Shown in pieces: positions 1 through 35,230 of a DNA stretch of 35,230 bases (within the stretch, counting starts at the first letter, position 1; every line of letters begins with the position of its first letter). The DNA is taken from NCBI GenBank assembly GCA_035559535.1, contig DATMBG010000048.1, positions 1 through 35,230 of the forward strand, written 5' to 3'. The notes beneath the pieces were generated by a model. The model had not been told where the DNA came from and did no database searches. It was given only the letters and a program-made list of their open reading frames with translations. This DNA comes from Candidatus Limnocylindrales bacterium (GTDB taxonomy: Bacteria > Moduliflexota > Moduliflexia > Moduliflexales > JAUQPW01). Made by a program: the position numbers and the translations under genes.

Positions 1-208
1 TGCCGCCATAAAACAGAGCAAGCCCAGGGGCGGTCATCATCAAAACCAGGGCCGCTGAGGTCAGCATCCAGGCCGTATCTCCGGCACTAATTTGAGGGGG
101 AGGGGTCTCCTCGGCACTCCATGCAAAGTTCAAATTTCCAACCCCCCCTATAAAGATGAGACTTCCTAGGAGAAGGCTCATTAATCTTACAGATAATTTT
201 CCTGTCAT
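1..208 (-). CDS. amtB: Ammonium transporter AmtB, N-terminal part (runs off left edge)
   Basis: Reading the minus strand from the ATG at 208 gives 69 codons before the window ends. Residues 1 to about 30 look like a Sec signal peptide (basic start, hydrophobic core, then AWSAEE). The mature start contains [16 protein letters not shown] followed by [10 protein letters not shown], the hallmark of the first transmembrane helix of Amt/MEP/Rh ammonium channels. The family conducts ammonia/ammonium across the inner membrane. A good ribosome binding site (AAGGAGG) sits 8 bases upstream of the start. The usual neighbour glnK is not visible because the gene's downstream side is outside the window. The identity is secure; the length and integrity of the rest cannot be judged. 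Confidence 0.9.
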
Positions 209-509
209 GGGTAAAACCTCCTTAAATAATGGATAAATATTTTTTATCCCTAACTGCTGATTTTATGAGCAATGAGTATACCATATCGTTTAGAGTACGG
301 GAAATCTTGAAATTCCACCGGAAACTATGGGCTCTGGATTACCGGATCAACTCCCATTTAGAAAGAAAACTTGATTAAACTTTGTGCAATCAGGAGAGGT
401 TTAGCCTAATTTTTAGGCAATTCCTGTAAAGGTCCTTAGAACCGGGATGTTTCTAGACGGGAATTTATCCGGCTGGAAGGTATGGAAAAAACCTGTCAGG
501 CCAAAAAGA
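209..509. other. Intergenic region between amtB and the E1-like gene
   Basis: About 300 bases upstream of amtB and downstream of the E1-like gene. It holds the amtB ribosome binding site (217-223). A small hairpin, GCCTAA/TTAGGC (404-418), has no following T-run on either strand. I looked for a sigma-54 site (TGGCAC then TTGCA), as expected upstream of many nitrogen-regulated amtB genes, and saw none. I see no coding sequence here. Confidence 0.5.
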
Positions 510-1337
510 CTATTTTTTAGGCAGAACCGTTTTTTCAATCCCATCTTGCCCACAAATTGGGCACCGGGGATCTGAATAGATCTCGATGGAAAGGAGCCGG
601 TAATTTAGCTCATCGTAATAAAGGTAATAGGGGTGCTGATCCCCGGGGTTTATCAAATAGTTTACCAGTAAATTGAGTCCTATATTTGCTATGACAGCAT
701 TCAGGGTAATAACACTGGGAGAGGATAAATGGGTATTCTGAATATAACCGGTGGCCCGACGAGCCTGTTCCAGGGTTTCTGAGTATCCTTGAACTTTTAG
801 ACCCTGGCAGAGTAAACAGGGCCCTCCGGGTCTATAAAATCGAACCTGGGCCCCTTTTTCCTGAAGAGTCCCTTCGGGGGAAAGAATAATCCCAGACCCC
901 AGATCTAATAAAGGTTTTCCTTGCTGTGAGGCAAAGAGTTGCAAAGCCAGTCGGGAAAGATTATTATCTAGACCGCCAATCCAAACCTCTGGAGCAGGAA
1001 GAAGATCTTCAGTATCCAACAGGTTTTGGAGGTCGGTGGGAAAGGTTTTAACAAAGGCCTGGGGATTAAAAGAAAGGACGGTTTGTTTTAAAAACTCAAC
1101 TTTGTATTTGCCCACATCGGATTCTTGAACTCCTGGGAGCCTGTTAAAATTGGACAGTTCCACACGGTCAGGATCTATGAGAAGAAATTTGCTAAAACCC
1201 ACATGCATGGCACTTTGAACAAAGATGGCTCCAAGGCCGCCACATCCGAAAACGGCCAGGATGGTATCAAAGATTTTTTGTTGGGCCGCTTCTCCCAACC
1301 AACGAATATTTCGGTCCCACCGTTCTAAACTCAACAA
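510..1337 (-). CDS. E1/ThiF/HesA-like adenylating enzyme of a ubiquitin-like module
   Basis: 275 aa E1-like enzyme, predicted to adenylate the C-terminus of the Ubl encoded two genes upstream, in the cytoplasm. Visible ThiF-fold motifs are RWDRNIR (6-12), the nucleotide-binding loop GCGGLG (31-36), LIDPDRVELSNFNR (53-66), K77 and GLDNN (122-126). Two Cys pairs, C174/C177 and C259/C262, form the usual structural zinc site. No other cysteine occurs between 178 and 258, where ubiquitin-type E1 enzymes place the catalytic Cys, so it may act by adenylation only, like MoeB/ThiF. The start is TTG at 1337 (or the next TTG): an in-frame stop lies just upstream and no ATG is available, and the ribosome binding site is weak. 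It lies 60 bases after the E2-like gene on the same strand. Confidence 0.88.
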   Translation of the reverse strand: MLSLERWDRNIRWLGEAAQQKIFDTILAVFGCGGLGAIFVQSAMHVGFSKFLLIDPDRVELSNFNRLPGVQESDVGKYKVEFLKQTVLSFNPQAFVKTFPTDLQNLLDTEDLLPAPEVWIGGLDNNLSRLALQLFASQQGKPLLDLGSGIILSPEGTLQEKGAQVRFYRPGGPCLLCQGLKVQGYSETLEQARRATGYIQNTHLSSPSVITLNAVIANIGLNLLVNYLINPGDQHPYYLYYDELNYRLLSIEIYSDPRCPICGQDGIEKTVLPKK

Positions 1338-1397
1338 ATTATAAAGAAAGAAGAAAGAAGGCTAAATCTTCTCGTAGGATTTAACCTTCCTCTTCCC

Positions 1398-1814
1398 CTA
1401 CTGCCGCTTTCCCTGTTGGAGTTCTGCTAACTGAATGAGCAGCATTTCGATAAAAGTTAAGATGTTATCATCTGAATGCCAGACGGGATGGACGCATATC
1501 CAACACCAGCCTTTGTCTACATACCGGTTAAAGTGTGAATACTGACTATCGAAATAGTGAGGGATATCCACCCATTTCCCCTCCCGATTCATTTTTAATC
1601 CGGGACTGATATAAGCTTCCTCTAAACCAACTCCATATTGGTAAAAATCCGGGATGATAATCAATAGATTGGTCCATTTTTGATTAAACCCGGGCGGAAG
1701 TTTCACCCGATTGATCTGAACCCAGCTATAGTCGTAACTCCAGAGTACGTGATCTTTACCGTAGATTTTCTCACACAGTTCAATCTCTGTTTTCAACCGT
1801 TTGAGGTTGCGCAT
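1398..1814 (-). CDS. Prokaryotic E2-like (UBC-fold) protein
   Basis: 138 aa. I match this to the bacterial E2-like proteins usually called prokaryotic E2 family E. The match rests on the core order: a beta meander with LLIIIPDFYQ (50-59), ISPGL (69-73), an aromatic/His stretch HYF...HF (86-96), then GWCWICVHPVW (102-112) followed by SDDNILTFIEMLL (114-126). The last part resembles the W..W.RH...W...D.l.t motif that I recall for that family. C104 and C107 are the only candidate thioester cysteines near the expected place. Its position strongly supports the call: the ATG lies 5 bases after the Ubl stop codon and an E1-like gene follows. The proposed role is transfer of the activated Ubl; targets are unknown. 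Sequence divergence makes this the least certain of the three members. Confidence 0.68.
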   Translation of the reverse strand: MRNLKRLKTEIELCEKIYGKDHVLWSYDYSWVQINRVKLPPGFNQKWTNLLIIIPDFYQYGVGLEEAYISPGLKMNREGKWVDIPHYFDSQYSHFNRYVDKGWCWICVHPVWHSDDNILTFIEMLLIQLAELQQGKRQ

Positions 1815-1819
1815 AGAAC

Positions 1820-2035
1820 CTAACCAGAGGCAAAAGAACTGAGGACCTCGATCCGGGCCTGATCTTTAACCGGAATCGGATGATATTCGGGAACTCGGGT
1901 ATAGGAATCGGATTCGTCTTTAATCAGATAAATATCTTTGGTAGGGGGTATTTGAAGGGTTTTCCTTAACTCAGCTCCGGTTACTTTAGCCGGAACTTGC
2001 ACAGGATGTCCTTGCACATCGTAAAGGGTCGGCAT
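1820..2035 (-). CDS. Single-domain ubiquitin-like protein (beta-grasp, C-terminal Gly)
   Basis: 71 aa. The pattern VQGHPVQVP (8-16), VTGAELRKTLQIPP (18-31), then DIYLI (34-38) and the short strands to IEVLSSFASG resembles one unit of the multi-ubiquitin domain proteins of bacteria, in which the phrase T-G-x-E/Q-I/L marks the helix start. The chain ends in Ser-Gly directly before the stop, so a free C-terminal glycine would be ready for adenylation without proteolytic trimming. Only one beta-grasp copy is present, whereas many relatives carry several. It is followed after 5 bases by the E2-like gene and then the E1-like gene, which is the main support. ThiS/MoaD-type sulfur carriers are the alternative, but they normally end in Gly-Gly and do not pair with an E2. 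Confidence 0.72.
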   Translation of the reverse strand: MPTLYDVQGHPVQVPAKVTGAELRKTLQIPPTKDIYLIKDESDSYTRVPEYHPIPVKDQARIEVLSSFASG

Positions 2036-2051
2036 ATCAACTCAAGGACCA

Positions 2052-2109
2052 GAAGTCAGAAATCAGGGGTCAGAAGCTCCCCGGCTCCTGGCCTCTGATT
2101 TCCAACTCC
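2052..2109. repeat. Imperfect inverted repeat between membrane gene and Ubl gene
   Basis: The arm around GAAATCAGGGGTCAGAAGC (2059-2077) pairs imperfectly with GGCTCCTGGCCTCTGATTTC (2083-2102), with G-T pairs and a short loop. The word usage (CAGAAGTCAG, CAGGAGCC) resembles dispersed repeats common in environmental genomes. In the minus-strand transcript it would form a long hairpin just upstream of the Ubl start, so it could separate expression of the 147-aa gene from the Ubl-E2-E1 genes. Confidence 0.55.
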
Positions 2110-2135
2110 CTGGGTTTGCTAGGGTTTTTGGAGTT

Positions 2136-2579
2136 CTACCACCTTCCTAAAAAAGCCCTCCATTCTCGAATGGTATGATATCCCACATAACCAATAACCA
2201 AAATGAGGGCCAGAAGGAGAAGAGAGACCCAGTACACGGGATTATCTAAAAAGTGATCGTAGACGACCTTCAGGTAAAATCCTATCAAAATAAGATAGGT
2301 CACCGTTAAAAACAACATCAGCAGGTAAAGCCACCATTTATTCAGGGTTATAGCTAAAGCCCCGGATAAGATCGGAAGCCAAAGCCCTCCCCCATACCAG
2401 TTGTAAAAACCCAGTGAGCCTATGAAAAGTAAAACAGAGAGAATTTTTAATCCCCTTACCAGCATCCGAATCAGACGTGCAGATGTTCGCGGATAGGAAG
2501 AGGTAGAACGGGATGGATAAAAAGTTTCTGAAACTCCCAGGGGATTGACAGGTATCTCTCGTGACTGAACTTGTGGCAT
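2136..2579 (-). CDS. Small multi-pass membrane protein, function unknown
   Basis: 147 aa. The first 40 residues are polar and Ser/Pro/Arg-rich (SRSTSSYPRTSARLIR), probably cytoplasmic. Hydrophobic segments follow at about 43-59, 64-78, 82-104 and 115-133, giving three or four membrane helices, and the protein ends with a short basic tail. I do not recognise a family. The start is well supported by GGGAGG 12 bases upstream of the ATG and by a promoter with a perfect TTGACA. It is the first gene of the minus-strand run that continues into the Ubl-E2-E1 genes after 100 bases containing a hairpin, so cotranscription is possible but unproven. Whether it is a target, a membrane anchor or unrelated cannot be told from sequence. 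Confidence 0.65.
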   Translation of the reverse strand: MPQVQSREIPVNPLGVSETFYPSRSTSSYPRTSARLIRMLVRGLKILSVLLFIGSLGFYNWYGGGLWLPILSGALAITLNKWWLYLLMLFLTVTYLILIGFYLKVVYDHFLDNPVYWVSLLLLALILVIGYVGYHTIREWRAFLGRW

Positions 2580-2664
2580 GCTCTTAACCTCCCAAAGGGA
2601 TGAGGCAGGGTAATCAAAATCAGGTACGGCCTCCTCCCTTGTTCGTCTTTTATTCGCTTATTTA

Positions 2665-2694
2665 ATAATGGAAATAAAAGACGAAACTTGTCAA
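2665..2694 (-). promoter_or_regulatory. Sigma-70-type promoter for the 147-aa gene / Ubl-E2-E1 run
   Basis: On the minus strand, TTGACA (2694-2689) is followed after 18 bases by CATTAT (2670-2665). It lies about 85 bases upstream of the ATG of the 147-aa membrane gene. The -35 box is perfect and the -10 box matches 4 of 6. Confidence 0.5.
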
Positions 2695-2878
2695 GGGAAA
2701 AATTTAGAATTTTAAAAACAGGGGGTTTAGAAGTCAGATCCCGACAATCAAGCAAGGGTTGGCCGTTTGTAGACGAAATCTTGGGCTTAATGAAGGGGGA
2801 GAGGGTCCACAGGAAGGCAGATCGTGAGGAATTTAAACCACAAAAAGGAAAGTTTTCGATCGTCAAGCCAGGAGAAGA

Positions 2879-3100
2879 TCAGATTCCTTCCATCTCCCGG
2901 ATTTTTTCCGCCAGGAAGTTAAGTTGTTTTTGAAATTCTTCCTCAGAAGCTTCCAAATCGATAGTAACCACAGGTTTCCGCCCAACGATGCGCTTAAACC
3001 CAACATGTTCCTCTAGAATGAATTTATCCAAATCTCCTTTATAAATAAGAAGGAAACCCCCCTGAGGGTCTAAAATTTTTATAAAATCGTGTTCTCGCAA
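2879..3100 (-). CDS. Small acidic protein of unknown function
   Basis: 73 aa, no recognised family. It starts with TTG at 3100, supported by AAGGAGG 7 bases upstream; no ATG is available. The first half looks like beta strands (FIKILDPQGGFLLIYKG), the middle is basic (GFKRIVGRKP), and the C-terminal 25 residues form a charged amphipathic helix (ASEEEFQKQLNFLAEKIREME). The strong ribosome binding site and clean composition argue that it is a real gene. There is no visible operon partner within 200 bases. Confidence 0.6.
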   Translation of the reverse strand: MREHDFIKILDPQGGFLLIYKGDLDKFILEEHVGFKRIVGRKPVVTIDLEASEEEFQKQLNFLAEKIREMEGI

Positions 3101-3215
3101 AGAAATTCCTCCTTATAGCTTTGCTTCAGAATAAAAGGATCAATTAACGGTTCGGCAATTTCTCCAACAGGTTGTTAAGATTATAACCTACAAGATAAAT
3201 ACGTCAAATTATTTA

Positions 3216-3311
3216 TCATTTTTTCCTTGAAAGATTAAAAAAAGCAAAAAAGGTAAAACCGATACAAAATCCCAGGGACAATGCAACAATTATGAGGATA
3301 AGATCCATCAT
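3216..3311 (-). CDS. 31-aa single-helix membrane microprotein
   Basis: A short reading frame starts with two adjacent ATG codons (3311 and 3308). The protein begins MMDLILIIVALSLGFCIGF, continues TFFAFFNLSRKK and then stops. It is one hydrophobic helix with a basic C-terminal tail, consistent with an inner-membrane microprotein oriented by the positive-inside rule. GGGAGGG lies 5 bases upstream of the first ATG, a strong ribosome binding site. It lies in an otherwise empty 400-base gap. No family is recognised; the call rests on the ribosome binding site and the coherent membrane helix. Confidence 0.5.
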   Translation of the reverse strand: MMDLILIIVALSLGFCIGFTFFAFFNLSRKK

Positions 3312-3510
3312 ACAAACCCTCCCATGGGTAAACGGTCGGTCGGTATACAAAATTTATCCATCGACTTATCTTGCATGCTAAGATAGACCTTCAATAAAAC
3401 CTGGATAGATAGAAATGTCAAGAAAAAAATTAAAAGGAGGGAATTCAACCTTCTTCCCTCCTTTCACAAGATCAGGGAGGATTTTCCCGTTAAGGGTCAG
3501 GATGTATCGG

Positions 3511-4512
3511 CTATTCCTCGACTTTTTTAATATAACGGGCCGAAACATATCCCACACGTCCATCGGGTAACTTAACCTTATACCACTCGCCGGAAGACTG
3601 GAGAATTTCAACTTCTTCTCCTTTCTTAAGCCTGGTAAGGACCTTAAAGGTTTCCCCCTCCCCTTCTCGCACATTCAGAGTTCCGGTTTTAATATTGGTA
3701 ATTCCTTTAACGGGTTTTTTCTCTTTTCTGGGCGGTGGTGGGGCAGTTTTCTCTGAAGAGTTTGGGAGAGTGTTTTCCTTTGATTGATCGGAAACCTCGG
3801 AAGTAACCGGAGAGGGTTTTTTCTCCTCTATCTCTGCCGTGGTTTTTTCTTCTGATGGACTGGGAACTTCAGAGGGTTTTTTCTCCTTCATACCGACCCC
3901 AGAAGGGGGTTTCTCCCGGCCTGTATTAGGCTCTTCGGTTTTGGGCGGAGAGGTATCCAGGGGTCGGGCATCCAACTCTGCAACTTTTTCCAGGTCGATA
4001 TCCAGGTCTCCATGCCTGGTTTTAACCTTCATCGTTTTCGTTAAAAATTCCCCTGTGAAAACATTGCCATCGTTCATTTTCACTTTATTATTCTGTACGG
4101 TTACAACATTTCTCATATCTAAGGCCAGATCTCCATAAGGGGATCGAATTTTTAACCTGTCGAGGAAAATATCTCCTTTAATGGAAGTGCCATCCCGAAG
4201 TTGGATTTGAGCAGAACGAATGCTAGGTTCCTGGGATATTTCTGGATTCAAATTAGTCGTTGGGGGAGGAACGGTTGGAGTTGCAGAAGGGGCTACAGTT
4301 TGATCGGAAGCAGGTGAGCGACCGGTAGGTTCTTGAGTTTTTCCCTTAGGAACAGGAGATGGAATCACTTTTTTTTCTGGAGGTGGTTGGATAGCCCCTT
4401 TGTTCTCAGTAACCAAGGGAGGTTTCTTACGGCTGGCAATGAAATCCAAACCCAACAGGATAAGCACCGTGATAAGTAAAAATCCCATAGCCAGTACAAG
4501 AAGCTTTTTCAT
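3511..4512 (-). CDS. Membrane-anchored SH3b-domain protein with internal repeat
   Basis: 333 aa. A single N-terminal membrane helix (4-23) anchors it, with the rest predicted to be outside the cytoplasm. A Pro/Lys/Thr-rich linker (28-95) leads to two copies of a beta-rich repeat at about 103-139 and 143-180 (DGTSIKGDI... and DGNVFTGEF..., each closing with GDLALDM or GDLDIDL). A second Pro/Glu/Lys-rich linker (185-270) leads to a bacterial SH3 (SH3b) domain at 277-333 with the typical LNVREGEGETFKVL and EWYKVKLPDGRVGYV. SH3b domains commonly bind peptidoglycan or peptides; the exact role is unknown. A ribosome binding site GGAGG precedes the ATG, and a good promoter (TTGACA, 17, GATAGT) lies about 60 bases upstream. 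It appears monocistronic. Confidence 0.85.
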   Translation of the reverse strand: MKKLLVLAMGFLLITVLILLGLDFIASRKKPPLVTENKGAIQPPPEKKVIPSPVPKGKTQEPTGRSPASDQTVAPSATPTVPPPTTNLNPEISQEPSIRSAQIQLRDGTSIKGDIFLDRLKIRSPYGDLALDMRNVVTVQNNKVKMNDGNVFTGEFLTKTMKVKTRHGDLDIDLEKVAELDARPLDTSPPKTEEPNTGREKPPSGVGMKEKKPSEVPSPSEEKTTAEIEEKKPSPVTSEVSDQSKENTLPNSSEKTAPPPPRKEKKPVKGITNIKTGTLNVREGEGETFKVLTRLKKGEEVEILQSSGEWYKVKLPDGRVGYVSARYIKKVEE

Positions 4513-4571
4513 GCTATCCTCCAGTTTTAATAGAATTTAAAGGTTTTCTTCTGCCGGGGTTCATAGTTATC

Positions 4572-4600
4572 ACTATCTGTTAACCCAAATAAATTGTCAA
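4572..4600 (-). promoter_or_regulatory. Sigma-70-type promoter for the SH3b protein gene
   Basis: Minus strand TTGACA (4600-4595), a 17-base spacer, then GATAGT (4577-4572). It lies 60 bases from the ATG at 4512. Confidence 0.5.
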
Positions 4601-4632
4601 GGGAAGGTTTTCGGCCCTTTCCGGTATTTTAT

Positions 4633-4654
4633 ATTCAATTTTATAGAATTGAAT
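4633..4654. repeat. AT-rich 8-bp inverted repeat
   Basis: ATTCAATT and AATTGAAT flank a 6-base loop upstream of the SH3b promoter. It could be an operator or chance; nothing more can be said. Confidence 0.3.
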
Positions 4655-4795
4655 CTTCGTTCCCGGGCTTCAGCCCCATGCCTTTGACTTAAGGTTTAAA
4701 CGTTCCGGCGAGGCTTCCTTTGGGTAGCAATGATGGAATCTAAAAATCTTCGACCTGAGAGACCTGCTGCAAGGGGATCCAAGGGATCAGAGAAA

Positions 4796-5170
4796 TCATC
4801 CTTGTTTGATAAAGATATACTCAACCCCACGATTTCCTATAAAAACACTGATAAAGAAACTGATGATACTCAAAATAATAGCCCCCACCAGGGCAGACCA
4901 GAAGTCTGTAATCACAAAACCTTCTACGAGCTTAGAAGCCATCATGAGCATAAAGGCATTAACGACAAAGGTAAACAATCCGAGGGTAAGTATATTAAGG
5001 GGAAGGGTTAAAAGGAGAATGATAGGTCTCAGAAGGGCATTCAGGATTCCCAGAACCAAAGAAGCTATCAAAAGAGTTCCCAGACCCTGGATATCGATTC
5101 CCTTAACCAGCCAACTGGTCAGGCCTAAGGCGATGGCATTGATGAACCAGCGAATTAAGAATCCTCTCAT
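4796..5170 (-). CDS. Phage-holin-4-type four-helix membrane protein
   Basis: 124 aa with four hydrophobic segments at about 4-20, 28-50, 52-77 and 88-112. The phrases RGFLIRWFINAIAL, GILNALLRPIILLLTLPLN and TLGLFTFVVNAFMLM are typical of the short 'phage holin family IV / DUF360' membrane proteins, which are common chromosomal genes in many phyla and usually not part of a prophage. The function is unknown despite the name. The ribosome binding site is weak. The opposite strand is open over much of the gene but shows no family resemblance. No phage genes are nearby. Confidence 0.85.
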   Translation of the reverse strand: MRGFLIRWFINAIALGLTSWLVKGIDIQGLGTLLIASLVLGILNALLRPIILLLTLPLNILTLGLFTFVVNAFMLMMASKLVEGFVITDFWSALVGAIILSIISFFISVFIGNRGVEYIFIKQG

Positions 5171-5299
5171 AGAGATTTAAAGGGCAAGCCGGGATCCCTT
5201 AAAGGTTGGATCGGCCTTTGTCCTTTTTTTAAGATTTTATCAATTTATCGAAATATTCAAAACCATGCAAGCTCAACGGAAGCTGGCATGAAGTAGTCT

Positions 5300-6493
5300 T
5301 TATTCACTTCGACGAATATGGCAATCTTTACGTTTCAATACCTCCGGCAGGAGCTTGAGTCCGAGTCCTGGGGCCTGAGGAGGGCGGATCATTCCCTTCT
5401 CGATGGGAGGAAGGTCGGTAACCAATTGTCCATACCAGCCGTAGTAGAAGGCTCGAACGATCTCCTGGATAAAGCAGTTACGGGTATTCAGGGCCAGATG
5501 AGTTGAAGCCGTAAGTACCACAGGACCGGTACAATCATGGAAGGCCACAGGTACATGCCAGGCTTCGGCCATAGCCGCGATTTTACGTGCCTCTGACAGG
5601 CCTCCACACCAGGAGAGGTCCAGAATAATCAGACTCAAGGCATCCATTTCCAGGAGATAGCGAAAATCGGCACGTCCGCCACGGGTCTCCCCCACGGCAA
5701 TGGGGACTGTTGTAGAACGGGCCACTTCTTCAAGGCTGTGCAGATGATCCATAAAGACCGGATCTTCGACCCAAAGGGGATCATACGGCTCCAGGGCGCG
5801 GGTTATTTTTACCGCCATGGGTCGGTTCCACAGGGAATGGAGTTCGGCCATTACATCCATCTTATCTCCAACGGCTTTTCGAATCTTCTCGAAGGGTTCC
5901 AGGGCCTTTTTAAGGTCCGCTGCGGAAATATACTGACCGTTAGAGGCTTCGGCAGCATAATCGAAGGGCCAAATCTTCATTCCGGTAATACCCATCTCCA
6001 GCAGGCTGTGGGCCAGCTCATCTGCACGGTTCAAAAAAGCCTCCAGATCTTCATAAGGGCCTTCCGTAGCCCCAAGACCGAAGTTCGCCGTACCCTGGGT
6101 GGGTCGATTTTGCACATATCTATACCCTGCACAGGTATTGTAGACCCGAATACTATCCCGGATGGATCCGCCTAAAAGTTGATGGATAGGTTGATGGGTT
6201 GCCTGCCCCCATAAATCCCACAAGGCAATATCGACGGCAGACCGACCCCGCATCTCGGCACTGGTTCCTACAAATCCCACATAACCGATGAGATGGGCCT
6301 GATGCCGATCGATTTTCAAAGGATCCTGCCCAAGCAAATAAGGTGCAATAATATGATGAATGTGGGCTTCCGCCGAATGGGGACCATAAAAAGTCTCCCC
6401 TAAGCCTACGAGACCCTCATCGGTATGAATCTGGACCCACAATAAGTTTGGAAACTCTTCCACACGGATCGTTTCAATAGCGGTAATTTTCAT
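5300..6493 (-). CDS. Mandelate racemase/enolase superfamily enzyme (probable sugar-acid dehydratase)
   Basis: 397 aa, full length for the family. An N-terminal capping domain (1-125) is followed by a TIM barrel. The metal-binding acids are E217 (AELH), E243 (WVEDP) and E269 (GETRGG). An Asp-His dyad is formed by D292 (LDLSW) and H319 (AFHD), so one face of the active site carries the usual His base. The KxK motif is reduced to K173-I-W175, which excludes a standard mandelate racemase with a second-Lys base and suggests an acid-sugar dehydratase or related branch. The substrate cannot be assigned. AAGGAGAAG precedes the ATG. No sugar transporter or regulator lies adjacent. Confidence 0.85.
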   Translation of the reverse strand: MKITAIETIRVEEFPNLLWVQIHTDEGLVGLGETFYGPHSAEAHIHHIIAPYLLGQDPLKIDRHQAHLIGYVGFVGTSAEMRGRSAVDIALWDLWGQATHQPIHQLLGGSIRDSIRVYNTCAGYRYVQNRPTQGTANFGLGATEGPYEDLEAFLNRADELAHSLLEMGITGMKIWPFDYAAEASNGQYISAADLKKALEPFEKIRKAVGDKMDVMAELHSLWNRPMAVKITRALEPYDPLWVEDPVFMDHLHSLEEVARSTTVPIAVGETRGGRADFRYLLEMDALSLIILDLSWCGGLSEARKIAAMAEAWHVPVAFHDCTGPVVLTASTHLALNTRNCFIQEIVRAFYYGWYGQLVTDLPPIEKGMIRPPQAPGLGLKLLPEVLKRKDCHIRRSE

Positions 6494-6648
6494 GAACTTC
6501 TCCTTTCCTCATGGATAGTACCGGTTAATAGAAAAGTTTATCTGACTAACATGGAAGGGATTCACTCCAAACCCCCCCCCGCCGATTAACAGAACCGACC
6601 TTCCCACCTAATAGCCCTTTCCACCGGTTTTCTCAGCCTATCCGCATC

Positions 6649-7224
6649 TTACTTGAATCGAGATCGTACCTGCTTATAGGCTTTCTCTAAATCCTCCATA
6701 GCCGAGTCAATCCCCATTTTTATATCTTCCCAGGCTTCTACACCGGCAGATTTCAGCCCTTCTAACTTCTTCTGGATTGCTTCTTTCTTCTTAGATAACT
6801 CGTCCAGCTTTTTACTTAATTCAGCCTTTAATTCTGTTCCTGTTTTTTCAGCCTTAACCTTCAAGTCGCCTATCCAGGTATCGAATTCCTTTATTTTCGC
6901 TTCCATTTTTCTCTGGTATTCTTCTTTTTGTTGCTTTGATTTTGAAACCGCAGCATCCAGGGTTGTCCGAAGATCCTCCCAGGCTTTCTCCACACTGGCC
7001 TTAAGATCCTTCCAGGTTTCATCACCGGCTTTCTTCAATTCCTTTAGTTTCTCCCGGGCTATTTGTTGCTTGGAAGACAATTCCTCAATGAGCTTATTAA
7101 GTTCGACTTTGGCTTCCGCGACCGCCTTTTCAGCCCTGGCTTTTAACTCATCGATTTTAGCACTCCATTCATTGAGTTGGGCTTCCATCTTTTTTTGAAA
7201 GGCTTCTCTTTCCTTTGATTCCAT
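6649..7224 (-). CDS. Duplicated coiled-coil stress-type protein (sll1863-like)
   Basis: 191 aa from the ATG at 7224, chosen because AGGAGA lies just upstream; an earlier in-frame ATG at 7257 has no such site. The protein is almost wholly helical and charged, rich in Lys, Glu and Ala. Residues 9-85 and 103-179 are two copies of one unit: QKKMEAQLNEW against QRKMEAKIKEF, and LKKAGDETWKDL against LKSAGVEAWEDI, at a constant offset of 94 residues. Single-copy proteins of about 95-100 aa with this pattern are annotated as sll1863-family stress proteins. No signal peptide or membrane segment is seen. A good promoter lies upstream. The function is unknown; a protective or scaffold role is only a guess. 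Confidence 0.75.
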   Translation of the reverse strand: MESKEREAFQKKMEAQLNEWSAKIDELKARAEKAVAEAKVELNKLIEELSSKQQIAREKLKELKKAGDETWKDLKASVEKAWEDLRTTLDAAVSKSKQQKEEYQRKMEAKIKEFDTWIGDLKVKAEKTGTELKAELSKKLDELSKKKEAIQKKLEGLKSAGVEAWEDIKMGIDSAMEDLEKAYKQVRSRFK

Positions 7225-7350
7225 GATTCTCTCCTTTCCAATCGGGTACCCTTCCATATGAAAACTTCCTACGGAAATACCTCGAATATCGGAATAGACT
7301 CAATTAACCCTTAGCTCTGAAATTTGTATAACTCAGCTTTTATAGGCTGC

Positions 7351-7379
7351 ATACTAACCCCAACTGCCATTCCCGTCAA
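7351..7379 (-). promoter_or_regulatory. Sigma-70-type promoter for the coiled-coil gene
   Basis: Minus strand TTGACG (7379-7374), a 17-base spacer, then TAGTAT (7356-7351). This gives an untranslated leader of about 120 bases before the ATG at 7224. Confidence 0.55.
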
Positions 7380-7478
7380 GTAGATTCTCTCGAAAACCCG
7401 ATAGGTCTTAATCGGAGCTTTTCTTTTGAATATTCCCTTAATCTTAAACTTTAAGTTGATAGTTTTAGTCTTTATCCC

Positions 7479-7507
7479 TTGAAGAAAGTAGTATTTTTAG
7501 ATATTAG
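7479..7507 (+). promoter_or_regulatory. Possible promoter for cobT
   Basis: TTGAAG, a 17-base spacer, then TATTAG. If used, cobT would have a leader of about 255 bases. The match is moderate in an AT-rich stretch. Confidence 0.3.
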
Positions 7508-7716
7508 ATAATATTAATCCGCCGCGAACCTAGTGTCCAATAAGGTTGTGGCAATCCCAGGAAACCCCTTTAACAGGGCAGCCTTACAGGCCCATTTCCG
7601 CAGGTCTGAAGCTAATAAGTAAAAAAAGTCCTGTGGGGACGGCCTATTTATAGCCCTTCATACCGGAGAAACCTTCAGGCTCTACAGGAGTGATCTGTAA
7701 AGATTTTTATAAACAG

Positions 7717-7763
7717 GTTGCCCCTCCCGGAGCTTGTGGGAGAAGAAGCTGGATAGAGAGGCA
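7717..7763 (+). promoter_or_regulatory. Hairpin that would cover the cobT ribosome binding site
   Basis: TTGCCCCTC (starting near 7717) can pair with GAGAGGCAA (7755-7763), leaving one mismatch. The second arm contains GAGAGG, the only Shine-Dalgarno-like element 8 bases before the cobT ATG at 7770. An inner stem AGCTT/AAGCT stacks inside. Such an arrangement could control translation, but no ligand or protein is indicated. Confidence 0.35.
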
Positions 7764-7769
7764 AATTTT

Positions 7770-8816
7770 ATGGAAAAAATTCAAGAAACTTTAAATAAGA
7801 TCCAACCCATCCATATTGAGCTTATGAAAAAAGCCCAGGCACGACTGGATCGTTTGACCAAACCCCAGGGGAGTCTTGGAAAGTTGGAGGAGTTTGCTAA
7901 AAAAATAGTGGGAATTACCGGTCGGGAGCGGCCTTCTCTGGAAAAGAAGATTATCTTTACCCTGGCCGGAGATCACGGAGTCGTCCGGGAGGGTGTCAGC
8001 GCTTATCCCCAAGAGGTTACTTCCCAGATGGTTTATAACTTTCTTCGAGGGGGGGCTGCAATCAATGTCCTGGCCCGACATGTGGGAGCCCGGGTTATTG
8101 TGGTAGACATGGGGGTTGCCGTCGATTTAAAGCCGCAGCCTGGGCTGATCATCCGAAAGATTGGATATGGTACTCGAAATATAGCCGAAGGACCTGCCAT
8201 GACTCGAGAAGAAGCGGTCAAGACTATTGAAACAGGAATAGAACTTATGGAAGAATGGGGGAATGGGGACATTATCGGGATTGGAGATATGGGAATCGGA
8301 AATACTACCCCCAGTAGTGCCATCATTGCCTGTATAACAGGGGTAGAAGTCAAAGCGGTTACGGGGAGGGGTACGGGCATTACTGAAGCCCAGTTAGCCC
8401 ACAAGATCCGGGTGATTGAAAAAGCTCTGGAAATCAATCATCCCGACCCCAAAGATCCCATAGACGTCCTGGCAAAGGTCGGTGGGTATGAAATAGGAGG
8501 TCTTGCAGGAATTGTCCTGGCTGCCGGAGCGCGTCGAATTCCGGTAGTTCTGGATGGACTCATTTCAACGGCAGCCGCCCTTATTGCCTATCAACTGGCT
8601 CCTGCTGTTGGCCCTTATCTTTTTGCCTCCCACAAATCCGTTGAGATTGGTCATGGTATCACGCTGGATAAAATGGGATTGTCCCCTATATTGGATCTCA
8701 GTTTACGTTTAGGGGAAGGTACAGGAGCTGCGCTTGCTATGGGCCTTCTGGAAGCGGGGGTTAAAATCTATAATGAAATGGCAACCTTTGAAGAGGCCGG
8801 AGTTTCCAGGAAATGA
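7770..8816 (+). CDS. cobT: Nicotinate-nucleotide--dimethylbenzimidazole phosphoribosyltransferase
   Basis: 348 aa, the usual size. CobT makes alpha-ribazole phosphate from nicotinate mononucleotide and the lower-ligand base during nucleotide-loop assembly of cobalamin, in the cytoplasm. Signatures are [13 protein letters not shown] (29-41), a GDHGV loop, [16 protein letters not shown] and the C-terminal RLGEGTGAA, whose E316 matches the catalytic Glu (E317 in Salmonella). I chose the ATG at 7770 because the family begins there and GAGAGG lies 8 bases upstream; an upstream in-frame TTG (7734) would add 12 unmatched residues. No other cobalamin gene is adjacent, so this may be a salvage gene or one of a scattered set. 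Confidence 0.95.
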
Positions 8817-8982
8817 AAAATTCTGCCGAGAGCCCCAGGACCCTCATTGTTTTTATCGTTCAGGAGTTACCCGGAATAAGGGATTAAAATTCGGTTTTTT
8901 ATAAAGCCTGGTTGCTTAGGAGCCTGGGCCTACTAACGGGTGTTTCCTACGTTGGTATAACTTAGTTTTTCGGTGTCGGCTC

Positions 8983-9666
8983 TTATCGAGCCTGTTTTCT
9001 GGAATAAATATTTTTACACCACAGGATTAAAGTCTCTAGCTCCTTGGAATCTCTTAATTGGAAAGGTGTTGTCGGGTAAGAGTGGAATATTTCCAGGGTT
9101 TTTTTAGCCAGTTCCTGCGTATTAAAGGTACCATCGATCCGATCTTGAGGTCGGCGAGACCAGATTAATCGATCTACTCTTACCTGGTCATCCTTCAAGG
9201 TTTCAGAGCTTATCATGTGTTGGAGGCTCTGCAGGGCGGCTTCTTTATTTCCAAGCTCAAAATAGGTTAGTGCCAGATAAAAGTAAGCATCTGCCAGCTC
9301 CTTACTGGCTTTATCCTCGTAATTCTGAATAAAGTCTCTATAAGCACCCGCTGCCTGTTCTAAACTGGAAGGATCCGTTATACCTCGCAGGTCCCGGACA
9401 ATATAAAATTTCTTCTGATAATACCGTCCCAACTGGTAAGCCGCTTCTTCGGCTGTTGGGGTGTTGGGATATTTACGGATTAAGGATTGAAAAATCTCCA
9501 CGGTCTTATCCGAGATATCATCGTTATTATAGAAAAAAAGACCTATTTCATATTCCTTCTCCGGGGTCTCTGCCATAATCCCTGGAGAAGACAATAAGCT
9601 ATACAAACTAAAAAAAATAGCTAGGATATCTTTAATTCTAATTCTTAAATTCTTCATTTTACCCAT
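8983..9666 (-). CDS. Secreted TPR-like protein, function unknown
   Basis: 227 aa. An N-terminal signal peptide (basic RIRIKD, then a hydrophobic core, cleavage likely after IMA at about 33) precedes helical repeats. Repeat phrases such as FQSLIRKYPNTPTAEEAAYQLGRYY and AYRDFIQNYEDKASKELADAYFYLALTY resemble the TPRs of BamD/YbgF-type periplasmic proteins, which recruit partners at the envelope. A third, weaker repeat (ELGNKEAALQSLQHM) follows. It lies 15 bases after the 392-aa membrane gene on the same strand, so the two are probably one operon. A specific identification is not possible. Confidence 0.7.
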   Translation of the reverse strand: MGKMKNLRIRIKDILAIFFSLYSLLSSPGIMAETPEKEYEIGLFFYNNDDISDKTVEIFQSLIRKYPNTPTAEEAAYQLGRYYQKKFYIVRDLRGITDPSSLEQAAGAYRDFIQNYEDKASKELADAYFYLALTYFELGNKEAALQSLQHMISSETLKDDQVRVDRLIWSRRPQDRIDGTFNTQELAKKTLEIFHSYPTTPFQLRDSKELETLILWCKNIYSRKQAR

Positions 9667-9681
9667 GTGAGAATTTCTTCT

Positions 9682-10860
9682 TCACGTTTTCTTATCTGTT
9701 TCAGCGGTTCCTCCGAAAAGTTTGTCGATCAGCTCTAACCCCCACCAGCCACTCAGAAACCCGATCAGGAGGGTTCCTAAGGCATCTTTAGCTTGAAAGG
9801 AAAAGTTGAAAGCCGAGATTTCAAATCTTCCACTAAAAGCCAGGGTATAAGCAACCAGTCCAACCAGGCAAGAGCTTAGTAAATGAAACGGTTTCCAGGG
9901 CTCTTTAGTTTTTGTGAGTTTGAGGTAGCTCCCAATGCAGGTACCTAGCAAAAGAGGGAACAATAAATACAGATAAAGGGTCAAATCCCGAATTTGAAAC
10001 GTAACGGGAACCGTGAAGCTAAAATCTCGAATACTTCTGCCGTATTCGTCTCGATAATTGATTTTAACCCTGGCCGTATCATCCGGGGAAAAGTTCCTGG
10101 AAAACAGGGTATTCCAGGGGAACGTAAGTACTCTGGCCTTGAGAATGATCTCGGCGTTTTTCTCTCCCGGAAAGATTTGCTCAGGATGTGTCTCGGTAAC
10201 TTCATAAAGGTCCTGCCTGTTAAGTTCTACGATGACTTCATCCAGGAAGAGAATATAGTCCGGGAAGTTATTCTCCAAAGGAATGGTCAATATTTTTCGA
10301 TCCCCCACATCCCATTTCTGATTACGATTCCAGCTTCCGGAGACCTCCAACAATCCACGATTGGTAGTTCCTACGTATAAAAGCTCTTCGATAGGGATCA
10401 CTTCAAAATCCTTATATTGAATTTTAAACTGAATAGGGTGTCGCCTGGGGATCACTTTCGGATCTATCGCCAATGAATAAACAAATTCTTTGCAAACAAT
10501 AGAACCGGAGACCTCTCCACAAAGCTGATCCCGTACAAACCGAAATCGGATTCCGACTCCTGAGTCCAGAGGACTTAAATCCAGGATTTTTAGCCTGGTT
10601 ACATCCCCTTCCGGTTTCAACATGGCCTGAATTCGGATATTAAAGGGGGTATTCTCTTTTCCCTGCAAAGCCTGTTCTTTCGGATAGATGACCCAGACAT
10701 TGAATAGCCCATAGTCCATCTGGGCTTTAAAGTTGGGATCTCCCAGACCCATGACAGTATCTTGGGCTTTAGCGGGTGTTAAAATCTCCATCAGAAAAGC
10801 CAATAAGATTCCATAACCCTTTAGTTCCCTGAATGGGAAGATATTTATAGGTAGTTGCAT
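9682..10860 (-). CDS. Envelope protein with extracytoplasmic beta-rich domain and three C-terminal helices
   Basis: 392 aa, not recognised. Residues 1-32 resemble a signal peptide ending in PAKA. The segment from about 33 to 290 is rich in predicted beta strands and looks like two or more Ig-like or beta-sandwich modules. Three hydrophobic helices follow at about 293-314 (LTLYLYLLFPLLLGTCIGSY), 326-345 and 359-377, with a charged tail. The architecture is a large periplasmic domain tethered to the inner membrane. It is the first gene of a two-gene minus-strand operon with the TPR protein, behind a promoter with perfect TTGACA. The ribosome binding site is poor, so the exact start is uncertain. 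Confidence 0.65.
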   Translation of the reverse strand: MQLPINIFPFRELKGYGILLAFLMEILTPAKAQDTVMGLGDPNFKAQMDYGLFNVWVIYPKEQALQGKENTPFNIRIQAMLKPEGDVTRLKILDLSPLDSGVGIRFRFVRDQLCGEVSGSIVCKEFVYSLAIDPKVIPRRHPIQFKIQYKDFEVIPIEELLYVGTTNRGLLEVSGSWNRNQKWDVGDRKILTIPLENNFPDYILFLDEVIVELNRQDLYEVTETHPEQIFPGEKNAEIILKARVLTFPWNTLFSRNFSPDDTARVKINYRDEYGRSIRDFSFTVPVTFQIRDLTLYLYLLFPLLLGTCIGSYLKLTKTKEPWKPFHLLSSCLVGLVAYTLAFSGRFEISAFNFSFQAKDALGTLLIGFLSGWWGLELIDKLFGGTAETDKKT

Positions 10861-10913
10861 AAAAAGATCGTAAGAAGCTCAGAATAGATCCCTTTAATTC
10901 AAGATTATATTTG

Positions 10914-10943
10914 ATTTTAACAGGGGAGAGAGAGACCTGTCAA
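10914..10943 (-). promoter_or_regulatory. Sigma-70-type promoter for the 392-aa/TPR operon
   Basis: Minus strand TTGACA (10943-10938), an 18-base spacer, then TAAAAT (10919-10914). It lies about 55 bases upstream of the start at 10860 and is divergent from the sodC promoter. Confidence 0.6.
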
Positions 10944-10975
10944 GAACGAAGTCAGTTCACACCTCTTTTTGTTTC

Positions 10976-11004
10976 TTGACCTGATTTAGAGAGCGAATTA
11001 CTTT
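10976..11004 (+). promoter_or_regulatory. Sigma-70-type promoter for sodC
   Basis: TTGACC (10976-10981), a 17-base spacer, then TACTTT (10999-11004). This gives a leader of roughly 75 bases before the sodC ATG. Confidence 0.5.
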
Positions 11005-11087
11005 AAAAGAGGAGTTAAAGGAGTGAAATTTGAAACTAAGAAGTCCAGTTAAACCCTTTTTGTGAAACTTATAGGAGGTGAATAAAA

Positions 11088-11606
11088 ATGAAGCAGGGAA
11101 TTTTCTTTTTAGGCATATTATTTTTGCTCAGCACAGCCCTTTATACCCAGGCAAATGCACAAACTGCGAAGGCAGAGTTGAAAAACTCAAAAGGGGAGAA
11201 GATAGGTACTGCAACGTTTACTCAGGAAGCTGAAGGGGTTAAGATCACGTTGGAGGTCTCCAATCTTCCTCCGGGCTCCCATGGATTTCATATCCATGCC
11301 GTGGGCAAATGTGAGCCACCCGACTTCAAATCCGCGGGAGCTCACTTTAATCCAACGGGAAAGAAGCACGGATTACAAAATCCCGAAGGACCCCATGCCG
11401 GGGATTTACCCAATTTAACCGTAGGGTCAGATGGTACCGCCAAGGTAGAGGTTGTAGCCAAGCAGGTAACTTTAGGTGAAGGTAAAAATTCTCTCCTACA
11501 GCCTGAGGGTACCGCCCTGGTGATCCACGCTAACCCCGACGATGAAAAGACCGATCCTGCCGGAAATGCCGGGGATCGTATCGCGTGTGGGGTTATTACC
11601 AAGTAG
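11088..11606 (+). CDS. sodC: Periplasmic Cu/Zn superoxide dismutase
   Basis: 172 aa. SodC converts superoxide to oxygen and hydrogen peroxide in the periplasm. The signal peptide (1-24) ends in ANA. All metal ligands are present: copper H68, H70, H86 and H147; zinc H86, H94, H103 and D106. C75 and C167 form the conserved disulfide, and R164 is the active-site arginine. The sequence blocks HGFHIHAVGKC, AGAHFNP and GNAGDRIACGVI are diagnostic. AGGAGGTG precedes the ATG by 8 bases. The gene has its own promoter and a strong terminator, so it is monocistronic. Confidence 0.97.
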   Translation: MKQGIFFLGILFLLSTALYTQANAQTAKAELKNSKGEKIGTATFTQEAEGVKITLEVSNLPPGSHGFHIHAVGKCEPPDFKSAGAHFNPTGKKHGLQNPEGPHAGDLPNLTVGSDGTAKVEVVAKQVTLGEGKNSLLQPEGTALVIHANPDDEKTDPAGNAGDRIACGVITK

Positions 11607-11660
11607 GGAAAAGAGTCGGAGATAGGATAGAAAGAGAAAAACAGAGATATCTCCAGGTTG

Positions 11661-11697
11661 AAGCCTCCGAGGTTTTAATTGCCTCGGAGGTTTTTTA
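11661..11697 (+). terminator. Rho-independent terminator of sodC
   Basis: CCTCCGAGG (11664-11672) and CCTCGGAGG (11682-11690) form a perfect 9-bp stem with a 9-base loop, directly followed by TTTTTT. Confidence 0.92.
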
Positions 11698-12095
11698 CTT
11701 TTAAAATAGTTTATAAGATCTGGCTACCTGATCGGATCCTGCCATTACCCTTAAAAGGAGGGAAAATATAAGATAAATCGAGTTTAGTCTTTTTCACCCT
11801 GTAGTGGTGTTAAATTTGCAGGTGAAAAGTCAATGGAGAATTAAAAAGTTTACGAGGTCCTGGCTGAGCAACGGGATCCCGACTTTTCATAAGGGAGTTC
11901 TCTTTAAGTAAAGAAAGGGGAGAATTTGTTCTCTTTGATAAAGAGGAAGGATCTTAAAGGTCATGGGCCCTCAGACAGTAAGATATTTTCCTTGACTTTA
12001 GAGTGGGAACCTGACTAGAAATTTGAATAGGCAAAGGTTCTAGTAGACTTGTAATTGTTCCCGATTTGATGTAATTTGAAAGGGAGGCGTTTTTT
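11698..12095. other. Intergenic region upstream of the 176-aa gene
   Basis: About 400 bases with no convincing coding sequence. AAAAGGAGGGAAAATATAAG at 11753-11772 looks like a ribosome binding site but no start codon follows at a usable distance. Near the right end is a possible promoter, and GGGAGG at 12082-12087 is the ribosome binding site of the next gene. Confidence 0.45.
11992..12021 (+). promoter_or_regulatory. Possible promoter for the 176-aa gene and lepA
   Basis: TTGACT (11992-11997), an 18-base spacer, then TAGAAA (12016-12021). It lies about 75 bases before the ATG at 12096. Confidence 0.35.
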
Positions 12096-12626
12096 ATGTT
12101 CGAAGACAAAACGAGAGAGATTCCTCAAGGACATCCTTTAAGACAACTCTTTCATAAATTAACCGAAGCTACCCTGGAAGGTATAGGAGTTAAAGACGAA
12201 GAACTGGTTTTTTACATCTCCGATTTACTGGTTCGATTTACCCATATCGATAATCTTTATAAACTCAGGAATACAGCCGGAGAACGCCTGGTTTATATTG
12301 TAGATATGCTCTTGGCAGCCAGTGAGGCAGATTTTCAACAACAGAGAGAGGTACGTAAGCATATTGGAGATTACTCCCTGTTTATTTTAGGTCTTTTTCC
12401 AGAAAGTCTGAGACGTCCTCGACGCCCCCTAAGTCCGGAATACTATGTTGAACAAGGCAAAGAGTCGTACTGGATTGTTGCAGAGATTGATCGATATAAA
12501 CCTACGGCTTCTCTATTCAGGAAGTTATCGGATAACTTTGAATACTGTATCAACGCACTAAATCTTGAGAAGGAATACTTGCAGGATCCTGTTTATCAAT
12601 ATATCGGAAGACAAATGGGTTGGTAA
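12096..12626 (+). CDS. Conserved-looking cytoplasmic protein of unknown function
   Basis: 176 aa, soluble and mostly helical, with no signal peptide and no motif that I recognise. The composition is balanced and it reads as a genuine folded domain: a helical first half (HPLRQLFHKLTEATLEGIG, LVFYISDLLVRFTHIDNLY), a basic phrase LRRPRRPLSPEYY near the middle, and a helical end (FEYCINALNLEKEYL). GGGAGG lies 8 bases upstream of the ATG. lepA starts 29 bases after its stop, so the two are probably cotranscribed, which hints at a housekeeping or translation-linked role without proving one. Confidence 0.7.
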   Translation: MFEDKTREIPQGHPLRQLFHKLTEATLEGIGVKDEELVFYISDLLVRFTHIDNLYKLRNTAGERLVYIVDMLLAASEADFQQQREVRKHIGDYSLFILGLFPESLRRPRRPLSPEYYVEQGKESYWIVAEIDRYKPTASLFRKLSDNFEYCINALNLEKEYLQDPVYQYIGRQMGW

Positions 12627-12655
12627 ACACGGGTTAATGAACTCCAGGTATATCC

Positions 12656-14452
12656 ATGAATATTGAAAATATTCGTAATTTTTCTATTATCGCTCACATT
12701 GATCATGGTAAATCTACCTTAGCGGACCGATTATTGGAAATCACAGGAACCCTTTCAGACCGGGAGATGAAGGAGCAGGTTCTGGATAATATGGACCTGG
12801 AGCGGGAGCGTGGCATTACCATTAAGGCCCACGCCGTTCGCCTGGTGTATAAAGCCAAGGATGGTAAAGAATATCTTCTCAACCTTATCGATACCCCCGG
12901 ACATGTAGACTTCTCCTATGAAGTGTCTCGAAGTCTGGCAGCCTGTGAGGGGGCCTTGCTGGTCGTAGATGCGAGTCAGGGGGTTGAGGCTCAAACTCTG
13001 GCGAATGTTTACCTGGCCATGGAAAATAACCTGGAGATTATCCCGGTTATCAACAAAATTGATTTGCCCAGTGCAGATATAGAACGGACGAAAGCTCAAA
13101 TTGAAGACATCTTGGGTATTGACGCCAACGATGCCGTTCTGATCAGTGCCAAACAAGGTATAGGTATTGAAGACGTACTGGAGGCTATTATTCGAAGAAT
13201 TCCTCCTCCTAAGGGAGATCCGGCAGCTCCGCTAAAAGCCCTTATTTTTGACTCCTGGTTTGATACCTATCAAGGGGCGGTCGTTTATATTCGTGTTTAC
13301 GATGGAACCCTTAAAAAGGGGATGCGGATTAAAATGATGTCCAACGAAAAAGTCTTTGAAGTCAGTGAAGTAGGCATTCTTCGATTGGATATGATTCCCA
13401 CCTCCGAATTGACGGCAGGGACCGTTGGCTACTTTATAGCGGGAATTAAGCAGGTCAGTGATACCAAAGTCGGGGATACCGTTACCGAAGCAGACCGACC
13501 GACCCCAACGCCTCTTCCCGGATTCAAGCACATCAAACCCATGGTTTTCAGTGGACTTTATCCTGTAGATAGCCAGGATTATGAAGCCCTTCGAGATGCC
13601 CTTGAAAAGCTTCGGTTGAATGATTCGGCTTTTTCCTATGAACCTGAAACTTCCGCCGCTTTAGGTTTTGGGTTCCGTTGTGGATTTTTAGGACTACTTC
13701 ATATGGAGATCGTTCAAGAAAGACTGGAACGGGAATTCGATCTGACTCTGGTTACCACCGCACCCAGCGTGGTTTATCGGGTTATTATGAAGGATGGAAG
13801 TGTAATTCAGGTGGATAATCCAACCAAACTTCCCCCTCCCACCCAATATCAAAGGATTGAGGAACCTTATGTACTGGCAACGATTCTGGTTCCTACCGAC
13901 TTTGTCGGAAACGTTTTGAAATTGGCCCAAGAACGACGAGGGATTCAAAAGAAAATGGAATATCTGGATAGCACGAAGGTCCTGCTCACCTACGAATTCC
14001 CCTTGAACGAAATCATTATGGATTTCTACGATAAATTGAAATCCTCCACGAAGGGTTATGCTTCTCTGGATTATGAACACATCGGTTATCGAGAATCGGA
14101 TCTGGTCAAACTGGATATTTTATTGAACGGCGAACCCGTAGATGCCCTGTCGACTATAGTTCATAGGGAAAAAGCTTATTATCGAGGAAAGCAACTGGTT
14201 GAAAAAATGCGAGAGCTTATTCCCAGACAACTTTTTGAGGTAGCGATTCAGGCAGCCATCGGAGGGCGTGTTATAGCCAGAGAAACGGTTCGTCCTCTTC
14301 GGAAAAATGTTACGGCTAAATGTTATGGCGGAGATATTACCCGAAAACGAAAACTGCTGGAGAAACAAAAGGAAGGTAAGAAACGGATGAAGCAAGTGGG
14401 GCGGGTTGAAGTACCCCAAGAGGCTTTTATGGCTGTATTGAAGATCGATTAG
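12656..14452 (+). CDS. lepA: Elongation factor 4 (LepA) GTPase
   Basis: 598 aa, the standard length. LepA/EF4 is a ribosome-associated translational GTPase. The G1 loop AHIDHGKST (13-21), the RGITIKAH switch, DTPGHVDF (G3), NKIDLP (G4) and SAK (G5) are all intact. The C-terminal LepA-specific domain ends with [18 protein letters not shown] and [13 protein letters not shown] as in other LepA proteins. It starts with ATG at 12656; the ribosome binding site is weak. It follows the 176-aa gene closely. No anomalies are seen. Confidence 0.98.
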
Positions 14453-14465
14453 AGTGTTTCTTACA

Positions 14466-14510
14466 AAGGCGCAAAGATGCAAGTAAAAAAATTTAGCTTC
14501 TTTGCGCCTT
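14466..14510 (+). terminator. 12-bp inverted repeat after lepA, possible terminator
   Basis: AAGGCGCAAAGA (14466-14477) pairs perfectly with TCTTTGCGCCTT (14499-14510). No clean T-run follows, so it may be a factor-dependent stop, a stability hairpin or a dispersed repeat. Similar word usage (CGAAGACGC) recurs at 19174-19221. Confidence 0.5.
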
Positions 14511-14524
14511 CGTGTTCCTTTGGA

Positions 14525-14599
14525 ATGACTTGGTTTGAAATTGTGGTCACAGCCCTCATAGCCTTTATCCTGATCCTTGTTCTAAACTTAATTTTATAA
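14525..14599 (+). CDS. Possible 24-aa single-helix microprotein
   Basis: The frame from ATG 14525 encodes MTWFEIVVTALIAFILILVL and ends NLIL with TAA at 14597-14599. It is a single uninterrupted hydrophobic helix between the lepA hairpin and rqcH. The ribosome binding site is weak (CTTTGGA), so this could be chance. Confidence 0.25.
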   Translation: MTWFEIVVTALIAFILILVLNLIL

Positions 14600-14627
14600 C
14601 TTTCAATTACTTTTTAATTGCTTTGTT

Positions 14628-16361
14628 ATGGATCTTTTGGTCCTCAACGCTATAACCCAGGAACTTCAGAATACACTGATTACGGCCAGAATTACCCGGA
14701 TCTATCAACCTGCCGATTTACTTTTAACCCTTTTTTTACGAAAACAAGGACAGGACTATCGTTTAGTTATTTCGGCAGATTCTTCTTATCCCTGTATCTA
14801 CCTTCAGCAGCAGGTAACGGACAACGGACAGGGAACAAGGGAGGAACCTCAAAGTTTTAATAAATCCCTTAAATATCATTTACAGGGGGGATGGGTTGAG
14901 GACATTCACAAACCCCTTTTAGAGCGGGTGGTTTATATCGAAGTCTTCAAAAAAGAACTGGACGGAACCAAAACTTCCTTGCAACTCATTGTTGAAATCA
15001 TGGGGCGTCATAGCAATATCATCCTGATCGATAAAACCAGTGGAAAAATTCTGGATAGTATCAAGCATGTGACGGCTGCCATGACTTCCTATCGTAGAAT
15101 TGTGCCGGGAGCTCCTTATATTCCACCTCCCGAGCAGGAAAAGCTGGATCCCTGGAGCCTTACAAAGGAAGATTTCATGAAAATTCTCCTGGCCAGACCT
15201 CCAGAAAAACCCCTCTGGCAATATATTTTAGATACCTTTAAAGGTTTTAGTCCCCTCACAGCCAGAGAGGTTCAAGACCACCCGGATCCGGAGAGAGTCT
15301 GGAGTTCCTTCGAGAGAATAAGCAGGACTTTAAAATCCGGTCCCTACGAACCGGTCATTATCACCTACTCCCATCCCCAGGAAAAGAAAAGTCGCTCTTA
15401 TCTTTCTCCTGTTCCCCTGATTCAATTTGAACAGGACCGGGTCCAAATCCAGAACTTCGGGAGTATGTCGCAAGCGGCTGAGGTCTACTACGCAGAAACC
15501 TTCATCCGATATCGGTTACAGGTCCTTCGATCTTCTCTTCTTCAAACCCTTCATCAGCGGCTGGTTAAAAACGAGAAAAAACAAAAACAGCTGGAAGAGG
15601 AACTGGCCCAGGCGGAAAAGGCTCAGGAATTCAAAAAGCTCGGGGAACTCATTACCGCCAACTTATCCCTTTTAAAAAAAAGTATTGATGAAGTAGAAGT
15701 CGTTGATTTTTACGATCCGGATCAGAGAAAGGTAAAAATTAGGTTGGATCCTCGATTGACCCCTTCCCAGAATGCCCAAAAGTACTTTAATCAATATGCA
15801 AAGTTGAAACGAAGCCTTCCTATTTTACAAGAACGTTTGGCAGCGGTTAATCAAGAAATAGCCTATTTAAAGGAACTTCAGTTTTTTGTTGAGGAGGCAA
15901 CTTCTCTGGAAGAACTGGAGAAACTTAAAGGGGAAGTAAGGGGAGAAGAAGGAAGGAGGGGTAAAGGAAAGGAAAAACAGGAGACGACGCAATCCCCCTC
16001 TCCTTTTCGTCGTTTCATTTCCTCAGATGGGTTCCCGATCTGGGTAGGACGGAGTAGCCGGGAGAACGATCTGTTGACCCTTAAATTTGCCATCCCGGAT
16101 GATGTATGGCTTCATGCTCAAGGGGTTCCCGGTTCCCATGTACTCATTTTAAACCGAACCCGCTCAGAATCTATCCCGGAGAGGACTTTAGAGGAGGCTG
16201 CTTCCCTGGCTGCTTATTATAGTAAGGGACGTGGCTTAGGAAAAGTCCCGGTTGACTATACCTTGAAAAAATATGTTAAAAAGCCGAAAGGGGCTCCTCC
16301 CGGATTGGTAACTTTAATAAAACACAAGACCATTTTAGCCATACCCAGGAAAGAGGTATAA
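14628..16361 (+). CDS. rqcH: NFACT-family ribosome quality control protein (RqcH/FbpA-like)
   Basis: 577 aa with the full three-part layout: an NFACT-N domain (about 1-260) containing EIMGRHSNIILID (123-135), a long coiled coil (about 300-345 and 385-430), and a C-terminal NFACT-R domain (about 455-570) containing GFPIWVGRSSRENDLLT, DVWLHAQGVPGSHV and VDYTLKKYVKKPKG. Bacterial RqcH binds stalled 50S subunits and adds C-terminal Ala tails to nascent chains. The DR pair needed in Bacillus RqcH appears here as E99-R100, if my mapping is right. A low-complexity Arg/Gly/Lys-rich insert (EVRGEEGRRGKGKEK) sits before NFACT-R. The ribosome binding site is weak. It is sometimes named a fibronectin-binding protein. 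Confidence 0.9.
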   Translation: MDLLVLNAITQELQNTLITARITRIYQPADLLLTLFLRKQGQDYRLVISADSSYPCIYLQQQVTDNGQGTREEPQSFNKSLKYHLQGGWVEDIHKPLLERVVYIEVFKKELDGTKTSLQLIVEIMGRHSNIILIDKTSGKILDSIKHVTAAMTSYRRIVPGAPYIPPPEQEKLDPWSLTKEDFMKILLARPPEKPLWQYILDTFKGFSPLTAREVQDHPDPERVWSSFERISRTLKSGPYEPVIITYSHPQEKKSRSYLSPVPLIQFEQDRVQIQNFGSMSQAAEVYYAETFIRYRLQVLRSSLLQTLHQRLVKNEKKQKQLEEELAQAEKAQEFKKLGELITANLSLLKKSIDEVEVVDFYDPDQRKVKIRLDPRLTPSQNAQKYFNQYAKLKRSLPILQERLAAVNQEIAYLKELQFFVEEATSLEELEKLKGEVRGEEGRRGKGKEKQETTQSPSPFRRFISSDGFPIWVGRSSRENDLLTLKFAIPDDVWLHAQGVPGSHVLILNRTRSESIPERTLEEAASLAAYYSKGRGLGKVPVDYTLKKYVKKPKGAPPGLVTLIKHKTILAIPRKEV

Positions 16362-16421
16362 AAGGTGGTAGTATAGAAGTATCGGGGTTCTCCCTTATAT
16401 GCTCCCATCCTTCTATTCTCC

Positions 16422-16955
16422 ATGAAGGCTCGATTGATTGTCGGTATTTCCGGGGCGACAGGAAGCATCTATGCCAGGCGGCTTTTAGAGGTTTTAAAGG
16501 CATCAGATCAAATCGAAACTCACCTTGTAATAAGTAAAGCAGGGAAAAGAACTTTGAGAGAAGAAACGCCCTGGCGTGTAGAGGAAATCGAAAGTCTGGC
16601 CCACTTCGTATATGAAGTAGAGGATTCTCAGGCTCGGATCCTGGATAACGACTTTGAAGCCCTGGGCATGGTGGTTATTCCCTGCTCTGTGAAGAGCATG
16701 GCGGCCATTGCTTTATCTACCCAGGATAACTTGCTGATTCGAGCTGCTAATGTTATTTTACAAACGGGTCGGAAGCTGGTTTTGGTTATACGAGAAACCC
16801 CTGTACATATAGGGCATATTAAAATTATGTTACGTTTAGCTGAAGCAGGAGCTATTTTACTTCCACCGATACCCACTTTTGAGCAGCGGCCTAAAACTGT
16901 CGATGATTTGGTAGATCAGGTCGTTCATCGGGTATTAAGGATATTTAAAACGTAA
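16422..16955 (+). CDS. ubiX: UbiX-like flavin prenyltransferase, divergent active site
   Basis: 177 aa flavoprotein of the UbiX/Pad1 family, which makes prenyl-FMN from FMN and dimethylallyl phosphate for UbiD-type decarboxylases. Family marks are VGISGATGSIYARRLL (7-22), VVIPCSVKSMAAIA (84-97), RAANV (107-111), IRETP (123-127) and LLPPIPTF (146-153). Mapping to the Pseudomonas enzyme by fixed spacing, R122, E140 and R185 correspond to R107, E125 and R170, but K129 is Q114 and Y169 is E154. Two of the phosphate-binding or catalytic residues are therefore changed. It heads the run ubiX-fni-ribBA; fni follows after about 50 bases. No ubiD is in the window. It may be an active variant or have another substrate. 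Confidence 0.82.
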   Translation: MKARLIVGISGATGSIYARRLLEVLKASDQIETHLVISKAGKRTLREETPWRVEEIESLAHFVYEVEDSQARILDNDFEALGMVVIPCSVKSMAAIALSTQDNLLIRAANVILQTGRKLVLVIRETPVHIGHIKIMLRLAEAGAILLPPIPTFEQRPKTVDDLVDQVVHRVLRIFKT

Positions 16956-17004
16956 GGTTTAATACTTGGGTATTTTTCATTTTACGTTTCAAGCTTTGGG
17001 TCTT

Positions 17005-18036
17005 ATGATTCAAAATCGAAAGGAAGAACATCTCAGGATTTGTTTAGAAGAGAATGTAGAGGCTCACCTTGTTACCTCCGGGTTTGAGAAATTTCGGTTT
17101 ATCCATCAGGCATTACCGGAAATTGATCGAGATGAAATAGATGTCTCATTAACTCTGTTTGGTAAAAAACTTCGTGCACCCATTTTGATTTCTCCCATGA
17201 CCGGTGGAAGTGAGGCAGGCAAAAAGATTAATCGGAACCTGGCATTAGCTGCTCAGAAAGTTGGAGTGGCTATGGGCGTGGGATCCCAGCGTATTGCCTT
17301 AGAATTTCCAGAACTGGCCCCTACGTTTCAAATTCGGGATCTGGCTCCGGATATTCTCCTGTTCGCTAATTTGGGGGCTGTACAGTTGAATTATGGCTAT
17401 GGAGTTAAGGAGTGTCTAAAAGCTGTGGAAATGATAGAAGCAGATGGACTTATCTTCCACCTCAACGCGTTACAGGAAGCCTGTCAGCCGGAAGGGAACC
17501 GAAATTTTAAGGGACTGACTGCTAAAATTGGAGAAGTGTGTCGAAATTTACCGGTTCCGGTTTTAATTAAGGAGTGTGGTTGGGGGATATCCCGAGAGGT
17601 TGCCCAACGCTTGAAAGATACGGGGATTCAGGGAATTGATGTGGCCGGGGCGGGAGGAACTTCCTGGTTCTTTATCGAAAATTATCGAGCCAAGGCGAAA
17701 AAGAAGGCTTATTTAAGCGACTCCTTTAGAGAATGGGGTATCTCTACTGTGGAATCCCTGTTATGGGTTCGAGAGGTAGCCCCCCATTTGATTCTGATTG
17801 CCTCGGGTGGAGTTCGAACAGGCCTGGATATCGCCAAGGCCATTTCATTAGGTGCTACAATGGCTGGATTGGCTTTACCCATGCTAAAAGCAGCCACGCA
17901 ATCTGCCGATGCAGTCGCCGAAAAATTAACGATCTTGATCGAAGAATTAAAAACGGCTATGTTCTGCATCGGAGCTTCCACCCTGGAAGAATTGCGAAAT
18001 ACTCCTTATCTCCGGAAAGTGAATGAAGATGTCTGA
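17005..18036 (+). CDS. fni: Type 2 isopentenyl-diphosphate delta-isomerase
   Basis: 343 aa. This FMN- and NADPH-dependent enzyme interconverts IPP and DMAPP. I set the start at ATG 17005 because the family begins [17 protein letters not shown]; an upstream in-frame TTG at 16966 would add 13 unmatched residues. Key features are SPMTGG (64-68), the substrate and metal motif [13 protein letters not shown] (152-164) with H152, N154, Q157 and E158, ECGWGIS (190-196), and the FMN phosphate site [10 protein letters not shown] (212-221). Its end overlaps the ribBA start by 8-14 bases, so translation is coupled. The context links a DMAPP-producing flavoenzyme to a flavin prenyltransferase-like gene and to FMN-precursor synthesis. 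Confidence 0.95.
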
Positions 18037-19168
18037 GTTCAAATTAAATACCATTGAAGAAGCTATTGAAGATATCCGTGCAGGTAAAATGGTCATTGTC
18101 GTTGACGATGAAGATCGAGAAAATGAAGGAGATCTGACCTGTGCGGCAGAAAAAGTAACTCCTGAGATCATCAACTTTATGGCCAAGTACGGTCGAGGGC
18201 TTATCTGTCTGCCTATGACCGAGGAGAGACTCAAGGAACTAAAGATTCCCCAAATGGTCTCGGAGAACACGGCCGCCTTCGGAACGGCTTTTACGGTTTC
18301 CATAGATGCCAAACGGAATGTTACCACGGGAATCTCTGCAGCAGATCGGGCCCGTACCATTTTAACAGCCATCGATCCCAAAACCAAGCCTGAAGATCTG
18401 GCAAGGCCCGGGCATGTATTCCCTTTACTGGCCCGGAAAGGGGGAGTCCTACGACGAGCCGGACAAACGGAAGCTGCCGTAGACCTGGCCCGCCTGGCAG
18501 GCCTATATCCCGCCGGAGTTATTTGTGAGATTATGAATGATGACGGAACGATGGCGCGCCTCCCTCAACTCCTTGAATTTAGAGAGAAGTTCGGTATTCG
18601 CGTGATTAGCATCGCAGATCTCATCAAGTTCCGTCTCAAAATGGAGCGATTTGTTAGCCGGGTTGCAACCACCCATATTCCTACAGAGTTTGGAGACTTT
18701 ACGGCCATCTGTTATCAAAACGACCTGGATAATCTTCACCATGTGGCCCTGGTTAAAGGAGACGTTAAATCGAAAGAAAGTGTTCTGGTCCGGGTTCATT
18801 CCCAGTGTCTGATAGGAGACGTTTTTGGATCTCTGCGGTGTAGTTGTAGAGAGCAGCTTCGGAGCTCCATGGAAATCATCGAGCAAGAAGGGGTAGGCGT
18901 TTTACTTTACTTGAGACAGGAAAGTCAGGGGAATCTGTTGATCAACCGGCTTAAAGCTTACGAATTACAGGATCAGGGTCAAGATATTCCAGAAGAAGAG
19001 CCGGGTACCAAAATGGATTTACGGGATTACGGAGTTGGCGCGCAAATTTTAGTGGATCTGGGTTTAAAAAATATTCGTTTATTGACCAACAGTCCTAAAA
19101 GAATTGTCGGTTTGGAAGGATTTGGATTACATATAACCGAGTGTGTACCCATCAAGGGCAGGACGTAA
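18023..19168 (+). CDS. ribBA: RibBA: DHBP synthase / GTP cyclohydrolase II, with altered motifs
   Basis: 381 aa bifunctional enzyme catalysing the two entry steps of riboflavin synthesis. The DHBP synthase domain (about 5-205) shows [12 protein letters not shown] (26-37) and [16 protein letters not shown] (165-180). The usual GHTEA is GQTEA here (Q148), which I recall as a tolerated variant in some cyanobacterial-type enzymes. The GTP cyclohydrolase II domain (about 209-377) keeps the zinc cysteines C262, C273 and C275. However, the normally invariant RQEGRGIGL is RQESQGNLL (298-306), removing the conserved Arg of GRG, and the stretch before RDYGVGAQ is also changed. The second activity may be impaired or altered. 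It starts at ATG 18023 or 18029, inside the end of fni; GGAAAG lies upstream. Confidence 0.9.
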
Positions 19169-19173
19169 TGATC

Positions 19174-19221
19174 CGAAGACGCGGAGATTGTTTTTCAGAT
19201 TCCTTCCTTCCGGCGTCTTCG
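19174..19221 (+). repeat. Inverted repeat between ribBA and yqeC
   Basis: CGAAGACGC (19174-19182) pairs with GCGTCTTCG (19213-19221); the pairing extends inward with GGA/TCC. It lies right after the ribBA stop. No T-run follows, so it resembles the hairpin after lepA more than a classical terminator. Confidence 0.5.
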
Positions 19222-19232
19222 TATCTTAAATC

Positions 19233-19982
19233 ATGGATCTCCTCTCAGCCTTTGACATAAGTCGGGGAGAAGTGGTTTCCGTAGTGGGAAGTGGAGGAAA
19301 AACCACTTTAATTACAGAATTGGCCCATCAACTTACCAGGAAAGGCCTCAAGGTCTTGAGCACGAGTACCACCCATGCCCAGAAACCCACATCTTATCAA
19401 ACGGAAAAATGGTTGATTGCGGAGGAGGAAACGGACCTCCTGGCCGCCATTCAAAAGCATTTTAAATCCTATCACCACATCACCGTACTCGGGCAGTATA
19501 TCCGTAAAGATAAGTTGAAGGGCTTAGACCCTGCGCTGGTGTGTAAGTTAAACAGTTACCGTCTGGCAGATGTTGTCTTGGTTCATGCCGATGGGGCTCG
19601 AAAGAAATCGTTTAAGGCTCCCAGGGAAGATGAACCGATCATACCGGCCTGTAGTACCCGTTGTATTCTGGTCGTGGGAAGTGATATTATTGGAAAGACC
19701 CTCAACGAGGAAAATGTTCACCGCCCGGAAATGGTGACCCACTTTACTTCTTTACAGATGGGTGAAACGATCACGACCGATACCATCGTTCAGATCGTCA
19801 ATCACCCTCAAACCTACTTCTGTAAGGTCCCGCCCGGGTGTCCGCTTATTCTCTATCTCAGCAAAGTGGGAAATCCCCAACGACAGCAATGGGCTGAGGA
19901 AATCAGATCTAAAGTTGACAAAACCAAAATTGCCAAGGTCGTGTGGGGGGACCTTCACCTGATCCCGAACTCTGAACCATGA
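19233..19982 (+). CDS. yqeC: YqeC-type protein for selenium-dependent molybdenum hydroxylase
   Basis: 249 aa. A P-loop VVGSGGKTTLI (17-27), STSTTHAQKP, ADGARKKSFKAP, DEPIIPACST and the NVHRPEMV motif match the YqeC family. These proteins co-occur with SelD and YqeB and are believed to help install a labile selenium ligand in molybdenum hydroxylases. The context fits: a molybdenum hydroxylase gene lies about 1.4 kb downstream with only a beta-propeller gene between. There is no strong ribosome binding site. The biochemical step is not firmly known in the literature I recall. Confidence 0.88.
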   Translation: MDLLSAFDISRGEVVSVVGSGGKTTLITELAHQLTRKGLKVLSTSTTHAQKPTSYQTEKWLIAEEETDLLAAIQKHFKSYHHITVLGQYIRKDKLKGLDPALVCKLNSYRLADVVLVHADGARKKSFKAPREDEPIIPACSTRCILVVGSDIIGKTLNEENVHRPEMVTHFTSLQMGETITTDTIVQIVNHPQTYFCKVPPGCPLILYLSKVGNPQRQQWAEEIRSKVDKTKIAKVVWGDLHLIPNSEP

Positions 19983-20016
19983 ACCATGGGCAGGCAGGAG
20001 TTGTTTATGGTTCATG
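19978..20016 (+). repeat. 10-bp inverted repeat at the yqeC stop
   Basis: CATGAACCAT (19978-19987) and ATGGTTCATG (20007-20016) form a hairpin that starts within the last codon of yqeC. It could modulate read-through to the beta-propeller gene. Confidence 0.45.
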
Positions 20017-20044
20017 CTTTCAGATAAAAAGGAGGGTAGACAGA

Positions 20045-21211
20045 ATGAAAAGAAATATCGGTAAAGCTTCATTAGGATTTCTTTCTGGAGTTTTAGGGTT
20101 GGTGTTCACCCTTCAGGTTTCGGCTCAAGTCATTATTTCCGGCAATGATAGCAAAGCCCAGATCCAAAATGGTAAACTAGTTGTGGTTCCAGAAGGAGAA
20201 CAGAATATTTCCATCATCGACCTCAAGGGACCTGCTCCGGTTGTAAAGGCCACACTGCCCATGATAAATAGCATCTTCGGTCCTCCTACCAATATTGCCA
20301 TTGCCCCGGATGAAAGTATCGCCCTTATTGCCGAGGCTATGAAACTGGGAGAAGTGGAAGGAAAACCCGGGTTTGTGCCCAGCAATCTGATTCATATTGT
20401 CGATTTGCAGGCGGATCCACCCAAGGAGATCGGAACGGTGACCGTAGGAAAGCAACCCTCGGGTCTGTCCATTTCACCCAAAGGAGATATAGCCCTGGTT
20501 GCCAATCGGGCCGAGACCACCCTTTCTATTTTGAGTATTCGAGGTAAAGAGGTCAGCGTAGTCGGTACGGTGGACGTAGGGGATAATCCCACCCATGTAG
20601 TCTTTACTCCCGATGGTAAAAGAGCTTTGGCCACCAAGGCGTTGAAAAACCTGGTTGCTCTCTTAACGGTGGATGGGACGAATGTAACCTACACCAAGCG
20701 GGATCTCCCCTCTGGAATTTATCCTTATAATATCGATGTAACACCGGATGGGAAACTGGCCCTTGTAGCAAATACAGGGGCTATGGGCCGATCGGATGGA
20801 AATGTGGATACCATCACCATCATCGATCTGGAAGCAGATCCCCCTCGGGTCATTGACCATGTAGTCGTAGGGGATGCGCCTGAAGGGATTGCCGTCAGTC
20901 CTACCGGAAAAATAGCCATCGCCGCGCTTCTTAACGGGAGTGATGCACCTTCCGATGCTTTCTTTTATAACAAACGGGGTCGAATCGTAGTACTAGGGAT
21001 TGAGGGTAAGAAAGTGACCCGTTTAGAAGACATTGAGCTGGGGGGAGTTACCGAAGCTCTTGCTTTTAGCCCAGACGGTAAATGGCTTTTGGTCGGTAAT
21101 CTGCTGGATAAAGATATCTCGGTGCTGAAAGTCGAGGGGACCAAAGTAACAGATACCAAAGCAAATATAGCCTTGACGGCCGGTCCGGGTGCCATGCGGG
21201 GAAGAAGATAG
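20045..21211 (+). CDS. Secreted YVTN-type beta-propeller protein
   Basis: 388 aa. I set the start at ATG 20045, with AAAGGAGGG upstream; an earlier in-frame ATG at 19979 overlaps yqeC. The signal peptide ends in QVSA (about 27). The mature part is a run of blades with the surface-repeat pattern IAPDESIALIAEA, ISPKGDIALVANR, FTPDGKRALATK, VTPDGKLALVAN, VSPTGKIAIAAL and FSPDGKWLLVGN, about 45-50 residues apart, consistent with a six- or seven-bladed YVTN/lactonase-like propeller. No catalytic signature is evident. It sits between yqeC and the molybdenum hydroxylase gene, so a link to that system is possible but unproven. Confidence 0.82.
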   Translation: MKRNIGKASLGFLSGVLGLVFTLQVSAQVIISGNDSKAQIQNGKLVVVPEGEQNISIIDLKGPAPVVKATLPMINSIFGPPTNIAIAPDESIALIAEAMKLGEVEGKPGFVPSNLIHIVDLQADPPKEIGTVTVGKQPSGLSISPKGDIALVANRAETTLSILSIRGKEVSVVGTVDVGDNPTHVVFTPDGKRALATKALKNLVALLTVDGTNVTYTKRDLPSGIYPYNIDVTPDGKLALVANTGAMGRSDGNVDTITIIDLEADPPRVIDHVVVGDAPEGIAVSPTGKIAIAALLNGSDAPSDAFFYNKRGRIVVLGIEGKKVTRLEDIELGGVTEALAFSPDGKWLLVGNLLDKDISVLKVEGTKVTDTKANIALTAGPGAMRGRR

Positions 21212-21238
21212 CCGGGCTGATTGTACAAAATCTCCTTT

Positions 21239-21267
21239 CCCTTTGAGCCTGCAAGGGTATCTTTTTT
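21239..21267 (+). terminator. Possible weak terminator after the beta-propeller gene
   Basis: CCCTT/AAGGG stem (21239-21257) followed after 4 bases by TTTTTT. The stem is short. Confidence 0.35.
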
Positions 21268-21386
21268 ATTTCGAGCTATAACCCTGAGTCGGGCGGAAGG
21301 ATCAAGCTTGTTAAGCTTCATAAGAGCGACCTGTATCTCATCCAACCAGGCAGGTTGCCCGTATAGGGCTTAACCGGGTAAAAACC

Positions 21387-24224
21387 ATGGACCTTAACCA
21401 ATCCCATAAGATGCTATTTCAAGCCATCATCAATGACAAATCCATTCAGCTAGAAGTGGATCCCCAGAGAACCCTTTTAGATATTTTACGAGAAGACCTG
21501 GATCTGACGGGAGCTAAAAAGGCCTGTGATATCGGTACATGCGGATCCTGTACCGTTATCATGAATGGAAAAGGGATACTGGCCTGCATTACCCCTGCCG
21601 AGCGGGCCCATGGAAAGAGTATTCAAACCATTGAAGGAATTAGCCAGAATGGGAAACTACATCCTCTCCAAGAGGCGTTTATCAAAGGTCATGGCTTCCA
21701 ATGTGGAATCTGTACTCCGGGCTTTATCATGGCTGCCAAGGCCTTACTGGATAAAAACCCAAATCCGACCGATCAGCAGATCAAAACGGCCCTTAAAACC
21801 AATATTTGCCGATGTACGGGTTACCAACAGCTTATTGAGTCAGTGAAGCTGGCTGCAGGCCAGTTGAAAGAAGAAGATATCAAAGCCAGAGAAACCGACA
21901 AATTCCGGATTGCACGGTATACCGATGAAGAAGACCAACATCTTCCCTGGGCTCGGCGAGAATTCAAGATTATCGGTAAGCCTCAACCCCGTATTGAAAG
22001 TGAATCTCGGGTAACGGGGAAGGCCAAATATACGGCCGATTATAAAATTCCCGGCATGATCTGGGGAGTTACCGTTCGAAGCACCTATACCCATGCCCGC
22101 ATTTTAAATATAGATACTTCTTCAGCGGAGCAAATGGCCGGGGTTTACCGGGTTTTGACCTGGAAAGATGTTCCCGGAGAAAATGCCTATGGAAAGAAAA
22201 TTCGAGATCAGCAGGTCTTTGCCAGGGAGAAGGTACGCTACTACGGAGAGCCTATCGCCCTGGTTGTGGCAGAAACCAAAAAGATCGCAGAAGAAGCTGC
22301 CCGACTCGTTAAAATCGACTACGAGATTTTACCCGGCGTATACGACCCAGAAGAAGCCATGAAACCCGATGCCCCTCAGGTCCATGAGAAAGGAAATATC
22401 CTTTCCCATTATCACCTGGAAAAAGGGGATATTGCCAAAGGGTTCGCCGAAGCCGAGGTTATTATCGAGCGAAAGTACACGACTCAACCCCAGGACCATT
22501 CCCCTCTGGAATCTGAAGCCGCCCTGGCCTATTATGGAGAAGATGGTAAGCTAACCGTTATCTCTCCGGGTCAGAGTGTCTTTTTTGATCGGCTGAATAT
22601 TATTCGGGCCCTGGGTATTCCCAAAGAAGATGTCCGCTGTATCCAGGCGGCCATTGGGGCTGCTTATGGAAAACGAGAAGCCATCTACGCCCAGATCCAT
22701 GCTGCGCTGGCCACTTTTTTAACCGGAAAGCCGGTTAAGATAGAATATTCCCGTGAAGAGACCATGCTGGTTACGACCAAACGGACCCAACTCCGTACCT
22801 ACCTGAAAACCGGAGTCAAGAAAACCGGTGAAATTGTAGCTTTAGAAGCCCGAATTATTGGAGATGCGGGGGCCTATGCCTCCTGGTCCCTCAACATCAT
22901 GCGGAAAGCGGGCGTTTTGGTCAGTGGTCCCTATGAAATTCCTCATATCAAGGTGGATTCTTATGCTGTTTATACCAATAACCCCATCACGTGTGCCACC
23001 CGGGGATTTGGTGCTGCAGAGACCGAATTCTGTACCGAATCCCATGTAGATGAAATGGCCCATGCTATCGGGATGGATCCCATGGAGTTTCGATTAAAGA
23101 ATGTACTGCGACGTGGCTCTAAGACCTCGACGGATTTTCAGTTAGATTTCTATATTCCGGCCACAGATACTATCCTCGAAGCCGATAAAAACTTCCACTG
23201 GAAGGAAAAGAAAAGCCTGCCTAAGGTGGTTTCAGACGATATTCGTCGGGGGGTTGGGATGGCAACCATCTGGTATGGGATTGGCTTCGGTTCCGGTATA
23301 GAAGATACAACCGATGTTATTGTTGAATTGAACGAGGATGGAACAGCAACGGTTTATGTCGGGACGGTAGACTATGGGAACGGTTCGAATACGACTTTTG
23401 CAATGTTAACGGCTGAGATGTTGGGACTTTCGCTGGATAAAGTTAACATTGTCAACGGAGACTCAGATCGTACGAAAAATTGTGGTTCTACGGTGGCAAC
23501 CAAACAGACCTATACCACGGGAAATGCGGTTGTTGTTGCCTGTATTCCCCTGCGTAAGGACATTTTTTCCATTGCCTCAAAACTTCTAAATATTCCAGAA
23601 GAAGAAGTAGATATTGGGTTCAATGAAGCCTATTCCATGAAAGATCCAGATAAAAAGATCCCCATGACCTTCCTTGCCAAACAGTTTCGTCAATTTGGGA
23701 AACCTCGTCGACGGGAAGGGCTTTTTCATCATCAGAAATTGACTACTCCCCTGGATCCTAAAACAGGGACTGGAAAAGCCTGGTTCCCGATTGCCTTTGG
23801 AACCCAAATGGCCGAAGTCGAAGTAAATGTAAAAACGGGTAAAGTCAAAGTTCTTAAGATAGTAGCAGCTCACCATGTCGGTCGGGTTCTAAATCCCCAG
23901 TCGGTTCGAGGGCAGATTGTAGGAGGTATTTCTTTTGGCTGGGGTTTTGCGCTCTGTGAGGATGCCAATTACCAGAACGGTATCCCCCAGAACCTGAACT
24001 ATGATAAATATAAACTCATGCGGTCCACCGATTATCCCGATATCGAAGTGATTGCCCTGGAAAAGGATGAGAAAAGTGGTCCCTTTGGGGCAATCGGAAT
24101 CGGCGAACCTCCTACCATTCCGGTCGCACCCGCTATTGCCAACGCCGTTTATGATGCTATCGGAGTTCGAGTCTACGACTTACCTATTACTCCGGAGAAG
24201 GTACGTTCTTTGTTACCCCTTTAA
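21387..24224 (+). CDS. Fused [2Fe-2S]/molybdopterin hydroxylase, xanthine dehydrogenase family (probably selenium-dependent)
   Basis: 945 aa, an XdhC-like plus XdhA-like fusion without an FAD domain. The plant-type [2Fe-2S] cluster uses C47, C52, C55 and C67. The second cluster uses C106, C109, C141 and C143 (QCGICTPG and NICRCTGY). From about 190 on is the molybdopterin domain, with GKAKYTADY, EPIALVVAET, GAAYGKRE and RGFGAAETEF. The C-terminal GIGEPPTIPVAPAIANAVYD carries the catalytic Glu (E907). The size and layout fit the selenium-dependent xanthine dehydrogenase/Mop-like fused forms, and a nearby yqeC supports a selenium ligand. The substrate is not predictable: purines, nicotinate or aldehydes are all possible. 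No FAD subunit or moco-maturation gene is adjacent. No Sec signal is seen, so it is probably cytoplasmic. Confidence 0.9.
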   Translation: MDLNQSHKMLFQAIINDKSIQLEVDPQRTLLDILREDLDLTGAKKACDIGTCGSCTVIMNGKGILACITPAERAHGKSIQTIEGISQNGKLHPLQEAFIKGHGFQCGICTPGFIMAAKALLDKNPNPTDQQIKTALKTNICRCTGYQQLIESVKLAAGQLKEEDIKARETDKFRIARYTDEEDQHLPWARREFKIIGKPQPRIESESRVTGKAKYTADYKIPGMIWGVTVRSTYTHARILNIDTSSAEQMAGVYRVLTWKDVPGENAYGKKIRDQQVFAREKVRYYGEPIALVVAETKKIAEEAARLVKIDYEILPGVYDPEEAMKPDAPQVHEKGNILSHYHLEKGDIAKGFAEAEVIIERKYTTQPQDHSPLESEAALAYYGEDGKLTVISPGQSVFFDRLNIIRALGIPKEDVRCIQAAIGAAYGKREAIYAQIHAALATFLTGKPVKIEYSREETMLVTTKRTQLRTYLKTGVKKTGEIVALEARIIGDAGAYASWSLNIMRKAGVLVSGPYEIPHIKVDSYAVYTNNPITCATRGFGAAETEFCTESHVDEMAHAIGMDPMEFRLKNVLRRGSKTSTDFQLDFYIPATDTILEADKNFHWKEKKSLPKVVSDDIRRGVGMATIWYGIGFGSGIEDTTDVIVELNEDGTATVYVGTVDYGNGSNTTFAMLTAEMLGLSLDKVNIVNGDSDRTKNCGSTVATKQTYTTGNAVVVACIPLRKDIFSIASKLLNIPEEEVDIGFNEAYSMKDPDKKIPMTFLAKQFRQFGKPRRREGLFHHQKLTTPLDPKTGTGKAWFPIAFGTQMAEVEVNVKTGKVKVLKIVAAHHVGRVLNPQSVRGQIVGGISFGWGFALCEDANYQNGIPQNLNYDKYKLMRSTDYPDIEVIALEKDEKSGPFGAIGIGEPPTIPVAPAIANAVYDAIGVRVYDLPITPEKVRSLLPL

Positions 24225-24269
24225 TCTTTTCCCACTTCCAGAACAGGAACCGGGTGGCCTGTGCTAATC

Positions 24270-24296
24270 CTCTCCTTCCCTCATAGGGAAGGAGAG
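24270..24296. terminator. Bidirectional hairpin between convergent genes
   Basis: CTCTCCTTCCCT and AGGGAAGGAGAG form a perfect 12-bp stem with a 3-base loop (CAT), placed between the convergent molybdenum hydroxylase and alcohol dehydrogenase genes. T-runs are lacking on both sides, so efficient intrinsic termination is uncertain. Confidence 0.55.
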
Positions 24297-24404
24297 TTGG
24301 AGCGGCCTGGTTTAAAAGATACTCCTAAAAGAGTTTGGGAAGAAGGCCTGTTTATAAGCAACTCCTCAAAATCTATTCCTGAAAGCAGGGGTTACCTCCT
24401 GGTT

Positions 24405-25433
24405 TTAGATGCTTAGGACTAAACGTCCAACGGTTTTCCGATCCTGTAAAAGTTGATGGGCTTCGGATGCTTTCTCTAAAGGGAGGGTATGGGAAACGAT
24501 GGAGCGTATTTTTCTCTGCCGGACCAGATCAATAACCTCTACAAGTTCTTCCCGTGTTACAGCATAAGAACCAATAAGCTCTATTTCCTTGAGGATTACG
24601 AGCCCTGGATTAACCAAAACCGGGGCGGTAATGACATTTCCTAGAAATACTAATTTACCCGAGGGGGCCAGACAACGAAGACTGGATTCAAACGAGGCAC
24701 TCCCTACGATCTCCACAACTATGTCTGCACCGCGCCCTTTGGTAAGGGCTTTGACTTCCTTTGTAAACTGAAGGTCCGGACTATAAATCACCTCATCAGC
24801 TCCTGCTTCCCAAATCTTGTCTATTTTCTCTTTAGAACTGGTTATCGCCAGCACACGACCACCACAGAGTTTAGCAACCTGAACAGCATGGAGTCCTACA
24901 CCTCCTCCCGCACCGGTGATGACGACCTGATCCCCTAAGGAGATTTTAGCTCTGGTTTTGAAGGCATGCAGGCTGGTACCAATAGCACAGGCGAGAATAG
25001 AAGCCTCTTCAAAAGAAATTTCATTGGGGATTTTACATAGGCTACTCATTTTGATTTTTATATACTCCGCATAACCCCCGTCTATTTCTTCGCCAAGAAA
25101 TCCTGGACCTTCCCGGCATAAGCTTTCCCGACCGGTCCTGCAATAGGTACAACTGCCGCATAAAACCCGCTGGATGGCTGTGACTCTATCCCCAGGAGAA
25201 AAGTCTTTAACATGACTTCCCACTTCAACGACTTCACCGGCAATTTCATGCCCCAAAATAATCGGTAACCTGGTTCTGGGGATCTTACCCGACCGGTTTA
25301 GAAGATCATGATAACAAACTCCACAGGCCTTTACTCTTACTAAAACCTCATCGAATGAAATTTTTGGAATTTCAACCTCTTCTAGCTTTAAATTCTCGAT
25401 TCCACCAAATCCCTTCAGTCGAATGGCCTTCAT
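24405..25433 (-). CDS. Zinc-dependent alcohol dehydrogenase (MDR family)
   Basis: 342 aa medium-chain dehydrogenase. The catalytic zinc ligands are C40 (in CGVCYHD), H62 and E63 (GHEIAGEV). The structural zinc lobe has C91, C94, C97 and C105 (VLCGSCTYCRTGRESLC). The Rossmann motif GAGGGVGLHAVQVAK lies near 173-187, and the following ADEVIYS/GRGADIVVEIVG block is typical. It probably oxidises an alcohol or reduces an aldehyde with NAD(P); the substrate is unknown. It is convergent with the molybdenum hydroxylase gene. The ATG at 25433 has no strong ribosome binding site. A palindromic element lies immediately upstream. Confidence 0.92.
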   Translation of the reverse strand: MKAIRLKGFGGIENLKLEEVEIPKISFDEVLVRVKACGVCYHDLLNRSGKIPRTRLPIILGHEIAGEVVEVGSHVKDFSPGDRVTAIQRVLCGSCTYCRTGRESLCREGPGFLGEEIDGGYAEYIKIKMSSLCKIPNEISFEEASILACAIGTSLHAFKTRAKISLGDQVVITGAGGGVGLHAVQVAKLCGGRVLAITSSKEKIDKIWEAGADEVIYSPDLQFTKEVKALTKGRGADIVVEIVGSASFESSLRCLAPSGKLVFLGNVITAPVLVNPGLVILKEIELIGSYAVTREELVEVIDLVRQRKIRSIVSHTLPLEKASEAHQLLQDRKTVGRLVLSI

Positions 25434-25439
25434 ATCAGA

Positions 25440-25600
25440 TAAAATATAAAACGTAAGTAACTATTCGGTCCTGCAAACGGTTGGTCACAAAGATACTCAG
25501 ACAGACTCGACGGGATTCTAAAACAACATTTTGGACTGCTGGACCCTCCGGATTCGAGTCTTTTGATGGATTGAATAGTTTACTTACGTTTTACCTTTTA
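25440..25600. repeat. MITE-like element with terminal inverted repeats
   Basis: Ends of about 20-28 bases match as inverted repeats: TAAAACGTAAGTAACTATTC (25447-25466) against GAATAGTTTACTTACGTTTT (25573-25592), differing by one base, extended outward by TAAAA/TTTTA. Inside, GACTCGA (near 25505) pairs with TCGAGTC (near 25554). The whole 161-base element could fold as one long hairpin. It has no coding capacity and lies between the alcohol dehydrogenase start and the methyltransferase stop. Confidence 0.65.
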
Positions 25601-25607
25601 GAGGTTT

Positions 25608-26225
25608 TTATTTTTGATTAATGCATTGGACCAGCTGCCAATAATTGAACAGGTTAATTTTTCTCCGATAACTAATCTTCAGGTTCGTGATAGCCATCAG
25701 CTTTTCCACATCTAAATCGGTTTTAAATCCAATTTTATCACAAAGGGGAGAAATCAGTTCTTCAAATTTAGCCAGAATCCTGTTCTGGCTTTTGAAATGA
25801 TTTAAGAAAAGAAGCTTTCCTCCTTTTTTGCAAACCCGCTTCATTTCCAGGATCACTTTCACAGGATCAGGAACCACACTCACGACATGGGCTGCTATAA
25901 CCGTATCGAAGCTATTATCCTCAAAATCCATATTACCTGCATCCATTTTTTCAAGAACGACATTATCAAGCTGATGTTTTTCTACCTTCTTCTGAGCTTT
26001 TTTTAGCATTTCTGCAGACAAATCAATCCCTACGACCTGACAATTATCAGGATACAAAGGAAGGGAAAGTCCTGTTCCTACCCCTACTTCCAAAATTCTA
26101 TCACCAGGTTGAATATCCATGATCTCAATGGCAGCCTTCTGACCCGGATGCAAAAGTTTTCCCCAAAACAGATCGTAGATGTTAGACCATTTGGAATATG
26201 TTTTTTCTACATAAGCGATATCCAT
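25608..26225 (-). CDS. pmtA: PmtA-like SAM-dependent methyltransferase
   Basis: 205 aa class I methyltransferase. SAM-binding motif I is ILEVGVGTGLSLPLY (44-58), then VVGIDLSAEMLKKA, MDAGNM and FDTVIAAHVVSVVPDP. The phrases VGVGTGLSLPLYP, SVVPDP and LLFLNHF closely resemble the Rhodobacter-type phosphatidylethanolamine N-methyltransferase PmtA, which converts PE stepwise to phosphatidylcholine at the inner membrane. The related alternative is a generic class I methyltransferase with an unknown small substrate. TTAGGAGAAGAG precedes the ATG. No phospholipid genes are adjacent. Confidence 0.75.
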   Translation of the reverse strand: MDIAYVEKTYSKWSNIYDLFWGKLLHPGQKAAIEIMDIQPGDRILEVGVGTGLSLPLYPDNCQVVGIDLSAEMLKKAQKKVEKHQLDNVVLEKMDAGNMDFEDNSFDTVIAAHVVSVVPDPVKVILEMKRVCKKGGKLLFLNHFKSQNRILAKFEELISPLCDKIGFKTDLDVEKLMAITNLKISYRRKINLFNYWQLVQCINQK

Positions 26226-26587
26226 GAGCTCTTCTCCTAATTTAATAAGGCTTAAATTTTACTCCTCACTGACCTTAATAAGACCTTACGAAGAGATATC
26301 AATTAGAATAGACAAAAAAATTAATAAAGGAATAACATGGAAAAAAATAGGGAATTTTAGAGAAAAGTCAATGAAAAAAAAAGAGAGAATTTTAGAGAAG
26401 TAACTGTAACAATTTAGTAGATGTCACTTTTTCTGTCTGAACACCCCCCTGGTCCCCCTCCAGGGGGGATTCAACAGCAGTAACCCTATGTCAGTCCCCC
26501 CTGGAGGGGGGCCAGGGGGGTGTTTCTTTTTCCACCTACTAAATGGATACGGATACTTTAGAGAAAAGAAGAGTTTCAGGTAAAAAT
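26226..26587. other. Intergenic region between pmtA-like and CDF genes
   Basis: About 360 bases. The left part is AT-rich and probably holds the promoter of the methyltransferase gene, but no clear -35/-10 pair is visible. The right part is taken up by a large palindromic element (26412-26544). No coding sequence is seen. Confidence 0.45.
26412..26544. repeat. GC-rich palindromic element with nested inverted repeats
   Basis: The outer pair ATTTAGTAG (26412-26420) / CTACTAAAT (26536-26544) encloses two 30-bp arms (26440-26469 and 26495-26524) that differ at a single position. Each arm is itself partly palindromic (CCCCCCTGG and CCAGGGGGG). It is non-coding and resembles dispersed repeats or a very strong structural terminator after the CDF gene, which ends at 26588. 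Confidence 0.7.
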
Positions 26588-27490
26588 CTAACGACAGATC
26601 CCTTTTTCATTACATTTCTCCAGTTGCGGGCTTTCTATTTGAATCGTGATATGGTTAATCCCAAATTTTTCTTTAACCCTTGCGGCCAGGGTTTCTATGA
26701 CTTTTGAAGCAGCCTGAGGTTCGATCGTTTCTCCAAGTACAATATGGGCACTTAAAGCTTCGATTCCCGAGGTAATGGTCCATATGTGCAGGTCATGGAC
26801 AGCTGTAACCCCCGGCACCTTAAGCATCTCTTGCTCCACGGCCGACACATCAATATGAGTTGGAGTACCTTCCAGTAGGACATTTATCGTCTGGGTTAAT
26901 AATTTCCACGTGCGGGGTAAGATAAATAGTCCGATTAGCATACTAAAAATCGGATCGGCATAGTACCAGCCGGTCTTCCACATAATTAACCCTGCCACAA
27001 TGACTCCCATAGAGCCAAGTAGATCGCTTACTACCTCGAGAAACGCACCTTGCACGTTTAAGCTCTCTTTGGCTCCTTCGCGTAAGTTCCAAATTCCTAT
27101 AAGATTCACTAAAAGGCCAAGGGTAGCAACAACAAGCATGGGCAGGCTGGCGACTTTAGGAGGAGCTTGAAAACGTTGATAAGCCTCATACAAGATGTAG
27201 AACGAGAGTAACAGGAGCCCTAAGGCGTTTATAAGTGCTGCAAGAATTTCAACCCGGTAATAACCATAGGTTTTAGCTGGAGTCGCAGGTTTTTGAGACA
27301 TCCAGGCAGCAAATAATGCAAGCGCTAATCCACCTACATCGGCCAGCATATGCCCGGCATCTGCTAAGAGGGCAAGGCTGTTGGTAAGAATTCCACCTAT
27401 TATCTCAATCAGAGAATAAAGCAGGGTAAGGCCAAAGGTAATTAACAAGGCACGACGATTTCGGGATGTGGCAGATAACAGTCTTTCCAT
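26588..27490 (-). CDS. Cation diffusion facilitator (CzcD/ZitB-like metal exporter)
   Basis: 300 aa with six membrane helices (about 15-35, 40-62, 79-101, 114-135, 153-171 and 177-194) and a cytoplasmic C-terminal domain ending in a short Cys-containing tail (CNEKGICR). It exports Zn or a similar divalent cation in exchange for protons. The metal site in helix 2 is H47xxxD51 (AGHMLADV). In helix 5 it is E152xxxD156, where classic ZitB/YiiP have His or Asp; I believe the Glu form is common in one CDF subgroup. The C-terminal VHDLHIWTITSG is typical. It lies 70 bases after the unusual regulator gene on the same strand. Confidence 0.92.
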   Translation of the reverse strand: MERLLSATSRNRRALLITFGLTLLYSLIEIIGGILTNSLALLADAGHMLADVGGLALALFAAWMSQKPATPAKTYGYYRVEILAALINALGLLLLSFYILYEAYQRFQAPPKVASLPMLVVATLGLLVNLIGIWNLREGAKESLNVQGAFLEVVSDLLGSMGVIVAGLIMWKTGWYYADPIFSMLIGLFILPRTWKLLTQTINVLLEGTPTHIDVSAVEQEMLKVPGVTAVHDLHIWTITSGIEALSAHIVLGETIEPQAASKVIETLAARVKEKFGINHITIQIESPQLEKCNEKGICR

Positions 27491-27560
27491 ACCTCTTCAA
27501 ATTAAAGCCTTATCCCTGTATTTGTCTAATCAGCCGGAAAATCTAAACGGATTGACCCTG

Positions 27561-28772
27561 TTAATCTTCTTGTTTCTCTAAAAGTTGCCGAATCAATCTC
27601 TGTACGCTACGTAACGTAAGGATTTCACGGCAACATTCCAAATCAATGAGGTTAAACTTACGGGATCGGGTTAGATCGTCAACCAACAGATAGACTTCAT
27701 AGCCTGTATAATCCCCTATATAAATACAGTAATCGATTCCAATTTTTGGAGTTGTACAGGCAATGTAAGAACCGGAGCGTACATCTTTGGATTGGGATAA
27801 ATATTGATGAAGTGGATAATACTCCGGAGGTAGATGAGGGGTATTAAGATCTATTTCTACCTCATCATATCGCTTCACGGGTTTCGCAGACCGATAATCC
27901 CCAATAAATTGACACAGCTTATTCTCCTGCTGGGAGAAGTAAAATAAGCCGACCCGATCCACCATTAAAATATATTTAACTTTTCCCAGGACAAACTTTA
28001 ATTTTCTCCGGACTGGTAAATGGCGTAGCGTCTTAACCAAAGCTTCTTCTACTAACTGCCGTGTACTCTCGTTAAGAGCTTTTTTCTGTGGGAAAAGCAC
28101 ATGTCCCGTAAAGGTATAGGTTCCCGTTCCTTTATGATATTGAATAAACATTTTCTGGAGATAGGCACTGTCATAGTCCCGAAGGGCCACCCGCAGATTA
28201 TTGATAATGGTCGGCACCGATACACGACTTCCGACATACTGACGAATGGCCTCTTTACTAAGAGCTTTTCCCCGGTTTCGAACCAGCATTCGTAGCACAG
28301 CGGCTGCCATAGCTCGCCGATCCCCTTTACCGGCAAAAATTTCCTGATTCTTATAACGGAAAGTACCCGTTAAGAAATCAAAGTGATACTCCGTCGAGAT
28401 GGATAATATTCGGTTTTGCTCCACCAGTCTTATCACCCGATAGGATACCTCTTCCAGATCCAGAGCATTATCCGGTGAAATCATAAAATCAAAGAGGGTA
28501 TTCTCCCGTGAGAGAAGAGAAAGAATCTGAGAATGTTTGTCTGTGAGGATGAAGAGGGCCGGAAGACCGATAACTTCTAAATTTTCATATAGATCTACTT
28601 GATCCTTAATTACAGCCAAATAAACTTCCTTCATCTGATCATTAAAAGTAAGTAAGGTGGTACGCTCGGTGACAACTGTAGTTAGATAACCCATCTGCTG
28701 TAATCCTGATACCAGCGGGTCTTCCTCCATCACACCGTAACAGGCAATTTTTATCCTAGGTAATTTCGCCAA
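27561..28772 (-). CDS. Receiver-like plus winged-helix regulator with extra C-terminal domain
   Basis: 403 aa. Residues 7-118 resemble a degenerate receiver domain (IKIACYGV strand; FDFMISPDNALDLEEVSYRV as the alpha4-alpha5 end), but the usual acidic pocket is not clean. Residues 131-223 look like an OmpR-type winged helix: FDFLTGTFRYKN, then RRAMAAAVLRMLVRNRGKAL, SKEAIRQYV, VSVPTIINNLRVALRD and a wing GTGTYTF. Residues 240-403 are a mixed alpha/beta domain, possibly GAF-like, that I cannot identify. The start is TTG at 28772 (no ATG before residue 15; no clear ribosome binding site). It is a likely DNA-binding regulator, perhaps of the CDF gene that follows and of the divergent CadD-like gene. 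Confidence 0.6.
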   Translation of the reverse strand: MAKLPRIKIACYGVMEEDPLVSGLQQMGYLTTVVTERTTLLTFNDQMKEVYLAVIKDQVDLYENLEVIGLPALFILTDKHSQILSLLSRENTLFDFMISPDNALDLEEVSYRVIRLVEQNRILSISTEYHFDFLTGTFRYKNQEIFAGKGDRRAMAAAVLRMLVRNRGKALSKEAIRQYVGSRVSVPTIINNLRVALRDYDSAYLQKMFIQYHKGTGTYTFTGHVLFPQKKALNESTRQLVEEALVKTLRHLPVRRKLKFVLGKVKYILMVDRVGLFYFSQQENKLCQFIGDYRSAKPVKRYDEVEIDLNTPHLPPEYYPLHQYLSQSKDVRSGSYIACTTPKIGIDYCIYIGDYTGYEVYLLVDDLTRSRKFNLIDLECCREILTLRSVQRLIRQLLEKQED

Positions 28773-29315
28773 TTTTTAATCAGTCCGTTCTGTAACCAAA
28801 ATAGCTCACAAGGATTAGCTGTCCTCGAGCTTTTTGAACGGGGATAACCGCTCCTCGATAAATAAAGCTCTGAACACTCCCATAGGGATCGGTTTCAAAT
28901 TTGTTTCCAGGCTCCTATGAAAGGGATGGCAGAAATCTTATCTTATCGCTTACTTAGCCAGGATATTCTTAAAAAAAATTTGGGGAAAATTCCAACCTCT
29001 AAAATGGTTTATTTTCTCTTAATATTTGAGAATGAAATCTTTTCTTCCAAAAAAGAGATTTAAACGGGAAAAGATTCAGGGTAAAGTTTATCCTATTGGA
29101 TTATAATCTCTTTTTTTTATTGACGTTTTTTCCTCCTTTAATAAAAATCTACCTGATATTCTACCTGTCAAGTTGATTTTTAACCGTGGTATTTATCTCA
29201 AATTTATTTCATAACCCAGATAAGGTAACCTTCTCTCGTTTTTAAGACCTGATGAATAGAATTCGATCTTCTGGTAGCGACGGAGAAGGGAAAAGCAGCA
29301 TGTCTTCTTGAATAA
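28773..29315. other. Divergent intergenic region between the regulator and CadD-like genes
   Basis: About 540 bases, no convincing gene. It is AT-rich around 28960-29210 with candidate promoter boxes: TTGACG (29120-29125), a 16-base spacer, then TAAAAA on the plus strand. On the minus strand there is a TTGACA (29170-29165) with no good -10. GGAAAAGCAGC precedes the CadD-like start. The segment 28840-28930 is less AT-rich and could be a structured leader, but I match it to no known riboswitch. Confidence 0.4.
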
Positions 29316-29954
29316 ATGGATTGGATTTTTACAACCATTATAACGGGAATCATCACCTTTGCTGCTACCAATGTAGATGATATTTTCCTCCTTGTATTGT
29401 TTTTCTCCCAGGCGGATCCAACTTTCCGCCGGAGGTATGTAGTTATCGGTCAGTATCTTGGCTTTACGGCACTTATTGCGGTCAGCCTTATCGGTTTTTT
29501 AGCCAGTCTTATTTTACCACGAACCTGGATAGGCCTGATGGGTGTAATTCCTATTCTGATGGGAGTAGATAAACTTGTCCATCGCAAAAAAAATATTCAA
29601 CAGGTAAAGCTAAAACACTCTGAAAGTCAGCCATGGAGGTCTTCTGTATTTGCTGGTCTTCTTCATCATCAGGCCTACAACGTCGCAACTATAAAATTTG
29701 CAAACGGGAGTGATAACATCAGTATCTATACATTACTCTTTGCGAGTAGCAACCTGGCCCACTTGGGCGTCCTGTTGGTTGTATTTTTTGTACTTGTAGG
29801 AGTTTATTGTTACCTTACCAGCCACCTGGCTCGACAGTTCCTCGTAGCTCAGATTTTAACCCGGTACAGCCGTATACTTCTTCCCTACGTTATGATAGGC
29901 TTAGGTGTTCGTACGTTACTTGAGAATGGAACGTTAACATGGTTTATTCCATAG
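29316..29954 (+). CDS. CadD-family cadmium resistance transporter-like protein
   Basis: 212 aa membrane protein with about five helices. ATNVDDIFLLVLFFSQ (17-32), YVVIGQYLGF (41-50) and FANGSDNISIY (128-138) are the diagnostic blocks of the CadD/LysE-like 'cadmium resistance transporter' family. Family members export cadmium or other small cations; some homologues have other substrates. The acidic DD and GSDN motifs are intact. It is divergent from the winged-helix regulator and CDF genes, forming a metal-handling neighbourhood. The ribosome binding site is weak. Confidence 0.85.
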   Translation: MDWIFTTIITGIITFAATNVDDIFLLVLFFSQADPTFRRRYVVIGQYLGFTALIAVSLIGFLASLILPRTWIGLMGVIPILMGVDKLVHRKKNIQQVKLKHSESQPWRSSVFAGLLHHQAYNVATIKFANGSDNISIYTLLFASSNLAHLGVLLVVFFVLVGVYCYLTSHLARQFLVAQILTRYSRILLPYVMIGLGVRTLLENGTLTWFIP

Positions 29955-30091
29955 GAAACCCGCTAGGGACTTTGCCAAAAACCGAAAAGTTTACTATCAA
30001 TAAAAATTTCCAAGGTGAAAAGTGAATTGTTGACATTCCGGTCAAAACGAGAATGACAATCGGAGCTAAAGATTTCTGAGGAGGAAATACA

Positions 30092-30430
30092 ATGTTCACT
30101 GAACATCAGAACCATGCAATCCAAGAATCAGGAGTGTTTACCAGATACTGTAAAGAGTGTAATGAGCTATTTCATATAAGAATTCGTCCAGAGCGCCTCC
30201 GAGAGCTGACCAACCTGGCCAGTGATCTTGGGGCTCGGGATATATGGATCCTCCGGGGGGCTACCCTGGCAAAGTTAATTTATTCCTTTGATCCGGATTC
30301 AAAATCTGAAACCGTTTTGACCTCTGAGGATTTTAACGGAATGATAAACCTAAAAGCACCCCATGAACTCATTGTAATTATTGGATTTCCTGTGAGTGAT
30401 GGCTGGGAGGTAGGAATTGAGAAGAGATAA
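30092..30430 (+). CDS. Small protein with a CxxC motif, unknown function
   Basis: 112 aa, no recognised family. A single CxxC pair (C20 and C23 in RYCKEC) near the N-terminus could bind metal or be redox-active, but a second pair is absent. The rest is a compact alpha/beta domain (RLRELTNLASDLGARDIWIL, then HELIVIIGFPVSDGWEV). GAGGAGG lies 8 bases upstream of the ATG, so the start is secure. A TTGACA at 30030-30035 lies upstream, but its -10 is poor. It follows the CadD-like gene after 137 bases. Confidence 0.65.
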   Translation: MFTEHQNHAIQESGVFTRYCKECNELFHIRIRPERLRELTNLASDLGARDIWILRGATLAKLIYSFDPDSKSETVLTSEDFNGMINLKAPHELIVIIGFPVSDGWEVGIEKR

Positions 30431-30431
30431 G

Positions 30432-30453
30432 TCTTGAGGGAATCCCTCGAAGA
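30432..30453 (+). terminator. Possible terminator after the 112-aa gene
   Basis: TCTTGAGGG and CCCTCGAAGA form a stem of about 9 bp with one bulge and a 3-base loop, one base after the stop codon. Only TTT follows. Confidence 0.4.
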
Positions 30454-30690
30454 TTTGCCGAAGGATTTACTAAAGCCCGGTTAGGAGATAAACTTATCCC
30501 ATGGGTTAACTTTTACCCTGATAAAAGGAGGGTGAGGTGTGAGAAGGGATACATGGGAAGTTAGCCCGAAGAGCCACTTATTCCCCTCTCCCACGCTGTA
30601 GAAGAGGGACCAGGGGTGATGGCAGAGAGTTACCCTTAATTTTACAAAGTACTCCTCTCCCTTTAATCTGCCTTATAGATTATCGGCGGA

Positions 30691-31137
30691 TTACCCTTCT
30701 ATGTTAATCTTTATGGTTTGAGATTTAGCCTCCGGTACTTTGGGCAGGGTAATATGTAAAATGCCTTTCTTGTAACTGGCCGTAACTTTATCTGTTTGAA
30801 CCTGGACCGGAATTCGTACAGATCGACTGAAAGGTCCGTAGGTCCGTTCGACCTGATGGTAGTTTTCGTTAGGATCTTCCTTTTCCTGCTTCTTTTCTCC
30901 TTTAATCGTTAAGGTGTCTCCGGTTATAGAGACCGAAACGTCGTTGGCGTCTACTCCTGGAATTTCAGCCCTTACAATAATAGAATCCGGGGTCTCCGAA
31001 AGATCAATAGGTGGATTTACTGCACCACCCCTGAAAAATTCCTCCGGTCTTTCCTTGAAGACCCGGTCAAATACCCTGTTAATCTCTTCCCTTAAACTAG
31101 CTAAATCTTTAAAGGGTCTCCAGCTCTCCAAATCCAT
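30691..31137 (-). CDS. hsp20: Small heat-shock protein, Hsp20/alpha-crystallin family
   Basis: 148 aa ATP-independent holdase chaperone. I set the start at ATG 31137 (MDLESWRPF) because CAGGAGGTATT lies directly upstream; an in-frame ATG at 31230 falls in repeat sequence. The N-terminal arm contains LREEINRVFDRVF. The alpha-crystallin domain (about 41-140) has PPIDLSETPDSIIVRAEIPG, ITGDTLTIKGEKK, ERTYGPFSRSVRIP and the C-terminal GILHITLPK. The length is normal. The leader carries a perfect 35-bp inverted repeat, while no CIRCE element or clear sigma-32 promoter is visible. Confidence 0.95.
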   Translation of the reverse strand: MDLESWRPFKDLASLREEINRVFDRVFKERPEEFFRGGAVNPPIDLSETPDSIIVRAEIPGVDANDVSVSITGDTLTIKGEKKQEKEDPNENYHQVERTYGPFSRSVRIPVQVQTDKVTASYKKGILHITLPKVPEAKSQTIKINIEG

Positions 31138-31160
31138 AATAATACCTCCTGAGTAGAAAA

Positions 31161-31280
31161 GTATGGAGGTAGGGGAGTATGGGAGTGTGGAGGTAAATTC
31201 TCCCATACTTCCATACTCCCCTATCTCCACACCCCCCTACCCCTATACCTCCACACTCCCATACTCCCCTACCTCCATAC
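31161..31280. repeat. Perfect 35-bp inverted repeat in a low-complexity purine/pyrimidine tract
   Basis: Left arm 31161-31195 (starts GTATGGAGGTAGGGGAGTAT) and right arm 31246-31280 are perfect reverse complements separated by 50 bases. The spacer repeats the same words (CCATACTCCCCTA, CTCCACACC). It lies just upstream of the hsp20 ribosome binding site and 90 bases from the M48 stop. Confidence 0.85.
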
Positions 31281-31370
31281 TCCCAAACTTTTCTTGGTCC
31301 TTGATGGATAAACCCCATCGATCTTTATAAGGGTTGTGTGGAATGGTAGTCGGGGAGGATGGGGTATTTC

Positions 31371-32231
31371 TTATTTCAAAGCAGCCTGAAACCTCTGATT
31401 TCTTAATTGAACCTGTGAAGCGTCTACTTTCATGGAAGGCATTTTCTTTGTGATATTTTTTACTCTATCTACCGTAGCCGGATGGGTTTTCAGGATCCCT
31501 CCACCCGATGCAGCCCCCTGACTTACGAGACGATTCAAGAAATCTTTAAGAGCAGAGGGATTATATCCTGCCTTGGAAAGATAAGACATGGCGGCTTCAT
31601 CGGCCTGATACTCTTGAGATTGACCGTAACCGTTGACTACAAGGGTTTTAAATACATCATCGATGGCTCCCTCAAAGAGCCCCACAAGTTGCGATAAAAC
31701 CTGGGGTGAATAATTCTTGGCGGTATTGGTACCTACCAGGGTAACCACCTGGGTCCAGCGGGATTTGCTGATGGCATTCACACCGTCTCGATGACTCACA
31801 TGGGCTATTTCATGGGCAAGAACTGCAGCCAGCTCATCCTCACTCCGCACAGCCTGAACCATACCTTTGGTTATAAGAATAGTCCCCCCGGGACAGGCAA
31901 AGGCATTGATCTCGTCGGAGTTGAGTAGGGCAAAGTGGTAGCCCCCATAAGTAAACGGCCTGTCCGAGTTCATAACCAAAAGCTGACCGATAGAATTCAC
32001 ATATTCTGTAAGCTTTTTATTATCTAAAAGAGGATAAATAGAAAGAAGCCGGGCTGCTACAGCCCGACCCACATAATACTCCTCTTCTTCTGACATGGGT
32101 CTGACCGCTTTTACAGCCCCTCTCCCTAAATCTACTTTATCTTTTAACTTGAATAAATCCAGGGCATAAGCCATCTGGTAAGGTATAAAAATGGAAAGGC
32201 TCAATAAGCCTACATATAAAAGTCTGTGCAT
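31371..32231 (-). CDS. M48-family zinc metalloprotease (BepA/HtpX-like), secreted
   Basis: 286 aa. I chose ATG 32231 (MHRLLYVGLLSLSIF) over ATG 32270 because it lies 4 bases after the preceding stop, has CAGGTAGAG upstream and begins a signal peptide ending in MAYA. Zinc site: HEIAH (140-144), with the third ligand E207 in SQEYQADE. LAAVLAHEIAHVSHRDG and the C-terminal THPATVDRVKNI are typical of M48B/C periplasmic proteases that degrade misassembled envelope proteins. There are no TPR repeats, so it is shorter than BepA. It is the last gene of the operon cyclase - SH3b - M48. Confidence 0.9.
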   Translation of the reverse strand: MHRLLYVGLLSLSIFIPYQMAYALDLFKLKDKVDLGRGAVKAVRPMSEEEEYYVGRAVAARLLSIYPLLDNKKLTEYVNSIGQLLVMNSDRPFTYGGYHFALLNSDEINAFACPGGTILITKGMVQAVRSEDELAAVLAHEIAHVSHRDGVNAISKSRWTQVVTLVGTNTAKNYSPQVLSQLVGLFEGAIDDVFKTLVVNGYGQSQEYQADEAAMSYLSKAGYNPSALKDFLNRLVSQGAASGGGILKTHPATVDRVKNITKKMPSMKVDASQVQLRNQRFQAALK

Positions 32232-32235
32232 AACT

Positions 32236-32703
32236 CTACCTGGGTAGATTGAGTTTTCCGCCTGCAGCAAATTCCTGAATCTTATCTTCAGGAACTTTAT
32301 AGCCTTCTATGCTATCAACGGCTTGATAGTTCATTCCCGGATTTTTCTTTTTATAAGCCTCCTCAACTTGAGGGTTGAAACCTTTCCCTGCCAGGGCCAC
32401 CTCATCGCCGGTTACAGATTGCTTTTGTGGACCCAGGAGTTTATCCGTCAGCGAAACCGATTTTTTCTCGATCGCACTTTTATGGATACATCCCTGGATA
32501 TTGTTAAACCTGACCTGGAACCAATCCCCTTCTTGCGAGAGAATCTCCAGCACATTACCGGCACGGACAGCCGCTTTGACCGGTGCGAAAAACTTACAAG
32601 ACTCGCGAATAGCATTTTCCTTTACAATAACCGTGGCCGTGTCTGCATAGGCAAAAACCGGCATAAAGACAACTCCCAATAAACCTATGAAGAATCGTTT
32701 CAT
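32236..32703 (-). CDS. Secreted SH3b-domain protein
   Basis: 155 aa. The signal peptide is MKRFFIGLLGVVFMPVFAYA with cleavage at about 20. A bacterial SH3 domain (about 22-80) has AIRESCKFFAPVKAAVRAG, VLEILSQEGDWFQVRFNN and GCIHKSAIEK. C36 and C72 could form a disulfide in the periplasm. The C-terminal 75 residues are charged and contain NPQVEEAYKKKNPGMNYQAV, which recurs in proteins of unknown role. It is probably an envelope partner of the M48 protease that follows after 4 bases. The ribosome binding site (GGAAAG) is tight against the ATG. Confidence 0.82.
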   Translation of the reverse strand: MKRFFIGLLGVVFMPVFAYADTATVIVKENAIRESCKFFAPVKAAVRAGNVLEILSQEGDWFQVRFNNIQGCIHKSAIEKKSVSLTDKLLGPQKQSVTGDEVALAGKGFNPQVEEAYKKKNPGMNYQAVDSIEGYKVPEDKIQEFAAGGKLNLPR

Positions 32704-32777
32704 CTTTCCAGCTTATAATTTAAGTACCTTAATTCCTTCTTCCTTACTCCCTCAGAGTTTATCCCTTTGCCACTCCT

Positions 32778-34904
32778 TTACTTTTCTGTCATCTTAATGA
32801 TATTCCAGTCTTCTGTCAAGGGTAACTTTGCATTTACATATTTCTCACACTGCTTTTTGTAGTATTCTGCAGGCACGTCCTCAGGATATTTCCTCAGGAT
32901 ATGGTTGAATACCTCCCAGGCTTCATACCATTTTTGGTCCTTATAAAAGGTAAGGCCCCGATGAAAATCCAGAACCTTTTGTCTTTGATCAGGTGAAATA
33001 TTTTCTTCTTTACCGATGAGTTCAAATACTTTAACCGGAACCGTTTTCCCCTTTACTTCGATCAGGCCGAGTTCCCTGACGAAAAAGAGACCTTCGGTTT
33101 TTTTATAAGTATCTTCGCTTATCAGAATTTTGGTCCCGAAGAACTTATTGGCCGATTCAAGCCTTGATGCCAGATTGACCGTATCTCCGATAACGGTATA
33201 GTTAAAAAGTCGATCACTCCCGATATTACCGGCCGTAGCATCTCCAGAATGTAAACCGATCCGAAAACTAATTTCAGGGAGACCTTCTGCCCGGAAGGAT
33301 GGATTGATCTCATCCAGAATTTCCAGACACTCAATGGCCGCTGTACAGGCGTTTATTTCATCCCGATGGGTGGTAACCGGAGCGCCCCAGAAAGCCATGA
33401 CACAATCCCCCATATACTTGTCGATCACCCCATGATTCTCAATAATAACCTCTGTAAGAGCATTTAAAACCTTATGGAGTTGTACAGCCAGTTTATCTGA
33501 TGGCATGATTTCGGAGATGGTTGTAAAACCTGCAATATCTGCGAAAAACACGGTCACACGCCTGAGCTGACCTCCTGGTCTTATCAAATCGGGATTGTTT
33601 AAAAGATAGTCGGCTACCGTCCGATCCATATATTGCAAGAAAGTTTTCCTGTAGAAAAACCGCTGTTTTCCTTCGGTTGCATAACTATAAGCGGTAACAA
33701 GGATAAAACTAATCCCTAAAGACGTGAGGATCGGCATTACTTCCATATAAATAGTCACCTTAAATAAGACTGCCAATCCAAGAAGTATAAGGAATAAGGA
33801 TACGAAGAAGACAGATAAGTTAACCGATAGAGCATAGGTTCTTAAAACAGCCGAACTGATAAAGAGACAAACCAGGAACATCGCAGCCACCACAAAAAGA
33901 GGATTTACAGGCTTTATAAAATTTCTCCGAAGGATATTATCCAGGGTCGTTGCATGGATGTGGATACCGGTAGATACCGAGGAAGTGGCCGTCGGTTTTA
34001 AATCATAGAGACCTACCGCCGTGGATCCTATTAAGACGATTTTATCCTTAAAGTATCCTTTTTCCATGGCGGGCGGTTTAGAAGCCTGGTAGTCCAGGTA
34101 CCACTGAAGGACCTGGATGGCCGAAAACGTCTCGAAAGGATCTTTATCTCGATAGAATCTAAGGATTAACTTTTCATTCTGGATTGGTAAAGATTCATCC
34201 TGAACAGAAAGTATAGGGGATTGTATCGGAGCCTGTTGCCGAATTTGAATCTTACCTTTTTCAATCAAATAACCCAATACAAAATGAGGAATAAGGTATT
34301 GGTTAAGTTGGAAGAGCAGTGGCACCCTCCGGTAAACCCCATCTTCATCCGGTTTAATCATGACATTACCGGCTCCATGAACCGCAGTTTTTAGGTCATC
34401 GATAGGCGTAATAACCGAATGGTAGGATAAAGCTGTAAAAACTTTATCTGGAATTGCTATCCGCAGGATAAAGGCTTCCTCCTCTGCAGTCAAAGGTCTT
34501 TCTTGTTGGGAAAGAAAAATGGGCAGGTAGACATTCCCGGCCTTCTTAATTGCCTCTGCAAAAAGGATATCGTCTTCCTGCCCGTAAGAAGAGGGTTCCG
34601 TAAAAAACATGTCCAGAAAAATTGCATCGGCTTCTGACAGGTATTCCACGATGGGAGCATACATCTGTCTCGGCCACGGCCAGGTAATGCCCTGTTTACT
34701 CAGGGCATCTATACTCGGCTGATCAATCTGGACAAGGACAATAGGTGCTGAAGATTTTATCGGATTCAGATACCTTGAGAATTGGTCAAAAGCCTTCAAC
34801 TCAAAGGAGCTTAAAACATGGGATAAGTAAAGAATCAGGGCTATGACAAAAGACGAAACCGCAAGAAGCATAGTTTTTAGAATGGGATGACGGTTTGCAG
34901 GCAT
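32778..34904 (-). CDS. CHASE2-domain class III adenylate cyclase
   Basis: 708 aa membrane sensor making cAMP. Layout: one N-terminal helix (about 11-30), a CHASE2 extracytoplasmic sensor domain (about 32-325; IVLVQIDQPSI, WPWPRQMYAPI, FLDMFF, KIVLIGSTAVGLYDLK), three helices (about 335-355, 362-382, 390-408), then a cyclase domain (about 446-630). Metal Asp residues are D456 (FFADIAGFT) and D500 (YMGDCVMAFWGAP). K496 matches the purine-selecting Lys. The usual Asp seven residues before N577 is T570, as in the bicarbonate-responsive class IIIb cyclases. The transition-state residues N577 and R581 are present. A short helical tail follows (KVLDFHRGLTFYKDQ...). GGTCAGGAA precedes the ATG. Confidence 0.92.
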   Translation of the reverse strand: MPANRHPILKTMLLAVSSFVIALILYLSHVLSSFELKAFDQFSRYLNPIKSSAPIVLVQIDQPSIDALSKQGITWPWPRQMYAPIVEYLSEADAIFLDMFFTEPSSYGQEDDILFAEAIKKAGNVYLPIFLSQQERPLTAEEEAFILRIAIPDKVFTALSYHSVITPIDDLKTAVHGAGNVMIKPDEDGVYRRVPLLFQLNQYLIPHFVLGYLIEKGKIQIRQQAPIQSPILSVQDESLPIQNEKLILRFYRDKDPFETFSAIQVLQWYLDYQASKPPAMEKGYFKDKIVLIGSTAVGLYDLKPTATSSVSTGIHIHATTLDNILRRNFIKPVNPLFVVAAMFLVCLFISSAVLRTYALSVNLSVFFVSLFLILLGLAVLFKVTIYMEVMPILTSLGISFILVTAYSYATEGKQRFFYRKTFLQYMDRTVADYLLNNPDLIRPGGQLRRVTVFFADIAGFTTISEIMPSDKLAVQLHKVLNALTEVIIENHGVIDKYMGDCVMAFWGAPVTTHRDEINACTAAIECLEILDEINPSFRAEGLPEISFRIGLHSGDATAGNIGSDRLFNYTVIGDTVNLASRLESANKFFGTKILISEDTYKKTEGLFFVRELGLIEVKGKTVPVKVFELIGKEENISPDQRQKVLDFHRGLTFYKDQKWYEAWEVFNHILRKYPEDVPAEYYKKQCEKYVNAKLPLTEDWNIIKMTEK

Positions 34905-34980
34905 TTCCTGACCTCTTTTCTAAATAGACCTTCTTCAATTAACAAAGTTGAACGATCATCCCCGACCCTTTTAAAGAATA

Positions 34981-35008
34981 AAAAAGGCCAGAGGCCAAGC
35001 CCCTGACC
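34981..35008 (-). terminator. Rho-independent terminator of the SMP-30-like gene
   Basis: On the minus strand GGTCAGGGG and CCTCTGGCC (plus-strand 35008-35000 and 34994-34986) form a 9-bp stem with two G-T pairs, followed by a T-run (34985-34981). It lies 23 bases after the stop codon. Confidence 0.7.
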
Positions 35009-35031
35009 TTCTTACTTGGGGAGGCAGACGG

Positions 35032-35230
35032 CTACTTACTCGCCGGCAGATGATAGCCTTCCTTACCTAACTTGATCCGATACAAACTCTTGCCCGCCGT
35101 AATGTACAACGTCTTGCTCTCTTCCCCACGACCAAATCCCACATTGGTCGGAATCTCCGTCGGAATATACCCTAACTCCTTCCCCTCAGGGGAATACACA
35201 TAGATCCCAGGCCGCTTCTCACTCCGCACC
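35032..35230 (-). CDS. SMP-30/gluconolactonase-like beta-propeller protein, C-terminal part
   Basis: The last 66 codons of a gene entering from the right edge. VRSEKRPGIYVYSPEGKELG, then PTEIPTNVGFGRGEESKTL and YITAGKSLYRIKL are typical of the last blade of SMP-30/gluconolactonase/LRE family propellers, where the NVGFG phrase holds a metal-binding Asn. Family members hydrolyse sugar lactones or related esters using a bound divalent cation. The start lies outside the window; the GTG that can be read near the edge is an internal Val. The gene ends at the TAA (35032-35034) and is followed by a terminator. Confidence 0.85.
   Translation of the reverse strand, partial: VRSEKRPGIYVYSPEGKELGYIPTEIPTNVGFGRGEESKTLYITAGKSLYRIKLGKEGYHLPASK

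Follow-up and report, generated by a model that had tools for sequence, protein, structure and literature searches.

The window analysed here (the whole stretch of DNA, 35,230 nucleotides) is contig C48 of a 5.6-Mb genome and carries on its minus strand three adjacent genes, encoding a ubiquitin-like protein (Ubl), an E2-like protein and an E1 enzyme. The three open reading frames were found exactly where the first-pass annotation had placed them, as was the 5-base gap from the Ubl stop to the E2 start; 60 bases separate the E2 and E1 genes. The features of the locus are as follows:

1820 to 2035, minus strand: Ubl (BubA-like), 71 aa, ATG start, ending ...SSFASG
1398 to 1814, minus strand: E2-like protein (BubB-like, Prok-E2_E family), 138 aa, ATG start
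510 to 1337, minus strand: E1 (BubC-like), ThiF fold, 275 aa, TTG start
1338 to 1400, minus strand: hairpin between the E2 and E1 genes, a stem with a T-rich 3' arm, from congener alignment and z-scores
2136 to 2579, minus strand: hydrophobic (membrane) protein upstream of the Ubl, 147 aa, conserved in the congener

The genomes of one congener and two order-mates were used for comparison. The three genes recur in the congener in identical order and with the same flanks and are thus not an assembly accident, and dN/dS values between the two species (Nei-Gojobori; Ubl 0.205, E2 0.060, E1 0.143) place all three under purifying selection. In the two order-mates the E2 search came up empty and the ThiF matches were all generic, so that within its order the module is confined to this genus. 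The module is chromosomal, and its flanks, common to the two species, consist of an ammonium transporter and a flotillin-like gene on the 3' side and genes for a small membrane protein, an SH3-domain protein, a holin-like membrane protein and an enolase-superfamily enzyme on the 5' side. The hairpin between the E2 and E1 genes is strong (z-scores of -3.3 and -4.3), recurs in the congener with a longer stem, and is a possible attenuator or processing site. The membrane protein at 2136-2579 has a dN/dS of 0.32 against the congener and no Pfam family, and is at most a candidate operon member. Between it and the Ubl gene, the intergenic region at 2040-2110 holds a palindrome-like sequence, AATCAGAGGCCAGGAGCCGGGGAGCTTCTGACCCCTGATTTCTGACTTCTGGTCC, which is well conserved in the congener and may be a dispersed repeat.

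The Ubl is a single-domain beta-grasp protein whose terminal Gly71 (codon 1823-1825) is immediately followed by the stop codon. A profile made from the Ubls of other loci alone recovered it at E = 9e-5 among 6,201 ORFs, and the terminal Gly is the sole invariant column in an alignment of 33 family Ubls. The AlphaFold model of the Ubl (pLDDT 77.9) has the beta-grasp order and, in a Foldseek search of the PDB, best matched bacterial multi-ubiquitin proteins (TM-score by query length 0.74-0.81), with ThiS and ubiquitin also included in the list.

The E1 matched the ThiF family (PF00899) at E = 9.5e-32, and the profile of its subfamily matched BubCD of the Citrobacter Bub system (PDB 9eae, 9ea4, 9eav) at 1.8e-39, ahead of MoeB at 1.8e-31. 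Its adenylation residues are intact, as are the zinc cysteines of two CxxC pairs (C174/C177 and C259/C262). No conserved catalytic Cys was found outside the CxxC pairs in 65 E1s, and the C32 position of the glycine-rich loop is occupied by Cys in just 6 of the 65. The TTG start codon is preceded by no clear Shine-Dalgarno sequence.

The E2-like sequence searched alone matched the Pfam family Prok-E2_E below threshold (E = 0.014), and this family was matched by 37 of 39 aligned E2 homologues. A five-sequence E2 profile reached Citrobacter BubB in the PDB at 2e-6, and a 39-sequence profile reached it at 5.5e-15, with UBE2L6 at 8e-4. BubB was also the top Foldseek match of the E2 AlphaFold model (pLDDT 88.8, pTM 0.84; E = 9.9e-4, probability 1.00, with modest TM-scores of 0.55-0.58), followed by FANCL, UBE2L6 and UBE2L3, all at non-significant E. 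Profiles and predicted beta-grasp and UBC-like folds therefore bear out the Ubl and E2 calls of the first-pass annotation, which had rested on family-like patterns and context, and the Pfam and BubCD matches do the same for its E1/ThiF call.

To place the module, the E1 alignment was used as query against 84,980 species genomes, which gave 80 loci. When scan, plasmid and genome relatives were pooled, 66 E2 homologues were found beside such an E1, a few of these loci being near-identical copies. The Ubl-E2-E1 order is nearly constant in the family (about 60 loci), whose hosts include Pseudomonadota, Actinomycetota, Armatimonadota, Acidobacteriota, Chloroflexota, Planctomycetota, Cyanobacteriota and haloarchaea. 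Plasmid copies in Deinococcus and Bradyrhizobium are annotated as multiubiquitin, E2/UBC and ThiF; a search of plasmids with the single E2 sequence gave no E2 relative, E1 relatives did turn up there, and two weak E1 matches came from viral contigs. The likeness to multi-ubiquitin/E2-family-E neighbourhoods noticed in the first-pass annotation was thus correct, and the three genes co-occur widely as well as in the congener. Among distant relatives, two loci (L009 in G041 and L015 in G349) have Ubl-E2-JAB/E1 genes beside a large serine recombinase, a cysteine-rich protein and an ATPase read as HerA/FtsK-like, the one in G041 having no Pfam match, and both loci seem to be carried by related mobile elements. 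In the window (2136-2579) and in these two loci (L009:5148-5459 and L015:8924-9946), the gene immediately 5' of the Ubl encodes a hydrophobic membrane protein, a different one each time.

A family of this kind has been described before. The fifth operon type of Iyer, Burroughs and Aravind 2006 (Table 1 row 6e) comprises one to three Ubls, a stand-alone E2/RWD-like protein encoded between the Ubl and E1 genes, a JAB-E1 and a Zn finger, and its E2-like proteins were judged inactive because they were taken to lack a Cys (PMC1779556). This type has since received the name Bub and been characterised structurally, and a paper citing the Bub work puts the number of operons identified at 544 (PMC13373217); together with the recurrence across about 60 loci, this makes the kind a known one. 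In contrast to the earlier view of inactivity, about half of the E2s examined here do have a Cys. The putative nucleophile of the window E2 is Cys107 (codon 1494-1496), in the motif W-I-C-V-H, and across the 66 E2s this column holds Cys in 34, Ser in 31 and Asp in one. On a tree built from the adjacent E1, the Cys and Ser types are strongly clustered, with 3 changes where shuffling gave 21. The E2 of G041 has no His two residues past the Cys, which makes the active-site motif a loose one. BubB has Ser at this column, and the contrast with the window E2, drawn from sequences alone, reads as variation within the family rather than as exclusion from Bub. The haloarchaeal loci L043 and L046 have two tandem E2 homologues each, one of them in L043 having the Asp.

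The clearest departure from the family concerns the JAB peptidase. A JAB profile found nothing in six frames across the whole window, and it detected a JAB in every one of the 61 other loci with an E2, 53 times as part of the E1 and 8 times in an ORF of its own; among the E2-bearing loci examined, only the window and its congener lack one. The first-pass annotation had described a minimal form with one Ubl unit and no visible protease. The missing protease stands, and the single Ubl unit is common across the family, so that it is the lack of a JAB that makes the locus minimal. G041, the nearest locus on the E1 tree, carries a JAB-E1 fusion, and loss of the JAB in this genus is therefore likely, although both branches are long. 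That the JAB was lost as the Ubl is pre-matured was rejected as a sufficient reason, since several tail-less Ubls retain a JAB. A PF14462 search of the window's own genome gave no match, but neither did the controls. The only Prok-JAB in this genome lies in a sulfur-assimilation cluster, between the genes for cysteine synthase and a rhodanese-MoeB E1. In the latter gene (G000:C42, L017:161-1342, minus strand; also G001:C64), the very codon of the conserved catalytic Cys is an in-frame TGA in the window's species and the congener alike (...APT-U-DEAGVLG...); with a strong tRNA-Sec in the window's genome (74.5 bits), this makes the E1 a likely selenoprotein, and MoeB selenoproteins are on record (PMC1088965).

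The window was compared feature by feature with known systems. It shares with Bub and the fifth operon type a terminal-Gly beta-grasp Ubl encoded beside the E2, a Prok-E2_E-family (BubB) E2 gene between the Ubl and E1 genes, and a ThiF-fold E1 of the BubC subfamily; the signature GYI.G...PsVItLN is common to BubCD and the window E1. It differs from Citrobacter Bub in that BubCD is a fusion with the JAB at its N-terminus and in that the Citrobacter Ubl is, by PDB title, multi-domain and filament-forming, and it differs from the fifth type as described in having neither a JAB, fused or adjacent, nor a Zn-finger gene. Because Ubl, E2, E1 and gene order all agree and the JAB does not, the locus is classed from its predicted proteins as a JAB-less, Cys-type Bub-like operon, not canonical Bub. 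The divergent, sub-threshold E2 sequence, the modest TM-scores to BubB and the loose active-site motif are counted against a Bub-type assignment. All the same, a pared-down ubiquitin-like conjugation operon of the Bub type is judged, with good confidence, to be what these genes probably encode. Bil (BilABCD) likewise has a Ubl, E2, E1 conjugation set, together with a JAB-type peptidase and an anti-phage role. The peptidase is absent here, and the window E1 and E2 match Bub proteins best.

Defence against phage or stress, a role that has been proposed for Bub and shown for the related Bil, is a fairly unlikely alternative. Two relatives do lie beside large serine recombinases, and Bub operons are reported often to adjoin DNA-damage-responsive regulators (PMC13373217); among the neighbours scanned here, however, no defence gene and no Bub-associated DNA-damage regulator was recognised, both species have the same flanks, and protection by Bub against phage is stated in that paper as not demonstrated.

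Sulfur transfer is a very unlikely role, in which the E1 would adenylate the Ubl to give a thiocarboxylate donor like ThiS, MoaD or CysO, with the E2-like protein as an accessory. The pairing of a terminal-Gly beta-grasp protein with a ThiF-fold adenylase is common to the window and to ThiS-ThiF and MoaD-MoeB, ThiS is among the fold matches of the Ubl, and the E1 is without a conserved catalytic Cys. Against this, an E2-fold protein with a conserved nucleophile always adjoins the E1 in the family, the Ubl ends in a single Gly and not GlyGly, the neighbours include no biosynthetic, rhodanese or other sulfurtransferase gene, and the genome already has its rhodanese-MoeB-JAB-cysteine synthase cluster.

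The genome also has a complete Pup-type proteasome operon (G000:C36, L117:4638-11429) encoding the ARC/Mpa ATPase, Dop, Pup (89 aa, ending ...QRGGE), PrcB, PrcA and PafA, so that, counting the Ubl module, two protein-tagging systems of unrelated kinds occur in one organism. That the Ubl tags proteins for the cell's own 20S proteasome, alongside Pup, is highly improbable: Cys-type E2s are commoner in proteasome-bearing hosts (18 of 28 against 3 of 22; raw Fisher p = 4e-4), but this association is phylogenetically non-independent, with one or two independent pairs, and shared ancestry explains it equally well; moreover, the Ubl and Pup-proteasome loci are on separate contigs and several Cys-type hosts show no proteasome. 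A link between Cys-type E2s and host proteasomes is, with so few independent pairs, not claimed. Finally, a decaying Bub remnant, on its way out with the JAB gone and an E1 lacking a clear Shine-Dalgarno sequence before its TTG start, is barely credible, given that adenylation residues, zinc cysteines, E2 nucleophile and Ubl Gly are all intact and that dN/dS is 0.06-0.21 across two species.

As a Bub-type conjugation operon, the module would work as follows. Gly71, at the C-terminus of the Ubl and mature from the outset, would be adenylated by the E1 at the expense of ATP. As the E1 lacks a conserved catalytic Cys, the Ubl would pass straight from the E1-bound Ubl-AMP to Cys107 of the E2 as a thioester, and the E2 would then attach it to a nucleophile on the target. 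The Citrobacter Bub pathway reportedly proceeds through oxyester intermediates and not through thioesters. Lacking a cognate JAB, the system would need no cut to mature the Ubl, and its conjugates would be removed slowly, by another peptidase, or never; the analysis turned up no target, E3 or dedicated deconjugase. The context weakly favours, as the likeliest role, a chromosomally encoded modification for regulation or quality control over a mobile anti-phage island. A more specific proposal is speculative and quite unlikely to hold as a whole: a Bub pathway that is Cys-based and free of a JAB would be a fixed chromosomal trait of this Pup-proteasome bacterium and would place a housekeeping tag that is in effect irreversible, the E2 receiving the Ubl directly from the adenylate and the pathway perhaps being linked to the proteasome.

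If the Bub-type reading is true, a bacterial Ubl pathway would persist on tag, E1 and E2, without the JAB that every relative examined has kept. Across the family, Ser and Cys alternate as the E2 nucleophile, and the mechanism established for a Ser-type enzyme may not apply to half of the members.
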